Assembly (NCBI RefSeq): GCF_000948975.2
Contig: NZ_CP059735.1
Coordinates: forward strand, 4,710,603 to 4,774,602
Direction of reading: 5' to 3'
Origin: Thalassomonas actiniarum
GTDB lineage: Bacteria > Pseudomonadota > Gammaproteobacteria > Enterobacterales > Alteromonadaceae
DNA: 64,000 nt
Translations under genes and position numbers: made by a program
In this document: in pieces, positions 1 through 64,000 of the stretch
Layout: the number at the start of each line of letters is the position of its first letter
Position numbering within the stretch: the stretch's first letter is position 1
Notes under the pieces: model-generated
Told to the model about the DNA's origin: nothing
Seen by the model: the letters and a program-made list of their open reading frames with translations, nothing else
Database searches by the model: none

Positions 1-187
1 TGGGTTTGCGGTCACGTAAAATAATATGAGAATCGTTAAAGAACTCATGAATACGCTCCAGGTGCTGCTCTTCGGACATAAAAATACCCGCTGTTCTCAG
101 GTGCGGGCTCATAGTTTTTCGGCGCAGATCCAGCAAAAATTCAATGTCTTGTTCGGTTGCCTTCCTAAAACCTATGGTAAATTTCAT
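1..187 (-). CDS. GNAT-family N-acetyltransferase, N-terminal part (runs off window start)
   Basis: Reading the minus strand from an ATG at 187 gives 62 uninterrupted residues that continue past base 1. They begin MKFTIGFRKATEQDIEFLLD and continue with LRRKTMSPHL, the usual first strand and helix of GNAT acetyltransferases (an R-x-A-T-x-x-D start). GNAT enzymes move an acetyl group from acetyl-CoA to an amine; the substrate cannot be told from this fragment. The acetyl-CoA loop lies beyond the window, so family membership rests on the N-terminal pattern only. Confidence 0.6.
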   Translation of the reverse strand, partial: MKFTIGFRKATEQDIEFLLDLRRKTMSPHLRTAGIFMSEEQHLERIHEFFNDSHIILRDRKP

Positions 188-377
188 TTTCTGTTAACGA
201 CTCACTTTTCCCGGAAAACTCCCGAAGATATTACGACACTTGCAATGCTATTCCAGCCCAAATCACCGCTTTGACTGCCCCTTAGCCTCATCAATAGCGC
301 CGCCCATACTAACATTATTGTTGACCAGGATTAATAGCAATTGTTGACGGGCAGGAAGAATCCTGCCGACTTTGTGC

Positions 378-1061
378 TTAGGGAGTGGCATTTTGCCAGT
401 AATGCTGCAGGTTACAGGTATCTGTGGTGATAAAAGTTTCGGATAAGGTGGTTAATTGCGCCACCCGATCCAGGCGGAACATACGGTAATCATCGCGGAT
501 TTCACACCAGGCGATCAGGGTCCAGGTGCTGCCCCAAAACACCAGGCCAAGCGGCCAGACGGTGCGCTGTGACTCCTGGCCATCTTCACGGCGGTAGTGC
601 AGCCGCAATTTGCTTTTATTCTTTATGCCCGCCTGTATTTCATCGCTGTTGCGGGCACTATATTCCCGGTGCAGCGCCGGTACTATCAGCCATTCCGGTT
701 GCTGCACATACTGGCGGTGCAATTCGTCCGGCAACACCGAGTGAATCTTATGCAAGGCGCTGTCGGCGGCGCTGCCCATTTTCTCGCCGCTCCAGCTTTG
801 CACCATACGTACCCCCAAGAGTAAAGCCTCCAGTTCATGCTCATCAAACATCAGCGGCGGAATGGCAAATTTGGGCGCCAGGCGATAACCTATACCGGCT
901 TCCGATTCTATCGGTATACCGGATAACACCAGCGCCTGCATATCCCGGTAAATGGTGCGCTCCGAAACCTCCAGCCGCTGGGCCAGCTGCAAAGCGGTGA
1001 TAACAGAGCGACGCCCCCGCAAAATATTAAGAATTTGAAATAAACGTTCGGCTTTACGCAT
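378..1061 (-). CDS. YafY-like transcriptional regulator with N-terminal HTH and WYL domain
   Basis: 227 aa. Residues 1-60 form a DeoR/HTH_11-type winged helix (LAQRLEVSERTIYRDMQAL around 26-44, with the family signature S-E-R-T-I-Y-R-D). Residues about 135-210 form a WYL-type sensor domain ending in W-T-L-I-A-W-C-E and F-R-L-D-R-V. Such proteins bind DNA and sense a small ligand through the WYL fold; the ligand here is unknown. It starts 47 nt after the stop of a small monooxygenase-like gene on the same strand, so the two are probably co-transcribed and the regulator may control that gene. Family call is firm, target is inference. Confidence 0.85.
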   Translation of the reverse strand: MRKAERLFQILNILRGRRSVITALQLAQRLEVSERTIYRDMQALVLSGIPIESEAGIGYRLAPKFAIPPLMFDEHELEALLLGVRMVQSWSGEKMGSAADSALHKIHSVLPDELHRQYVQQPEWLIVPALHREYSARNSDEIQAGIKNKSKLRLHYRREDGQESQRTVWPLGLVFWGSTWTLIAWCEIRDDYRMFRLDRVAQLTTLSETFITTDTCNLQHYWQNATP

Positions 1062-1108
1062 GAGAGTGGATCAGTATCTTGTGACTAATGTAAGGTTAAA
1101 CAGCACAG

Positions 1109-1432
1109 TTAACTGGCGCTACATTGTCCCTGTGCCTGGCTTAATACCTCCATATGGGACATGCTGACCGATTGCTCATCGGCAATAGCCATCAACGCCT
1201 TACCGGCGGCATGTGTCATAAAAGCTTCATCCGCCGCTTTTGCCGATGCCATATCCTGCCAGTAAACGACATCATATAATACCCCGGACTCATTTTCAGC
1301 AACTGAGCGGTACATAAAACCTTCCAGGGTTTGTAAAAAACGGTTCACCTGTTCCTGGGTGGCCTCTAAATCCTGCCTGCTGACACCCGCTTTTAATTTA
1401 TAGGAAACCATTTCGATCACTGTGTTTTGCAT
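1109..1432 (-). CDS. Small antibiotic-biosynthesis-monooxygenase-like (dimeric alpha/beta barrel) protein
   Basis: 107 aa from the ATG at 1432, chosen because AGGAG lies 6 nt upstream; an in-frame extension to 1483 lacks this support. The sequence (MQNTVIEMVSYKLKAGV, then a W-x-D-M-x-S-A-K-A-A-D-E segment) fits the ABM/EthD-like ferredoxin fold: small cytosolic proteins that act as cofactor-free oxygenases or simply bind small hydrophobic molecules. No catalytic residue can be assigned. It is first in a probable two-gene operon with the WYL regulator downstream. Confidence 0.6.
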   Translation of the reverse strand: MQNTVIEMVSYKLKAGVSRQDLEATQEQVNRFLQTLEGFMYRSVAENESGVLYDVVYWQDMASAKAADEAFMTHAAGKALMAIADEQSVSMSHMEVLSQAQGQCSAS

Positions 1433-1565
1433 AATTGACTCCTGAGATTCTTTTTCTTTTAAAAAATTAAACATAAATAACAATGCGTTATTAGTTCACA
1501 ACAAATGCACAATAATAATGCGCAGTCATTCATCTTGTTGTCCGGACCCCAACAGCATAATGCCC

Positions 1566-1593
1566 CTCTCCTGACAGCATGATGTCAGGAGAG
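1566..1593. repeat. Perfect 11-bp inverted repeat in the intergenic region upstream of the ABM/WYL operon
   Basis: CTCTCCTGACA and TGTCAGGAGAG flank a 6-nt spacer. There is no T-run on either side, so it looks more like an operator or RNA hairpin than an intrinsic terminator. It lies between the divergent ABM/WYL operon and the FAH gene, in a stretch (1433-1780) that otherwise shows no gene. A plausible site for the WYL regulator, but that is inference. Confidence 0.4.
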
Positions 1594-1780
1594 ATCAAAC
1601 AATTAAAAAGAACTGAAAATCATGGTGCTGATTTTATTGCCGGCATGTAAAGTCAATCTTCAAAGGACAGGGCTAAAGGCTAAATTCAAATGGGCAATAG
1701 TGATAAGTTAATAGATAAATAAGCTGCGGCAATGAAAAAGCAGTAAACTAGGGGCCTGCATTATCCCTTCAGGAGAAAAT

Positions 1781-2395
1781 ATGAATTCAGTCAGTTGTTC
1801 CGATCAACTTTTTACCCCTTCAAAAATCATTTGTGTCGGCAGAAATTATGTCGATCATATCCATGAGCTCAATAATGAAGTGCCCGATAATATGGTACTG
1901 TTTTTAAAGCCTAACTCCGCCATCTCCCCTGAGCTATCCGCCTTTGACCAGGAACCTTTGCATTATGAAGCCGAATTATGTTTTCTGGTGCAAAATAATC
2001 GTTTTTTTGCGGTAGCGATAGGCTTAGATCTGACCAAGCGCACTTTACAAAGCCAGTTAAAAAATAAGGGCTTACCCTGGGAGCGGGCAAAAGCTTTTGA
2101 CGGCTCGGCACTCTTTAGTGACTTTGTCGAATTAGCCGATGATGATCTTGAGCAGCTCAGCTTTGAACTCACCATTAATGACATCAAGGTGCAGGCAGGC
2201 AATATCGAATTGATGATCTATAAACCCCGGGAGATACAAGAAGAAATCTTAAGTTTTATGAGTTTAAGTGACGGCGATATCGTGATGACAGGCACGCCAA
2301 AAGGTGTCGGTCAAGTTAATCCGGGAGATGTCTTTACCGGCAAGGTTAGTGCCAATGGCCACCCCCTGCTCAGCAAAACCTGGCTGGCCCGTTAG
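1781..2395 (+). CDS. Fumarylacetoacetate hydrolase family protein
   Basis: 204 aa, with AGGAG seven bases before the ATG. FAH fold: the N-terminal strand I-C-V-G-R-N-Y-x-x-H (about 16-26), F-L-K-P-N-S (41-46), the metal-ligand motif H-Y-E-A-E-L with E63 and E65, and the C-terminal D-I-V-M-T-G-T-P-K-G-V-G. This short form resembles YcgM-type acylpyruvases and oxaloacetate tautomerases that cleave or isomerise beta-keto acids using Mg2+. The exact substrate cannot be read from sequence. It is followed after 58 nt by a hydrolase gene on the same strand, probably one transcript. Confidence 0.85.
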   Translation: MNSVSCSDQLFTPSKIICVGRNYVDHIHELNNEVPDNMVLFLKPNSAISPELSAFDQEPLHYEAELCFLVQNNRFFAVAIGLDLTKRTLQSQLKNKGLPWERAKAFDGSALFSDFVELADDDLEQLSFELTINDIKVQAGNIELMIYKPREIQEEILSFMSLSDGDIVMTGTPKGVGQVNPGDVFTGKVSANGHPLLSKTWLAR

Positions 2396-2453
2396 CAGGC
2401 AGCTAAATAAAAAACCTTAATCAAAGCTAATAGTGCAAGGATAAAACCGCTTA

Positions 2454-3089
2454 ATGCAAACCTTTATTATTACAGATATTTTCGGGGTTACCGACAAGCT
2501 GTTTGCCTACCGGCAACAACTGGAAAGGTGTGGATGCCGGGTACAAATTATCGACCCCTACCAGGGGGAAAAACAAGAGTTTACCAGCGAACAAATCGCT
2601 TATCAGCGCTTTAATCTCGATTGCGGCTTTGAAGCCTATGTCAGCCAGATATCAGCAGCCCTGGCTGACAGCAGCCGGGAAAAAGTGATTCTGGGTTTTA
2701 GTGTCGGCGCCGCTGCCGCGTACAAGGCCCTAGATAAACTTTCCCCCGGCTGTGCACAGGAAATGGTTGTTCGACATTTGATCGGTTTTTATCCGGGACA
2801 AATTCGCCACCACCTGGATATTAATCCCCGCTGCCCGGTCACCCTGGTTTTCCCCCGCAACGAGCAGCACTTTGCGCTTGATAAGGTTATCAGCTGCTTA
2901 ACGGAAAAACCCCGTGTCTGTTGTATCCGGACCCCGTTTGCTCACGGCTTTATGAATCCCTTGTCGGTTAATTACCACCAGGCAGCGGCCAATCATTATT
3001 TTGGCCAGCTAAGCGGTGAAAATATGCGGTTGCCGCCACAGGCACTGCAGCACATATTACTGCCAAAGCAGATAACACAAACGTTATAA
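2454..3089 (+). CDS. Dienelactone-hydrolase-like alpha/beta hydrolase
   Basis: 211 aa. Nucleophile elbow G-F-S-V-G at 81-85 (Ser83) after a hydrophobic strand, and a late F-A-H-G-F with His164 that can complete a triad; the fold resembles dienelactone hydrolases. No signal peptide, so cytoplasmic. The start ATG lies 58 nt after the FAH gene, and both may work on related carboxylate substrates (inference). Substrate unknown. Confidence 0.7.
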   Translation: MQTFIITDIFGVTDKLFAYRQQLERCGCRVQIIDPYQGEKQEFTSEQIAYQRFNLDCGFEAYVSQISAALADSSREKVILGFSVGAAAAYKALDKLSPGCAQEMVVRHLIGFYPGQIRHHLDINPRCPVTLVFPRNEQHFALDKVISCLTEKPRVCCIRTPFAHGFMNPLSVNYHQAAANHYFGQLSGENMRLPPQALQHILLPKQITQTL

Positions 3090-3114
3090 CGTCATCATCA
3101 AAAACTTAGCATGC

Positions 3115-3155
3115 TCGCCGGGGGAAATACTTAGCCATTTATTTCTCCCCGGCGA
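3115..3155 (+). terminator. Probable hairpin terminator after the hydrolase gene
   Basis: TCGCCGGGGGAAATA pairs with TATTTCTCCCCGGCGA with one bulged base across a 10-nt loop, 26 nt after the stop codon. GC-rich stem but only a short T-rich tail, so moderate support. Confidence 0.5.
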
Positions 3156-3211
3156 CTTTATCTCTTTGGTATAAACTCTAGGTTAGGCGTCATTAGCTCA
3201 AGAGTCCTGCC

Positions 3212-4189
3212 ATGCAAAGCCCGCAACAGCCCGAGAATGAAACAAGACGTTTAAAAACCCTGCATGCCTTAAATATTCTCGATACACCGCCAGAAGACAG
3301 GTTCGATCGCCTGACTCGCATGGCAAAAAGAATCTTTAATGTCCCCAATGCCATGGTGAGCTTAGTCGATGATAAGCGCCAATGGTTTAAAGCCCGCATC
3401 GGCATAGCAATCAGAGAAACACCCCGCGAGATCTCCTTTTGCGGTCATGCCATCTTGCAAGACGATCCCTTTATTATTCCCGATGCTAGCGCAGACCCGC
3501 GCTTTGTCGATAACCCCCTGGTGACCGGACCGCCGTATATCTGTTTTTACGCCGGCAGCCAGCTACATTTTCTCGACGGCACGATTTTGGGTACCTTGTG
3601 CATTACCGACACCCGTCCCAGAACCTTAGACAGCGAAGACCTTATGCTGTTAAAAGACCTGGCAGAATTAGCCGAGCGGGAATTGGCTGCGGTGCACCTG
3701 GCCACGGTCGATGAACTCACCGGCATTGCCAACCGCCGCGGCTTCCTGACCCTGGCAGAAAAAGCCCTGACCCTGTCGGCCCGGGCTCACTTGTCTTTGT
3801 CCCTGGCCTATTTTGATCTCAATGGTTTCAAAGCCATTAATGATAATTTTGGCCACGAAGAAGGGGATCAGGCCCTGAAGATTTTTTCCCGGCTCATGCG
3901 TTCCTGCTTCAGGGAATCGGATATTATCGCCCGCCTTGGCGGTGATGAATTTGTGGTGTTATTGACCCATTCGGATGAAACCTTCGCCCGGGAGTCCATT
4001 TTACGCTTTCGCGAGGAACTCAAGCGCTATAACCGCCAGGCCAACAAGAAATATAACCTGGACTTTAGCGACGGCGTAGTGGCGGTAACAGCGGATGGCA
4101 ACTGCTCGATAGCCGACTTGCTCAAACAGGCGGATACCCGGATGTATCATCAGAAAAAATCCTCAACGGTCACCGACAGTCAAGTTTAG
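3212..4189 (+). CDS. Diguanylate cyclase with N-terminal GAF domain
   Basis: 325 aa. Residues about 30-155 form a GAF sensor domain of the type seen at the N-terminus of many soluble cyclases (R-x-L-x-x-L-x-x-L-x-I-L-D-T-P-P-E-x-R-F at about 13-31). Residues 165-320 form a GGDEF domain with an intact active site GGDEF at 243-247, substrate residues F-D-L-N-G-F-K-x-I-N-D (201-211) and an allosteric I-site R-E-S-D at 234-237, exactly five residues upstream. It should make c-di-GMP from two GTP and be product-inhibited. No membrane segment; the GAF ligand is unknown. Monocistronic by spacing. Confidence 0.9.
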   Translation: MQSPQQPENETRRLKTLHALNILDTPPEDRFDRLTRMAKRIFNVPNAMVSLVDDKRQWFKARIGIAIRETPREISFCGHAILQDDPFIIPDASADPRFVDNPLVTGPPYICFYAGSQLHFLDGTILGTLCITDTRPRTLDSEDLMLLKDLAELAERELAAVHLATVDELTGIANRRGFLTLAEKALTLSARAHLSLSLAYFDLNGFKAINDNFGHEEGDQALKIFSRLMRSCFRESDIIARLGGDEFVVLLTHSDETFARESILRFREELKRYNRQANKKYNLDFSDGVVAVTADGNCSIADLLKQADTRMYHQKKSSTVTDSQV

Positions 4190-4301
4190 TTACAAAATAG
4201 CTCAAGGCTTATTCATGAGTCACGGTTTAAAAACAAATCACTTAGTGTAAATTATTTCCTGATAGAACCATCCTACTTATAACAATTATCAGGGAATTTA
4301 C

Positions 4302-4928
4302 ATGCTCAAAAAAATATTCTTATCACTGGCGCTTACCGTCGCTTCAGTCACCACTGTCATGGCGCAGGAATTTACCTTAGGTGAGCATTATATTGAGATT
4401 GAAGGACAAAAAAGCACAAAAAAAGAAATTGTCGAATACTTTTCTTTTTATTGTCCCCATTGTTTCCGCCAGGAGCCCTTTATGGAGGAAATCAAAGCTT
4501 CTTTACCGCCCGGCGCCAGCTTTAAAAAAAATCATGTCAATGGCATGCCCGGCGCAAGCAATGAAATCCAGGGCGCCCTCACCAAAGCCATGATCACCGC
4601 CAAACAATTAGGACTCGAAAAGACGATTATTCCGGCCATTTTTAACCGTATCCATGTCAGTAAAAAAGGCTTTTCTTCACCACAGGATGTCCGGCAGCTG
4701 TTCGCCGAGCAGGGAGTCGAAGGCGACAAATTCAACAAGATTTATAACAGCTTTACCGTCAATATGACGCAAAAAAAGATGCAGAAAAATACCTCGGCAC
4801 TGCGCAGTCAGGGCATCAGCACGGTACCGACCTTGATCATTAACGGCAAATATAAACCCGTCAGCAATAAGATTAAGGGCAAGGAACAATATCTGGCTCT
4901 GGTACAATATTTGTTGAACAAAGCCTGA
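4302..4928 (+). CDS. dsbA: Thiol:disulfide interchange protein DsbA
   Basis: 208 aa. Signal peptide 1-21 with cleavage after V-M-A, then a thioredoxin-fold protein with the classic active site C-P-H-C (51-54) and cis-proline loop T-V-P-T (174-177). DsbA oxidises cysteine pairs in newly exported proteins in the periplasm and is re-oxidised by DsbB. Length and motifs match the family. It stands alone, with its own upstream region of about 110 nt. Confidence 0.93.
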   Translation: MLKKIFLSLALTVASVTTVMAQEFTLGEHYIEIEGQKSTKKEIVEYFSFYCPHCFRQEPFMEEIKASLPPGASFKKNHVNGMPGASNEIQGALTKAMITAKQLGLEKTIIPAIFNRIHVSKKGFSSPQDVRQLFAEQGVEGDKFNKIYNSFTVNMTQKKMQKNTSALRSQGISTVPTLIINGKYKPVSNKIKGKEQYLALVQYLLNKA

Positions 4929-4941
4929 TATTTTCCGCTTT

Positions 4942-4974
4942 ACAGGCTATTTGTATTTATCAAAAATAGCCTGT
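4942..4974 (+). terminator. Hairpin terminator after dsbA, inside the 3' end of the convergent gene
   Basis: ACAGGCTATTT and AAATAGCCTGT form a perfect 11-bp stem with an 11-nt loop and a T-rich tail, 14 nt beyond the dsbA stop. It overlaps the last codons of the convergent solute-binding protein gene. Confidence 0.6.
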
Positions 4975-5681
4975 ATTTCTCCCGAATCCAGCATTTTTTT
5001 CAGGGCGGCATTAATGCCGGGCAATAAATAGGCTTTACTTGGATGCAGGCGCAGACTGATACTGTTACGGCCAACGACATCACCTATGGCTAAATCTTTA
5101 AATGCTCCCCCCTGCTTTTTAAAATACAACACGGTACGATAGCCCATAAAAATCTGCTCTATCCTGTCCAGCGCCAATTGTTTCAGCAGGTTCTCTTCTA
5201 TGCTGTTTTCCACTTTTTTTATCTTACCCGAGGCAAATGCCTGGTTATATCCGGGGTAAGAATAGCCCCGGACAATGCCTACCGTTTTACCATAAAGATC
5301 TGAAACCTCATTTAGCTCAAATCTATTCTTTTCTTTAAACACAATAACATCCACTGCCTCCTCATAAACTATGCTATAAATGCCCGGCACTGGCCTGTGC
5401 TGGCGCCAGGCAGGCGTTACCCCGGGTTCGATATCTATCCGTCCCAGATCGAATTCATGCATTGCCCGCGCCACAGGGGCTTCATGCAGAACATAGTTAT
5501 GGGGGGTATATTTGGCCAGCAGGGTAAACAAGTCTATGGTGATGCCCTGCCGCTTGCCATTTATTTTCATGCTGTAGGGAGGCACTTCTCCGGAGAACAG
5601 GGTCACAATTAAGGTTTCAGCGGCCAGAGGCAAAGCAGTGAACAACAAACAACCAGCCGAAAAAGCTGCCAGGTAACGCAT
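4947..5681 (-). CDS. Periplasmic solute-binding protein, family 3 (amino-acid-type)
   Basis: 244 aa from the ATG at 5681; an in-frame TTG extension to 5732 would place charged residues ahead of the signal peptide and is less likely. Signal peptide ends L-A-A-E at about residue 22. The mature part has the bac_3 layout: P-P-Y-S-M around 35, G-x-x-I-D-L-F, later Y-G-K-T-V-G-I-V-R-G-Y and the end L-D-S-G-E-I-Q-A-I-F-D-K-Y. No ABC permease or ATPase gene is adjacent, so it may be an orphan binding protein or sensor-like protein. Ligand unknown. Confidence 0.8.
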   Translation of the reverse strand: MRYLAAFSAGCLLFTALPLAAETLIVTLFSGEVPPYSMKINGKRQGITIDLFTLLAKYTPHNYVLHEAPVARAMHEFDLGRIDIEPGVTPAWRQHRPVPGIYSIVYEEAVDVIVFKEKNRFELNEVSDLYGKTVGIVRGYSYPGYNQAFASGKIKKVENSIEENLLKQLALDRIEQIFMGYRTVLYFKKQGGAFKDLAIGDVVGRNSISLRLHPSKAYLLPGINAALKKMLDSGEIQAIFDKYK

Positions 5682-5774
5682 AGCCTTAGCCACAGTTTTT
5701 GCTTTTCTTAATCCCAGTATAGTCAAGGACAATATAGGCTGTCGGCCAAAAGCCTAAACACGGGAGACGGAAAA

Positions 5775-6374
5775 CTAATCCGATGCACTGACGCAGATCA
5801 CCACTTGTGGAGCACTGATCCCCTGCTCTTCCCGGTAAAGGATAGCGGCATCGTTATACACAGCGGCAAAGCATTCGATGCAGGCCTGGAGCAAGGTCTG
5901 CGGGCAAATGGCCGTTAACTCGCATTCCTGATGGGCGACAAAACCATAAGCTTCACGGCCGCTTTCTGGAACAAAGCTTTTCACCACAAGTTGCGGCTGT
6001 CTCAGCTCTGCCATTAGCTGCTGGTAGGCACTGGTGATCACCTTGTTGTGTGTCTGAGTAAATTGCCCTTTACCAATCAGGGCGCGAATCGCCGTGGCAG
6101 CAGAAGATAAGGTCTCAACACCATATGAATATTCCAGCACCAGCTGCTTAATGGCTTCATCAAGTTCATTTTTCTCAATAAAATCATGAAATAGCCGGGT
6201 GCTGATCACAAAACCGGGAGTCCCTTCGACCAACAGTCCGGCATCGGACATCTTGGCAAGCACCTGCTGCTGCTCATCAAGATTTTCCACCAGATGTAGA
6301 TTGCTGTTATCGATAACTTCCGTAAAGCTGTAGGTATATTCGCCCTGTATTTTCGCCGGGGTATTTGCAGACAT
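5775..6374 (-). CDS. Stand-alone PEP-synthase/PPDK N-terminal-like domain protein
   Basis: 199 aa from the ATG at 6374, preceded by AAAGGA; a longer in-frame start exists at 6416. The sequence follows the N-terminal part of phosphoenolpyruvate synthase: a G-T-P-G-F-V-I-S-T segment like the V-P-x-G-F-A-x-T loop, F-I-E-K-N-E-L, and A-C-I-E-C-F-A-A-V-Y-N-D-A-A-I-L-Y-R matching the C-F-A-S-L-F-T-D-R-A-I-x-Y-R helix. It stops where the ATP-grasp core should continue, and lacks the swivelling phospho-His and PEP domains. It is therefore not a complete synthase. It follows the PRPP synthetase gene by 164 nt on the same strand. Assignment by remembered similarity only; function unknown. Confidence 0.55.
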   Translation of the reverse strand: MSANTPAKIQGEYTYSFTEVIDNSNLHLVENLDEQQQVLAKMSDAGLLVEGTPGFVISTRLFHDFIEKNELDEAIKQLVLEYSYGVETLSSAATAIRALIGKGQFTQTHNKVITSAYQQLMAELRQPQLVVKSFVPESGREAYGFVAHQECELTAICPQTLLQACIECFAAVYNDAAILYREEQGISAPQVVICVSASD

Positions 6375-6538
6375 ATCAATATCCTTTACCTGTGGGAGAC
6401 AATCACCTATTTGCACTAAAAGTATAGTTTTTCTTAATGCTTTCGCCGGGCTTTCTTTTGATTAAAATGAATAACAGAAAAGTAAAGGTTGCGCACATGC
6501 CTGCGTCCTCATCAACAACAGAGCTGACCTGCTCCAGC

Positions 6539-7420
6539 TTACGCCAGCAAGACTTTAACGGCTTTGGCTACAACAGTAATGACACTAAAGACATTGCTCT
6601 GATGCGGAATGGCATCTGAACTCCAGATATTGTGCACCCCGGCCTTTTTCAGCTCAGTCATGGCATTACCGATAAAAAAGGCATGGGTAACAATCACGGA
6701 TAAGGAGGCAGGATTAAACATCCTCAGCTGCCGTGCCGCCTGCACTAAGGTACCGCCGGTACTGGCGATATCATCTATGATCACCAGGTCACGGCCATCC
6801 AGGGTTAATGCCTGCAGGCTCACTTGTACCTGATGATCATCAAAGCGTTGTTTCTCTGCAATATAAAATTCCCAGTCATAGATCGCAGCTACCGCGCTGA
6901 CCCATTGCCTGGACTCTTCATCCGGCCCGACAATCACAGGATTGGTAAAGTTTCTTCTCAAATATTGCGCCATAGGCTCGGTCGCCTTTAAGCTTAACGC
7001 ATGGGTTGCCGGCACCGCTTGCTTAAGGGTGTCGATACGGTGCAGGTGGGGGTCGACCGTGATCACATCGTCAAAATATTGCGCCAACAACTGACCGATA
7101 ATTTTTTGACTGACGGCTTCCCCCGGTTGGAAAGCGATATCCTGGCGCATATAACAAAGATAAGGAGCTGCCAGCAACAACCTTTTCGCCCCCATGCCCC
7201 TGGCAGTCTCTGCCGCCAAAATTAATTCCAGCAATTTTTCATTAGGCCGGTGCAGGCTGCGACAAATGATAACCGTTTCAGGCAACTCCGCGGGCACGGT
7301 AATTTTAGATTCGCCGTCCGGGAAATGATGCACTGCAACCTTATCGCAGGGTAAATCAAGCTCGGCCGCCAGTGTATTAGCCCCCTGCCAGTAATCATCA
7401 AATCCTAATACCAATGCCAC
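6539..7420 (-). CDS. Ribose-phosphate pyrophosphokinase (PRPP synthetase), archaeal-like
   Basis: 293 aa, somewhat shorter than the usual bacterial Prs of about 315. Visible motifs: F-P-D-G-E-S (33-38), the ATP-site segment Y-M-R-Q-D (90-94) followed by F-Q-P-G-E-A-V-S, D-P-H-L-H (123-127) in place of bacterial D-L-H-A, the catalytic loop Lys in A-E-K-Q-R (189-192), and the PRPP loop D-D-I-A-S-T-G-G-T (216-224). The F-x-P-G-E-A-x-S form is typical of archaeal class III enzymes. It should make PRPP from ribose 5-phosphate and ATP. It lies 114 nt downstream of an archaeal-type phosphorylase gene, so it is probably a specialised second Prs, not the housekeeping copy. Confidence 0.8.
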   Translation of the reverse strand: MALVLGFDDYWQGANTLAAELDLPCDKVAVHHFPDGESKITVPAELPETVIICRSLHRPNEKLLELILAAETARGMGAKRLLLAAPYLCYMRQDIAFQPGEAVSQKIIGQLLAQYFDDVITVDPHLHRIDTLKQAVPATHALSLKATEPMAQYLRRNFTNPVIVGPDEESRQWVSAVAAIYDWEFYIAEKQRFDDHQVQVSLQALTLDGRDLVIIDDIASTGGTLVQAARQLRMFNPASLSVIVTHAFFIGNAMTELKKAGVHNIWSSDAIPHQSNVFSVITVVAKAVKVLLA

Positions 7421-7534
7421 ATCAACCTCCGGTCATTCAATTGCTATTGCTACGGCCCGCCCGCAGAAATAAAAATACTTTCAATAAAGTCATTTAAGTG
7501 TAATAGCAAATCAGGATTAAACCGTTATTTGTCC

Positions 7535-9064
7535 TTATACCAAAAACATTTCCGGCTCCGTCGGCACCTGAGGATAAATACTGTAGCCATTTTTTTGTGC
7601 CGCCAGCTCGGTGGCAAATTGAAAGTCACTCTCAAAACAGGCATAAATTTTATAGAGAATATCTCCCTTTTCCACCTTGTCGCCGATTTTACATAACAGC
7701 TCGACCCCGGCATATTTATCTATCGGCGCCCCTGCCAAACTGGCTATTTTTGCCAGTTGCAGGTTATCAATTTGGTGCACATAACCCGACAGCTGGCAAC
7801 GTACTTCAAACACCCGCGTCGCAGGTGCCTGCTCAGGCAGCAACTTCCCCTGGGCCTGAATAATATCCTGCATTTTTTCTAACGCCCGCCCGGACTCGAC
7901 TATATCCCGGGCAATAGCATAGCCCTGCCCGCCCCTGACATCAGGATCAAATTCCAGAATACGGCCGGCAAGGCGCAGGGATTTTTCCCTTAAATCACCG
8001 GGGGCATCCACCTGGTTTTTTAAGACTTTCATCACGTCACGCGCTTCCAGTGCCGGACCTATGCCGTTACCTATCGGCTGGCTGCCATTGGTTAAGATCA
8101 CCTCGATATAGATGCCTAAATGGTCGCCGACATATTCAAACATTTTGCGTAACTTCAGGGCTTCACGGGTATGATGTATCTTCGCCGTGGGACCGACGGG
8201 GATATCGATCAGTAAATGGGTCGAGCCGGCGGCGATTTTTTTAGCCAGTATCGAAGCCACCAGCTGGCTCGAAGAATCCATTGACAAGGGCCGCTCAACC
8301 GAGATCAGAATATCATCAACCGGCGCCAGCTTAGCCGTGCCTCCCCAGGCCAGCATGCCCCTGTGCTGCTGCACCACCTGTTGCATTTGTTCATTGGTAA
8401 TATCCACTTTCGCCAGCATTTCCATGGTATCTGCGGTACCGGCGGGAGAGGTAATGGCCCGGCTTGAGGTTTTCGGGATCAACATGCCGTGGGCGGCAAC
8501 GATGGGCACTATGATCATGGTGGTGCGGTTGCCGGGGATACCGCCGATACAATGTTTATCCACCACTAAAGAGCCATCCCAGGAAAGTTTTTTCCCCGAA
8601 GCCACCATGGCCTGGGTCAAATATAAAACCTCTTCACGCTCTAATCCGGAATGGCTGCAGGCCACCAAGAAAGCCGCAATCTCCATTTTCGAATAACGGT
8701 TTTCCGAAATATCCCGGGTAATGAGCTCGAAGCTTTTTTTTGACAGGGTCTCTCCGGCAATTTTCTTACGCACTTCCTCAAGAGAAGCCGGCGCCCTGGC
8801 CGGAGCAACATAAACCGGGGTCCCTTGCTGCTCTCCCAATTGCTGAAATGCCTGTACGCTCAACCCCAATTCATCAATATCCATAATGGAGTCGTCATTG
8901 ACGATATTAAGCACGGCGATCACAGCCCGCTCACCGTCTTTCACCGAGATTTCGATTTTCATTAACGCCTGAAATCCTTCACTGCGGTATAAAGGACAAT
9001 CCCGGTGCAAGTAGGCAACGTTTTCCTTATAGGTCTCGATAGCGACAGATTTGAGTTTAAGCAT
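7535..9064 (-). CDS. Archaeal-type AMP/thymidine phosphorylase family protein
   Basis: 509 aa from the ATG at 9064; an upstream TTG (9121) is possible, but the family begins M-L-K-L-K. Domain order: about 85 residues unique to the archaeal AMP phosphorylase (DeoA) branch, then the glycosyltransferase family 3 core with K-H-C-I-G-G-I-P-G-N (170-179), S-S-R-A-I-T-S-P-A-G-T-A-D (200-212), and a C-terminal pyrimidine-phosphorylase domain. In archaea the relative turns AMP plus phosphate into adenine and ribose 1,5-bisphosphate. In bacteria it is usually labelled putative thymidine phosphorylase. Pairing with PRPP synthetase supports nucleotide salvage. Which substrate it uses is inference. Confidence 0.82.
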   Translation of the reverse strand: MLKLKSVAIETYKENVAYLHRDCPLYRSEGFQALMKIEISVKDGERAVIAVLNIVNDDSIMDIDELGLSVQAFQQLGEQQGTPVYVAPARAPASLEEVRKKIAGETLSKKSFELITRDISENRYSKMEIAAFLVACSHSGLEREEVLYLTQAMVASGKKLSWDGSLVVDKHCIGGIPGNRTTMIIVPIVAAHGMLIPKTSSRAITSPAGTADTMEMLAKVDITNEQMQQVVQQHRGMLAWGGTAKLAPVDDILISVERPLSMDSSSQLVASILAKKIAAGSTHLLIDIPVGPTAKIHHTREALKLRKMFEYVGDHLGIYIEVILTNGSQPIGNGIGPALEARDVMKVLKNQVDAPGDLREKSLRLAGRILEFDPDVRGGQGYAIARDIVESGRALEKMQDIIQAQGKLLPEQAPATRVFEVRCQLSGYVHQIDNLQLAKIASLAGAPIDKYAGVELLCKIGDKVEKGDILYKIYACFESDFQFATELAAQKNGYSIYPQVPTEPEMFLV

Positions 9065-9139
9065 AACAAGGGCCGGGGAGCGAGTAACAGCAACCCTTGC
9101 CGACTGGTCGCAGGCAAGCAAGATAAGGGAAATAAATCA

Positions 9140-9625
9140 TTATTTTACTTCAATTTTCACCCGGGAACTTTGCTCTTTTTTCGGCAAGTTCAAGCGCAAG
9201 ATACCATTTTTATAGCTGGCTTCGACCTTGGCCTCATCAATACTGGCAGGCAAGGGAATTCGCCGCTGAAAATTACCATAGGCACATTCCATAATATGGT
9301 AATTGCCCTGGTGGTGCTCTTCCTGCAATTGCTTGGTGCCGCTGATGGTCAACCTGTCATCTTCAATACTGACGCTGATATCGCCTTTTTCCAGCCCGGG
9401 AATTTCCATGGTCAGGCGCAAACAATTATCATCATCCACCAGATCCGCACTTAACAGGCCCCAGTTAAGGCGCTTGTTGCCGCTCGAGGAAAGCGAAACC
9501 TGCTGGGATTTATTATCAAAGTGCGTCAATGCACCTTTACAACGCCGGTACAGGTGCTGCCAACCTTCAGACACTGAGTCCCAGGCACGGCCCAAACCAT
9601 CTCTTATTTCATGTAAAGCAGTCAT
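9140..9625 (-). CDS. Hsp20/alpha-crystallin small heat-shock protein (third of three)
   Basis: 161 aa from the ATG at 9625, preceded by a strong TAAGGAGG; the longer frame to 9688 overlaps the upstream gene and lacks support. An N-terminal helical arm with Trp residues (1-50) is followed by an alpha-crystallin domain: L-R-L-T-M-E-I-P-G-L-E-K-G-D-I, the A-S-Y-K-N-G-I-L-R-L signature near 143-152, and a C-terminal K-I-E-V. Hsp20 proteins hold unfolding proteins for later refolding by DnaK/ClpB. It sits between the second hsp20 gene and the phosphorylase gene (75 nt). Confidence 0.88.
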   Translation of the reverse strand: MTALHEIRDGLGRAWDSVSEGWQHLYRRCKGALTHFDNKSQQVSLSSSGNKRLNWGLLSADLVDDDNCLRLTMEIPGLEKGDISVSIEDDRLTISGTKQLQEEHHQGNYHIMECAYGNFQRRIPLPASIDEAKVEASYKNGILRLNLPKKEQSSRVKIEVK

Positions 9626-9635
9626 AATCGCCTCC

Positions 9636-9998
9636 TTATGTAAACTTGACATCGACCTTATGGGGTGTTGACAGTGCTTTTTTAGCAATTTTCACTGTCA
9701 GTAAGCCATCTTTAAAATCCGCAGCGATAGTTTCACTGTCCAGATCCCGGCTCAGCTGCAAAGTGCTGGTATAATAGGGAGAGGTAACCTCTTCATGGCC
9801 TTGTTGCTCGCCGTCGGCGGTGGCCAGGGCAATCACCCCTTCGATGGTCAGGGTTTGATCTTGCACCTGGATATTTAAGTTATCATTATTCACCCCCGGC
9901 AGTTCGGCAATAATGATCACCTGACTCTCCTGCTCATAAATATCCAGTGCCGGGGTCAACAAGGTTTTTTCAGGCTTGGAATTTACTTGATTTGCCAT
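9636..9998 (-). CDS. Hsp20/alpha-crystallin small heat-shock protein (second of three)
   Basis: 120 aa, short N-terminal arm. Alpha-crystallin domain almost throughout: P-A-L-D-I-Y-E (16-22), I-I-A-E-L-P-G-V (29-36), L-T-I-E-G (49-53) and A-D-F-K-D-G-L-L-T-V-K-I near the end, plus a V-D-V tail in the position of the I-x-I/V anchor. The gene starts 9 nt after the first hsp20 stop and ends 10 nt before the third begins, so the trio is one operon. Sequence divergence from its two neighbours suggests hetero-oligomers or separate clients (inference). Confidence 0.88.
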   Translation of the reverse strand: MANQVNSKPEKTLLTPALDIYEQESQVIIIAELPGVNNDNLNIQVQDQTLTIEGVIALATADGEQQGHEEVTSPYYTSTLQLSRDLDSETIAADFKDGLLTVKIAKKALSTPHKVDVKFT

Positions 9999-10007
9999 GA
10001 CATGCTC

Positions 10008-10442
10008 CTAAGTAATGGTGATTTTTTCCGGACTTGTGTGGGCAAGCCGCTGGACCTTGATATGCAAAACCCCGAGGGAATAGCTGGCGCTGATATTATT
10101 AAGACTGCAATCTTTCGCCAACTTCAGTGACTTGGAAAATTTCCCCGTTCTCCTTTCCCTGCGATATACAGTTACCCCCTCTGCATCGGGGATCAGCACC
10201 GGACTTTCCCCGGTTACTGTTAGCAGGTTTTTGTCCAGGGTAATATCAGTCTGCGCCTTATCCAGGCCCGGCGCAAAAACATAATAGTCATAACTTTCGG
10301 GAGAAACTTCCAGGTTTACCGCCGGGAAGCTCACCTGGCTGTCTCGCACATGTGCAGGTAAATAATCTTTCCCGAACCAGTGTTCGATATCATTGGGGAA
10401 AAAAGCCGACTCAGGCCAAAAGCTTCTTCGTGAAAAAGTCAT
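10008..10442 (-). CDS. Hsp20/alpha-crystallin small heat-shock protein (first of three)
   Basis: 144 aa from the ATG at 10442, preceded by GGAG. An aromatic-rich N-terminal arm (Phe/Trp in 2-25), then an alpha-crystallin domain with V-F-A-P-G-L-D-K (about 55-62), L-L-T-V-T-G-E, a basic Y-R-R-E-R-R-T-G-K-F loop, and the A-S-Y-S-L-G-V-L-H-I-K-V signature. C-terminal I-T-I matches the I-x-I anchor. First gene of the stress operon; the promoter should lie in 10443-10814. Confidence 0.85.
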   Translation of the reverse strand: MTFSRRSFWPESAFFPNDIEHWFGKDYLPAHVRDSQVSFPAVNLEVSPESYDYYVFAPGLDKAQTDITLDKNLLTVTGESPVLIPDAEGVTVYRRERRTGKFSKSLKLAKDCSLNNISASYSLGVLHIKVQRLAHTSPEKITIT

Positions 10443-10814
10443 AGCAATCTCCAGTTTCTTGCTCCACGGCATCGGGCACTAAGAAACGGCTGATCACACC
10501 TTGGTACACAAACCAGATCATCACTTAGGCCAAAGGCCAAATTTTCATCACTTCCCCCAAAAGAATAGTTGTATTTATCCAGCTTTCAACTGAATTTATT
10601 GATTTGGCTCAAACAAAAGTGAATCAGTAAAAACAAGCAATTAACATATTAAACATCAAGAACTTAAATAAGAGATAAACAGAGAAAAGGAAGCGGCATT
10701 AGTTGGAGGCAGACAGCCGCTCACCTCGACAAACAAAGTGTAAAACAAGCATGTTGCCGGGAGTGCTGCAACAGGCTACAGACTTATCGGCTTTTACTTT
10801 CCTGACATCGGCCT
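10443..10814 (-). promoter_or_regulatory. Intergenic leader/promoter region of the hsp20 operon
   Basis: No gene is seen in these 372 nt. On the minus strand a TTGAAA hexamer lies at 10584-10589, similar to the sigma-32 -35 core (CTTGAAA), but no convincing CCCCAT-type -10 follows. A GGCC-AAA-GGCC dyad lies in the leader near 10528-10538, about 90 nt before the first hsp20 start. Both are weak indications. Confidence 0.3.
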
Positions 10815-11939
10815 TTAAGGTTGAAGTTCGGCTAAAAACTCGGAGACTTTCGCCAAGCCTGCAACTAATACCTCGGGGTTGTTGGCAAAACCGATACGCA
10901 CATAACCTTCCATATCCATCACGCTGCCGGGCGTAAACATCACCCCTTTGGCTTCCAACAGTTGGACACAGAATTCACGGGAGCTCATCTTAAGCTTGTA
11001 TTTCAATAAAGCCACAGTGGCACTTTGCGGTTTGGTATAAGAGATCAGTGGCTCTTTAGCCACCCAAGCATCGAGTACCGCCAGGTTCTCCCGGGTAATT
11101 TTCCGGCTGCGGGCCAGAATGGCCTCACGGTTTTCCAGGGCAATAGCGGCAAAATAATCATCGAGTAAACCGACACTGATGGTATTATAATCCCTGTGGA
11201 TGGCCACCTGTTCCAGCAATGGCTTAGGGCCAACGATCCAGCCAAGGCGTAATCCCGCCAGGGAAAAGGATTTTGACATGCTGGCAGTGCTGATGCCTTT
11301 TTCATAAAGATCGGCCACTGAGGCGGTAAAACCATTCCCCTGCTGATCTGTGCCCCGGTATACCTCGTCAGATAACAGATAGGCATCACAGCTGCGGGCA
11401 ATCTCCACTATGGCGTTGAGCATGTTTTCATCCATCAGGGAGCCGGTGGGGTTGTTGGGATTATTGATAGCGATCAGAGAGGTATTGTCGGTGACCAGGG
11501 ACTTTAATTCTTCCAGGTCCGGCAGAAAGTTATTTTCTTCCCTTAATTTCAGGATTTGCACATCGGCGCCATAACTTTCGGGAATAGAATAATGCTGCTG
11601 ATAGGTCGGCAATACCGAGATCACCCGGTCACCGGGGGAAACCAGGGTGGCATGCACCAGGGCATTGGCGCCGATAGCGCCATGGGTAATAAGCACATTA
11701 TCCCTATGCTGGCTTTGGTACAAACTGGCGACATTGTCCCGTAACCTGTTAGAGCCTTCGATTGCGCCATAGGTCATTTTCATCGGTAACAGCTCTGCCA
11801 TTACCGTGTCTTTTTTACCGGCCATGGTCAGCAATTCATCCAGTGTTAACGACTCGACACAGGTTTCCGCTAAATTATAAAGGCAGTTGTTTTCATATTC
11901 ATTCATCCAGATCTCAACGCCAAAGGCCTTAATTTTCAT
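10815..11939 (-). CDS. PLP-dependent class I/II aminotransferase
   Basis: 374 aa, GGAGG eight bases upstream of the ATG. Fold type I: N-N-P-N-N-P-T-G (159-166), the PLP-binding D-E-V-Y (191-194), the Schiff-base lysine K223 in S-M-S-K-S-F-S-L-A-G-L-R-L-G-W, and a late G-Y-V-R-I-G-F in place of the substrate-carboxylate Arg strand. Probably cytosolic transamination of an amino acid. It lies 88 nt downstream of an ornithine-cyclodeaminase-like gene on the same strand, and a DauR-like regulator diverges from the pair, so a role in basic or D-amino-acid breakdown is suggested. Substrate not determined. Confidence 0.85.
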   Translation of the reverse strand: MKIKAFGVEIWMNEYENNCLYNLAETCVESLTLDELLTMAGKKDTVMAELLPMKMTYGAIEGSNRLRDNVASLYQSQHRDNVLITHGAIGANALVHATLVSPGDRVISVLPTYQQHYSIPESYGADVQILKLREENNFLPDLEELKSLVTDNTSLIAINNPNNPTGSLMDENMLNAIVEIARSCDAYLLSDEVYRGTDQQGNGFTASVADLYEKGISTASMSKSFSLAGLRLGWIVGPKPLLEQVAIHRDYNTISVGLLDDYFAAIALENREAILARSRKITRENLAVLDAWVAKEPLISYTKPQSATVALLKYKLKMSSREFCVQLLEAKGVMFTPGSVMDMEGYVRIGFANNPEVLVAGLAKVSEFLAELQP

Positions 11940-12027
11940 GTTATCCTCCCAAGCTCAAACTGACAGGCTCGAACTTATAATAAAGTGTAATTGATACCCG
12001 GGGATTAAATCCCGATAGCGGTTGCTT

Positions 12028-13014
12028 TTATTGCTGCTGGTTTTGCAATAACTTCCACAAACCGTAAGCCATGGCGATATCTTCCAAACCCAGCCCTATC
12101 GAGCGGAAAAAGACAGCTTTGCTAAAATCAGGCAATGGGCAGTTAGCGTTAACCAAATCGGGCAAATCGCCTTTGATCTCTTTCTTATTCCAGCTTAACT
12201 CTGTCTCTGCCAGCACCATTTCACCGGCACTGTCGGGTGTCGTGGCTTTATAGTCGCAATAAACATCGGCATTAAGCAGCAAAGACGGCGATACTTCATG
12301 GGCATTGGCAACATTGGTACTGATGGAGGTCACCAATACACCGGGAGATAACAACTCACTGGTCACCACAGGCGTTCCGGAAGAAGTACAAAGCATGACT
12401 ACATCAGCACCGGCAATACAGTGCTCACTGGAAGTGCAGAACACCACCCTTTCGTCGATGGCAGTAAATGCTGCCCGTCGCTTTTCGTCGTTAGCCAGTG
12501 AGGGGGAATATACCCGGATACTTTGCCATTGGCGCAAGTTTTTCACATGACGTAAATGGGCCAAAGCGATGGCGCCGCTGCCTATGATTGCCAGCTCACG
12601 GCTCTGAACTTTCGCTAAATAGTCTACCGCCAGCGCGGTTGTTCCTGCGGTGCGCTCCGCGGTTAACAAAGCAGAATCACACCATAATAACGGCTGCCCG
12701 GTACGCTGTGACATCAAGCTGGTCCAGGCGGTGATCACAGGCGCTGTTTCGGTGATCAAATAGGGAGAAAGCTTAGCGCCAAAAACTTCCTGCTCAGCCA
12801 TGGCCCCCGAATAAGTAATAAAATCGCCGGCATCTTGAGGTAACAGGGTGAGGGTTTGCGGAGGCTGCACCGCATGATTTTGCCCCAGGCTACGAAACAT
12901 CGCGGTAAGTTCGTTTTTTACATCCAGCAGGGGTAACAGGGCGTTAACCTGATCTTGCTGCAAAATAACCGGTGGCTGGTTGTGACTGATAGCGTGACTA
13001 AGATGACAATTCAT
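12028..13014 (-). CDS. Ornithine cyclodeaminase/mu-crystallin family protein
   Basis: 328 aa with GGGGAAA before the ATG. The family motif R-T-A-G-T-T-A-L-A (121-129) precedes a Rossmann loop G-S-G-A-I-A (145-150). Later come S-I-S-T-N (in place of G-S-x-x-P) and E-T-E-L, all in the mu-crystallin/OCD layout. Members act as ornithine cyclodeaminase, NAD(P)-dependent imino-acid reductases, or DauB, the imino-acid-converting partner in D-arginine catabolism. First gene of an operon with the aminotransferase; divergent from a DauR-like regulator 241 nt away. The exact reaction is inference. Confidence 0.82.
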   Translation of the reverse strand: MNCHLSHAISHNQPPVILQQDQVNALLPLLDVKNELTAMFRSLGQNHAVQPPQTLTLLPQDAGDFITYSGAMAEQEVFGAKLSPYLITETAPVITAWTSLMSQRTGQPLLWCDSALLTAERTAGTTALAVDYLAKVQSRELAIIGSGAIALAHLRHVKNLRQWQSIRVYSPSLANDEKRRAAFTAIDERVVFCTSSEHCIAGADVVMLCTSSGTPVVTSELLSPGVLVTSISTNVANAHEVSPSLLLNADVYCDYKATTPDSAGEMVLAETELSWNKKEIKGDLPDLVNANCPLPDFSKAVFFRSIGLGLEDIAMAYGLWKLLQNQQQ

Positions 13015-13030
13015 AATTTCCCCGACACAA

Positions 13031-13070
13031 TACTTGAGATACTTAAAAATCTATCGTAGACTTTCAAGTA
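13031..13070. promoter_or_regulatory. Candidate operator: TACTTGA...TCAAGTA inverted repeat
   Basis: Seven-base half-sites at 13031-13037 and 13064-13070, with centres 33 bp apart (about three helical turns), just upstream of the OCD start in the divergent region with the DauR-like gene. A reasonable binding site for that regulator; seen directly as a repeat, function inferred. Confidence 0.4.
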
Positions 13071-13255
13071 CACACACGTCAAGCTTAAAAGAAATATTTG
13101 TTACCGGCTGAATTAATGGTTTCGATACCGCTTTAGCTATCGGCTGGGATAACGGCATAAGCTGTCGTCCCCTGTCATCGCTTTACATGGCAAGAAGTGC
13201 GCCGCTATAATCCAAGCTCTGACAGCGCCCTTAACCCCGATTACCAAAAAAGAAA

Positions 13256-13897
13256 ATGACCAATAACAACAAAACAACAAATACCGGTATGCTAAAACAA
13301 AGATATGCAGCAGTTGCAGACGGTATTGCCTTATTGTTTTCCGGTTATGCCGAAATCGTGATCCATGATTTAGCCAGCCAAAGCGTGGTGTACATTGCCA
13401 ATAATATTTCCAAACGCCAGCTCGGCGATGCTTCGGCACTGGAAGAAGTGGATTTTAGCCAGACAAGTGATGTTATCGGTCCCTATGAAAAATTAAACTG
13501 GGACGGCCACAAGATACGTTCTACCAGTGTGGTATTACGGGACGATAACTTTGAAGCCATCGGTATGTTATGCATCAATATGTCTATCGGCGCCTTTGAG
13601 GCCGCCAGGGAGATGTTAGAGCTGTTTCTGGGGAGCAATAAGGTTATTCCCCAGCCGGAGATCCTCTTTCACGATGACTGGCAGGAGCGTATCAATACCT
13701 TTACCCATGCCTGGTTAAAAGAGCACAAGCTCAGCATCAACATACTCACCCATGCCAATAAGCGCCAGTTGGTTGAAGCCCTGTTCCACCAGGGCGCCTT
13801 TAACGGCAAAAGCGCTGCCAACTATATCGCCAATATCCTCAATATGGGACGGGCGACGGTTTTTAAGTATTTAAAGGAGATAAAACAGCAGGCCTGA
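13256..13897 (+). CDS. DauR/YheO-like PAS-HTH transcriptional regulator
   Basis: 213 aa. Residues about 14-125 form the YheO-type PAS domain (A-E-I-V-I-H-D-L, G-P-Y-E-K-L-N-W-D-G-H-K-I-R-S-T-S, I-G-M-L-C-I-N). Residues 165-213 form the HTH_22 domain with the end G-R-A-T-V-F-K-Y-L-K. DauR of Pseudomonas represses the dauBA D-arginine genes until D-arginine is present. Divergence from an OCD-like gene gives the same arrangement as dauB and dauR. An internal ATG at 13289 is an alternative start. Confidence 0.85.
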   Translation: MTNNNKTTNTGMLKQRYAAVADGIALLFSGYAEIVIHDLASQSVVYIANNISKRQLGDASALEEVDFSQTSDVIGPYEKLNWDGHKIRSTSVVLRDDNFEAIGMLCINMSIGAFEAAREMLELFLGSNKVIPQPEILFHDDWQERINTFTHAWLKEHKLSINILTHANKRQLVEALFHQGAFNGKSAANYIANILNMGRATVFKYLKEIKQQA

Positions 13898-13973
13898 TCA
13901 TTTTATTGCCTGGGAGATCGCCACGCTTTCGCTTCCTGCGAGCTTGGCATACCATACGTCCCTGTATATAACA

Positions 13974-13997
13974 TTAAGGCAGCCGAAGCTGCCTTAA
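13974..13997 (-). terminator. Hairpin terminator with a UUCG-type loop between regulator and symporter genes
   Basis: TTAAGGCAGC and GCTGCCTTAA make a perfect 10-bp stem with a 4-nt loop (UUCG when read on the minus strand). It lies 24 nt past the symporter stop; the A/T-flanked stem could serve both convergent genes. Confidence 0.6.
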
Positions 13998-14021
13998 AAA
14001 TCATAACAGGCGATTAAACCA

Positions 14022-15209
14022 TCAGCTCTCGCTTTGCTGTACTTCGGCCGTCATTAACTGACCTTCTTCACCGGCAAACTTATCCACCCACAGGGCAATA
14101 GCACCGTCACCGGTCACATTACAGGCAGTACCGAAACTGTCCTGGGCCAGGTATAAGGCAATCATCAAGGCCAGCGCCGCATCGGTAAAGCCGAGCATAG
14201 TGGCCAACAAACCCAATGCCGACATTACCGCACCGCCGGGAGCCCCCGGGGCCGCGATCATAGTCACGCCTAACATCAAAATAAAGCCTAACATACCGCC
14301 TAAGCCGGGCAAGGCTAGTTCCGGGGTCAATAACATCACAGCGGTTGCACAGGTGACAATGGTGATGGTTGAGCCGCTTAAATGGATAGAGGCACATAAA
14401 GGCACGGTAAAGTTGGCAATGCCGTCTTTCACCTTATTGGCCTTATTCGCTTTTAACGATACCGGAATCGTCGCGGCACTCGACATAGTGCCCAGCGCGG
14501 TAAAATAAGCCGGCAGCATGTTTTTCAACAAAAACAGCGGGGATTTACCCAGCGCCATACCGGTAGTGATATATAAAATCGTGATCCAAACCCAGTGCAT
14601 GATCAGCGCTAACAGCAGCACCACGCCAAAAGTTTTTAACGTGGCAAACACCGTACCGTCGACCGTCATTTCCGCAAAAACACCGGCAATATAAAAAGGT
14701 AAAGCAGGAATGATCACTTTACCCAGCAAGACTTCGACGATATCCCGGGCTTCATTGATGCCGCCGCGCAGCAATTTGGCATTGGTGGCGCTGATGCCGA
14801 TACCAAGAATAAACGCCAGCGCCAGCGCCGTCATCACTTCAAATAACGGCGGTATGGCGATATCGATAAAACCTTTAAGCTTCTCCCCTTCTTCTGCCGC
14901 GGCAATGGTGTCACCTGAGATTAATCCGGGTAAGACATTACTGGCGACCAGAAAAGCCAGGATACCGGCCACTACGGTAGAGCCGTACGCCAGACCTACG
15001 GTTTTGCCCAGCAAGGAGCCTGAGCCCTGGGGCAGTGAAGCAATACCGCTGGCAATATAGAACAGGATAATAAGGGGGATGGTGAACTTAATCAGCTGGC
15101 CGATCAGGGTTTGCCCGGTAAAAGTCAGCTGAATAAGGAAATCGGGTCCATATAGCCCTATCAGCATGCCGGCAACAATACCGGCAATGAGTTTAACCAC
15201 CAAATTCAT
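14022..15209 (-). CDS. Dicarboxylate/amino acid:cation symporter (DAACS family)
   Basis: 395 aa from the ATG at 15209, five nt after GGAG; an in-frame GTG at 15215 overlaps that ribosome-binding site. Many hydrophobic spans and the DAACS hallmarks: a serine-rich re-entrant loop T-M-S-S-A-A-T-I-P (about 240-250), the substrate segment H-L-S-G-S-T-I (in place of N-M-D-G-T) and, near the C-terminus, A-Q-D-S-F-G-T-A-x-N-V-T-G-D. It should import an amino acid or dicarboxylate with Na+ or H+. Near the aminotransferase/OCD set but across a regulator gene, so co-function is inference. Confidence 0.88.
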   Translation of the reverse strand: MNLVVKLIAGIVAGMLIGLYGPDFLIQLTFTGQTLIGQLIKFTIPLIILFYIASGIASLPQGSGSLLGKTVGLAYGSTVVAGILAFLVASNVLPGLISGDTIAAAEEGEKLKGFIDIAIPPLFEVMTALALAFILGIGISATNAKLLRGGINEARDIVEVLLGKVIIPALPFYIAGVFAEMTVDGTVFATLKTFGVVLLLALIMHWVWITILYITTGMALGKSPLFLLKNMLPAYFTALGTMSSAATIPVSLKANKANKVKDGIANFTVPLCASIHLSGSTITIVTCATAVMLLTPELALPGLGGMLGFILMLGVTMIAAPGAPGGAVMSALGLLATMLGFTDAALALMIALYLAQDSFGTACNVTGDGAIALWVDKFAGEEGQLMTAEVQQSES

Positions 15210-15270
15210 AAGCACTCCAGTTGTTATAATAATTGTAATTTAATTAATGCCCAGCATTCTAACCCGAGTC

Positions 15271-16668
15271 TTATTGTTCCCGCCAGTTAACCTTGAGATA
15301 AGCACGGTTATTTTCCCCCGGCTTTGGCGCAAGGTAATCTTTACAAGCAAAATAACCGGCTGCCGCCACTAAAGTTTCCCCGTAATAAATAAAAGGAATA
15401 CGTTGGCGCAACCAGGGGGGCAATGCCAGCTCCTGCAGCACCTTTTTTAGTGGTCGGCTGTGCCGGCGATAATCCGGCAGGCACCTGGGATTTTGGTGAC
15501 TGAATTTTACCGTTACTGGCTCAGATGCCTGTGGCAGGCGCAAGTATAGAGTTTTTCTTTCCTGCTTAGCCGGACCAAGGCCATGCTCAGCCATCACCTT
15601 AACGTTTGAAGATGAAAAACTTAAAGTCCCGAGATGATCCGGCAGTTCGATTGTTGCCGCCTTATCGGCTGCATCTAATAGTAGTTGCTGCTGCCAGCTG
15701 CTGATATCCTGAAAACCTCCGGTCAGGTATAGGCCGTCCCGGTAACGTCGCAGCCAGGCATCGGCCATTTTAACCGCCGGTGTTTTATCCGCCGGGGCGC
15801 CCAGCTGCACATGCACCTGGTTAAGTTGCTCGGCGCTTGGCATCAGGCATTTGTGCTGGTCAAGAAAATAACGCAGCAGATTGTTGAATCTCGCCTTTGA
15901 TAGTTTTGCCAACTCAGGTACAGATAACACCCTGGCTGACAAAGTTGTCTGCGCTAAGTCCTGCTGCGCCAGCTCCGTCAGCAACTCCTGCCCTTCCCGG
16001 CAGTGCTCGCTACTGCGCCCCATAGTAGCAACCATTGACGGCCAGCGCCCGGTGAGCAGTGGCATGATCTGATGTCGAATAAAGTTACGGTCAAAACGGG
16101 TATCGCTGTTGGACTCATCTTCTATCCAGCTCAGTTGATGCCCCCTGGCATAATCCTCAATATCCCTGCGCCTGAGCGCCAGCAGCGGCCGTACTAAAGT
16201 ATGCCCGCCAAGTGCAGAGACACTGGCCATAGCAGACAAACCTTTTAACCCGGCCCCCCGTTTTAACGCCAGCAACAAGGTTTCCCCCTGATCGTCACTG
16301 TGATGTCCGGTGATGATCAAAGCCCCTTTAGGTGCAAGCTGCTGCAGGGCCTGATACCTGGCCTCCCGGGCAAGGGCTTCCAGACTTTGCGAGCCGGAGA
16401 CATCCAGGGTCACTTGCCGGCATATCAACTCCAGTCCAAGCTTTTGGCATTCAAACTCGGCGCTTTGTTGCCACAAAGCTGCATTTTCACTCAGCCCGTG
16501 ATTGATATGACAAACCATTAACGGGTTATCCAGGCGTTTTGCCTGTTTAAGCCTGGCCAGGGCATATAATAAGACCTGAGAGTCAACCCCACCGCTGTAG
16601 GCGATCACCACGGTTTTTTTCGGGTAGCTGCGAAAGAAGTTTTCCAGTGTCTGTTCAATTAATGACAT
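15271..16668 (-). CDS. tilS: tRNA(Ile)-lysidine synthetase TilS
   Basis: 465 aa. PP-loop ATP-pyrophosphatase motif S-G-G-V-D-S at 25-30, H-I-N-H-G-L-S (55-61), the G-H-H-S-D-D-Q-G-E-T motif near 120, R-N-F-I-R-H near 195, and a C-terminal TilS domain. It attaches lysine to C34 of the AUA-reading tRNA-Ile, changing codon and charging identity; essential. It follows accA, but a terminator stands between them. Confidence 0.95.
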   Translation of the reverse strand: MSLIEQTLENFFRSYPKKTVVIAYSGGVDSQVLLYALARLKQAKRLDNPLMVCHINHGLSENAALWQQSAEFECQKLGLELICRQVTLDVSGSQSLEALAREARYQALQQLAPKGALIITGHHSDDQGETLLLALKRGAGLKGLSAMASVSALGGHTLVRPLLALRRRDIEDYARGHQLSWIEDESNSDTRFDRNFIRHQIMPLLTGRWPSMVATMGRSSEHCREGQELLTELAQQDLAQTTLSARVLSVPELAKLSKARFNNLLRYFLDQHKCLMPSAEQLNQVHVQLGAPADKTPAVKMADAWLRRYRDGLYLTGGFQDISSWQQQLLLDAADKAATIELPDHLGTLSFSSSNVKVMAEHGLGPAKQERKTLYLRLPQASEPVTVKFSHQNPRCLPDYRRHSRPLKKVLQELALPPWLRQRIPFIYYGETLVAAAGYFACKDYLAPKPGENNRAYLKVNWREQ

Positions 16669-16691
16669 GTTAGCTGTTTAGACGGGGGAAA

Positions 16692-16723
16692 GAAAAACGG
16701 CTATTCATGGTAAGAATAGCCGT
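16692..16723 (-). terminator. Intrinsic terminator after accA
   Basis: On the minus strand ACGGCTATTC, a 7-nt loop, GAATAGCCGT, then TTTTTC: a perfect 10-bp stem with a T-run, 34 nt past the accA stop. Confidence 0.8.
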
Positions 16724-16756
16724 CATGGAGTTTGCCTTGGCTTGGCTTAATTTAGC

Positions 16757-17713
16757 TTAGCAGTAGCCGTAAGACATCAGGCGCTGATAACGTTGTTCGA
16801 TCAGCTCTTCCTGAGATAAGTCTTCAAGTGCTACCAGGTCACTTTTGATCGCCTGCTTCAACAAAGCGGCCATTTGATCCATGTCCCGGTGCGCGCCGCC
16901 TAAAGGCTCTTCTACGATATTATCAATCAGTTCAAGCTCTTTAATACGACTGGCGGTAATACCCATGGCTTCAGCCGCCATAGAGGCCTTCTCCGCCGTT
17001 TTCCATAAAATAGACGCACAACCTTCGGGAGAAATAACCGAGTAGGTGGAGTATTTCAGCATATTAACCCGGTCGCCGACACCGATTGCCAGTGCGCCGC
17101 CTGAGCCGCCTTCACCAATCACGGTACAAACGATAGGCACGGTTAAACGCGCCATCACTTTTAGGTTACGGGCGATGGCTTCACTTTGGCCGCGCTCTTC
17201 GGCGCCAACCCCGGGGTAGGCACCCGGGGTGTCGATAAAGGTGATGATCGGCATGTTAAAACGCTCGGCCATTTCCATTAAACGCAGGGCTTTACGGTAA
17301 CCTTCCGGTCTCGGCATGCCAAAGTTACGCTTGACCTTTTCGCTGGTAGAGCGTCCCTTCTGGTGGCCAATGACCATCACGGGTTTGCCGTCAAGGCGCG
17401 CGGTGCCGCCGACAATGGCATTATCATCGGCATAGGCGCGGTCGCCGGCCAGTTCATCAAACTCGGTGAAAATACGCGGCAAATAGTCCAGGGTATAAGG
17501 ACGCTGCGGATGCCTGGCGACACGGGCGGTTTGCCAGGGATCGAGATTGGCAAAGATTTTCTTGGTCTGCTCGTTGTTCTTTTCCTTGAGCTGGGTGATT
17601 TGCTCTTCCAAATCAAGGTTGAGCTCCTGGCCCGTATTCACAAGTTGCAGCTCTTCAATTTTCGCTTCAAGTTCCGCAATAGGTTGCTCAAAGTCTAAAA
17701 AATTTAATGACAT
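16757..17713 (-). CDS. accA: Acetyl-CoA carboxylase carboxyltransferase subunit alpha
   Basis: 318 aa, normal family length. N-terminal coiled region ([11 protein letters not shown]), then the crotonase-like core with R-P-Y-T-L-D-Y near 72, G-H-Q-K-G-R (117-122), D-T-P-G-A-Y-P-G (162-169) and [11 protein letters not shown] (202-212) for carboxybiotin/acetyl-CoA handling. With AccD it transfers the carboxyl group to acetyl-CoA to make malonyl-CoA, the first step of fatty acid synthesis. It lies 50 nt downstream of dnaE, as in many gammaproteobacteria. Confidence 0.97.
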
Positions 17714-17763
17714 ATCTTTCTTTTTACCTGAATTTTTTTGTACCAGCCCAAAGCTGGTAACGC

Positions 17764-20700
17764 TTATTTAAATCGTAGGGCAATGTTGTCATCGCCAAGC
17801 AAAGTTTTAAGCTCGTATAACAACATATCCGCCGGTGTAACCCGCCACTGTACGCCAAGTTCCAGCATCGCCTGCGCCTCTTCGCGCTGGTAAAATACCC
17901 GAACCGGACAGGTACCGTCCTTATAGGGAGACAGTACCTGAGTAAATTTTGTAATAAAATCGTCTTGTATCGCCGATCTAACAACTTGAATATCCAAAGA
18001 AGAAACGTAATTTTCCCTGGCATCAGCAATCGTCATTATATCCCGGCCGGTCATTGTATTACCACCTGAATATTCATCAAAGCTGACCTGTCCGCTACAG
18101 ACCAAAATAGCATCGTTTACCAGCAGTTCGGCAAAGCGATCATAGTCGTCGGGAAACAGGCGGACATCCATGCGCGCACTCTTATCGTCCAGGGTTACCA
18201 GGGCCCAGCGCCGGCCACGCTTATTCACCAGCACCCGCACGCCGATCACCAGGCCGACCGCCACCGCCGATCTGTCTTTGCCGGTGGGCTGCATGGTTAC
18301 CAGGCGCCCGGAGGCATATTTTTTAATTTCCGCCAGGTAACGGTTAATCGGATGCCCGGTTAAATATAAACCTAAAGTTTCTTTTTCACCATCAAGCCAG
18401 ATTTCTTCCGGCCAGGGAGCCACATCTTTAAAGGCCTGGCGGGTATCGTCCGGCTCTTCGTTGATCAAACCAAAAAGATCGTTTTGCCCGAGGGCCTGCG
18501 CCTTGGCATGTTGCTCCGCCGCCTTAATGGCTTCCGGCAGGCTCGCCATCAACGCCGCCCGGTGCGGGCCGAGATTATCCATGGCGCCGGCTTTGACCAG
18601 ACGTTCCAGTACCCGCTTATTGGTTTTTTTCAAATCCAGCCGGGCGCAAAAATCAAATAAGTCGACAAAAGGACCGCCTTCTTGACGGGCACTAATAATA
18701 GCTTCGATCGGGCCTTCCCCTACCCCTTTGATGGCGCCGATACCATAGACGATTTCATTATCGTCATTGACGGTAAATTTATACTGGCCGACATTGACAT
18801 CCGGCGGCAGCAATGGAATGCCCATATTGTCGCATTCATCTGCCAGGGTAACGATTTTATCGGTATTATCCATATCCGCCGACATAACCGCCGCCATAAA
18901 GGGCGCCGGATAATGGGCTTTCATCCACAGGGTTTGATAGGACACCAGGGCATAGGCGGCAGAGTGGGATTTGTTAAAACCATAGCCGGCAAACTTTTCC
19001 ACCAGGTCGAAAATTTTCATCGCCAGCTCGCCGTCAACACCGCGATCGACGGCACCTTTTTCAAAGCCCGCCCTTTGCTTGGCCATCTCCTCCGGTTTTT
19101 TCTTACCCATGGCCCGGCGCAGCATGTCCGCGCCGCCTAAGGTATAACCCGCCAGCACCTGGGCAATCTGCATCACCTGCTCCTGATACAGGATAATGCC
19201 GTAGGTAGGTTCAAGAATCGGTTTTAAGTCGATATGCTGCCAGGTGGCATCCGGGTAACTGATTTCTTCCCGGCCATGCTTACGTTCGATAAAGTTATCA
19301 ACCATGCCCGATTGCAGCGGCCCCGGTCTGAACAGGGCAACCAGCGCGATAATATCTTCAAAGCAATCCGGTTTCAGCTTAGCGATCAGGGATTTCATAC
19401 CGCTGGATTCCAGCTGGAATACCGCAGTTGTTTCCGACTTTAATAGCAAGTCAAAACTTCTTTTGTCCTCCAGGTCGATACTGGCGATATCAATCGGCTC
19501 TTTGCCTTGCTTTAACAGTTTTTCATCCGCCATTTCTATTGCCCATTGCAATATCGTCAGCGTTCTTAAACCGAGAAAGTCAAATTTTACCAGGCCGGCA
19601 TCTTCAACATCATTTTTATCGAACTGGGTAACCGGGTTATTACCTTCTTCATCACAATATAAAGGGGCGAAATCCGTAATCGTGGTGGGGGATATAACCA
19701 CCCCCCCCGCATGCTTACCGGCGTTTCTCGTGGTACCCTCCAAGATACGGCACATGTCAATTAAGTCTTTCACTTCGCTGTCTTGTGCGTAAACTTCGGG
19801 TAATTTCGGCTCCACTTCAAAGGCTTTTGCCAATGTCATACCGGGATCCCCCGGGATCAGTTTCGAGATACGATCAACAAAACCATAGGGATGACCCAAT
19901 ACCCGGCCGACATCCCGGATAACGGCTTTCGCCGCCATGGTACCGAAAGTAATGATTTGTGATACCGCGTCACGACCATAAAGCTCGGCAACATGGTCGA
20001 TAACTTCATCACGCCGGTCCATGCAAAAGTCGATATCAAAATCCGGCATCGAAACCCGCTCAGGGTTCAAGAAACGTTCGAAAAGCAAATCGTATTCAAG
20101 CGGATCCAGGTCAGTAATTTTCTGGGCATAAGCAACTAAAGAACCCGCACCTGAGCCCCGCCCCGGCCCCACCGGAATATTATTATCCTTACTCCACTGG
20201 ATAAACTCCATTACGATCAAGAAGTAACCTGGGAACCCCATGTTATTGACAACTTCCAGCTCCACCGCTAAACGTTCATCGTAAGGTTTACGTTTCTCGG
20301 CAAAATCGGGAGCATCTTTATCAAACAGAAACTCTAACCGTTCCTGTAAACCTTCTTCGGAAACTTTAACAAGATAATCTTCTATCGATAAACCTTCTGT
20401 TGGAAAGTCCGGCAGCACGTACTCGCCGAGGCGTACTGTGGTATTACACCTTTTGGCAATTTCTACCGAGTTCGCCAGGGCTTCGGGGATATCGGCAAAA
20501 AGCTCACACATCTCTTCTTCAGAGCGCAGATACTGCTCTGGACTGTAACGTTTCGGGCGCCGTTTATCATCGAGGGTAAAACCATCATGGATGGCAACGC
20601 GAATTTCATGGGCCTCGAAATCTTCCGGCGATAAGAACATCACCTCGTTGGTGGCCACCACAGGAAGCATATGCTCACTGGCCAACCGCACCGCCTGATG

Positions 20701-21276
20701 TAAATAGTTCTCTTCATCATCACGGCCGGTACGTATCAGCTCAAGGTAAAAATGATCGGCAAAATACTGCTGATAAAAGGCCACCATCTCGACCACCATT
20801 TCCTGGTTGCCTTTAAGCAGCGCCTTGCCTATGTCTCCTTCGCGGCCGCCGGAAAGTAAAATGAGCCCCTGGGCATGTTCAATCAGCCATGCCTTATCGA
20901 TCACCGCCCGCCCCTGGATATGGCCGCGCAGGTAAGCCTTAGAAATGAGTTCAGTCAGGTTTTTATAGCCGGTATTATCGGCGCTGAGGATCACCAGCCG
21001 TGATAACTCATCTTCAAGCTCATCACTTTTCACCCAAAAATCGGCACCGATGATCGGTTTAATGCCGGCGCCATGGGTGCCGTGATAAAATTTCACCAGC
21101 CCGCATAAATTGGTTTGATCTGTCAGCGCCAGTGCCGGCAGGTTTAACTCCGTCGCTTTGGCGATAATGGGTTTAACTTTTTTCAGGCCATCACACATGG
21201 AAAAGTCACTGTGGATGCGCAAATGGACAAATTTAGGCTCAACCTGAGCTGGAGCTTCCGGGCTAAGTTCAGACAT
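17764..21276 (-). CDS. dnaE: DNA polymerase III alpha subunit
   Basis: 1170 aa. N-terminal PHP domain ([10 protein letters not shown] at 18-27), polymerase core with the catalytic pair in [10 protein letters not shown] (about 400-409), [10 protein letters not shown], a tandem helix-hairpin-helix, an OB fold ([10 protein letters not shown]) and the C-terminal tau-binding region. It is the replicative polymerase. The start codon overlaps the rnhB stop by one base, showing translational coupling, and accA follows. Confidence 0.98.
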
Positions 21277-21914
21277 TAGCCTTGTCCCCCTTTGCTGCTG
21301 GCCAGCACATTCGCCACCGGCTTAAAGCTTTGCCGGTAACAGTCCAGCACGCCGAATTTTACAATATTTTCCAAATGGGCCTTGGTCGGGTAGCCCTTGT
21401 GCTGGGCAAAGCCATATTCCGGGTGTAATTTATCCAGGGCGATCATTTCTTCATCCCGGGCCACTTTTGCCAAAATAGAAGCGGCACTGATTTCCGCTAC
21501 CCTGGCATCCCCTTTGACCACCGCCTGGCTTTCAATGCCAAAATTAGGGCAACGGTTGCCGTCCACCAGTACATGATCCGGCGGTACCGCTAATCCCTGC
21601 ACCGCCCGCTGCATCGCCAGCATAGTGGCATGCAAAATATTTAAGGTATCAATTTCTTCCGGCGTGGCCCGGCCGATGGCCCAGGCTACCGCATGGGTCT
21701 TGATTTCCTTCGCCAGCAGGCTGCGTTTTTTTTCCGATAGTTTTTTCGAGTCCATCAACCCTTCAACCGGGTTATCCGGGTCGAGGATCACGGCAGCGGT
21801 TACCACATCCCCTACCAAAGGGCCCCGGCCGACTTCATCCACCCCGGCAATACAATAGGCCACGGGATATTCAAAATCAGGTAAGGGAGTCTTTTTTGCT
21901 GCCGTTTTACTCAT
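21276..21914 (-). CDS. rnhB: Ribonuclease HII
   Basis: 212 aa. Catalytic D26-E27 in [17 protein letters not shown] near 55, L-V-D-G-N near 118 and S-I-L-A-K-V-A-R-D near 147-155 are all present. It cuts RNA within RNA-DNA hybrids, especially single ribonucleotides put in by DNA polymerase. The stop overlaps the dnaE start by one base. Confidence 0.96.
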
Positions 21915-22051
21915 GCTGTTATCTGTCCGGTTTTATCTTAGCCGGTTTGGGGGAATCCGGCTTTACTTGGAAATTACAAATTACGAATAATCATGACTTA
22001 TCAGGCCCGCTTTTTCTATAAAGCATAAAGCGCCCTGCAAGCAATAGTGTT

Positions 22052-23224
22052 TTACTTTTTAACTAAGGTCAATACGGCTTTTGCCGCTTGCGCACTGGCA
22101 TCCTGTCTTAACTTATGGTGAATGTCGGTGAAAGTTTCATTCAGCTGCGACTGATCCTGGTATAAACGCTCTTTTAACAAAGGCAGGATGTTATCAGGTG
22201 TCACCTGCTGCTGCAGTAATTCCGGCACCAACTCCCGGTTGGCCAGGAGGTTAGGCAGAGAAAACCATTTCAACTTCACCAACCATTTACCCAGAAGGTA
22301 GGTCAGGACATTAAATTTATAGGTGATCACCATAGGCCGTTTGATCAGTGCTGCTTCTAAGGTGACGGTACCCGATGCCATCAACAGGCAATCGCTGGCC
22401 GCCATTACCTGCTGGGTTTTATTAACGATCAACGTCAGGGGTAAGTCCGGCGCGTGCTCCCGGTGCAGCTGCTTAAACTGCTCCGCCCTGTGCTCGCTGA
22501 TCATAGGCACGACAAAAGTAAGTTTCGGATCTTGTGCTAACAACAACTGCGCACTTTGTAAAAACACCGGCACCAGACGAGATAATTCCCCGCCCCGGCT
22601 ACCGGGCATCAGGGCAAGGATTTTTCCCTCTGCTTTGAGGTCAAGTTCATCCCTGGCCTGTGCTTTATCCGAGGTCAGGGGGATATCATCTGCCAGAGAA
22701 TGGCCGACAAAGGTACAGGGGACCTGGTGCTTATCGTAAAAGGCTTTTTCAAAGGGTAATAGCGCCAGCACCATATTGGTGGCGCGCTCAATTTTAAAAA
22801 TACGCTTTTCCCGCCAGGCCCATACCGAAGGGCTGACATAATGTACCGTGGGGATCCCGGTTTGTTTGAGCCTTTCTTCCAACCCCAGGTTAAAGTCCGG
22901 GGCATCGATGCCGATAAAAACATCCGGCTTATTTGTGGTAAAGTACCGGACCAGGCTTTTACGCACATGCAATAACCGGCGCAAACGCCCGAGCACTTCC
23001 ACTATACCCATCACCGCCAACTCTTCCATCGAGTACAGGCTTTCAAAGCCCAGCGCCAACATTTTTGGTCCGCCGATGCCGATAAACTTTGCCTCTGGGT
23101 GGGTTTTTCTTAATGCCGAGATCAATCCGGCTCCTAAGGTATCTCCGGAATGTTCACCGACAACGATAGCAAAAACCGGCGCCGGTAAATCGGCAGGGCG
23201 AGTCTGAAGATTAGAAGAGTTCAT
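22052..23224 (-). CDS. lpxB: Lipid-A-disaccharide synthase
   Basis: 390 aa. Early [10 protein letters not shown] (23-32, with S in place of the usual A of GEASGD), G-I-G-G-P-K-M, and later L-M-P-G-S-R-G-G-E (208-216) for the UDP-sugar. GT19 peripheral membrane enzyme joining UDP-2,3-diacylglucosamine and lipid X into the lipid A disaccharide. Follows lpxA by 34 nt in the lpxD-fabZ-lpxA-lpxB order found in many Gram-negatives. Confidence 0.96.
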
Positions 23225-23258
23225 AGGTTATTTATGATGATAAGTCTTAGGATAAAGG

Positions 23259-24029
23259 TTAACGAATGATACCGCGGCCGGAGTTGCGGATAAAATCAGC
23301 AAAATCCTTAACCGCCGCCGTGGTTTGGGCCAGCTTGTCGACTTCCAGCAGGGCCTCCTCCACCGTCAGTCCCTTACGGTAAACCTCTTTATAAGCCCGG
23401 CGAATCGCTAAAATATCACTTTTTTCAAAGCCCCTGCGTTTCAGCCCTTCAACGTTTAGACCAAAAGGCGCTGCGCCGTGGCCCGAGGCCATCACATAAG
23501 GGGGAACATCTTTTAATACCAAGGCATTGGCGGCAACAAAACTGTGGGCACCGATATGACAAAATTGGTGCACCCCGGACATGCCGCCTAAAATGGCATA
23601 ATCACCGACATGAACATGCCCGGCAATCGAGGCATTATTTGCCATGATGCAGTTATTGCCGACCACACAGTCATGGGCTACATGGGTGTAGGCCATAAAC
23701 AAATTGTTGCTGCCGATTTGTGTCAGACTGTTATCTTGTATGGTGCCCCTGTGGATAGTACAGGATTCACGAAAAACATTATTATCACCTACCACCAGTT
23801 CGGTCGGCTCGCCGGCATATTTTAAATCCTGGCAATCTTCGCCGATACTGGCAAACTGGAAAATACGGTTACCGGCGCCGAGGCGGGTCGGCCCCTTGAT
23901 CACGACATGGGAGTGGATCTCGCAATTATCGCCAATCACCACGTCTTTGCCGATATAACTCCAGGGACCGATGGTGACATTTTTGCCTATCACGGCGCCC
24001 GGCTCGATAATCGCCTGTTCATGAATCAT
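23259..24029 (-). CDS. lpxA: UDP-N-acetylglucosamine O-acyltransferase LpxA
   Basis: 256 aa from the ATG at 24029, giving the family start M-I-H-x-x-A-I-I-E-P-G-A; a GTG at 24041 adds four residues and is possible. A left-handed beta-helix of hexapeptide repeats (I-G-P-W-S-Y-I-G, V-I-G-D-N-C-E-I) carries the catalytic His in Y-T-H-V-A-H-D, followed by a C-terminal helical domain (R-R-G-F-E-K-S-D-I). It adds a beta-hydroxyacyl chain from ACP to UDP-GlcNAc, the first lipid A step. Starts about 15 nt after fabZ. Confidence 0.96.
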   Translation of the reverse strand: MIHEQAIIEPGAVIGKNVTIGPWSYIGKDVVIGDNCEIHSHVVIKGPTRLGAGNRIFQFASIGEDCQDLKYAGEPTELVVGDNNVFRESCTIHRGTIQDNSLTQIGSNNLFMAYTHVAHDCVVGNNCIMANNASIAGHVHVGDYAILGGMSGVHQFCHIGAHSFVAANALVLKDVPPYVMASGHGAAPFGLNVEGLKRRGFEKSDILAIRRAYKEVYRKGLTVEEALLEVDKLAQTTAAVKDFADFIRNSGRGIIR

Positions 24030-24044
24030 ACTGGTACTCACAAT

Positions 24045-24497
24045 CTATAACGCTCTTCTTGCACACATAAGATCGGCGGAGCACACGACTTTTCCGTCAA
24101 CTTTCGCTTCGCCATAAAACTTCCACATACCACGACGTTCTTTGATAAATTCAACATGCAAGTGCATGGTATCCCCGGGCACCACAGGCTTTTTGAATTT
24201 GGCGTTATCAATGGAGGCAAACAAATACATTTCCTTGTCTTCCCGTCCTTCGGTGGATTTAAAACCTAAGATACCGGTCGCCTGGGCCAGGCTTTCCAGG
24301 ATCATCACACCGGGAAAGATAGCAAAGTCGGGAAAATGTCCGGTAAAGACCGGCTCATTGATGGTCACATTCTTAATGGCGTGCAGCCATTTGCCCGGTT
24401 GGTAGTCCAACACCCGATCAACCAATAACATCGGATAGCGGTGCGGGATCAATGTCTGAATTTCTTCGACATCAATAACGTTTTTTTGGGATTCCAA
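24045..24497 (-). CDS. fabZ: 3-hydroxyacyl-ACP dehydratase FabZ
   Basis: 150 aa from a TTG at 24497, which gives the length and N-terminus expected of FabZ (about ten residues before V-E-E-I). An ATG at 24530 is the alternative; the longest open frame to 24605 has an unrelated leader. Hot-dog fold with L-I-P-H-R-Y-P, catalytic His in G-H-F-P and Glu in M-I-L-E-S-L-A-Q-A. It dehydrates 3-hydroxyacyl-ACP in fatty acid synthesis and competes with LpxA/LpxD for the same substrate pool, so clustering with them makes sense. Confidence 0.95.
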
Positions 24498-24649
24498 ATT
24501 ATTGTCTCTTTTTAAATTTAATACGGTCATTAATCGCGGAAAACGGCATAAAAGGCCAGTTAGTAAAGACAAACCCGGGGGCCAATAAACAAGGGTTATT
24601 AGCACTGCCGGGTCTTACTTTCGCGCGTTAAAGCATGTTAAGTGTGTTG

Positions 24650-25687
24650 CTACTTTTTAATTTCAGCAAGTTCTTTTTCAAGCGTTTTAATACGCTGCGC
24701 CATTTGATCTAACTTTTTGATCCTGGCGTTGGTTTTGTTCCATTCTTTATTGGGCATACAAGGCATACCGGAAGAATAGACCCCGGGCTCCTTGATGGCT
24801 TTAGTGACCATGGCCCTGCCGGTAAAGACACAGCCGTCGGCGATTTCCATATGGCCGTTAATGGCGACCATGCCGGCAATGGTACAATTTTTACCTATCA
24901 CGGCACTGCCGGCAATCACGCTGCACCCGGCAACGGCGGTATTGTCGCCGATAATGACATTATGGGCGATTTGCACCTGGTTATCTAAAATAACCCCGTC
25001 GCCAATCACGGTATTTTCCAAAGCGCCGCGATCTATGGTGGTACTGGCGCCGATTTCCACCCGGTCACCGACCACCACAGTGCCTAACTGGGGGATCTTC
25101 AACCATTGTCCCTGATTCGGGGCATAACCAAAACCGTCTGAGCCAATCACACTGCCCGATTGCACCAAGCAGTCCTGCCCCATACGTACCTGGTGGTAAA
25201 CACTGACATTGGCCCATAACCGGGTATTTTCACCGATCACGGCGTTTTCACCGATAAAACAGCCGGCGCCGATACTTACGCCGTTCGCCAGGGTTACCCC
25301 GGCGCTGATCACGCTATTGGCGCCGATAGTGACATTTTCGCCAATATCGGCGCTTTCATCAATCACCGCCGAAGCATGGATGTCTTTTGCCGGGGCAGGC
25401 GTGCTGTCCAGCAACTGCGCCACCAGGGCATAACCCATATAGGGGTTTGCCATCACCAGGGCATTGGTGGGACAATCCGCCAAGGTGTCTTCCGACAGGA
25501 TAACGGCACTGGCCCCGGTGCCCGCCAAGGACTGGCGATATTTGCTATTGGCAAGAAAAGCTATCTGCCCTGCCTGTGCGCCTTCAAGGGTGGCAAGGCT
25601 GCTTACCGTAACGGTTTCGTCACCGCTCACCTTGGCCCCTAATTTTTGCGCTAATTCAGCAAGTGTATAATTCATCCGAACTTTCAT
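24650..25687 (-). CDS. lpxD: UDP-3-O-(3-hydroxymyristoyl)glucosamine N-acyltransferase
   Basis: 345 aa. An N-terminal uridine-binding domain (Y-T-L-A-E-L-A, F-L-A-N-S-K-Y near 45) is followed by a long beta-helix of hexapeptides with the catalytic-His region Q-I-A-H-N-V-I-I-G, then a C-terminal helix rich in Lys/Glu. It N-acylates the glucosamine in lipid A synthesis. An ATG four codons in (25675) could be the true start; neither has a strong ribosome-binding site. It begins 9 nt after skp. Confidence 0.96.
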   Translation of the reverse strand: MKVRMNYTLAELAQKLGAKVSGDETVTVSSLATLEGAQAGQIAFLANSKYRQSLAGTGASAVILSEDTLADCPTNALVMANPYMGYALVAQLLDSTPAPAKDIHASAVIDESADIGENVTIGANSVISAGVTLANGVSIGAGCFIGENAVIGENTRLWANVSVYHQVRMGQDCLVQSGSVIGSDGFGYAPNQGQWLKIPQLGTVVVGDRVEIGASTTIDRGALENTVIGDGVILDNQVQIAHNVIIGDNTAVAGCSVIAGSAVIGKNCTIAGMVAINGHMEIADGCVFTGRAMVTKAIKEPGVYSSGMPCMPNKEWNKTNARIKKLDQMAQRIKTLEKELAEIKK

Positions 25688-25696
25688 CCGAGCTTA

Positions 25697-26215
25697 TTAC
25701 TTCAACTTGCTGACTTGCTCAACAACTTCTTTAGTAATACTCGCGTCAGGTTTTGAGAAAACCACGGCTTTTTGCTCGATGATCAGGTCGTATTTGCCTT
25801 TGGCGGCAATGCCGTCGATGGCCTGGCGAACCAGAGCGATGATCTTGTTGGTTTCTTCATTTTGGCGTAAACCGGTTTTTTGCTGGAACGCCTTACCCTT
25901 GGTTTGATACTCTTGGTATAACTCGGCAATTTTCTTATCCAGGTCTTCCTGCTCTTTTTTGCTCATGATGGAGCTGTCGCGCTTTTTCTTTTCCTGATTA
26001 TATTTAATATCAGACTCTAATTGCGCCAATACCGCTTTTTCATCTTTAAATTCCGCTTCCAGGCTTTGCATCACAGCTGCCGTTTGTGGGATCTGGCTCA
26101 TCACTTCCTGGAAGTTTACTACGGCAATTTTTTGATCTGCCGCCATCGCCGAGCTGGCTAATAACATTCCAGAAGCCGCAGCCGTCATGGCAATAGATTT
26201 AATAAGTTTTTTCAA
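25697..26215 (-). CDS. skp: Periplasmic chaperone Skp (OmpH family)
   Basis: 172 aa. Signal peptide to S-A-M-A (about 25), then K-I-A-V-V-N-F-Q-E-V, and a long charged coiled-coil (about 45-125) that forms the tentacles of the trimer. Skp holds unfolded outer-membrane proteins on the way to the Bam complex. Placed between bamA and lpxD as in E. coli; 45 nt after bamA. Confidence 0.94.
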   Translation of the reverse strand: MKKLIKSIAMTAAASGMLLASSAMAADQKIAVVNFQEVMSQIPQTAAVMQSLEAEFKDEKAVLAQLESDIKYNQEKKKRDSSIMSKKEQEDLDKKIAELYQEYQTKGKAFQQKTGLRQNEETNKIIALVRQAIDGIAAKGKYDLIIEQKAVVFSKPDASITKEVVEQVSKLK

Positions 26216-26260
26216 CGTTTTCTCCTAATTAATTATTGTTACTGAATCCGGATCAGTTAT

Positions 26261-28723
26261 TTAAAAAGTTTTACCTATGTTAAAGCTAAAGAAGCTGGTG
26301 TCGTCATCATCTTCTTTTTTCAGTGCTTTTGCAAAACTAAAGATCATCGGGCCCATAGGGGATAACCACTGGACCGACAGGCCGGCAGAGCTTCTAAAAC
26401 TGCCAGGATCCGAGAAATCCTTGATTTTCAGGAACTCATCCTCATCTAAATCTCGATAATCGTCAAGATCAAATTCCGTATCCCAGACATTACCGACATC
26501 AACAAATAAACTGCTGCGTACGCTGTTGGCCATACCTTCGTCTAAAAACGGCGTCGGCACGATCAACTCAACACCGCCGATGGCCATGGCGTTACCGCCG
26601 ACCGAACGGGGCGATATGGTGATAAAGTCGCCATCCTTACTAAAACAGCAATTTACGCCGCCGGTCGGGTTACTAAACTCGGTCGCCCGGCGATAAACGG
26701 CGCGCGGACCAACAATATTGGACTCAAAGCCCCTTAAGGTGTCGGAGCCACCGGCGCGGAAGTTTTCCCAGAACGGCAACAACTGATCATGCTCGCCGAC
26801 AGTGCTGTAGCCGTTACCATAACCCGCCTGGAACCTGGTTAACACACTCCAGCGCTGATCCCGGCTTAACGGGAAATACCACTTGGTATCTAGATTAAAC
26901 TTAAAGTAATTCACATCCGAGTTTGGCGTGGTGATCTTAGCACTTAAACTCTGTCTGGAACCTGCGGTCGGGAAGGTCCCCCGGTTCAGGGTCGAACGGG
27001 AAATACTGGCCGAAAGATCAAAGGTTTCAAAGGTCAGCTTTTCATCCGGCTTATCCGGATTCGAGTAGATATCATAGAAACTCTGGATCTGCTCATAAGA
27101 CTGCAAGCGGGTAATACCGTTACTCTTATAACCGACACCAAAATTCAGCCGTACATATTCATCGATCGGGAAGCCAAGGTTGACCCCGATCCCATAAGTC
27201 TGGTTCTCATATTTTTCCAGGTTAGCACTACCGGCATCAAATTCGTTGTAATAAATCTGCCCGCCGAGGGAAACACCGTCTACGGTAAAGTAAGGGTCGG
27301 TATAAGAAACACTGATACTGCGGGAATAACTGACGGTATTGATATTAAACGCCAGGCGGTTACCCGTACCCAGGAAGTTGTTTTGCTGGATACCGGCATT
27401 CAGGCTTAGCTGGGTCTGCGAGCCGTAACCTATACCCGCGGTAAAAGAGCCGGAAGCCTGCTCTTTAACATCAAAGTCGACATCGACCAGATCGTCTTCG
27501 CCCGGCACCTGGTTGGTTTCAAACTCCACCGTTTCCACATAAGGCAGACGGGCAATCCAGGCTTTAGAGCTTTCTACCTGGGAGTTGGATAACCAGGCAC
27601 CTTCCATCTGGCGCATTTCCCGGCGGATAACCCGGTCTGCGGTCACATTATGGCCTTTGATATTGATGCGGTTAACATAAATACGCTTGCCGGGATCCAC
27701 CGAGATAGATAATTTAACGGTTTTATCTTCATCGTTGATTTCCGGAATCGTCACCACCTTAGGGTAGGCGTAACCGTAACGGCCGAGGAACTTGCTGATC
27801 AGCTCTTCGGTATAGGTGACTTCGGCGCCGTTATATAACTTATCTTTACTTAAGGGATTGATAGCGCGTATGGTGTTGTCAAAACCGGCCAGGTCGCCGA
27901 TAAAGTCTACTTCACTTACGGTATACTGCTCACCTTCGGTAACGTTGAGGGCAATATAGACAGACTCTTTATTCGGCGTCATCGACACCTGGGTCGAGTC
28001 CATTTTAAAACGCAGATAACCGCGGTCTAAATAATAACTGCTGATGGTTTCCATATCCCCTTGCAGGGTCTGTTTCTGGTACCTGTCCTGGGCCATAAAA
28101 TCCCACCAGGGAGAATCAAAGGTCAGCTCGATACGCTCAAGCAACTCTTCATCGCTGAACACTTCATTACCAACAATATTGATTTGCTGGATAGCCGCCG
28201 CATCACCTTCACTGAAGACAAATTTCAAATTAACCCGGTTACGGGGCAAATGGGTAATTTCGGCTTTAACATCGGCATTATATTTACCGACACTGTGGTA
28301 AAAGTCTTCAAGACCCTGCTCGATACCGGAAATAACGGTTTTATCCAGGGTTTCCCCGACACGGATATCGCTGCCGTCCAGGCTTTCGATCAATTGTTCG
28401 TCTTTTAAGTCGCTATTGCCATCAAAAATAATATCACTGATTGTGGCGCGCTCCTGCACCCGGTAAATGACCCGGTCACCGTCACGAGAGACAGCAATAT
28501 CACTAAAATGTCCTGAGCGATAAAGGGCTTTAATGGACTGGGAGATACGAAACTCATTAAGGGTATCGCCGATATTGAAAGGAATATGGGTTAAAGCCGC
28601 ACCAAGGGCAACCCGCTGCAATCCCTTAACCTGAATATCTTCAACCTGAAAGTCTTCGGCTGCTTGTACATTTGTTCCTAACGCGCCTAATAAAACGGCC
28701 AGGGCAATTTTTTTAATTATCAT
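26261..28723 (-). CDS. bamA: Outer-membrane assembly factor BamA
   Basis: 820 aa. Signal peptide to V-Q-A-A (about 22), five POTRA repeats (about 25-425; the first begins F-Q-V-E-D-I-Q-V-K-G-L-Q-R-V), then a 16-strand barrel with R-G-F-E-S-N (near 665) on the inserting loop and the terminal aromatic F-N-I-G-K-T-F. Core of the machine that inserts beta-barrel proteins into the outer membrane. A pair of cysteines (N-C-C-F near 692) lies in a barrel loop. Follows rseP by 29 nt. Confidence 0.97.
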   Translation of the reverse strand: MIIKKIALAVLLGALGTNVQAAEDFQVEDIQVKGLQRVALGAALTHIPFNIGDTLNEFRISQSIKALYRSGHFSDIAVSRDGDRVIYRVQERATISDIIFDGNSDLKDEQLIESLDGSDIRVGETLDKTVISGIEQGLEDFYHSVGKYNADVKAEITHLPRNRVNLKFVFSEGDAAAIQQINIVGNEVFSDEELLERIELTFDSPWWDFMAQDRYQKQTLQGDMETISSYYLDRGYLRFKMDSTQVSMTPNKESVYIALNVTEGEQYTVSEVDFIGDLAGFDNTIRAINPLSKDKLYNGAEVTYTEELISKFLGRYGYAYPKVVTIPEINDEDKTVKLSISVDPGKRIYVNRINIKGHNVTADRVIRREMRQMEGAWLSNSQVESSKAWIARLPYVETVEFETNQVPGEDDLVDVDFDVKEQASGSFTAGIGYGSQTQLSLNAGIQQNNFLGTGNRLAFNINTVSYSRSISVSYTDPYFTVDGVSLGGQIYYNEFDAGSANLEKYENQTYGIGVNLGFPIDEYVRLNFGVGYKSNGITRLQSYEQIQSFYDIYSNPDKPDEKLTFETFDLSASISRSTLNRGTFPTAGSRQSLSAKITTPNSDVNYFKFNLDTKWYFPLSRDQRWSVLTRFQAGYGNGYSTVGEHDQLLPFWENFRAGGSDTLRGFESNIVGPRAVYRRATEFSNPTGGVNCCFSKDGDFITISPRSVGGNAMAIGGVELIVPTPFLDEGMANSVRSSLFVDVGNVWDTEFDLDDYRDLDEDEFLKIKDFSDPGSFRSSAGLSVQWLSPMGPMIFSFAKALKKEDDDDTSFFSFNIGKTF

Positions 28724-28752
28724 AGAATGTTAACTTAATTTACTTCTTTTAG

Positions 28753-30108
28753 TTAAAGCCGCGATAGATCGTTAAATAACGCTATACTCATCAATCCCAG
28801 TAACGCTATGGCCCCAAATTTAAAACCCGCTTGCTGCACTTTCTCAGGAACCGGCTTGCCGGTTAAAAGCTCTATAAGATAATAGAGTAAGTGCCCGCCA
28901 TCAAGTACCGGTAAAGGCAAAAGGTTAATAATGCCTAAATTAATGCTGATCAGCGCCAAAAAGCCTAAAAAGTAGACTATACCGTAGCCGGCGCTGTTAC
29001 CTGCGCCCTGGGCTATGGCAATCGGGCCACTTAAGTTTTTCACCGAGACATCGCCGGTAATTAACTTGCCTATCATATCAAAACTCAGCACCACCAGTTC
29101 CCAGGTCTTGATGACACTCTCACCTATGGCATCTATCGGGCCGTAGCTAATATCAATTTTATATTGCTCGGGCCAGGGTGCTGACTTGGGTGAGACACCT
29201 AAATAACCGATTGGTTCCCCGCCGCGCTTGCGAGCGCCCAGTAAAACGTCAATTTGCTGTGACCTTCCCTGACGATTAATGGTCAGTTGTACTTGCTGAT
29301 TGGGATATAAGGCAATTTTTTTAGAAAATTCATACCAGTTATTGTTAACGCTTTCGCCATTGATGGCTTCAAGCACATCCCCGACCTGTAATCCGGCTTT
29401 TGCCGCCGGGCTGTCCGGGGCAACCACGGTCAGCTCGGTGGAAACATGCGGGCGAAACGGGGTAATGCCAAGACTTGCCAGGGCAGAGATTTTCTCCGGC
29501 GCAAACTGCCAGTCCTGTGTAGCCAGCACATATGTATCGGGTTTTACCCGGTCGCTGGCTTTGCTTTTAATTTCTATCGAGTCACTGCCGATTTCCGCTA
29601 CCAGGGATAAGTTCACGTCCTGCCAGTCCAGGGTTTCTCTTCCTGCCACTTCAACAATTTGCGACTTCACCGGCAGGTTTGCTTTTGCGGCAATAGAGTC
29701 CTGTTCAATGTCACCGATAATCGGCTTAACGCTGGGCACACCGATTAAGAACATCAGGTAAAAGGCAAAAATAGCAAAAGCAAAGTTGGCAAAAGGACCG
29801 GCGGCAATAATGGCGATACGCTGATAAACAGATTTGCTGTTAAAGGTTTTATCCTTATCCTCTGGCAAAACATCATCAACCCGCTCATCGAGCATTTTGA
29901 CATAACCGCCAAGGGGGATTAAGGCAACAACAAATTCGGTGCCGTGCTTGTCTGTGGTTTGCCACAAGGTTTTCCCAAAACCGACGGAAAAGCGCTCGAC
30001 TTTAACGCCGTTTTTACGGGCCACCCAAAAATGACCGTACTCATGTATGGTGACCAGGATGCCAAGGGCAACGATAAAAGAGCCTAAATTCCAGATAAAA
30101 TCAATCAT
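28753..30108 (-). CDS. rseP: RIP zinc metalloprotease RseP
   Basis: 451 aa. Zinc motif H-E-Y-G-H at 23-27 in the first membrane span, a G-F-G-K-T-L-W loop, tandem PDZ domains (the second at about 205-290, with V-V-A-P-D-S-P-A-A-K-A-G-L), and the L-P-V-L-D-G-G-H site near 395 in the third span. It cuts RseA inside the membrane after DegS, releasing sigma-E. Just 1 nt separates it from dxr. Confidence 0.96.
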   Translation of the reverse strand: MIDFIWNLGSFIVALGILVTIHEYGHFWVARKNGVKVERFSVGFGKTLWQTTDKHGTEFVVALIPLGGYVKMLDERVDDVLPEDKDKTFNSKSVYQRIAIIAAGPFANFAFAIFAFYLMFLIGVPSVKPIIGDIEQDSIAAKANLPVKSQIVEVAGRETLDWQDVNLSLVAEIGSDSIEIKSKASDRVKPDTYVLATQDWQFAPEKISALASLGITPFRPHVSTELTVVAPDSPAAKAGLQVGDVLEAINGESVNNNWYEFSKKIALYPNQQVQLTINRQGRSQQIDVLLGARKRGGEPIGYLGVSPKSAPWPEQYKIDISYGPIDAIGESVIKTWELVVLSFDMIGKLITGDVSVKNLSGPIAIAQGAGNSAGYGIVYFLGFLALISINLGIINLLPLPVLDGGHLLYYLIELLTGKPVPEKVQQAGFKFGAIALLGLMSIALFNDLSRL

Positions 30109-30109
30109 G

Positions 30110-31336
30110 TTAGATATTTCTCCCCTCAGCAGGGTGTTTTATCGCCGTTAACAGACTAGTAGCATATTCCCTTACCCGGCGATCTAAAGCAACAACATCA
30201 TTAATATTGGCTATTTCTTCTGAGACAAACTTATTCACAGAAGTTTCATTAATTGTGAAAATATCGGTAAATTTCAGCTCACCGTTTAAGAAAGCCTCCA
30301 CCGCGACTTCATTAGCGGCATTTAAGGCGGTGCAAGCCCCCTGCCCGGCGCGGCAGGCATCGATGGCCAGCTTGAGGTTGGGGTATTTAACAAAGTCTAC
30401 CGCTTGAAATTCAAAAGCCGCCGCACTGAAAAAATCTAAATCCTCAACACCCGCTTCGATACGTTCCGGGTAGGCCAGCGCATGGGCGATAGGGGTACGC
30501 ATATCCGGATTGCCCATCTGGGCCAGCACCGAGCCGTCTTTATACTGCACCATGGAATGTATGGTGCTTTGCGGATGCAAGACCACCTGGATATCGTCCG
30601 CCGTGACATTAAACAGCCATTTGGCTTCAATAAACTCCAGCCCTTTATTCATCATGGTGGCCGAGTCCACCGAAATTTTACGCCCCATATCCCAGTTGGG
30701 ATGAGCACAGGCCTGCTCCGGGGTCACACTGGCCAGCAAATCGTTATCCAGGGTGCGAAAGGGACCGCCTGAGCCGGTTAACAAGATTTTTCTAATGCCG
30801 TTATCTGCCAATTGGCTATTACCCGGTGCCTGCTGCACGCTTTGTGGCAAACACTGGAAAATGGCATTATGCTCGCTGTCTATCGGTAATAACCGGGCGC
30901 CGGAGGCTTTTACCGCGTCCATAAAGATAGCGCCGGAAGTGACCAGGGCTTCCTTATTGGCCAGTAATACCCGCTTACCGGCTGTAACCGCCGCTAGGGT
31001 CGGCATTAAACCTGAGGCGCCGACAATGGCCGCCATCACGGTATCGGTTTCCTGGGCACCGGCGATATCCACTAACGCCTGCTGCCCCGACAGCACCTGG
31101 ATATCAACCAAGCCTTCTGAGGATAACTTTTCAGCAAGCTGTTTAGCCGCCACTTCACACACCATGACCACCTGTTTGGGCTTAAATTCCAGGCATTGCT
31201 CAAGCATCTTATCAACACTGGCATTGGCGGAGAGTGAAAGTACAGAAAATTTATCGCCATGACGGCGCACCACATCCAGGGTGCTCATGCCGATAGAGCC
31301 GGTTGAGCCCAGGATACATAATTGATGTTTTACCAC
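30110..31336 (-). CDS. dxr: 1-deoxy-D-xylulose 5-phosphate reductoisomerase
   Basis: 408 aa. NADPH loop G-S-T-G-S-I-G (9-15), N-K-E-A-L (127-131), metal/substrate motif D-S-E-H-N-A-I-F-Q (152-160), and [11 protein letters not shown] near 227. It makes MEP, the first committed step of the non-mevalonate isoprenoid route, and so feeds UppS encoded two genes upstream. Tight operon spacing on both sides. Confidence 0.97.
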
Positions 31337-31340
31337 GGGT

Positions 31341-32207
31341 TCACCAGCCTATCAGCGCGTAACAAAGGGCAAATATCGGCGCGGTTGCGGTTAAGCTGTC
31401 GATACGATCTAAAATACCGCCATGACCCGGCAGGATAGAGCCGCTGTCTTTTATCCCCGCCTGGCGCTTAAACATACTTTCGTTTAAATCCCCCAGCACG
31501 GATATCGTGGTAATAATCGCCGTCACCAGCAAGATAATCCCGAACTGTTTGGCATTCCAGTCCATGATATAACCGGCGCTTGACACTAAAATACAGGCGA
31601 ATGCCACGCCGCCGAAAAAGCCTTCCAGGGTTTTGCCCGGGCTGACATTGGGCAGTAATTTATGCTTACCGACCGCCTTACCAACAAAATAGGCGCCGAT
31701 ATCGGCGCTCCATACCATCAAAAACAATACCATCAGCAATTGCGCGCCGTGGTAATGATCCCCCTGGTATTCACTGGAGCGGATCACCATAAAGGCCAGC
31801 CAGGTCGGCACTAAGGTCAACCAGCCGAAAATGCCGCGCACCGAACGGTGACTGGACCAGAAGCCACTATATTTGGGATATAAAAAGGTTAATATTGCCG
31901 ATAGCGCCCACCAGGCCAGCGACAGCCAAAGTAACAGCTGCACCGGCTGTTGCAGGGTTTCTTTATCCAGCCACAGTTGCTGTGGCGGCAGAAAATGCCA
32001 GATAGCGCTGATCAGCAACACATTTGTCAGCACAAACAATAACCGGCGAACCTTTTGGTTAAAGCCCATTAACGGCCCCCATTCCCAGGCACCGATTGAC
32101 ATAATAAGCAACAGCAGACCGGCAAATAAATCAAGCGGCAGATAAAATATCGCCGCAATTGCCGATGGCGCCAGCACTAGTGCAGTTAAGATTCTTTGCT
32201 TTAACAA
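31341..32207 (-). CDS. cdsA: Phosphatidate cytidylyltransferase
   Basis: 288 aa with multiple membrane spans. C-terminal family signature: [13 protein letters not shown], then [12 protein letters not shown]. It turns phosphatidate and CTP into CDP-diacylglycerol, the precursor of all membrane phospholipids. Located 13 nt after uppS. Confidence 0.95.
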
Positions 32208-32219
32208 GCTATGATCCTT

Positions 32220-32990
32220 TTATTTGTTTTGTTGTTTAACCTGTTGGCCTGTCTGACCATATCGCCGCTCCCGATCCTTAAAGACACTTAAAGCCGACTC
32301 AAATTCCTGTTCATTAAAATCAGGCCACAGGACATCGGTAAAATAAAACTCGGCGTAGGCCGCCTGCCACAGTAAGAAATTACTGATGCGGTAATCACCG
32401 CCGGTGCGGATCAATAAGTCCAGTTCAGGTTGTTGGTAAAGACTGGTATGGGCATCCAGGCTGGCCTCGGTAATCTCGTCGAGAGACAATTCCTGGTTGG
32501 CCACCTTGGCAGCCAGTTGTTTTGCCGCCTGGGTGATATCCCAGCGCCCGCCATAATTGGCGGCGACAGAAAGCACCAGTCCGGTATTGTCTTGCGTCAG
32601 CTGCTCGGCCGAATTAATTTTTTCTTGTAATTTTTCGGAAAAGCGACTGACATCGCCGATAACTTTAAAGCGAATATCATGCTTATGTAGGCGTTTGACC
32701 TCACGGGTTAACACAAACATAAATAAATCCATCAGTACACTGACTTCTTTTTCCGGCCGTTGCCAGTTTTCACTACTAAAGGCAAACAGGGTTAACGCCT
32801 TAACCCCCAGTTTCCTTGCCGTAGACACAGCAGAGCGGACCGACTCGACCCCGGCTTTATGACCGGCGACACGAGTTTTTCCGCGTTGTTCCGCCCAACG
32901 CCCGTTACCATCCATAATAATGGCAACATGCTTGGGGACACAGGTATTGTGATTAGCTAAATCGTTCAAACTACTCACTCTTCTTAGCAA
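32220..32990 (-). CDS. uppS: Undecaprenyl diphosphate synthase
   Basis: 256 aa as the longest frame. Catalytic Asp in [10 protein letters not shown] (25-34), F-A-F-S-S-E-N-W (69-76), [12 protein letters not shown] near 195. Makes C55-PP, the lipid carrier for peptidoglycan and O-antigen. There is no ATG near the N-terminus: candidate starts are TTG at 32990, GTG at 32978 and TTG at 32969, so the exact first residue is unsure. Preceded by the frr terminator. Confidence 0.95.
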
Positions 32991-33005
32991 TATAAAAGTC
33001 CGTAA

Positions 33006-33041
33006 TACAAAAAGACGCCGTAGTGATTATCTACGGCGTCT
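33006..33041 (-). terminator. Intrinsic terminator after frr
   Basis: Minus strand: AGACGCCGTAG, 7-nt loop, CTACGGCGTCT, then TTTTT. A perfect 11-bp stem with a T-run, 21 nt past the frr stop and just before uppS, so uppS likely relies on read-through or its own promoter. Confidence 0.8.
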
Positions 33042-33061
33042 GTCAATAAGCAATGGAAACC

Positions 33062-33619
33062 TTATATTTCCATTAATTCTTTTTCTTTATCGGCTAATAC
33101 TTCATCAACTTGCTTAATAAATGAGTCAGTGATCTTCTGGATCTCATCTTCCGCCTGGCGATGTTCATCTTCACTGATTTCTTTATCTTTCAATAACGCT
33201 TTAAAATCAGAGTTGGCATCGCGGCGGATATTACGGATAGCAATTTTGCCGTTTTCGGCTTCCCCTTTAACCACTTTAACCAGGTCTTTACGACGCTCTT
33301 CGGTCAGCGGCGGCAATGGAATACGGATCAAGGTACCGTTGGAAGCAGGGTTTAAGCCCAAATCTGATTTTAAGATGGCTTTTTCTACCGCACCTATCAT
33401 GCCTTTGTCAAAAACCGTGATTGCTAACGTACGGGCATCGGGAACAGAGATGTTACCCACCTGGTTCAGCGGGGTTGCCATACCGTAATAATCAACAGAA
33501 ATATTATCCAGCAGGGATGCATGTGCCCGGCCGGTTCTGACTTTATTTAAATTATTTTTTAAAGCTTCGATGCTCTTAGCCATGCGCTCTTTAGCATCTT
33601 GTTGAATTTCGTCTATCAC
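33062..33619 (-). CDS. frr: Ribosome-recycling factor
   Basis: 185 aa, standard length. [11 protein letters not shown] (31-41), Y-Y-G-x-x-T-P-L-N-Q (47-56), and the domain-II-returning helix R-R-D-A-N. Acts with EF-G to split post-termination ribosomes. It begins 25 nt after pyrH, co-transcribed. Confidence 0.97.
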
Positions 33620-33644
33620 TTTACTATTCCTTAAAAACCAATAA

Positions 33645-34385
33645 TTAGCCTAAATTTTCAGCATGATCGATTGTAGTGCCTTCATCATTGCCCATGATAA
33701 CGGCTTTTAATGCCCCCGGCTTGTTCATGTTGAAAACACGGATCGGCATATTATGATCGCGAGCCAGGGTAAAGGCGGCTAAATCCATCACTTGTAATTC
33801 TTTTTCTAATACTTCCTGATAAGTCAGGTGGCTGTACAGCTCAGCATCAGGGTTTTTCATCGGGTCATCTGAATAGATACCGTCAACTTTGGTCGCTTTA
33901 AGTACCGCATCGGCTTCTATTTCAATGCCGCGTAAACAGGCGGCGGAGTCCGTGGTAAAAAACGGGTTACCGGTACCGGCACTGAAAATCACTACCCGGC
34001 CGGATTTTAACAAGCTGATGGCGCTGGCCCAGTTATAGGTGTCACAGACACCGGCTAAGTCGATCGCCGACATCAAGCGGGTATTGACAAATGCCCGGTG
34101 CAGCGCATCACGCATCGCCAGGCCGTTCATCACCGTTGCCAGCATGCCCATTTGATCACCAACAACCCTGTTCATACCGGCATCGGCTAACCCTTTGCCG
34201 CGAAATAAATTACCACCGCCGATCACCAGGCCGACCTGGATGCCCATTTCGATTAATTCTTTGATTTCCTGCGCCATACGGTCAAGAATTTTAGGATCGA
34301 TACCGAATCCTTCTTCACCCATCAGGGCTTCACCACTGAGTTTTAACAGAATACGACGATAACTAGGTTTGGGGTTGATGCTCAT
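33645..34385 (-). CDS. pyrH: Uridylate kinase
   Basis: 246 aa. K-L-S-G-E-A-L (14-20), the allosteric/UMP segment G-G-G-N-L-F-R-G (57-64), [10 protein letters not shown], and T-D-S-A-A near 147. Hexameric enzyme making UDP from UMP, feedback-controlled by UTP and activated by GTP. Preceded by a perfect terminator that separates it from tsf. Confidence 0.97.
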
Positions 34386-34406
34386 AAAATAAACATTCCT
34401 GTAGAT

Positions 34407-34446
34407 AAAAAATAGCCGCGGTCGAAATTGACCGCGGCTATTTTAA
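34407..34446. terminator. Strong hairpin terminator between tsf and pyrH
   Basis: AAAATAGCCGCGGTC and GACCGCGGCTATTTT form a perfect 15-bp stem with a 6-nt loop, A-rich on one side and T-rich on the other. It lies about 80 nt past the tsf stop and 22 nt before pyrH; it should end rpsB-tsf transcripts. Confidence 0.85.
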
Positions 34447-34525
34447 TACGTTTGGCTGACTATCGAAAGTCTTATAGCTATTTAATTAATTATTCTTGAA
34501 ATTAATCGCTTAGCTAACCGAGATT

Positions 34526-35374
34526 TTACTGCTTGGCAGCAGCGATTTGCGCTTCAACTTCTGCAGCGAAATCTTCATCTTTCTTCTCGATACCTTCACC
34601 AACTTCTAAACGAACAAAGCCGGAAACCGTTACGCCTTTCTCTTTTAACACGTCACCCACAGTACGCTTAGGTTCCATGATGAAAGCTTGACCGGTTAAA
34701 GAAACTTCGCCGGTGAATTTCTTCATACGGCCAGTAACCATTTTCTCAGCGATTTCCTGAGGCTTGCCTTCGTTCATCGCGATATCGATTTGGATGGCTT
34801 TTTCTTTTTCAACTACATCGGCAGGTACATCTTCAGGGTTGATGTACTCAGGCTTGCTGGCAGCAACGTGCATGGCAAGGTGCTTCAGAGTTTCTGCATC
34901 GCCTTCACCGGCAACAACAACACCGATAGTGGCGCCGTGACGGTATGAAGCTAAAGCAGTGCCTTCAATGTACTGAACGCGACGAACATTGATGTTTTCA
35001 CCAATTTTAGTCACTAAGGCAATACGCTTTTCTTCGAACTGGGCTTGCAGCTCTTCAACGCTTGCTTTTGAAGCAATAGCCGCTTGTGCAACTTCTTCAG
35101 CAAAGGCTAAGAAACTGGCGTCTTTTGCTACGAAGTCAGTTTGACAGTTAACTTCAACCAAGGCCGCAACACCGTCAGCTTCTTTAATTAAAATAGTACC
35201 TTCGGCAGCGATATTACCGGCTTTCTTAGCCGCTTTTGCCTGACCGGACTTACGCATATTTTCAATCGCAAGTTCCATATCGCCGTCAGCTTCTTGCAAA
35301 GCTTTTTTACAATCCATCATGCCCGCAGCTGTGCGTTCACGTAATTCTTTAACCATTGCAGCAGTAATTGCCAT
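34526..35374 (-). CDS. tsf: Translation elongation factor Ts
   Basis: 282 aa. UBA-like N-terminus with [16 protein letters not shown], and the nucleotide-exchange motif T-D-F-V-A-K-D near 80. Reloads EF-Tu with GTP. Follows rpsB by 98 nt that contain a hairpin, as in the common rpsB-tsf operon. Confidence 0.97.
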
Positions 35375-35411
35375 GAGTTAATCCTCAAATTTTCAGATAA
35401 TGTATAAATAC

Positions 35412-35444
35412 TTTGCTACAGAAGCCATTGACTTCTGTAGCAAA
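35412..35444 (-). terminator. Hairpin in the rpsB-tsf intercistronic region (attenuator candidate)
   Basis: TTTGCTACAGAAG and CTTCTGTAGCAAA form a 13-bp perfect stem with a 7-nt loop, 29 nt past the rpsB stop. No proper T-run follows, so partial termination or RNA stabilisation is likelier than a full stop. It could set the S2:EF-Ts ratio (inference). Confidence 0.55.
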
Positions 35445-35472
35445 TGCAATAAAACGTTAGTGTTTAGCGAGA

Positions 35473-36201
35473 TTACTCAGCTTCAACAAAACCGTCTTTT
35501 TCAGCTTGTACTACGATATTTTGCTCACGACCTTCTAATACTGCATTAGCAGCAGAATCCAGGTATAAAGTTACCGCACGGATCGCATCATCATTACCAG
35601 GAACGATGTAATCAACACCATCTGGGTTTGAGTTAGTATCAACAACAGAAATTACTGGGATACCTAGGTTGTTAGCTTCTTTAATCGCAATGTGCTCATG
35701 ATCGGCATCGATGATGAATAAAGCATCAGGTAAACCACCCATGTTTTTAATACCACCAAGGCTTTTCTCAAGTTTTTCCATTTCACGGGTACGCATCAAG
35801 GCTTCTTTTTTAGTAAGCGCGTCGAAAGTACCGTCTGAACTTTGAGCTTCAAGATCTTTTAAACGCTTGATAGATTGACGAACTGTTTTCCAGTTAGTCA
35901 ACATACCACCTAACCAGCGGTGGTTAACGTAGAATTGATCACATTTAATTGCAGCATCTTTTACTGCATCGCTTGCTGCGCGTTTAGTACCTACGAATAA
36001 TACTTTACCTTTCTTCGATGAAACACCGTTTAAGAAGGCTAAAGCTTCGTTGAACATAGGAACAGTTTGCTCAAGGTTGATGATATGCACCTTGTCACGG
36101 GCACCAAAAATGTAAGATTTCATTTTCGGGTTCCAGTAACGGGTCTTGTGACCGAAGTGAACACCTGCTTTAAGCATATCGCGCATAGAAACGTTTGGCA
36201 T
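35473..36201 (-). CDS. rpsB: 30S ribosomal protein S2
   Basis: 242 aa. Typical start M[17 protein letters not shown], [20 protein letters not shown], and the [11 protein letters not shown] signature near 95. First gene of the rpsB-tsf operon with a long leader (about 190 nt). Confidence 0.98.
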
Positions 36202-36409
36202 GTTTTTTCCTTTATGGGGTTAAGCGTTCATACATCCAATATACACGACCACTGACTCGTCAAAGCATGAGCTAAACAAGCCGGGCACCCCGGTATACCT
36301 TTGCTAGATGTATGTGAGTTTAAGTTTAAATACTGCATTTTTGCAGCACGGTTTAGTCGCTAAATCTCAGGCCAATACAGGCACCGGAATTTCAGCGCGG
36401 CATTTTATA
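36202..36409 (-). promoter_or_regulatory. rpsB promoter and long 5' leader
   Basis: On the minus strand an extended -10 (TGGTATAAA, hexamer at 36404-36409) is followed by the GC-rich discriminator GCCGCGC at 36395-36401, typical of stringently controlled ribosomal promoters. The leader from about 36395 to the ATG is roughly 190 nt. In gammaproteobacteria such rpsB leaders carry a structure through which S2 represses its own synthesis; that this one does so is inference. Confidence 0.55.
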
Positions 36410-36615
36410 CCATATTAACGCCCGACTGACCAGAATTTTTGCTGTTTGCCGACGCTTTTATCGCGACCGGCCAAGGGCGAGTTGAGCGGGGCTTGAAACC
36501 AACCTTCCCGGGAAATTAACGCGAATAATGTCTTTTATTGGCGATTAGCGCTAGGCGAATGTCGCCACTCACGTTAAAATTTATTCATTTATTTTATCAA
36601 AGACGAACCAAGAGT

Positions 36616-37221
36616 ATGGCAACAGAATTATTTTTTATTTACGACACCCATTGCCCCTGGAGTTATGCCACCACCGCCTTAGTCAATGAAGTCACCCGGG
36701 CACTGCCGAAAATCAAAGTCCACTTATTCCATATCGCCCACTATGAAGGTGATAGTCATGTCACTAAAGACCTGCTTGATGCGGTCACTGCCGACAGCAA
36801 TCTCAGCTTTGGCGAGAGCTACCAGCAAGGGTTATCGCGTGCCAAAGACTCAGGTGTCGCCGCCAATTTAATGGCCTGGACCCAAAGCAAAGCCCCGCAT
36901 GCCGCCCTGGCCCTGCTGAACAGCTTACAGCAGGCCCATTTCCAGCAAGGCAATGAGCTGCAAAGCCAGGAGGATGTTGAAGGCATTATCAAAAGCCATA
37001 AACTTTCCCCGCCGGCAAAAGTCTTCAACCGGGACAAATTCATCAAGGAAGCCGAACTTGGCCTGCATGATATTGAAGAGCTGCAGGAGATCATCGGCAC
37101 CAGTGCTTTCCCGGCGTTATTATTGGCCAACGACGATAATTTAGTCTTGCTTAACCACAACTTATATTTGGCCAAGCCTAAGGCCATTGTTGAAGCCGTT
37201 GAACTGGAGCTGGCTAAGTAG
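36616..37221 (+). CDS. DsbA-like thioredoxin-fold protein with CPWS active site
   Basis: 201 aa from the ATG at 36616 (AAGAG just upstream); a longer frame from 36538 has no ribosome-binding site. Begins with a strand and D-T-H-C-P-W-S-Y at 11-18, the position of the DsbA active site, but the second Cys is Ser, so it cannot run a normal two-cysteine redox cycle. S-A-F-P-A-L near 170 supplies a cis-Pro loop. No signal peptide, so cytoplasmic, resembling the FrnE/2-hydroxychromene-isomerase side of the family. Function unknown. Confidence 0.7.
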   Translation: MATELFFIYDTHCPWSYATTALVNEVTRALPKIKVHLFHIAHYEGDSHVTKDLLDAVTADSNLSFGESYQQGLSRAKDSGVAANLMAWTQSKAPHAALALLNSLQQAHFQQGNELQSQEDVEGIIKSHKLSPPAKVFNRDKFIKEAELGLHDIEELQEIIGTSAFPALLLANDDNLVLLNHNLYLAKPKAIVEAVELELAK

Positions 37222-37421
37222 CCCTTTTGCAGGCAGTCCGCCGGTATGAACTCTATGCTGCGGGAAGAAAATTAGTAACTTAAGCGCGAACATAGCATAA
37301 TAGTTGCCATTAACAGGATTAAGCCGCAATAAAGCTGCGGTTAACTAACGATTAGACAGCGCTCAAACTGCCAAAAACAGAGCATCGCAGCGCTTAAAAA
37401 CCAAGATAAATTGAGGTATCG

Positions 37422-38210
37422 ATGAGTATTACAATAAAGACTCAGGAAGAAATTGAAAAGATGCGTATCGCCGGCAAACTCGCCGCCGATGTGCTTGAAA
37501 TGATCGCCCCCCATGTAAAAGCCGGCGTGACCACAGAGCAGCTGGACGAGATTTGCGCCAGGTATACCGAAGAAGTTCAGGACGCCATTTCCGCGCCGCT
37601 GAATTACCACGGTTTCCCAAAATCCATTTGTACCTCGATTAACCATGTGGTTTGTCACGGTATTCCGGATAATACCGAATTAAAAGACGGCGATATTGTC
37701 AATATCGATATTACCGTGATCAAAGACGGTTACCACGGCGATACCAGTAAAATGTTCCTCATCGGCGATGTTTCCCCGGAAGACGCCCGTTTATGCCGTA
37801 TCACCCAGGAAGCGCTGTACACCGGCATCAAGAAAGTAAAACCCGGGGTGGCTTTTGGTGAAATTGGCGCCGCCATCCAAAAGTTCATCAAAAAATCCGG
37901 CCGTTTCTCCATTGTCAAAGACTATTGCGGTCATGGCATCGGCCAGGAATTCCACGAAGAGCCGCAAATCGTACATTACAAAAACAATGACACCACAAAA
38001 ATGCAGGAAGGCATGTGTTTTACCATAGAGCCGATGATCAACCTGGGCCGCGGCAAAACTTTGCTTGATAAAGACGATAAATGGACCGTGTATACCATAG
38101 ACGGGAAAAAATCCGCCCAGTGGGAGCATACCCTGCTGGTGACAAAAACCGGCTGTGAGATCTTAACCCTGCGCAAAGACGATACTATCTCCCATATATT
38201 GCATAATTAA
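37422..38210 (+). CDS. map: Methionine aminopeptidase type I
   Basis: 262 aa. Metal ligands are all visible: D in N-I-D-I-T (about 97), D in H-G-D-T-S-K (about 108), H in G-H-G-I-G (171), E in T-I-E-P-M (205) and E in W-E-H-T (236). H79-type motif C-H-G-I-P near 78. Removes the N-terminal Met from new proteins. Opposite in direction to rpsB, as often seen (map diverging from rpsB), with glnD next. Confidence 0.97.
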   Translation: MSITIKTQEEIEKMRIAGKLAADVLEMIAPHVKAGVTTEQLDEICARYTEEVQDAISAPLNYHGFPKSICTSINHVVCHGIPDNTELKDGDIVNIDITVIKDGYHGDTSKMFLIGDVSPEDARLCRITQEALYTGIKKVKPGVAFGEIGAAIQKFIKKSGRFSIVKDYCGHGIGQEFHEEPQIVHYKNNDTTKMQEGMCFTIEPMINLGRGKTLLDKDDKWTVYTIDGKKSAQWEHTLLVTKTGCEILTLRKDDTISHILHN

Positions 38211-38333
38211 GTTTTGCATAATTAAGGGATTTTCACCCGGCAAGCTTGACCGCCCTGCCGGGAGCCGATGAAGTCATAACACACAGGCATTGTTAAGTTT
38301 GCCTTTTAACCTAAGTAAAGTGAAGAGCACAAT

Positions 38334-40961
38334 TTGAATACTCAGATGTTAGTACCGACAGAATATACAGATAAACTCGCCATCACCGCCCCCCAGCTGA
38401 GCAGCATGGAAATTTGCCAGCTGAGCGAGCGCTTTAATCTCTGGTTAAAAGAGGCCTTTGAAGTTGAAGATATCACTTTTTTGCTCTGTGCCCGCGCCCA
38501 GTTTGTCGATAAGGTACTGACAAAACTCTGGTGCCAGCACCAGCTGGATGAATACCAGATCAGTTTAATTGCCGTCGGCGGTTATGGCCGTAATGAACTG
38601 CATCCCCATTCCGATGTCGATATCTTACTGCTCACTCAGGAACAAAGGGATAGCTCACTGGAAGAGCGCATTTCCGCCTTTATCACCCAGCTTTGGGATG
38701 TCAAACTCGATATCGGCCACAGCGTACGCAGCGTCAAAGAATGCCTGAAACAGGCGGTCAGGGATGTCACCGTCGCCACCAATTTGATGGAAATGCGCCT
38801 GATCTGCGGCAACAGCGCTTTGTCCCAGCAACTGCAACCTTTGCTTAAAGAAGATGTTTTCTGGAGTTCGCAAAAGTTTTTTGTTGCCAAAAGGGAAGAG
38901 CAAAAGAAGCGCCATCAGCAATATCACGGCGCCGCCTATACCCTGGAGCCGAACTTAAAGGCCAACCCGGGGGGACTGCGGGACATACAAACCATAGGCT
39001 GGGTGGCGAAACGCCATTTTGTCGCCGACTCCCTCGATGAGCTGGTGGCCCATGAATACCTGACCCGCAATGAATATTATGAGCTGCTCGAATGTCAGGA
39101 TTATTTGTGGCGCATGCGTTTTGCCCTGCACTTTGTTGCCGGACGCAATGAAAACCGTTTATTGTTTGATTACCAGGCGGATGTCGCCAAGCTGCTGGGG
39201 TTTGGCGATGAAGGCAAAGCCGTGGTCGAGCGCATGATGAAACGCTTTTTCCGGGTGATCGCCCGCGTCGCCGAGCTCAATAATATGTTGTTGCAGCATT
39301 TCGAACAGGTGATCCTACACAAGGACAAGCCGCTGGAGCGCAGCACAATCAACCGGGATTTTGAGCTGGTCGACGGCTTGATATACGCCAGCAACGACCG
39401 GGTTTTTACCCGCCCGGAAAAATTGATGGAAATGTTCCTGATCATCGCCCAGGAGCCGAAGATCAAAGGCATACATTCCCACACCTTAAGGTTGATGCGT
39501 AATGCCAGGCGGCGGCTGATCTCGGCCCTGAGCGATTATGCCAAAAGCCGGCAACTGTTTATGGCCATTATCCGCCACCCCAGGGGACTGGGTTTGCCCC
39601 TGACGTTGATGCACAAACACAGTATTTTAGGGGCCTACCTGCCACAGTGGCGCAATATCGCCGGCCAGATGCAGTTTGACTTATTCCATGCCTACTCCGT
39701 TGACGAGCACAGCTACCGGCTGATCAAAAACCTGTACCGTTTCAGCCAGGGGGAGCATAACCATGAATTTCCCCTGTGCAGTAAAATCGTGCAGCGCATC
39801 CGCAAGCCGGAAGTCTTGTATCTTGCCGGGATTTTTCACGATATCGCCAAAGGGCGCGGCGGCGATCATGCCAAACTCGGGGCGGTGGATGCGCTGAATT
39901 TCAGCAAAGTGCACCAGCTCAACAATCATGACGGTAAAATGATTTCCTGGCTGGTCAAACATCACTTACTGATGTCGGTGACAGCGCAGCGCCGGGATAT
40001 TTCAGATCCGGATGTGATCCGCCAGTTCGGGGAAATTGTCCGCGACGAAGCCCATCTCGACTATTTATACTGCCTCACCGTCGCCGATATGCGCGCCACC
40101 AATGAAAGCTTGTGGAACAGCTGGAAAGCCAACCTGCTCGAAGAGTTATACTTTAATACCAAACGCGCCTTCAGGCGCGGACTGGAAAAACCGGTCGATC
40201 TGCGGGCAAAAATCCGCGAAAACCAGGACATGGCCCTGACCTTGCTCGCCGAGCAGCAGCTGGATAATGAAGCGCTGCAAAAGCTGTGGCGCGAATATAA
40301 AGCGGATTATTTCCTGCGTTATTCCCCGGCGCAAATCGCCTGGCACAGCCGCAATATTATCGGCCATGATAAAAGCAAACCTTTGGTACTGATCAGTACC
40401 ACCCCCTACCGAGGCGGCACCGAAGTATTTGTTTATACCAAAGAGCGCAGCGGCATTTTTGCCACCACGGTTGCCCTGCTCGGCAGCAAAAAGCTGTCGA
40501 TTCATGATGCTAAAATTATCACCAGCAAAACCGGTTATACGGTAAATACCTTTGTCGTGCTCGACAGCCACGGCAAACCTATCAACGACCCATACCGGGC
40601 CAAAGAAACCGCCGCGGCGCTGACCGATAAATTAAGCCAGCAGTCGTTGCGGAATATCTTGCTCCAGCCGATATCAAAACGCTTTAAGCAATTTAAATTA
40701 CCGACCCAGGTCAGCTTTATCGACAGCAATACCAAAAGAACAACCTTGCTGGAAATTGTCGCCCTGGACCGTCCCGGCCTGCTCGCCAGCATCGCCCAGG
40801 TCTTTCAGGATTGCAAAATCAATATTCATTCCGCCAAAATCACCACCTTCGGCGAGAAAGCAGAAGATGTATTTACCATCTCCAACAGTGACAATATTGC
40901 CCTGACAGCAGAGGAACAGGCGGAGCTGACTTCCAGGTTATGTGACGATATCAGCGGTTAA
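38334..40961 (+). CDS. glnD: Bifunctional [protein-PII] uridylyltransferase/uridylyl-removing enzyme
   Basis: 875 aa. Nucleotidyltransferase motif [15 protein letters not shown] (82-96), an HD domain with [11 protein letters not shown] around 503-513, and two C-terminal ACT domains (about 695-770 and 805-875) that sense glutamine. Controls PII and so the whole nitrogen response. The TTG at 38334 is preferred since GAAGAG sits at correct spacing; an ATG four codons on (38346) is possible. Confidence 0.96.
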
Positions 40962-41015
40962 AACCATTTATTTGATGAACAGAACAAGAATGAGAATTTT
41001 ACATAGGAAAAACAC

Positions 41016-41846
41016 ATGAACGCCACACAAGAGATTATCGAACAGGCCTTTGAAAACCGGGCCAATATCACCCCGAAAACCGTCAGCGACGATGTTAAAC
41101 AAGCGGTGCTTGACACCCTGGCACTGCTTAATACCGGCCAGGCCCGTGTTGCCGAAAAAATCGCCGGCGAATGGGTGGTGCACCAGTGGCTGAAAAAGGC
41201 AGTTTTACTGTCTTTTCGCATCTGGGATAACCAGGTGATTGACGGCGCTGAAAGCAAATATTTTGATAAGGTGCCGCTGAAATACGAAAATTACCAGCAA
41301 AACGACTTTGAAGCCGACGGCGTGCGCATAGTGCCCCCCGCCACGGTACGTACCGGCAGCTATGTCGGCAAAGATGTTGTGGTCATGCCCAGCTATGTCA
41401 ATATCGGCGCTTATGTCGATGAAGGCACTATGGTCGATACCTGGGCTACCGTAGGCTCCTGCGCCCAGATAGGGAAAAATGTTCATTTGTCCGGCGGTGT
41501 CGGCATCGGCGGCGTATTAGAGCCGCTGCAGGCGGGTCCGACCATTATCGAAGATAACTGTTTTATCGGCGCCCGCTCTGAAATCGTTGAAGGCGTGGTG
41601 GTTGAAGAAGGCGCAGTGATCTCTATGGGGGTCTATATCGGGCAAAGCACACGCATTTACGACCGTGAAACCGGCGAAACCCATTACGGCCGGGTACCGG
41701 CCGGCTCTGTGGTCGTACCGGGCAACTTGCCGTCAACATGCGGCAGCTACAGCTTATATGCCGCCATTATCGTAAAAAAAGTCGATGCGAAAACCCGGGC
41801 GAAAATCGGCGTTAACGCCCTGCTACGCTCCATCAGCGAAGACTAA
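41016..41846 (+). CDS. dapD: 2,3,4,5-tetrahydropyridine-2,6-dicarboxylate N-succinyltransferase
   Basis: 276 aa. N-terminal helical domain, then a left-handed beta-helix with [20 protein letters not shown] and [12 protein letters not shown]. Uses succinyl-CoA in the succinylase branch of lysine and diaminopimelate synthesis. The neighbour of glnD and map, as in E. coli (map-glnD-dapD). Confidence 0.97.
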
Positions 41847-41865
41847 GAAAACCTGAGCCTAAAAA

Positions 41866-41913
41866 CACTCTATAAAGCACTCTATAAAACACTCTATAAA
41901 ACACTCTATAAAA
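41866..41913. repeat. Four tandem copies of a 12-bp unit (CACTCTATAAAA)
   Basis: Units at 41866-41877 (last base G), 41878-41889, 41890-41901 and 41902-41913, the last three identical. Located in the 3' untranslated region of dapD right before the terminator. A simple tandem duplication; no spacers, so not CRISPR. Confidence 0.85.
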
Positions 41914-41937
41914 CAAAGGGCCATTTGGCCCTTTGTT
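41912..41937. terminator. Bidirectional terminator between dapD and truC
   Basis: AACAAAGGGCC and GGCCCTTTGTT form an 11-bp perfect stem with a 4-nt loop, followed by a T-rich stretch on the plus strand and TTTTATAG on the minus strand. Serves the convergent dapD and truC genes. Confidence 0.75.
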
Positions 41938-41955
41938 GGTTTTACATCAAAGCAA

Positions 41956-42732
41956 TTAACCAAATACATTCGCTTGCCAGCCAAGGCGGTCAAACACCGA
42001 TAACCACTGTGCGTCAAAATTCGCTTCAATAACTATCGCCTCACCGGTCACCGGGTGGCTAAATTCGAGTTTTTTTGCCATTAACATCAGCCGTTTAAAG
42101 CCAAAGTGCTGGATAAAAAACGGGTTTTGCTTATTATCGCCGTAATTGATATCGCCGATAATGGGGTGGCGCAGGTGCGCCAGGTGGCGGCGGATCTGGT
42201 GGCGCCTGCCGGTTGCCGGCAACAGTTTCACCAGGGAGTAACGCACGCTGTCATATTTACCTAACGGCACGGGCAAAGAGGCGGTATCGAGCGTTTGATA
42301 ATAGGTTTGTGCCTCCTGCTCAGGTTTATCCGTGCGGGAAAATTTATCGCCGATTTTATCCAGTTTCTCCTTTAGCGGATAATCTATCAGCGCTTCCCCC
42401 AGCAGGTGCCCCCGGGTCAGGGCATAATAGGTTTTCTGTATGCTTTTATCGGTAAAGGCCTCCCCCATTTGCCGGGCAACGTCCCGGGTTAAGGCAAAAA
42501 GCAAAACCCCCGAAGTTGGCCGGTCCAGGCGGTGCAGCGGGTAAACATAACGGCCGATTTGATCCCGCACCAGCTGCAGGGCAAAAAACTGCTCATCTTT
42601 ATCCATAAAGCTGCGGTGCACAAACAACCCCGGGGGTTTATCCACCGCCACCAGGTATTCGTCCTGATATAAAATCTTCAGTACCGGCTTTTGCATAGCT
42701 TCCTCGCCTGCAGGCTCATGCTGTTCACTCAT
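41956..42732 (-). CDS. truC: tRNA pseudouridine(65) synthase TruC
   Basis: 258 aa. RluA-type pseudouridine synthase: V-A-V-D-K-P-P-G (28-35), catalytic Asp in H-R-L-D-R-P-T-S-G (67-75), and G-R-R-H-Q-I-R-R-H (175-183). Its N-terminal linker is longer than average. Start codon overlaps the stop of yqcC by 4 nt, and that pairing (yqcC-truC) is what singles it out as TruC among RluA relatives. Modifies U65 of tRNA. Confidence 0.92.
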   Translation of the reverse strand: MSEQHEPAGEEAMQKPVLKILYQDEYLVAVDKPPGLFVHRSFMDKDEQFFALQLVRDQIGRYVYPLHRLDRPTSGVLLFALTRDVARQMGEAFTDKSIQKTYYALTRGHLLGEALIDYPLKEKLDKIGDKFSRTDKPEQEAQTYYQTLDTASLPVPLGKYDSVRYSLVKLLPATGRRHQIRRHLAHLRHPIIGDINYGDNKQNPFFIQHFGFKRLMLMAKKLEFSHPVTGEAIVIEANFDAQWLSVFDRLGWQANVFG

Positions 42733-43088
42733 GATGATTTCACAAACAGGGTTTGTGCCCGCTTGCCGCTAAGTAACTCATCCAGATCGCCGATAATATC
42801 AACCAGCTCTGCCACTGCCTGCCCCCGATGTTTAAAAGCCTCTTCCGCCATCGGACACAGCGCCATATTCGTCGGTAAAGGCAGCTTCTGCTCCGCCATT
42901 TGACCAAGCTTGGGAATAAAGACAAATTGCAGCCATTGCTCAAAGGTTAAGGTATCACAGCAAAAAGGCTGACTGCTTTGCAGTGCCTTTGCCGGTACCG
43001 CGCTGAGCTGCCAGAGTTGTTGATGTTTTAACTCGGTTGTTAACCGGGACAACAAGGTTGAAGTCTTTTGGTGTAATCTTGTATTCAT
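42729..43088 (-). CDS. yqcC: YqcC family (DUF446) protein
   Basis: 119 aa, small cytosolic helical protein. F-E-Q-W-L-Q-F-V-F-I-P near 50-60, P-L-P-x-N-M-A-L-C-P-M and a final L-D-x-L-L-S-G match YqcC. Biochemical role unknown; always next to truC in this group, which hints at a link to tRNA modification. Confidence 0.9.
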   Translation of the reverse strand: MNTRLHQKTSTLLSRLTTELKHQQLWQLSAVPAKALQSSQPFCCDTLTFEQWLQFVFIPKLGQMAEQKLPLPTNMALCPMAEEAFKHRGQAVAELVDIIGDLDELLSGKRAQTLFVKSS

Positions 43089-43356
43089 ATCAGGGAAATC
43101 ACCGTTTTAGGAAACTGCCAGGCAATAAAGCGCCATTATACCTTTGCCCGATGGGGGTATGGCAATCACTTATCTCCCTGGCGCTATTAAATCAGCTTAT
43201 TTAACGGCAAGGGGTAACTTAGCCCTCCCCTGAGCCGGCAATAGCGATTTTGTTAACCGGCTTTGCTTAATATTGCCCATTTATGGATATGGCATGAGTT
43301 TTAATCTCCAATAAGCCCCGCTATAATAGCGCCAACATTATTCAGCCAGTTTCATT

Positions 43357-44382
43357 ATGTCCGCTATTTCGACCATTTCAGAACTCTTAACCTTATCCGA
43401 CAGCCAATACCGTATTTATGATATCGGCCGTAAAATTGATAAAATCTCTAAAGAGCAATTTAAAAAAATAGAATTAAACCAACAGCCCTACCCTTTCCCT
43501 AGTCAGGGACATGCTTTTATTGCCGCCGCTTTCTGGCAAAAAGGCTCAACGGCCCCCTACCTGTGGTTTATTAAAATCCCCCTGGATGAAAGAGGGCTGC
43601 TGAACCAGGGGGCACGCAATCACTTTATTGCCATTATTATCGAAGCATTAGGCTCAGATCTTTCCGCTGATCCGACCCAGCAGCAAGAAGCCTTGCTGAA
43701 AAATAACCCTTATCATTTTACCCCGGCACAATATAAGCTGGCCGCCTTAAACAGCATTATCGGGATGGAATTAAAACAGCCCGCCAGCGGTTATTACCAG
43801 AACTGCTTGTCTTACTTAAGTGGGGAGCAAGGCTGGGATCAGTGGCAAAACCTCGGCGTGCAGGGGATCAGTGATTTTGTTGCCCGTATCGACGATAAGG
43901 CACTCCAGCAGGTATTAATCAAGGCCCTGCCCCAGCTGCCCCCCCAGGTACTGGCTCCTTTGTGCTCGGCCCTGGAAAATAAAAAATACCCGGTTGATGT
44001 CATCCGCAGCCTGCTAGAGCGTTTGAAGTCAGCCATTGGTAGCGGCGAAAGTGAACTTGAACAGGCATTATTAAGGGCACTGGCAACGAACTGTGAGCAT
44101 ATTGATGTCGCCACCTTTGCCGACGAGTATTTGCTGACCCCACAAATCAGCAGCGAACAGCTGATCACCCTTTCCGGGCGGTGCTGGACGTTGCTGCAAA
44201 CACCCGCACGTATGAGCCATTACCTCGAATTGTTAATTGCCAAACAGGATAACGAGCTGTTTACCGCTATTTTTAAAGATCTGGTTGCAATCCCGCTAAT
44301 ACGCCCAATATTATTTCAATGTATGCGGGCTCCGGATCGCAGCCCCGCCCTGGCAAAAGCCATAGGGCAATTATTTAACTGA
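43357..44382 (+). CDS. DUF3549 family protein
   Basis: 341 aa, soluble, no signal peptide. Begins S-T-I-S-E-L-L-T-L-S-D-S-Q-Y-R-I-Y-D-I-G-R-K-I and carries L-W-F-I-K-I-P-L-D-E-R-G-L, the recognisable DUF3549 pattern, with a helical-repeat C-terminal half. Function unknown; it stays beside yqcC/truC and a DUF3301 gene in marine gammaproteobacteria. Confidence 0.85.
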   Translation: MSAISTISELLTLSDSQYRIYDIGRKIDKISKEQFKKIELNQQPYPFPSQGHAFIAAAFWQKGSTAPYLWFIKIPLDERGLLNQGARNHFIAIIIEALGSDLSADPTQQQEALLKNNPYHFTPAQYKLAALNSIIGMELKQPASGYYQNCLSYLSGEQGWDQWQNLGVQGISDFVARIDDKALQQVLIKALPQLPPQVLAPLCSALENKKYPVDVIRSLLERLKSAIGSGESELEQALLRALATNCEHIDVATFADEYLLTPQISSEQLITLSGRCWTLLQTPARMSHYLELLIAKQDNELFTAIFKDLVAIPLIRPILFQCMRAPDRSPALAKAIGQLFN

Positions 44383-44413
44383 CCTGGTTTTAACCGCGAA
44401 ATTTAAGGGTGAT

Positions 44414-44722
44414 GTGTTAATCATGGAAAATATTTACTACTTATTATTGGCGTTTATGGTGTGCTGGTATTTTATCTACCTGAGAAAAGTATCTGAGTCC
44501 GCCAGAAAACACGCCGCCAGATATTGCGAGCAAAGCGGTTTGCAATTTATCGCTATCGCCCGAAAATTCAGCAGACCAAAATTTGATAAACAACACGGGT
44601 TATATTTCTCCAGTGTCTTTGAATTTGAGTTTAGCGGTGACGGCGAATCGAGCAATAGCGGAGAGTTAAGCTTAAGGGGCTTAAAGTTAAACCAGGTAGA
44701 TTTACCCGCCTACAGAATTTAA
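44414..44722 (+). CDS. DUF3301 family membrane-anchored protein
   Basis: 102 aa. One N-terminal transmembrane helix (about 6-20, Y-Y-L-L-L-A-F-M-V-C-W-Y-F) then a basic cytosolic tail with A-A-R-Y-C-E-Q-S-G-L-Q-F-I, the DUF3301 signature. The GTG at 44414 has AAGGG at good spacing; ATG at 44423 is the alternative. Follows DUF3549 by 31 nt. Function unknown. Confidence 0.8.
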   Translation: MLIMENIYYLLLAFMVCWYFIYLRKVSESARKHAARYCEQSGLQFIAIARKFSRPKFDKQHGLYFSSVFEFEFSGDGESSNSGELSLRGLKLNQVDLPAYRI

Positions 44723-44850
44723 TCCGAGAAGAGATAGTGCAGACAGAAGCACTTAGCGAAAATTCTCCGAGGCTCTCTCACCAGGCAGAAAAATAGCCCT
44801 TCATCCTGAACATGGCCACTTTTTCACGTCCATGTGACCATGGCTGAACA

Positions 44851-45128
44851 TAAAACAAAAGCGGCCGATATGCCGCTTTTGTTTTTTAGCCAACATCCTG
44901 TAGCTGGTGGTGGTCGCCATCCTGATGACCTCTTCCCTGAAACATTAACTTCCCTGTTAACTCCCGGTACGTACCTCCCTGGCCAACTTTAAACTAAAAG
45001 TAAATTTCCTTATTCCTTATTAATAACCCTAGCCGTCCTATGCTGATTTCCTGTCTGGCTCAACCATCCAGTTGAGTGATTCATCACTGAATACTGCTTA
45101 AGTTTTCCTTCACTCGTGTCGTCCTGAC
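44851..45128 (-). ncRNA. csrC: CsrB/CsrC-family regulatory RNA, copy 1 (CsrA-sequestering sRNA)
   Basis: A minus-strand transcript of about 278 nt is predicted from G45128 to a strong terminator (AAAACAAAAGCGGC/GCCGCTTTTGTTTT, 44852-44885, 14-bp stem plus T-run). It carries about 14 GGA motifs in the forms CAGGAUG, CAGGGA, AGGACG and AAGGA. Several sit in loops of short hairpins, such as TCAAC-TGGATG-GTTGA and TTAAC-AGGGAA-GTTAA. This is the hallmark of CsrB/CsrC RNAs, which bind many CsrA dimers and free target mRNAs. No coding capacity. The csrC name follows its shorter length only. First bases GTCAGGACGACAC match copy 2. Confidence 0.88.
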
Positions 45129-45135
45129 AAACTTA

Positions 45136-45141
45136 ATATTA
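45136..45141 (-). promoter_or_regulatory. -10 element of Csr-type sRNA copy 1
   Basis: Minus-strand TAATAT, 7 nt before the predicted start G45128. No good -35 hexamer lies 16-18 nt upstream, as expected for an activator-dependent promoter. Confidence 0.6.
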
Positions 45142-45296
45142 CCAGCTGGATTATCCGCAACCAGCGCCAGAAGAAAAATAAATATTGGCGCTTACAGCCC
45201 AGATAAAAACCCAAAAGGAAAAAACCGATAAAAACAAAACACTAGAACAGGCATTTGCTTTTGCACCTAAAAAGCATTTCACTATGCCTACACCAT

Positions 45297-45314
45297 TGTA
45301 AGAAATTTCTTACA
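45297..45314. promoter_or_regulatory. UvrY/GacA binding palindrome upstream of sRNA copy 1
   Basis: TGTAAGAAATTTCTTACA is a perfect 18-bp palindrome and an exact match to the UvrY/GacA consensus TGTAAG-N6-CTTACA. Its centre is 177.5 nt upstream of the predicted sRNA start, and it also lies about 165 nt upstream of the divergent DUF805-like gene. Confidence 0.85.
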
Positions 45315-45479
45315 AAAAGCTTCTGCTTCTCCCCCAGGCCCGCATCTGTGTTGTTTATTGTTTAACCAAGTCAGCGATAAAATGATTTTTCTTTTGATTC
45401 TCCCCTGATTTTTGCCAGATTCACGCAGACACAGGTGCAAAAATTAGTTAATCTTGCGTTAATTTATTTTGGAGGTCTT

Positions 45480-46601
45480 GTGCAGCTATTAAAGTCGATT
45501 TTTTGTTTATCCGGATTTGATAATCGTCAGCGTTATGGCGCTATCTGCGGCATCAGTTATCTGAGTTTTATCCTGATGAGCGCGATACTCACCGGTTATA
45601 TGATCAGTTCAGCCATCGTTTTATTTATTGCTGTTATGGTTTGCGTATTCTCCACCAAGCGCCGTTTACAAGATGCCCGGCTCAATAAAAACTGGAGCGC
45701 CGCCCCCGGCGTTATTTTTGCCCTGACAGGTTTAGTGATTATTACCGTCAATCACGCCGGTGCCTATTGGCTGCTGCTTATTCCTATGGCGCTCTCGGCC
45801 CTGTTATTAACCTACCCCGGTAAACCCGAAAAAAGCTATCAACTAGGTTATAACGGCCCCGTTGATTTACATGGCTTTAGCCGGCCCCATAGCCGCAGCA
45901 GCCAGGGCAATAGCCGGATAGAGCCGACATTGACCGGTTCAACGGATGCTGAGCAGACAATAGCCATTGACAGCAGTGAACAGGTATTTCCCCCCTCAGA
46001 AGAAGCAGCTACGGCATCAGGAGAAAGTTTTAGCACAGCTTCAACGCAAGCAGATCCCGGCGAACAAATCCGCCTGTTGCTGCTTAATAAAAAAAATGCC
46101 CTCTATGCCGGAGGCGTAATACTCACTTTTATCATCACAGGTATCGTGATGTCTCTGTTCTTTTCTGGCGGCGATAGCCAGGCAGAAGTCTCAAGTGACG
46201 CCGCAGCTGTGCGGACGCAGGCACAACAGGATGAGAAATTACACCAGATTGATCTACCCGATAACTTCTCGTTACTGCTCAACCAATACCAGGGGGTGAT
46301 CATCAACTGGCAATCGGATAAAACCGAACAAACGCAAATATGGTCTGTAAAAACCGCTCAAGGTGACAGCAGCTGTGAGAGCATTACCTTCAATAACGGT
46401 GAGTCATACCGCACATATGGTGTTACTACAGAAATGGGAGATAACTATTTCGCCAGTTTCTCTCCCCTGGACACAAAAGCCCTGTTACAGGCAATAGCTT
46501 TTCGCGGTCACTTCCGTTTATGCGGCTATAAGTTTTCATTGAAGGGCAGCCAGGCGGTATTGGGGAAAAACAATCATTACGCCCAGTTTATTGACTATTA
46601 A
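45480..46601 (+). CDS. DUF805-like membrane protein of unknown function
   Basis: 373 aa from the GTG at 45480, chosen for the GGAGG four nt upstream; the longest frame begins at GTG 45435 with no ribosome-binding site. Residues 1-115 look like a DUF805 module: F-D-N-R-Q-R-Y, paired hydrophobic spans, R-R-L-Q-D-A-R, then two more spans. A Ser/Thr/Glu-rich linker (about 115-205) leads to a fifth span (about 208-230) and a C-terminal domain with two cysteines (S-S-C-E-S, R-L-C-G-Y). Placed between the two Csr-type RNAs, with the UvrY palindrome of copy 1 in its upstream region. Function unknown. Confidence 0.7.
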   Translation: MQLLKSIFCLSGFDNRQRYGAICGISYLSFILMSAILTGYMISSAIVLFIAVMVCVFSTKRRLQDARLNKNWSAAPGVIFALTGLVIITVNHAGAYWLLLIPMALSALLLTYPGKPEKSYQLGYNGPVDLHGFSRPHSRSSQGNSRIEPTLTGSTDAEQTIAIDSSEQVFPPSEEAATASGESFSTASTQADPGEQIRLLLLNKKNALYAGGVILTFIITGIVMSLFFSGGDSQAEVSSDAAAVRTQAQQDEKLHQIDLPDNFSLLLNQYQGVIINWQSDKTEQTQIWSVKTAQGDSSCESITFNNGESYRTYGVTTEMGDNYFASFSPLDTKALLQAIAFRGHFRLCGYKFSLKGSQAVLGKNNHYAQFIDY

Positions 46602-46720
46602 GCTATCTGGCTTATATCCTGGTGGCGGCAGGAACTAAAGTTTTCCGGGATGCTAAAAGCAAGCACTGAGCTTATGCCGGAAGCCCTGCCGGTAGCCCAA
46701 ACTGAAAAACGACCAGGCAT

Positions 46721-47054
46721 AAAAAAATGCGGCTCTATGAGCCGCATTTATTTAACTAGCTTAGTGCTTCCTGCACATATTTAGTGTTCCCACACTTTAT
46801 ATCCCTAAAATATCTATCCCTAGTATATTTTGATGAATCCCTTCATCCTCCTTAAGCCGTCCCGGGCAATATATCGTCCTGATATATTCACATTACTGTG
46901 TGTTCCCTGTGCTATCCATTTGCATCATCCTTAAGTTAACCGTCCTTGATCAACTCACTTCCCTGTTATATCTTCCTTTTGCGGATATCCGATCCACAAG
47001 ACATCATCCTTAATGCCTCCCTTTACAGAGTATCCTTCTCTGTGTCGTCCTGAC
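46721..47054 (-). ncRNA. csrB: CsrB-family regulatory RNA, copy 2 (CsrA-sequestering sRNA)
   Basis: A minus-strand transcript of about 334 nt is predicted from G47054 to a terminator AAATGCGGCTC/GAGCCGCATTT (46725-46749) plus seven T. It holds about 20 GGA motifs. Many sit in loops of perfect small stems: ACAGAG-AAGGATA-CTCTGT (47025-47043), ATATAT-CAGGACG-ATATAT (46869-46887), AGTGT-GGGA-ACACT (46783-46796), GTGC-AGGAA-GCAC (46764-46776). Size, motif density and end terminator match CsrB. It should titrate CsrA when the BarA-UvrY system is active. Open frames on either strand here are short and unsupported. Confidence 0.92.
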
Positions 47055-47061
47055 ATGGTTA

Positions 47062-47067
47062 ATAATA
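47062..47067 (-). promoter_or_regulatory. -10 element of Csr-type sRNA copy 2
   Basis: Minus-strand TATTAT, again exactly 7 nt before a start reading GTCAGGACGACAC as in copy 1. No recognisable -35. Confidence 0.6.
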
Positions 47068-47223
47068 CGCGATTTTCAGAATTAACTTAGTAAGGCAAAA
47101 AATATAATATTCTGCAACTTAATTGCAACAAAGCTTAATGAAAATTTATTCAAGTTCTTTCAACATGTTACAAAACAATACAGAGAAAAATGTGACATCA
47201 TCAACCAAGATATCTTACGCCGA

Positions 47224-47241
47224 TGTAGGAGATGTCGCACA
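47224..47241. promoter_or_regulatory. UvrY/GacA-like box upstream of sRNA copy 2
   Basis: TGTAGGAGATGTCGCACA is a degenerate match to TGTAAG-N6-CTTACA that keeps the outer TGT/ACA and the central AT. Its centre is 178.5 nt upstream of the predicted start, the same distance as in copy 1, which supports the call despite the mismatches. The rest of 47063-47484 shows no gene. Confidence 0.6.
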
Positions 47242-47484
47242 GCAAGAGGTAAAATTAAAGTAAAGCTGTTCACAGGCCAAAGCGGGTAAGCGTTTGCACT
47301 TAACCCATTAAGCGAAAAAAAATTAAAAACAAAGCAAATAATCAGCCTTAAAAAAGGCAACCGGCGCAGTGTTGAAACCTGTATCAGGGGAAATGCTGAG
47401 AAAAAATAGACAAAAAAAGCAAGTCCCGGGAACCTGCTTTAGACAAGTGAACTTTAGTAGTAGTTTGCTATGAAAGGAGAAAGT

Positions 47485-48156
47485 TTAGCCCTGACTTTTT
47501 GTCTGTTCACGATTTTTCTGTTCACGGTAATGTACCATCAGGGCGCCACTGACATTACCAACATTGATTTCACGAATAAACTGATAATCGACATCTTTAA
47601 AAAACTCCCGGTATTTTTCCGATGTCGCATACACAGCAACCCCTTCACTGTCCGGATGTTCTTCCAGTACAGTCGACACCGCCGCCATAAGATAATGGCC
47701 AAAGCCATAATGCTGGTGCAAAGGATGAATGGCAATAAAAGATAACATATGGAATTTTTCCAACGGCACCGCTGATAAAATGATCTCTTCCTTTTCGATC
47801 ATTTGTTTGGTGCTGAAATAACCGGCGCTTAATAACATTTTCAAGCGCCAATGCCAGAAGCGCTCGGAGCCAAAACCGTCGTCCGGACCGTTTAAACAGG
47901 CAACCCCCACCATGGCCTCACCAAGGTACAAGCCAACCATAGGCTGCCTTGCATGCCAAAAGGCCCCCAGCTCTTCCCGGATTGAAGCACGCAACCTTTG
48001 TTCATAGTCTTCCTTTTCACCATTGAAGATCTCTAAGAATACCGGATCATCATGATATGCCTGGTATAATAAAGATGCCGCCAATTTAAGGTCTTCAGCA
48101 GCAAGATAAGTTGCTCTTACTTTTGCCTTGGTCGGCGCAGTTGCCACATTTGTCAT
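47485..48156 (-). CDS. GNAT-family N-acetyltransferase
   Basis: 223 aa, GGGGGAG before the ATG. GNAT motifs: A-E-D-L-K-L-A-A-S-L-L early, and the acetyl-CoA loop in S-F-I-A-I-H-P-L-H-Q-H-Y-G-F-G-H-Y-L-M (about 138-156, the Q-x-x-G-x-G/A type), followed by V-A-V-Y-A-T-S-E-K-Y-R-E-F-F. Resembles the family of soluble acetyltransferases with unknown small-molecule substrates. Stands alone downstream-convergent to nothing; upstream of the CsrB promoter region. Confidence 0.82.
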   Translation of the reverse strand: MTNVATAPTKAKVRATYLAAEDLKLAASLLYQAYHDDPVFLEIFNGEKEDYEQRLRASIREELGAFWHARQPMVGLYLGEAMVGVACLNGPDDGFGSERFWHWRLKMLLSAGYFSTKQMIEKEEIILSAVPLEKFHMLSFIAIHPLHQHYGFGHYLMAAVSTVLEEHPDSEGVAVYATSEKYREFFKDVDYQFIREINVGNVSGALMVHYREQKNREQTKSQG

Positions 48157-48329
48157 CTAACTCCCCCATCACACTTTGCTTTGATTAAATGCTGATTTAT
48201 TTTTATTTTACTTCTTTAACAACTCCAACTTACCATAACAGGGTTTTTTAAATTAGGTCAAATAGTATTCACATGAGCATAAATTAAACAACTATAATTA
48301 AAAAAGTTAAACTTGAAGGGGAAAAATTA

Positions 48330-48560
48330 ATGGATCGTTCTAACCATACCCTGGCTTGTCTGTTTGCTCAGCTGGGATTAGATAACAAAGATACATGTAT
48401 CAATGACTTTATAAATAAAAATAAGGGGATACCCGCCGATGTACATTTAGCCAATGCCGGGTTCTGGAATCCGGCGCAAGCCGACTTTTTAACCCAGGCG
48501 ATAGTAGAAGACTCAGACTGGGCAGAAATTGTTGACAGTCTGGATAACTTATTGCGTTAA
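48330..48560 (+). CDS. DUF2789 family protein
   Basis: 76 aa with GAAGGGG upstream of the ATG. M-D-x-x-x-H-T-L-x-x-L-F-A-Q-L-G-L and F-W-N-P-A-Q-A-D-F-L are the DUF2789 hallmarks. Small, acidic, cytosolic; role unknown. Confidence 0.88.
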   Translation: MDRSNHTLACLFAQLGLDNKDTCINDFINKNKGIPADVHLANAGFWNPAQADFLTQAIVEDSDWAEIVDSLDNLLR

Positions 48561-48661
48561 AAGCAAGGTTGCCCGAAGCAAAGCAGCTGAGAATTCAGGC
48601 AAAATCCTTTTCACCTTTTATTTCATCAAACAATAAACCATAAAATAAGGGGGCGGCGCAG

Positions 48662-49048
48662 TTAATGTCCCAGGTTACGGGAAAACTCGCCGCCATTACC
48701 CGTTTCTTTAAGCAAACCATCAACAAAATACAAATAAGTGCACTCGTCTTTTGTGGTCATGCCGTCTTCTTTGGTGCGGTGGGTGCGGTAGTAAAGCACC
48801 TGGACTTTTTGTTCGTTATCCATAAAGGTCTCGGTAAAATCAGCAACCCCGAGCGTATTAAGGCTATGGGTAAAACTTGACCCTAAAGCCAAGCCGGCAA
48901 TAGCCTGACGGTTGTCATATTCACGATCTTCATAATCACTGCTGATACGATACCCTTCATCCCTGTCCCCGCCAACGGAAACAACACAGCCGGATAAACC
49001 CAGTAATAAAGGCGCAGCGAATAATAGAGAGAGACTTGTTTTTTTCAT
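48662..49048 (-). CDS. DUF3192 family lipoprotein
   Basis: 128 aa. Lipoprotein signal with lipobox L-S-G-C (Cys21), then R-Q-A-I-A-G-L-A-L-G, V-L-Y-Y-R-T-H-R-T-K-E-D-G-M-T-T-K-D-E-C-T, the DUF3192 core. Probably anchored in the outer membrane by +2 Val rather than Asp (inference). Shares the core with the protein at 55306, making them paralogues. Function unknown. Confidence 0.85.
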   Translation of the reverse strand: MKKTSLSLLFAAPLLLGLSGCVVSVGGDRDEGYRISSDYEDREYDNRQAIAGLALGSSFTHSLNTLGVADFTETFMDNEQKVQVLYYRTHRTKEDGMTTKDECTYLYFVDGLLKETGNGGEFSRNLGH

Positions 49049-49221
49049 ATTTTAATACTCATAGTTAACAATTAGCGTAAGTGAGCTAACTAACAGCAAA
49101 ATCCAAACCAAAAATATAACCACATGATTTTTAACAACTTAATTTTTCACAATTATTTAAACGAAGACATGTTTGGTGATATTCGCTAAAATATAGTAAA
49201 TATCACTGCCTGAATAACAAA

Positions 49222-49557
49222 ATGACTATTCGTGAAGAAATATTAACCATAGCAAACCAACTCGCCAACCAGGGCAAAAGCCCGAGCGTCGCCTTAATTA
49301 AAACAAAACTTTCATCCCCTGCCCCTTTACCTGTGATCATCTCCACCCTGAAAAGCTGGCAACATGATCCCACCTATATCACAGTGAAAAAGCCAGATGA
49401 AAAAGCGGCAAAGAAGCGGCAGGAAAAAACCCCGCTGGACAGGGAAGTTTACCAGGCGGTAGAGCAAGCGGTGCAACAGGAAATAGCACCGCTTCGCCGG
49501 GAACTTGCAGAAATGAAAGCCTTGTTGCTCAGCTTAACCGGCGAAAACAAACAATAA
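49222..49557 (+). CDS. Small KfrA-N-like putative DNA-binding protein
   Basis: 111 aa. N-terminus M-T-I-R-E-E-I-L-T-I-A-N-Q-L-A-N-Q-G-K-x-P-S-V-A-L-I-K-T-K-L resembles the KfrA N-terminal helix-turn-helix in pattern. The second half (70-105) is a charged coiled-coil. Weak ribosome-binding site. Neighbours (DUF3192, syd) give no clue. Call by pattern only. Confidence 0.5.
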   Translation: MTIREEILTIANQLANQGKSPSVALIKTKLSSPAPLPVIISTLKSWQHDPTYITVKKPDEKAAKKRQEKTPLDREVYQAVEQAVQQEIAPLRRELAEMKALLLSLTGENKQ

Positions 49558-49603
49558 GGCACAGGAACGAACAACTCCGCCCCACAAAGTATAAGATGCC
49601 AGC

Positions 49604-50194
49604 TTATGCCTGGGTATGCGGGGTTAAACCGGCGACAAATTCCGCCATCGAATCCGCCAGTTTTTTATGGGGTTCACGGCCAACATGTTCCACCCAGATA
49701 GCGCCGGTTTCATTATCCAATGACAGGATAAGATCTTCTTCATCCGTGACGGCAAAGAAGATACTGATGCGCTGTTTTAACCTTTGCTTCATCAAAACAT
49801 GACCTATGATATTTTCCTGCAGGCGCTCAAAGTCATCTTCATTCCAGGAAAATAACAATGACAGCTGCCCTTCTGAGCACACGGCATCAAGGGGGTCTGA
49901 ATGAAATGCGGTAAAATAGCTTTTGATATCCGGGTGCAGCTCGAGTTCGAGTGCGGATTCGATATTGTTAAAACATAAATTCCCGTCCGCCGGCACCGGT
50001 TGCCAGAGAATTTGCTGTGCCGGCTCTTGCCCGGCACTCTCTTGCGCAGTAAACAGCCCCTGCTGGCACGGCGATGGCCAGTCTTCATCCAGTTCAGCCA
50101 CAGGCAAATGCCCATGGTCATGCTGGTAGCTTTCAATATAACACTTGGCAAAATGCCAAAGTTTGTCGGTCAAGTCGTTATTTGTTGATTTCAT
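49604..50194 (-). CDS. syd: SecY-interacting protein Syd
   Basis: 196 aa from the ATG at 50194 (a TTG one codon earlier is possible). D-W-P-S-P-C near 43, I-L-W-Q-P-V, I-E-S-A-L-E-L-E-L-H-P-D-I, F-S-W-N-E-D-D-F-E-R-L-Q-E-N-I-I-G-H (about 116-133) and L-A-D-S-M-A-E-F all match Syd. It binds cytosolic loops of SecY and checks translocon integrity. Divergent from queF, as in E. coli-type neighbourhoods. Confidence 0.93.
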   Translation of the reverse strand: MKSTNNDLTDKLWHFAKCYIESYQHDHGHLPVAELDEDWPSPCQQGLFTAQESAGQEPAQQILWQPVPADGNLCFNNIESALELELHPDIKSYFTAFHSDPLDAVCSEGQLSLLFSWNEDDFERLQENIIGHVLMKQRLKQRISIFFAVTDEEDLILSLDNETGAIWVEHVGREPHKKLADSMAEFVAGLTPHTQA

Positions 50195-50247
50195 CAAAGG
50201 TAAAGATCCTTTAAAATAAATGTAGTTTTCAAGAGATGAGTTATTTT

Positions 50248-51102
50248 ATGGCGAATTACCAAAACAGCGACGCCCTGAACAATTTAACCCTGGGTAAAAC
50301 CACCGCTTATGTCGCTCAATATACCCCAGATTTATTACAAGGGGTACCAAGAAGTCTTAACCGCAATGATCTGGCACTGGATCAAAATAACTTACCTTTT
50401 CAAGGGGAAGATCTTTGGTACGGCTACGAATTATCCTGGTTAAACAGCAAAGGCAAACCTGTCGTTGCCGTAGCCGAATTTCGCTTCCCCTGTAGCAGCG
50501 AAAATATCATAGAGTCAAAATCGTTCAAGTTATACCTGAACAGTTTTAACCAAACCCGGTTTGATAGCCGCGAAAACGTACAACTAGCCTTAATCGAGGA
50601 TCTGTCCCGGGTCGCTAAGGCCGATGTTGAGGTTGCACTTTTTAACGTCGATGACTGCCCGCCACTGGCCATAGCCCCGATAGACGCAGTTTGTATCGAC
50701 GATGAAGATATTACCGTAGATCATTATGATTTTGACCCCAAATTACTCCAACGGGCCCAGCAGCACGGCAGCGATGAAATCAAACAGCAGGCTTTAGTCA
50801 GTCACTTGTTAAAGTCCAACTGCCTGATCACCAACCAGCCGGACTGGGCCAGTATTTTTATTGAATATCGGGGACGGGAAATCTGCCATGCCGCTTTACT
50901 GCGTTACCTGATCTCTTTCAGGCAGCATAATGAGTTTCACGAGCAATGCGTTGAACGCATCTTTTGCGATCTCAAGCAATATTGCCAGCTTGAGTCCCTG
51001 ACCGTTTATGCCCGCTATACCCGCCGCGGCGGACTGGACATTAACCCATACCGCAGCACAAGCGAGAAAAGCGCGCCAAAAATCAGAACATTACGTCAGT
51101 AA
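50248..51102 (+). CDS. queF: NADPH-dependent 7-cyano-7-deazaguanine reductase QueF
   Basis: 284 aa from the ATG at 50248, which matches the family start; an in-frame ATG at 50236 adds four residues. Long (YqfO/E. coli-type) QueF with [11 protein letters not shown] (about 31-41), [11 protein letters not shown] (about 88-98), the catalytic Cys in [11 protein letters not shown] (about 192) and F-H-E-Q-C-V-E-R near 235. Reduces preQ0 to preQ1 for the queuosine wobble base in tRNA. Confidence 0.96.
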
Positions 51103-51329
51103 TTCAGTTAACAAAAGCTGAAAATCTAAGCCGGCATTGTTTTTACTCAATAAGCACCTAAAAAGGTAAGAATAAAGGCAATGCTAGCTGACAAGGGCAT
51201 AGCTTCTGTTGTAAATTAACTTATAATAAGCGTATTAATTTCTGTAAAGGCTGCCCGCTATTTATGCCGTAAAAAATAGCCAGAAATTCAGCCTGTAAAT
51301 TTTCTAATTATCCGAAATAAGAATATTCT

Positions 51330-52931
51330 ATGAATGAGAAGTCTGTTGCTGTTGAACAAATCAACGTGCTGAAAAAAAAACTCGACGCAGCAATTAAATC
51401 CCGGGCAGCCGTAGACTCAGATTTAAAAGCCCAATCATCTCTCCTGGTTCAGTTTATCACCCGATTAACTAAACTTTGCAAAGGCATAGATAAAGAGTTG
51501 GATACCCGGCTGGGCAAGCTGAAAAAGCTGCTGGCCAAAGGGGCGCCGATAGCGGATTTAGAACAGCAAATCGCCTTCATTGCTAAACTCATCCAAAACT
51601 ATGAGCTGAAAACAGAAAAAGAAATCAGCCAGTTAAATAAGCAATGTAACGATACCGCCAAAACCCTGCTGAAAATAAATACTTTACCCGGCGCAGAAAA
51701 ACGCGAGCTGCGTAATGTCTTAAAGGAATGTGAGCAAAACAAAGAAGCCCTGGTGCAATATATTCCTTTAGTAAGCCAATTGATGAATGCCTACGATACC
51801 GCACTAAAACTCTCCCCGGCCCTGCCGAAAAAAGGCCTGCTGGACGCATTAAACAGCGGCGCAGCAAGTGAGAGCAAAGCCGGTGACAGTAAAGAGGTTA
51901 ACCAGGTCGTCTTAGCCAAATTAAGTTATGTTATTGATCACCTGGTGCTGCCGGAGAAGCACACCAGTGAATTATTAAAAATAAAAGAACAACTCACCCA
52001 TAATATCTCCAACGACAAGCTAATGGTGAGCCTGCTGGACCTGTTTGACGTTATTATCTCAGATCTACAGCAGGAAAGAGCCACGGCAGAAAGTTTTCTC
52101 TCCGGTTTAAGCGATACCTTGTCTGATGTGCAAAATGCCATTAACAACACCCTGTTTTGCAACAAAGCATCCCAAAGTGCCAGTAATGAACTTAACGCAC
52201 AGCTGCATAAGCAGGTCGATGAAATGTCTACCGTAGTAGACAGTGCCAAGTCGGTTAGCGATCTGAAACAAAAAATTAATAAAAACTTACAAAATATCGT
52301 CAAAACCCTCGAAAATAAATCCAGCAGCGAAAATAAACATAACCAGCAAATAGAAAGCCAGCTCAATGACATGACCGCCCGGGTCAAAGAACTGGAAAAA
52401 CAAAGCCAGTATTTTGAAGAGCAGTTAAAACAGCAAAAAATAAAAAGCATGCAGGATGCCTTAACCAAGCTGAATAACCGCGCCGCTTTTGACGATTATT
52501 TTTCCAAGCAACTAATTGATTTTAAACAGCAAAGTTATGAACTAGCATTGGTAATACTAGATCTTGATGACTTTAAACGCATCAATGATACCTATGGCCA
52601 CACCGCCGGGGATAAAACCTTGCAGGTCATGGCCATGACCTTAACGAAAAAAGTATCTGCCGATGCCTTTATCGCCCGTTATGGCGGAGAAGAATTCGTT
52701 TTAGTCTATTCCGGGGTAAGCCAGGACAAACTTTTACAGCATCTCAATGACTTAAGAAAACACATTGCCCGGTTGCCCTTTAAGTTTAAAAATAATAAGG
52801 TCAGTATTACCACGTCCATAGGTGTCACCCATATTAAGGCACAAGATAATATCCACAGCGCATTTGAACGAGCAGACAAAGCCTTGTACCAGGCCAAAGA
52901 TCAGGGAAAAAACAAGGTTGTTTACCTTTAA
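51330..52931 (+). CDS. Cytosolic diguanylate cyclase with long coiled-coil N-terminus
   Basis: 533 aa. Residues 1-365 are almost wholly alpha-helical, Lys/Glu/Leu-rich coiled coil with no membrane span or known sensor domain; residues about 370-533 are a GGDEF domain with G-G-E-E-F at about 450-454 and I-L-D-L-D-D-F-K-R-I-N-D-T-Y-G-H. Unlike the cyclase at 3212 there is no R-x-x-D I-site five residues upstream (S-A-D-A there), so c-di-GMP feedback may be absent. It begins 227 nt after queF and ends 65 nt before ppnN. Confidence 0.88.
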   Translation: MNEKSVAVEQINVLKKKLDAAIKSRAAVDSDLKAQSSLLVQFITRLTKLCKGIDKELDTRLGKLKKLLAKGAPIADLEQQIAFIAKLIQNYELKTEKEISQLNKQCNDTAKTLLKINTLPGAEKRELRNVLKECEQNKEALVQYIPLVSQLMNAYDTALKLSPALPKKGLLDALNSGAASESKAGDSKEVNQVVLAKLSYVIDHLVLPEKHTSELLKIKEQLTHNISNDKLMVSLLDLFDVIISDLQQERATAESFLSGLSDTLSDVQNAINNTLFCNKASQSASNELNAQLHKQVDEMSTVVDSAKSVSDLKQKINKNLQNIVKTLENKSSSENKHNQQIESQLNDMTARVKELEKQSQYFEEQLKQQKIKSMQDALTKLNNRAAFDDYFSKQLIDFKQQSYELALVILDLDDFKRINDTYGHTAGDKTLQVMAMTLTKKVSADAFIARYGGEEFVLVYSGVSQDKLLQHLNDLRKHIARLPFKFKNNKVSITTSIGVTHIKAQDNIHSAFERADKALYQAKDQGKNKVVYL

Positions 52932-52996
52932 CTACGTTTATCTATAAGTACGTTTATCCATAACTGCGTCTACCGCGTTCGCATAAGGAGTCTATC

Positions 52997-54355
52997 ATGC
53001 ATACACAACTCAACCCCGTAGGCAATATGAGCCTGCTTTCCCAAATAGAGGTTGACCAGCTGCAAAAATCCGCCAGCAGCGAATTATATAACTTATACCG
53101 CAATTGTTCCCTGGCGGTATTAAATGCCGGCAGCCATACCGATGATGCCGAAGCCATCTATCAGAAATATCAGGATTTTGACATTCAGGTATTAAGACGG
53201 GAACGCGGCGTTAAACTTGATCTGATCAACCCCCCGGTTGATGCCTTTGTCGACGGAAAAATTATCCGCGGTATCCGCGAGCACTTGTCTGCGGTGATGC
53301 GCGACATCCTGTTTATCAGCAAAAGTTACAAAGATATCGATATCCATGCCACCACCGATCAGGTCACCCATGTGGTTTTTGATATCCTCAGAAATGCCCA
53401 TGCCATCTTGCCGGAAACGGACGCCAGTTTAATCACCTGCTGGGGTGGCCATTCCATCAACCAGATCGAATACAAATATACCAAGGAAGTCGGCTACCAC
53501 CTGGGATTACGCGGCTTTAACATCTGCACCGGCTGCGGTCCCGGCGCCATGAAAGGGCCGATGAAAGGCGGCACCATAGGCCATGCCAAACAACGCAACC
53601 CCCTGGGCCGTTATATCGGTTTGACCGAGCCCAGCATTATCGCCGCCGAGCCCCCCAACCCGATTGTCAATGAGCTGGTGATCATGCCGGATATTGAAAA
53701 GCGCCTGGAAGCTTTTGTGCGCCTGTCCCACGGCATCATCATATTCCCCGGCGGCGCGGGCACGGCGGAAGAGTTGCTTTATATCCTGGGTATTATGCTC
53801 AATGAAAAAAACCGGGCGCAAAAGCTGCCTATCATACTTACCGGGCCGACAGAAAGTGCCGACTACTTTAGTGAAATCGATACTTTTATCGGTGCCACCT
53901 TAGGCAAAAAAGCCCAGGATTTATACCAGATCATTATCGATGACGCCCAAAGTGTTGCCAAAGAAATGAAAAAGGGCCTGAGTGAAGTGATCGACTACCG
54001 AAAACAAACCGGCGACAGTTACCACTTTAACTGGTCACTGGAAATAGAATCTCAGTTTCAGCACCCCTTTGAACCGACCCATGAAAATATGGCGGCGCTG
54101 AACATCAACAGCGACATGGAAACCGCCCAGCTGGCCGCCAGCCTGCGCCGGGTTTTTTCCGGCATAGTCGCCGGCAATGTTAAATCTCCCGGCATCAAGG
54201 CAATCAGGGAAAACGGACCTTTTATTATTTCCGGCGAACCCCGGATAATGGCGTTGATGGATAACTTACTGGCCTCCTTTGTTAAACAGCAAAGAATGAA
54301 ATTACCCGGCAGTGCCTATATTCCCTGTTATGAAATCGCGCAGGAAACAGCTTAA
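52997..54355 (+). CDS. ppnN: Nucleotide 5'-monophosphate nucleosidase PpnN
   Basis: 452 aa. LOG-type core: [14 protein letters not shown] (about 179-192) and P-G-G-A-G-T-A-E-E (about 251-259), with the PpnN N- and C-terminal extensions that bind (p)ppGpp in E. coli. Cleaves nucleotides to base and ribose 5-phosphate, tuning purine salvage in stress. The stop TAA overlaps the xni start (TAATG), so they are translationally coupled. Confidence 0.95.
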
Positions 54356-55170
54356 TGCCGCTACACCTTATCCTGATAGACGCCTTAAACTTAATAAGGC
54401 GTATATACGCAGTACAGGAGCGCCCTTTCCTTTTAAATAATGAACTGGCAGAAAATACCAAAAGACAGGTATTGTTCAACACCCAACAGGGCTGCGTGTC
54501 AGCCCTGGGGAAAATGCTGGAACAACACCAGCCAAGCCACGCACTGGCGGTTTTTGACAGTATCGCCCCGTGCTGGCGTTATCAATTATTCCCGGATTAT
54601 AAAAAAGGCCGGAAAAAAATGCCACAGCACCTTGCCGACAAACTGTCTGATATCCAAGATGAGTTTATGCGCTTCTCGGTAGACTCGCTGGTCTCTGAAG
54701 CGGATGAAGCGGATGATCTTATCGCCACCTTGGCGGTAAAGGTTGCCCTGCGCGGCCAAAATGTCACCATAGTGTCCACCGACAAAAGTTTCCTGTCACT
54801 GCTGGGGCCAAATATCAAAGTCTATGATTATTTTAACCGCCGCTATCTGGATGAAACTTATGTCCGGGAAAAATTTAAAGTAAAACCCGAGCAGCTGGTG
54901 GATTTCTGGACCCTGACCGGGGACAGCACCAATAAAATTCCCGGCGTTGCCGGTATCGGGCAAATTACCGCCTCCGCCTTATTAAGCCAGTATGACTCCC
55001 TGGCTGCCCTGCTCAATGCCAAAGATTTAAAGCAAAGTGTCATGACAAAATTACATGAGGATGTCGACCAGCTAAAGCTGTACCGGCAACTGCTGACCCT
55101 GAAACAAGATATCCCGCTGGGATTTAACCTTAAAGATCTCAGGCTGCCCCTTGCCAGCGAGTCCGAATAA
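54355..55170 (+). CDS. xni: Flap endonuclease Xni (exonuclease IX)
   Basis: 271 aa. 5'-nuclease fold: L-I-D-A-L-N-L-I-R-R-I (6-16), F-D-S (65-67), E-A-D-E-A-D-D-L-I-A (about 117-126) with metal-binding acids, S-T-D-K-S-F-L, and the H3TH motif G-V-A-G-I-G (about 198-203). Short form without polymerase. Coupled to ppnN as ygdH-ygdG in E. coli. Confidence 0.93.
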   Translation: MPLHLILIDALNLIRRIYAVQERPFLLNNELAENTKRQVLFNTQQGCVSALGKMLEQHQPSHALAVFDSIAPCWRYQLFPDYKKGRKKMPQHLADKLSDIQDEFMRFSVDSLVSEADEADDLIATLAVKVALRGQNVTIVSTDKSFLSLLGPNIKVYDYFNRRYLDETYVREKFKVKPEQLVDFWTLTGDSTNKIPGVAGIGQITASALLSQYDSLAALLNAKDLKQSVMTKLHEDVDQLKLYRQLLTLKQDIPLGFNLKDLRLPLASESE

Positions 55171-55305
55171 GCGCCATCATGAGCATATCAGGCAGGCAAT
55201 GGCGCTACTTTACATAAAGTGAAACAATTCTCTGCTGTTAATCTGGTTATATTCATGAATAATGTCTTGTTAATCACTCGCAGACAATCCGGTCTTAGAT
55301 AAAAA

Positions 55306-55698
55306 ATGAACAAAAAGTATGTCTTACTTGCTTTAGCCCTGTACGGCCTGTTTGTCTTTTTAGTCATCAATTTTTATAAAGGCAGTCCCAGCAGCATGAC
55401 CTGGGAAGACAGGGAAGAGTTTAACCGCCAATATATCGCTAAGCTTGTTCCGGGACAACATACCCTGGAGCAGATCTTAACCGATCTCGGTACCCCGGAT
55501 TCCACCGAGGCGATACGCAAAAACAACAACTACTACCAGGTCACCTTTTACCGCACCCAGCATGTCAAATCCGACGGCATCACCACCCAGGAAGAATGCA
55601 GCTACCTGCTTTTTGTCAACGACATCTTAACCGGCAGCGGCCTGGGCATCGGCTACCCGGATAACTGGCAGGTCATAGATAACCACACGAAAAACTAA
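55306..55698 (+). CDS. DUF3192 family protein, membrane-anchored
   Basis: 130 aa. One N-terminal transmembrane or uncleaved signal segment (5-23), then M-T-W-E-D-R-E-E-F-N-R-Q-Y-I-A (33-47), L-G-T-P-D-S-T-E-A and V-T-F-Y-R-T-Q-H-V-K-S-D-G-I-T-T-Q-E-E-C, the DUF3192 core. Paralogue of the lipoprotein at 48662 but without a lipobox. Separate from xni by 135 nt. Function unknown. Confidence 0.87.
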   Translation: MNKKYVLLALALYGLFVFLVINFYKGSPSSMTWEDREEFNRQYIAKLVPGQHTLEQILTDLGTPDSTEAIRKNNNYYQVTFYRTQHVKSDGITTQEECSYLLFVNDILTGSGLGIGYPDNWQVIDNHTKN

Positions 55699-55989
55699 CA
55701 CTTTCCTGTCAGTCACTTAAAAAACGACTAAATCTGCATTTTCTCCCGACTTTCGATATATACTGATATTTGTCTATTGTTTAAGGTCAATATAAAAGGT
55801 TTTAAGCTGGCTTACATCCCCGTGACATGGTATAAAGCTGCGCAATTACTTAAGTGGTTTGATCAGTTATAGCGAACGTAATAAATAAGTGGCCGGGATT
55901 TAATGAAGATGGTCAATTAATGATTTCGTTTAATATTCACCCTCTCAGGTAAAAAATTATTAAGAAGTTTATTTTAAAAGGTATATTTA

Positions 55990-56997
55990 ATGGCTAAACA
56001 AACCATAACTGTTATTCCCGGCGACGGCATCGGCCCGAGTATTATTGACGCAACCATAAAAGTACTGGATAAAGCAGGCTGTGAGTTTGACTATGAGTAT
56101 GCAGATGCCGGTCTTACCGCGTTAGAAAAACACGGCGAGCTGGTTCCGGAAGAAACCCTGGCATTAATCGAGAAAAACAAAATCACCCTAAAGGGTCCGT
56201 TAACGACCCCGGTAGGTGAAGGCTTTACCTCTATTAACGTCACCTTACGTAAGCATTTCAAGCTTTATGCCAATGTCCGCCCGGTATTGTCTTTTAAAGG
56301 CACTAAAGCCCGTTACGAAGATATCGATATCATCACTATCCGCGAAAACACCCAGGGCATGTACTCAGGTTTAGGGCAAACGGTATCCGAAGACGGTGCC
56401 ACCGCCGAAGCCATGAGTCAGATCACCCGTGAAGGCGCAGAAAAAATCGTGACTTTTGCTTACGAAACCGCCCGCAAGGAAGGCCGTAAAAAGGTCACCG
56501 CGGTACATAAAGCCAACATCTTAAAGTCAACTTCAGGTTTATTCCTGAAAGTGGCCCGTGAAGTGGGTGAGCGCTACCCGGATATCGAATCTGCGGAAAT
56601 GATCGTCGACAACTGCTGCATGCAGCTGGTCATGAACCCGGCGCAATTTGACGTTATCGTCACCACCAACTTATTCGGTGATATCCTGTCGGACTTATGT
56701 GCCGGTCTAGTGGGCGGCTTAGGTATGGCCCCAGGCGCAAACATCGGCAGCGATTGTGCTATCTTTGAAGCGGTTCACGGCTCGGCCCCTGACATTGCCG
56801 GTAAAAACCTGGCAAACCCGACTTCAGTGATCTTGGCTGCCATCCAAATGCTGGAATACCTGGACATGGGCGATAAGGCAGAGAAAATCCGTGCAGCAAT
56901 CAAAGACGTTATTGAAAGCGGCGACCGTACTACCGGCGACTTAGGCGGCAGTCACGGTACTACCGACTTCACCGACGCGGTATTAGAGCGTTTATAA
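55990..56997 (+). CDS. NAD-dependent isocitrate dehydrogenase
   Basis: 335 aa, in the short IDH3-like branch of the isocitrate/isopropylmalate dehydrogenase family, not the 416-aa NADP Icd. Substrate loop G-F-T-S-I-N-V-T-L-R-K (75-85), N-V-R-P (about 95-98), active-site K and D in D-V-I-V-T-T-N-L-F-G-D-I-L-S-D, and the cofactor loop H-G-S-A-P-D-I-A-G-K with Asp at the NAD-selecting position. Oxidises isocitrate to 2-oxoglutarate and CO2 in the TCA cycle. Long upstream region (291 nt), no gene seen in it. Confidence 0.9.
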   Translation: MAKQTITVIPGDGIGPSIIDATIKVLDKAGCEFDYEYADAGLTALEKHGELVPEETLALIEKNKITLKGPLTTPVGEGFTSINVTLRKHFKLYANVRPVLSFKGTKARYEDIDIITIRENTQGMYSGLGQTVSEDGATAEAMSQITREGAEKIVTFAYETARKEGRKKVTAVHKANILKSTSGLFLKVAREVGERYPDIESAEMIVDNCCMQLVMNPAQFDVIVTTNLFGDILSDLCAGLVGGLGMAPGANIGSDCAIFEAVHGSAPDIAGKNLANPTSVILAAIQMLEYLDMGDKAEKIRAAIKDVIESGDRTTGDLGGSHGTTDFTDAVLERL

Positions 56998-57027
56998 AAA
57001 ATAAACGTGATAAACATCAAATAATAA

Positions 57028-57053
57028 AAAGCCCGGCGAACCGGGCTTTTTTT
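57028..57053 (+). terminator. Intrinsic terminator after the isocitrate dehydrogenase gene
   Basis: AAAGCCCGG, CGAA loop, CCGGGCTTT, then TTTT: a classic 9-bp GC-rich stem with T-run 31 nt past the stop; convergent with rlmM. Confidence 0.88.
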
Positions 57054-57086
57054 ATACACTAAATACTAGCGATAAAGTTAACACAA

Positions 57087-58172
57087 CTAGTGTTGGGGCA
57101 CCGGCGATAATAACCGTGCATGTACCGTCACTTCTTCACGGTCATAATAAAGGTGCTTGGCATAAAGCTCATATTTGACATTGTTTTCGGCAAAGAGATC
57201 TTTGATGCTCTGCAGGTTCTTGGTGATTTCCTGATAACGGCCTTTCATCGGCAGTTTCAGGTTAAACATAGCTTCTTTACAATAACCCTTTAACAGCCAT
57301 TGTGCCATCAGCCAGGCCACCCGCTGGGGTTTTTCCACCATGTCGCACACCAGCCAGTAAACATTTTGCTTGGCGGGCACAAACTTAAAGCCATCCATCA
57401 TGCGGTGCTTAACCTGCCCGGTTTCCATAATCGAGTCTGCCATAGGGCCATTATCAACCGCCGTGACCATCATACCGCGGCGCACCAGCTGATAGGTCCA
57501 GCCGCCGGGAGCCGAGCCTAAATCAACCGCATTCATGCCGGAGGTTAACCGGGTTTCCCACTCATCTTTTGGAATAAAATACAAAAAGGCTTCATCAAGC
57601 TTCAAGGTTGAACGGCTCGGCGACTGACTCGGGAACTTTAATCTCGGTATGCCCATCACATGAGGCGAAGTATTATGGCCCTGAGAATAACCAAGCATCA
57701 CTTCTTTGCCGCTTAAAAATAAGGCATGTAAAACAGCGCCGTCTTTATCACCTTTTTCCGTCAGAATTTTGTTTTTCCTTAATGCCTGGCGCAGCGGTAC
57801 CGCCAGTTTGCGGCAAAACTTGGATAATTCCTTGCCGTCATTGGTATCCGGGGTTTCCATACGCAAATCTGCATATTGCCACTCGCTGCCCAGGGCTTCG
57901 GTGATCGCCTCTACCCGGTTATAATCCGGCAGTTCGATTTTCTCGGTTAAGGTCAGAAACCATTGGCGGGCGAAAATCAGCCGTTTAAGGGGCATACGCT
58001 CCATCAGGGCATCCCCTTCTTCGGGGTTGTTTAAGTGAAAATAAACCAGCCCCTGGTTTTTGGTCAGCTCCAGATAGCCGTATACCTCGTTCCAGGCAGC
58101 TTTTTCCTGGATTTCGGCGCCACATTCTTTTTCAAAGCCGGGGCGGCAATATAATACAATCGAAGTCTTCAT
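57087..58172 (-). CDS. rlmM: 23S rRNA (cytidine-2498-2'-O)-methyltransferase RlmM
   Basis: 361 aa. N-terminal THUMP-like region (C-R-P-G-F-E-K-E-C at 8-16), then an RrmJ-type methyltransferase with A-V-D-L-G-S-A-P-G-G-W-T-Y (about 214-226) as SAM site, V-C-D-M-V-E-K-P near 270, and K-L-P-M-K near 303 supplying the catalytic Lys. The start overlaps the DUF423 stop by 4 nt, giving the ygdD-rlmM order known in E. coli next to gcvA. Confidence 0.95.
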   Translation of the reverse strand: MKTSIVLYCRPGFEKECGAEIQEKAAWNEVYGYLELTKNQGLVYFHLNNPEEGDALMERMPLKRLIFARQWFLTLTEKIELPDYNRVEAITEALGSEWQYADLRMETPDTNDGKELSKFCRKLAVPLRQALRKNKILTEKGDKDGAVLHALFLSGKEVMLGYSQGHNTSPHVMGIPRLKFPSQSPSRSTLKLDEAFLYFIPKDEWETRLTSGMNAVDLGSAPGGWTYQLVRRGMMVTAVDNGPMADSIMETGQVKHRMMDGFKFVPAKQNVYWLVCDMVEKPQRVAWLMAQWLLKGYCKEAMFNLKLPMKGRYQEITKNLQSIKDLFAENNVKYELYAKHLYYDREEVTVHARLLSPVPQH

Positions 58173-58552
58173 TTCGTTTTACCTGCAAACGCCAGCAGCA
58201 ACCAGCCCGACGCTAATAATATCCCGCCCGTGGGAGCGAGTTTGCCTATCATGGCAAGATCAAAAAAGGTTTTAGCATATAAACTGCCGCTAAAACACAA
58301 AATACCGAGCGCAAAACAAGCGCCTGCCGCCAGCAAGCGACGAGAGGGCAACCTGCTATACCAAACCATAGCAGCCAATAAGGCAAGGGTATGAATAAAC
58401 TGGTATTGCAGCGCATTTGCCAGGCGACTTTGGATATCGAGTGGCAGATGTTGTCCGCCATGCGCCAACCAGGCGCCGAATAATACTGAAAAACAGCCGC
58501 TGATACCAATAAAAATCCGCCAGGGGGTGAGAAAATCAACTTTTTTCATCAA
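58169..58552 (-). CDS. ygdD: DUF423 membrane protein (YgdD)
   Basis: 127 aa, four hydrophobic spans: F-I-G-I-S-G-C-F-S-V-L-F-G-A-W-L-A-H-G (13-31), H-T-L-A-L-L-A-A-M-V (54-63), A-A-G-A-C-F-A-L-G-I-L-C-F-S-G-S-L-Y (75-92) and P-T-G-G-I-L-L-A-S-G-W (105-115). Typical DUF423 small inner-membrane protein of unknown role. Overlaps both neighbours. Confidence 0.88.
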   Translation of the reverse strand: MMKKVDFLTPWRIFIGISGCFSVLFGAWLAHGGQHLPLDIQSRLANALQYQFIHTLALLAAMVWYSRLPSRRLLAAGACFALGILCFSGSLYAKTFFDLAMIGKLAPTGGILLASGWLLLAFAGKTK

Positions 58553-59171
58553 TAAACCTCAGTATTTCATCGGCGGCGCTTTGCATATGCTGTTCCTGGC
58601 TAAAACCGGACTTGACCCTGGGTTTAAGATCATGATCGCCATCGGGCAGAAAAACCAGCTGACATAGATCCGATAGCCGATAACCGGCAATGTCATCCTT
58701 TGAGCCCAGGGCATCGCGCTCCCCCTGCACTATCAGGGTCGGCAACAAGGTCTGTTGCAGCGGTTCAAGCCGCAATTTTTCCGGCTTTTTTTGCGGATGA
58801 AAAGGATAACCTAAACAGATCACCCCTTTGACTTGCCCGGGCTGAGCTAAGGCTTCCCCTGCCAGCGTTGCCCCTACCCGGCTGCCCATGGATTTCCCGG
58901 CAAGAAAAACCGGCAAAGCCTGCGATTGCTGCCTGATAACCTCACGATAGCAGTCAAGCAACTTGGGCATGCGATCCGGCGGATAACGTTTGCCGTCAAC
59001 GCGGCGCTTATCCATATAGGGAAAATTAAAGCGCAAGACATTTATCTGGCGGCTATTTAATAAAGCGGTCATTTTTTCCATAAAGCCATGGTCCATGTCG
59101 GCACCGGCGCCATGGGCCAAGATCACCATCGCTTTAGGATTTTCCACTGCATTGAGTTTAGTTGTTGTCAT
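58536..59171 (-). CDS. Alpha/beta hydrolase, KANL3/Tex30-like family
   Basis: 211 aa from the ATG at 59171; the longer frame starts at a TTG at 59225. V-I-L-A-H-G-A-G-A-D-M-D-H-G-F-M as oxyanion region, nucleophile Ser in A-G-K-S-M-G-S-R-V-G (about 90-99), Q-G-E-R-D-A-L-G for the Asp and G-D-H-D-L for the His. Cytosolic hydrolase, substrate unknown. Between gcvA and ygdD in one minus-strand run. Confidence 0.8.
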   Translation of the reverse strand: MTTTKLNAVENPKAMVILAHGAGADMDHGFMEKMTALLNSRQINVLRFNFPYMDKRRVDGKRYPPDRMPKLLDCYREVIRQQSQALPVFLAGKSMGSRVGATLAGEALAQPGQVKGVICLGYPFHPQKKPEKLRLEPLQQTLLPTLIVQGERDALGSKDDIAGYRLSDLCQLVFLPDGDHDLKPRVKSGFSQEQHMQSAADEILRFIDEKS

Positions 59172-59240
59172 TATTATTGGTTCTTCATTTATTATGTCCG
59201 GCGATTCCTTCACTTGTTTTGGCAAACTCGATATCGGCCT

Positions 59241-60149
59241 TTACAGCATAAGGCCGTCATCCTGCTCTTCGGCCACGGTATCGAGCACCCAATCGCGAAA
59301 AGCGGCTATCTTCCCGATATCAAGCTGATGCTCGCGGCAAACAATGTAATAGGCATTTTTACTGATCAGCACATCATTAAAAGGCTGCACCAGGCGGCCG
59401 GAGTCGATATCCGGCTTTGCCAGTACGCTGTGGGCCAGCGCCACCCCCTGTCCGTGGATTGCCGCCTGCAATACCATGGAAGAGTGACTGAAAATAGGTC
59501 CGTGGTTAACATTCATGCCTTTAACACCAACCTCTTTAAACCAGCGTTTCCAGTCCCGGCGAGAGGTATCGTGCAACAAGGTATGCTGGGCCAGATCATT
59601 GACGGTATAGAGCGGTTTTTTGCCGCTGAGCAGCAAAGGAGAACAAACCGGCACCAGGTATTCGGTATGCAATTGATCGGCATGCACATTGGGCCAGCGG
59701 CCGCGGCCATTATAAATGGCGACATCAACATCTTCGGTTAAGGAGTTATCCGGCTGATCTACCGCCTTGATCCGGACATCGATATCCGGATGCAAGAGAT
59801 TAAACGCCGTCAAACGCGGCACCAGCCACTGAATAGCAAAGCTTGGCTGTAAACTTACCGTGATCGCCCCTTTCGCCCCCCTGGCCAGCAGGCGCTCGGT
59901 GGCATCATTGATGGAAGTGAAAATATCTTTTATGTCGAGAAAATAGGCCTGCCCTTCTTCGGTCAGCAGCAAGGCACGATTTTTTCGCATAAATAACTTA
60001 ATACCCAAATGCTCTTCCAATGATTTGATCTGGTGGCTGATCGCCGCCTGGGTCACAAATAATTCTTCGGCAGCCCGGGTAAAACTTAATTGCCTCGCCG
60101 AGGCTTCAAAAGCGCGTAAGGCATTGAGGGGTGGGAGTCTATTAGCCAA
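59241..60149 (-). CDS. gcvA: LysR-type transcriptional regulator GcvA
   Basis: 302 aa. N-terminal LysR HTH (R-A-F-E-A-S-A-R-Q-L-S-F-T-R-A-A-E-E-L, T-Q-A-A-I-S-H-Q-I-K-S-L-E), then a PBP2_GcvA-like effector domain (D-V-D-V-A-I-Y-N-G-R-G, V-C-S-P-L-L). In E. coli GcvA works with GcvR to turn the glycine-cleavage genes on or off. The gcvA-ygdD-rlmM order supports the name over other LysR types. A CTAAT-type box lies about 100 nt upstream. Confidence 0.9.
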   Translation of the reverse strand: MANRLPPLNALRAFEASARQLSFTRAAEELFVTQAAISHQIKSLEEHLGIKLFMRKNRALLLTEEGQAYFLDIKDIFTSINDATERLLARGAKGAITVSLQPSFAIQWLVPRLTAFNLLHPDIDVRIKAVDQPDNSLTEDVDVAIYNGRGRWPNVHADQLHTEYLVPVCSPLLLSGKKPLYTVNDLAQHTLLHDTSRRDWKRWFKEVGVKGMNVNHGPIFSHSSMVLQAAIHGQGVALAHSVLAKPDIDSGRLVQPFNDVLISKNAYYIVCREHQLDIGKIAAFRDWVLDTVAEEQDDGLML

Positions 60150-60247
60150 AATTTTCCTATGTGTTATATATGGTTATTCACGTTTATGTAATGTTTATTC
60201 ATGTCGAACGTCTGAAAGTTTTTAACTTTGCCGTCAACTTACCATTC

Positions 60248-60262
60248 ATTAGTTTTTCTAAT
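60248..60262. promoter_or_regulatory. GcvA-like box (ATTAG-N5-CTAAT)
   Basis: ATTAG and CTAAT as perfect 5-bp arms around TTTTT, inside the 312-nt gap between gcvA and a small exported-protein gene. CTAAT is the core GcvA recognises in E. coli, and the T-N11-A layout fits LysR boxes, so autoregulation of gcvA (and perhaps of the divergent gene) is likely. The rest of 60150-60461 shows no GcvB-like sRNA. Confidence 0.5.
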
Positions 60263-60461
60263 GGATAACATTATAAATAGTCATTTTTCATTTGGCCAGA
60301 ACTTGATTATCATTTGCACCATAGATGAAGGACTTCATCACTAACCCATTAATAGATGGGCAATAGTCAGAAAGTGTTTCCCAACCCACCTTCTGCAGAG
60401 CTAGTTACAGGTCCGTGAAACATCTATAAGGATCATTGACGTTATTTAAACAGGTACCATT

Positions 60462-60731
60462 ATGAAATTAGCACAAAAAATCTCTGTCTTAGCCATCGCT
60501 TTCTTTAGCATTACCTCAGTTCAAGCACTGGAGCTGGTAAAAGCCGACACTATCAACCACAACGAAGTAATGAATCAAATCAAGGTGAGCCTTGCCGATT
60601 CAATCAAACTGACTCCGGTAAGCTTTGTCAGCGCACAGCAAACAGCTCAGGCGTTATTAGCCAAGCAAGAGCGCGTTAATGCTGGAAACACTAACGCTAA
60701 CCTTGCTAAAAGCGAGATGATTTCTGAATAA
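60462..60731 (+). CDS. Small exported protein of unknown function
   Basis: 89 aa. Signal peptide 1-22 (charged start, then I-S-V-L-A-I-A-F-F-S-I-T, cleavage after V-Q-A), mature part about 67 aa, rich in Lys/Asn/Ala, predicted helical, no cysteine. Not recognised. Divergent from gcvA with a terminator 37 nt downstream, so a single-gene unit. Confidence 0.6.
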   Translation: MKLAQKISVLAIAFFSITSVQALELVKADTINHNEVMNQIKVSLADSIKLTPVSFVSAQQTAQALLAKQERVNAGNTNANLAKSEMISE

Positions 60732-60767
60732 GCTCCAGAATATCACCCGCAGGCAAAAATACGAAAT

Positions 60768-60793
60768 AAAAGGTGTCACAGACACCTTTTTTT
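60768..60793 (+). terminator. Intrinsic terminator after the small exported-protein gene
   Basis: AAAAGGTGTC, 3-nt loop, GACACCTTTT, then TTT: 10-bp stem with T-run. Confidence 0.85.
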
Positions 60794-60996
60794 ATGTTCA
60801 GGAAGAAAGGTATGCTGCGATTGAATGGATACAAAAGCGCAGCGATGTCTGAAATTTGCCTTATCACAAGGCTTCAAGGTAACAAGATAGCCAGAACGGA
60901 CTTTAAAGGGCCAGAAAAGCGAAATAAGGCGGTTTTTTAGTAAAGGAAGGTATATGGCAAGAGCGGGCAAAAACCCGCTCCCGTAGATCTCAGAGG

Positions 60997-61851
<855 letters not shown>

Positions 61852-61904
61852 TTATTGATAAAAAGAAAAACTTCACCTTGATACTTTATGCCTTAGCATA
61901 AAGC

Positions 61905-61940
61905 AAAAGTGCTTATTTATAAGCATAAATAAGCACTTTT
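61905..61940 (-). terminator. Terminator between the DUF819 gene and kdsA
   Basis: AAAAGTGCTTATTTAT and ATAAATAAGCACTTTT form a perfect 16-bp stem with a 4-nt loop; T-rich on the minus strand, 24 nt past the DUF819 stop. It sits about 60 nt upstream of kdsA, which then needs its own promoter. Confidence 0.8.
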
Positions 61941-61964
61941 AACTGATATTTTAAACGCTGGAAC

Positions 61965-63236
61965 TTAGGCGATGGCTTGTAATATCTGTCCGCACAACCA
62001 GGCCATATAAGTCCCTACGGTATAACCAAGCACAGCCAACAAGACACCCACCGGCGCCAGCGACGGGTGGAAGGTTGAAGCAACCACAGGGGCCGAAGCC
62101 GCACCGCCGACATTCGCCTGACTGCCAACTGCCATGTAAAACAGCGGCGCCTTAATAAGCTTGGCCACCACTAACATCAAAGTGGCATGGATTAACATCC
62201 AGATAATACCAATGACAAAATAAATCGGTGCATCGGCAATCATAGTCACATCCATCTTCATACCGATAGTAGCAATCAGCACATAAAGGAAAGCTGAGCC
62301 CACTTTTGAAGCACCGGCCCCTTCAAGCTCTCTTACCCGGGTGAAAGATAGAATAATACCAACGGTAGTCGCGAAAATAATCATCCAGAAGAACTTGCTG
62401 TGGAAACTGAAGTTCTTCAAATCAGGGTGGTTTTCAACGAAGTACGGGGTGACAGTATCTGCAAACAAATGGGCAAAGCCGGTAACACCTAGACCGATAG
62501 CCAGGATGATCATCAAATCAGGTAAGGTGGCGATACGCGAATGCTGCTGGTGAAAGTTTTCAACCTTTTCTTTTAATGCCGTGATAGCGCTGACATCGGC
62601 ACCGGTTTTTGCATCTATGGTTTTCGCTTTGGCCGCCATAATCAGCAGCACCGCCATCCATAGGTTAGCCACGATAACATCTACCGTGACCATGGCCGAG
62701 AAGATCTGATCGCCGGCTTCATAAATTTCTTTCATTGCCGCCTGGTTGGCGCTACCGCCAATCCAGCTGCCGGCAACTGTGGTCATACCGCGCCATACAG
62801 CTTCAGGGCCTTGTACACCAAGCAGTTCCGGGCTGATAGCAGAAACCACCAATATCGCAATAGGCCCGCCGATGACGATACCTATGGTGCCGGTAAAGAA
62901 TAAAATAATCGCTTTACTGCCAAGGCCCATGATGGCTTTTAAATCGACACTTAAGGTCAGCAACACCAGACAGGCAGGCAATAAATAACGGGAAGCAACG
63001 TAATAAAGCTTAGATTCTTCGCCGTTCACCACGCCAAAGGTGTTTAACAGCGAGGGTAAAAAGTAACACACCAGTACCGCAGGTACTACGCTATAAAATT
63101 TCTTCCAAAAACTATTGGTGCTGTGGGCGGTGTAGAACACCAATCCCAGCATGATTGCCAGAAAACCCATGATAGTCGCATCATTGGTGATCATCGGGGC
63201 ATGGTGAACAGCTTCAGTCAGATTTGCTGCAGACAT
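61965..63236 (-). CDS. DUF819 family integral membrane protein
   Basis: 423 aa with about ten to twelve hydrophobic spans. G-S-W-I-G-G-S-A-N-Q-A-A-M-K-E (about 155-169) and, near the C-terminus, A-V-G-S-Q-A-N-V-G-G-A-A-S-A-P-V-V-A, both typical of DUF819 (YjcL-like) proteins, which look like secondary transporters. Substrate unknown. Between kdsA and sirB1, but separated from kdsA by a strong terminator, so co-function is unlikely. Confidence 0.9.
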   Translation of the reverse strand: MSAANLTEAVHHAPMITNDATIMGFLAIMLGLVFYTAHSTNSFWKKFYSVVPAVLVCYFLPSLLNTFGVVNGEESKLYYVASRYLLPACLVLLTLSVDLKAIMGLGSKAIILFFTGTIGIVIGGPIAILVVSAISPELLGVQGPEAVWRGMTTVAGSWIGGSANQAAMKEIYEAGDQIFSAMVTVDVIVANLWMAVLLIMAAKAKTIDAKTGADVSAITALKEKVENFHQQHSRIATLPDLMIILAIGLGVTGFAHLFADTVTPYFVENHPDLKNFSFHSKFFWMIIFATTVGIILSFTRVRELEGAGASKVGSAFLYVLIATIGMKMDVTMIADAPIYFVIGIIWMLIHATLMLVVAKLIKAPLFYMAVGSQANVGGAASAPVVASTFHPSLAPVGVLLAVLGYTVGTYMAWLCGQILQAIA

Positions 63237-63258
63237 AATTTCTCCGTGGTTCTTATTA

Positions 63259-64000
63259 TTAATGTATTACGGTATCGGCAATACGTATGTTATCTAGTTG
63301 TAATTTCAGCAGCTGGGCCGCCGGGTCCTTCGGGCATTGCTCAACAAAAAACCGATAGTCGTCGTAAGCCACTTTAAAACAATCGAGCTGATGTAATAAA
63401 AAGCCGCGATCTCTGCGCTCAAACGGATCATCCGGGCGCATCGCCAATAAAACATCGACACATTTAAGTGCCAGGTCAAAGACCTGCTCGCGGATAAGGG
63501 CATTTTTTATTGACGTGACATGATCCAGCAACAAACTCTTGTGGCTGATCGGCAGCAACTCCTGCTGGCTCGGATCCCCTTCGATATCGTCCATGCGTTT
63601 ATCCAGCTCATGCCAGTTCAGGGATTCGCCGGTCACGGGATCGAAAATAATGGCATAGATATCATCGCACACCACACGGATCATATTCTTTTCCGGTACA
63701 TAGATAATATCGACGTCAAAGCCGCATTCTGTGATGATGTGGTGAATAAGGATCACTTTTAAACTCGGCGCCAGGGCGCGGAAATTAATGCCCGATTCCA
63801 AGCGGTGGCCGGTTAACGGCCAAAAATCCCGGTATTCATCCAGAAACAGATGGCGAACAAACAATTCATTGATCAATTGCTCTACCTGCTCCAGCGGCTC
63901 GTCTATTTCTTCAATAACCGCCAGGCATTCTTTGATCAGCTTATCCAGGGCATCGGCGAAAATACCGGAAGAAGCAAAAATATGCTCTTCGAGTAACACC
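63259..64000 (-). CDS. sirB1: SirB1 family protein (transglutaminase-like plus TPR), 5' end outside window
   Basis: About 247 residues visible with the reading frame still open at the window edge; the family's first 20 or so residues seem missing, so the GTG at 63999 is probably internal. Transglut_core2-like part (residues about 30-130), then D-P-V-T-G-E-S-L, and a TPR-like C-terminus with R-P-D-D-P-F-E-R-R-D-R-G and F-V-E-Q-C-P-K-D-P. SirB1 proteins sit next to prmC/kdsA; cellular role poorly known. Confidence 0.85.
   Translation of the reverse strand, partial: VLLEEHIFASSGIFADALDKLIKECLAVIEEIDEPLEQVEQLINELFVRHLFLDEYRDFWPLTGHRLESGINFRALAPSLKVILIHHIITECGFDVDIIYVPEKNMIRVVCDDIYAIIFDPVTGESLNWHELDKRMDDIEGDPSQQELLPISHKSLLLDHVTSIKNALIREQVFDLALKCVDVLLAMRPDDPFERRDRGFLLHQLDCFKVAYDDYRFFVEQCPKDPAAQLLKLQLDNIRIADTVIH

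Follow-up and report, generated by a model that had tools for sequence, protein, structure and literature searches.

The minus strand of positions 44851-47054 contains two GGA-rich stretches, each of which ends in a terminator and begins with the same 13 bases. Copy A (46720..47054, minus strand) is predicted to be a CsrB-type small RNA of approximately 335 nt with 21 GGA motifs, and copy B (44852..45128, minus strand) is predicted to be a second CsrB/CsrC-type small RNA of approximately 277 nt with 13 GGA motifs. The spacing between them is 1.59 kb. The initial annotation had proposed two minus-strand transcripts of approximately 278 and 334 nt located 1.6 kb apart, and these lengths are right within a few nucleotides for the predicted transcripts. 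The identical start that it had reported for both copies is the motif GTCAGGACGACAC, which occupies positions 47042-47054 in A and 45116-45128 in B on the minus strand. When one degenerate position and up to one mismatch are allowed, this motif is found nowhere else in the window (the whole 64-kb stretch of DNA that was analysed), in which 0.03 matches are expected.

Copy A contains 21 GGA in the 336 nt counted, as compared with a mean of 12.1 in dinucleotide shuffles, and none of 2000 shuffles reaches this number. Copy B contains 13 GGA in 277 nt, with a shuffle mean of 8.0, and 20 of 2000 shuffles reach 13. The GGA richness described initially is therefore real, while the figures given for it, approximately 14 for B and 20 for A, are each off by one. 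Clusters of at least 11 GGA per 220 nt are present in the window only at A and B. No ORF of at least 80 codons overlaps either copy, and three short ORFs (44-52 codons) overlap them partly.

The genome is 7.49 Mb in size and consists of two contigs. When the start motif is searched for in the whole genome with up to two mismatches, 27 matches are obtained, as compared with 38 for a reversed-pattern control. Only four matches have zero or one mismatch, and these are A, B and two further copies, C and D. Copy C (C1:4532410) is unlinked to the pair, and copy D (C2:402479-402827; L002, L008) is located on the second, smaller contig. Four CsrB-like copies are known in this genome, and additional ones may exist. 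A relative of D is present in another genome of the same genus (L107 in G061).

Between A and B lies an ORF of 388 codons (45435..46601, plus strand), which is divergent from B and convergent with A, so that the two copies flank one protein gene as had been claimed. At the thresholds applied, neither Pfam nor NCBIfam has a family that matches this ORF. It is kept in relatives either with or without copy B; the genomes without room for B include, for example, G030, G027, G071, G001 and G008. Its first half appears hydrophobic by eye, and many of the examined relatives have it at the same position. The DUF3301 gene (44414..44722, plus strand) is convergent with B and marks the csrB locus jointly with the other neighbours: truC, yqcC and a DUF3549 gene lie on the same side of the RNAs as the DUF3301 gene, whereas a GNAT-like gene, a DUF3192 gene and syd lie on the opposite side. 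The names truC and yqcC are given from family and gene order. In E. coli K-12 (NC_000913), csrB is located between yqcC and syd. This agreement with the yqcC-csrB-syd neighbourhood of E. coli indicates that A and B sit at the old csrB locus. A 12-bp unit, AAAACACTCTAT, is repeated 4.5 times at positions 41862-41915, just past the 3' end of truC.

Structure and Rfam scores of the two RNAs

Copy A folds far better than its shuffles, with a z-score of -5.8. The z-score of B is -2.4, and 3 of 200 shuffles fold equally well. When possible local hairpins are counted, 10 GGA are located in loops in A (shuffle mean 2.4; none of 500 shuffles reaches 10) and 7 in B (shuffle mean 2.0; 2 of 500 shuffles reach 7). 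The excess is weaker when looped GGA are expressed as a share of all GGA, because this share is reached by 5 (A) and 29 (B) of 500 shuffles. In the minimum free energy folds, 11 hairpin loops contain GGA in A, but only 3 in B. The earlier statement that several GGA motifs are located in hairpin loops is thus borne out by the local-hairpin counts, which exceed the approximately two expected by chance, less strongly for B than for A.

Both copies begin with a hairpin, GTC-AGGAC-GAC, in which AGGA is located in the loop. It is located at 47044..47054 (minus strand) in A, as seen in the fold and the consensus structure, and at 45118..45128 (minus strand) in B, as seen in the sequence and the consensus structure. 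This 5' GTC-AGGA-GAC hairpin is conserved in both of the classes described below. At the 3' end of A, the last AGGA hairpin, GTGC-AGGAA-GCAC (46764..46776, minus strand), is followed by a linker containing AGCTAG (46750..46763, minus strand) and by an intrinsic terminator (46725..46749, minus strand), which appears in the fold, the terminator scan and the consensus structure. The outermost pair of the last AGGA hairpin is altered on both sides in 9 of the 20 A, C and D rows and is broken in 2. The terminator hairpin of B (44852..44885, minus strand) has the stem AAAAGCGGC and a T-rich 3' arm, as seen in the fold and the consensus structure, and both-sides pair changes are found at 3 of its pairs across 10 B rows. 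A simple terminator scan lists the terminator of A, but not that of B; nevertheless, the folds of both copies have a terminator hairpin at the 3' end, in agreement with the intrinsic terminators annotated at first. From the full alignments, RNAalifold recovers only the end hairpins, and the middle of the RNAs is judged too divergent to align.

At the gathering thresholds, no Rfam family matches anywhere in the window. The covariance-model check, which the initial annotation had named as telling against its proposal if the scores were below threshold, gives no above-threshold match for either copy. Copy A matches RF00018 (CsrB) over the whole model with 31.7 bits (E = 3e-7), short of the gathering threshold of 71, and B matches RF00084 (CsrC) weakly with 18.4 bits (E = 0.0012 in a search of 311 bases), short of the gathering threshold of 61, both E-values being obtained from searches of narrow stretches of a few hundred bases. 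In the genome search under RF00018, B is not among the matches with E <= 0.001, and it is also absent from the narrow-stretch listing, which omits lower-scoring matches of the same clan. When Rfam is searched in E-value mode over 2.4 kb, no CsrB match is obtained for A. This miss is taken as a filter effect, because the narrower stretch recovers the match. Over the whole of this genome, six RF00018 matches have E <= 0.001, namely A, C (66.2 bits), D (57 bits) and three repeat arrays. Across 79 genomes of the family, this one included, RF00018 gives matches in 22, and its cut-off is reached in 0 of 79, in a search whose filters lose some weak matches. This result indicates that the RF00018 cut-off is not a fair or informative test in this family; it also marks a gap in the coverage of this family by Rfam. 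Copies A and B are ordinary CsrB-type RNAs of a known kind that score below the Rfam thresholds. At the terminator hairpin of B, RF01408 (sraL) scores 31.2 bits on the plus strand and 25 bits on the minus strand, and its gathering threshold of 39 is not reached. The matches to sraL, L20 leader, lsy-6 and STnc250 were rejected, because they are matches to terminator hairpins.

UvrY boxes and regulator genes

A palindrome resembling a UvrY/GacA box is located upstream of A at 47224..47241, where it starts at -187 and differs from the consensus at 3 of 12 positions. A perfect UvrY/GacA box, TGTAAGAAATTTCTTACA, is located upstream of B at 45297..45314 and starts at -186. The consensus used is TGTAAGN6CTTACA, as printed in PMC3171408, and box positions are counted from the presumed RNA start. 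They were determined for 37 RNAs from the csrB locus and its paralogues, from which GGA clusters with no clear RNA start (e.g. L100-L103, L105) were excluded. The best match to the consensus begins between -185 and -189 in 29 of the 37 RNAs (14 of 15 A, 8 of 10 B, 3 of 3 C, 2 of 2 D and 2 of 7 others), and a box within 2 mismatches of 12 is present in 12 of 15 A, 6 of 10 B, 3 of 3 C and 2 of 2 D copies. The three mismatches of the A box in the window are equalled by 36 of 200 shuffles, and two other Thalassomonas A copies are likewise 3 of 12 off. Therefore, it is the position of this palindrome, which is common to the orthologues, and not its letters, that argues for a box. In two B rows a box near -186 is missing, and in another two the box there has 3-4 mismatches, a level equalled by 60 and 171 of 200 shuffles.

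Searches of the genome for the regulators recover a single CsrA gene (91.4 bits) and a UvrY match of 406 bits (cut-off 280). The TAG flagged in the UvrY match lies close to its end, where the gene itself stops, and the following frame reads like UvrC. The best match to the CsrD model in this genome (G000, C1:4685370-4687205; L184) scores 234 bits, below the cut-off of 663, and covers positions 15-629 of 633; it is possibly a divergent CsrD.

Paralogues and the two classes of 3' ends

The nearest paralogues of A are the unlinked copies C and D. Sequence identities are 71% for A-C, 66% for A-D and 74% for C-D, as compared with 50% for A-B and 47% for both B-C and B-D. The 3' ends are divided in the same manner. 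The sequence AGCTAG follows the last AGGA hairpin, ahead of the terminator, in 20 of 20 A, C and D rows and in 0 of 10 B rows; a terminator stem of the form [AG]TGCG[GA] is present in 19 of the former, the exception being A_G008, and AAAAGCG[GA]C is present in 10 of 10 B rows. Copy B of the window is 96% and 90% identical to the B copies of two other Thalassomonas genomes.

In the tree, from which the single-copy rows O_G067, O_G023, O_G031, O_G011 and O_G018 were left out, the A, C and D copies of Thalassomonas form one group (93/82), and the Thalassomonas B copies are placed apart on a long branch. The B rows do not form one clade in the best tree, but a single B clade is not rejected (p-AU 0.256). 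Weak rejection (p-AU 0.0475) is obtained for a single clade of A, C and D; the reason is the row O_G046, which shares the AGCTAG 3' end and is placed within the A copies. The greater closeness of A to C and D than to B, together with the class-specific 3' ends, suggests that the unlinked copies are younger duplicates of A and that the linked pair is older. By position, copy A is the orthologue of the one csrB that related genera usually have. The best explanation for B is that it represents a separate class of greater age that several genera have retained at this locus, and the best explanation for C and D is that they descend from the A class. These results separate two CsrB classes by distinct 3' ends, and add a group of CsrB RNAs that is missed by the Rfam thresholds in this family. 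They also suggest that proximity on the chromosome does not tell reliably which copies are young, because here it is the linked pair that looks old and the dispersed copies that look recent.

Age, function and related systems

The csrB strand was examined in 48 family neighbourhoods: of 79 genomes searched, 76 besides the present one have a marker of the locus, and 47 of these were used along with the window. Two GGA clusters are found in 9 of them, one in 18 and none in 21, in a sample that was picked non-randomly by marker score and RF00018 matches and in which a few neighbourhoods stop early at a contig end. The opposite strand of the same neighbourhoods contains one cluster in total. The nine neighbourhoods with two clusters are those of three Thalassomonas genomes and of G034, G076, G066, G021, G039 and G025. 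Among 20 wider neighbourhoods, drawn from the 68 of 119 genomes with this marker, two clusters are found in 3, one in 5 and none in 10, and in the remaining 2 the marker was not recovered on re-search by tblastn. The three with two clusters are all of the f6 genomes fetched (L169, L170 and L175), which belong to another family and could be Shewanella. One extra two-cluster neighbourhood (L165) is obtained at a looser cut-off of 10 GGA. No ORF of more than 45 codons is located between the two RNAs of L169 or L170, and two (L169) and one (L170) UvrY boxes are found within 1 mismatch.

The local duplication and divergence proposed in the initial annotation is unsupported as stated. A recent tandem duplication in this lineage, followed by divergence, would account for the adjacency of A and B on the same strand and for their identical first 13 bases, and the test of Thalassomonas A and B as one clade does not reject it (p-AU 0.199). 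However, the identity of A to B (50%) is lower than its identity to the unlinked copies C (71%) and D (66%), both positions are occupied in the six two-cluster genomes of other genera named above, and the 3' ends are class-specific, with AGCTAG in all 20 A, C and D rows and in none of 10 B rows. Such a recent event is therefore highly unlikely, and the pairing looks old. It may or may not go back, as far as the sequences tell, to one old tandem duplication. That the arrangement with two csrB copies is ancestral to several families and was cut to one copy in many of them, rather than gained repeatedly, has somewhat less than an even chance. It is favoured by the two GGA clusters at the locus in all three f6 genomes fetched and, for L169 and L170, by the boxes and the lack of a longer ORF between the RNAs. 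It is disfavoured by the family counts (9 with two, 18 with one and 21 with none), by the parallel duplication of csrB published for vibrios (PMC6262261), and by the lack of a firm grouping of Thalassomonas B with the other B rows in a tree built without f6 copies. This ancestral history is compatible with B being an older class and C and D descending from A, since it concerns the history of the arrangement only.

As to identity, copy B might be a small RNA of another kind or a decayed csrB rather than a CsrA decoy, as its weak Rfam score and the few GGA loops in its own fold would allow. This is unlikely, because B has a perfect UvrY box at -186 and a kept 5' AGGA hairpin, its terminator has both-sides pair changes at 3 pairs, and it is 96% and 90% identical to the other Thalassomonas B copies. 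That A and B are GGA-rich intergenic repeat elements instead of RNA genes is barely credible. Arrays of this kind, which score on RF00018 (L004-L006), do occur in this genome, but neither A nor B shows a tandem array, and the box position, conserved start, terminator and locus argue against it. The CsrB/CsrC-type identity proposed initially is thus supported strongly for A and well for B by the GGA loops, the position of the UvrY box and the csrB locus.

We are therefore highly confident that A and B are CsrA-sequestering CsrB/Rsm small RNAs, switched by UvrY and located at the ancestral csrB locus, with B representing an older class and C and D derived from A. The direct basis of this assignment is sequence, structure potential, box position, locus, the relations among paralogues and orthologues and the presence of csrA and uvrY; by analogy, we infer transcription, CsrA binding and UvrY control. 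Phosphorylated UvrY would bind the palindrome approximately 186 nt upstream of each RNA and would thereby switch on the transcription of A and B, in line with the UvrY control described for CsrB1/CsrB2 of Shewanella oneidensis (PMC3171408). The many GGA sites of each RNA, several of them in hairpin loops, would then titrate CsrA dimers away from mRNAs, as E. coli CsrB does (PMC5027483). Both A and B very probably soak up CsrA.

E. coli CsrB shares with the Thalassomonas RNAs the truC-yqcC-csrB-syd order on one strand, and has a UvrY box at -191 and 22 GGA in 369 nt. In contrast, E. coli has one copy at this locus, which differs in sequence and passes the Rfam cut-off, whereas A and B are below it. 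Alteromonas macleodii presumably belongs to the same GTDB family as Thalassomonas. Its Aln1a-c are described as three CsrB-like RNAs or start sites in one 404-bp intergenic region (PMC5864184), and are likened to A and B by description. The csrB1 and csrB2 genes of S. oneidensis are linked and flank one gene (PMC3171408). Like A and B, these RNAs are located in adjacent intergenic regions around that gene with a UvrY box each, and they are described as separate transcripts that both depend on UvrY. Unlike in Thalassomonas, where a conserved 388-codon ORF is located between RNAs of approximately 335 and 277 nt, the gene between them is a transposase gene, and the RNAs are approximately 420 nt long (PMC3171408). 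By description, A and B can also be likened to Pf1-Pf3 of Pseudoalteromonas fuliginea, which are several Csr RNAs with many GGA (PMC11882849). Binding of CsrA is demonstrated for Pf2 and Pf3, a partial match to Pf3 is reported in a Thalassotalea, and, unlike the linked A and B, Pf2 and Pf3 are located at separate loci (PMC11882849). Vibrio tasmaniensis has four csrB copies, and in Aliivibrio salmonicida csrB3 adjoins csrB2 through duplication (PMC6262261); these are likewise likened by description. A review terms Csr/Rsm siblings 'distal' (PMC4211561). No paper joining Thalassomonas with CsrB was found in the open-licence library searched, and the csrB locus is not mentioned in the available part of PMC5471319, which concerns Colwellia and CsrB.

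In E. coli CsrB, the required cleavage by RNase E occurs in an unstructured segment that separates the terminator from the last CsrA site (PMC5027483), and the cleavage site is shielded by CsrA and opened by CsrD. The AGCTAG linker of A, C and D occupies the position of this site, although the linker sequence of E. coli is different. The invariance of this linker in A, C and D, and its absence from B, is mildly novel. A rather doubtful extension, made by analogy, is that A and B differ in turnover, A being under a CsrD-type control of decay and B not, with AGCTAG as a putative RNase E site. If so, one locus would provide a fast and a slow CsrA decoy, kept through genus-level divergence. The conserved linker makes it possible to test directly whether differing decay is what preserves sibling Csr RNAs.

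The RF00018 matches L004-L006 were rejected as small RNA genes, because their sequences are tandem arrays. Intergenic arrays of this genome consist of units of approximately 50-59 bp with GGA in short palindromes (CATGGACGAACAGGAATGA-like), and three of them score weakly on RF00018. They are located in G000 at C1:4558421-4558698 (L004/L009), C1:5694081-5694285 (L005/L010), C1:1025578-1025790 (L006/L011), C1:4231489-4231714 (L155) and C1:2881863 (L152, one unit), and are probably palindromic repeat elements. Four of these five places are located between convergent frames (ORFs of at least 100 codons).
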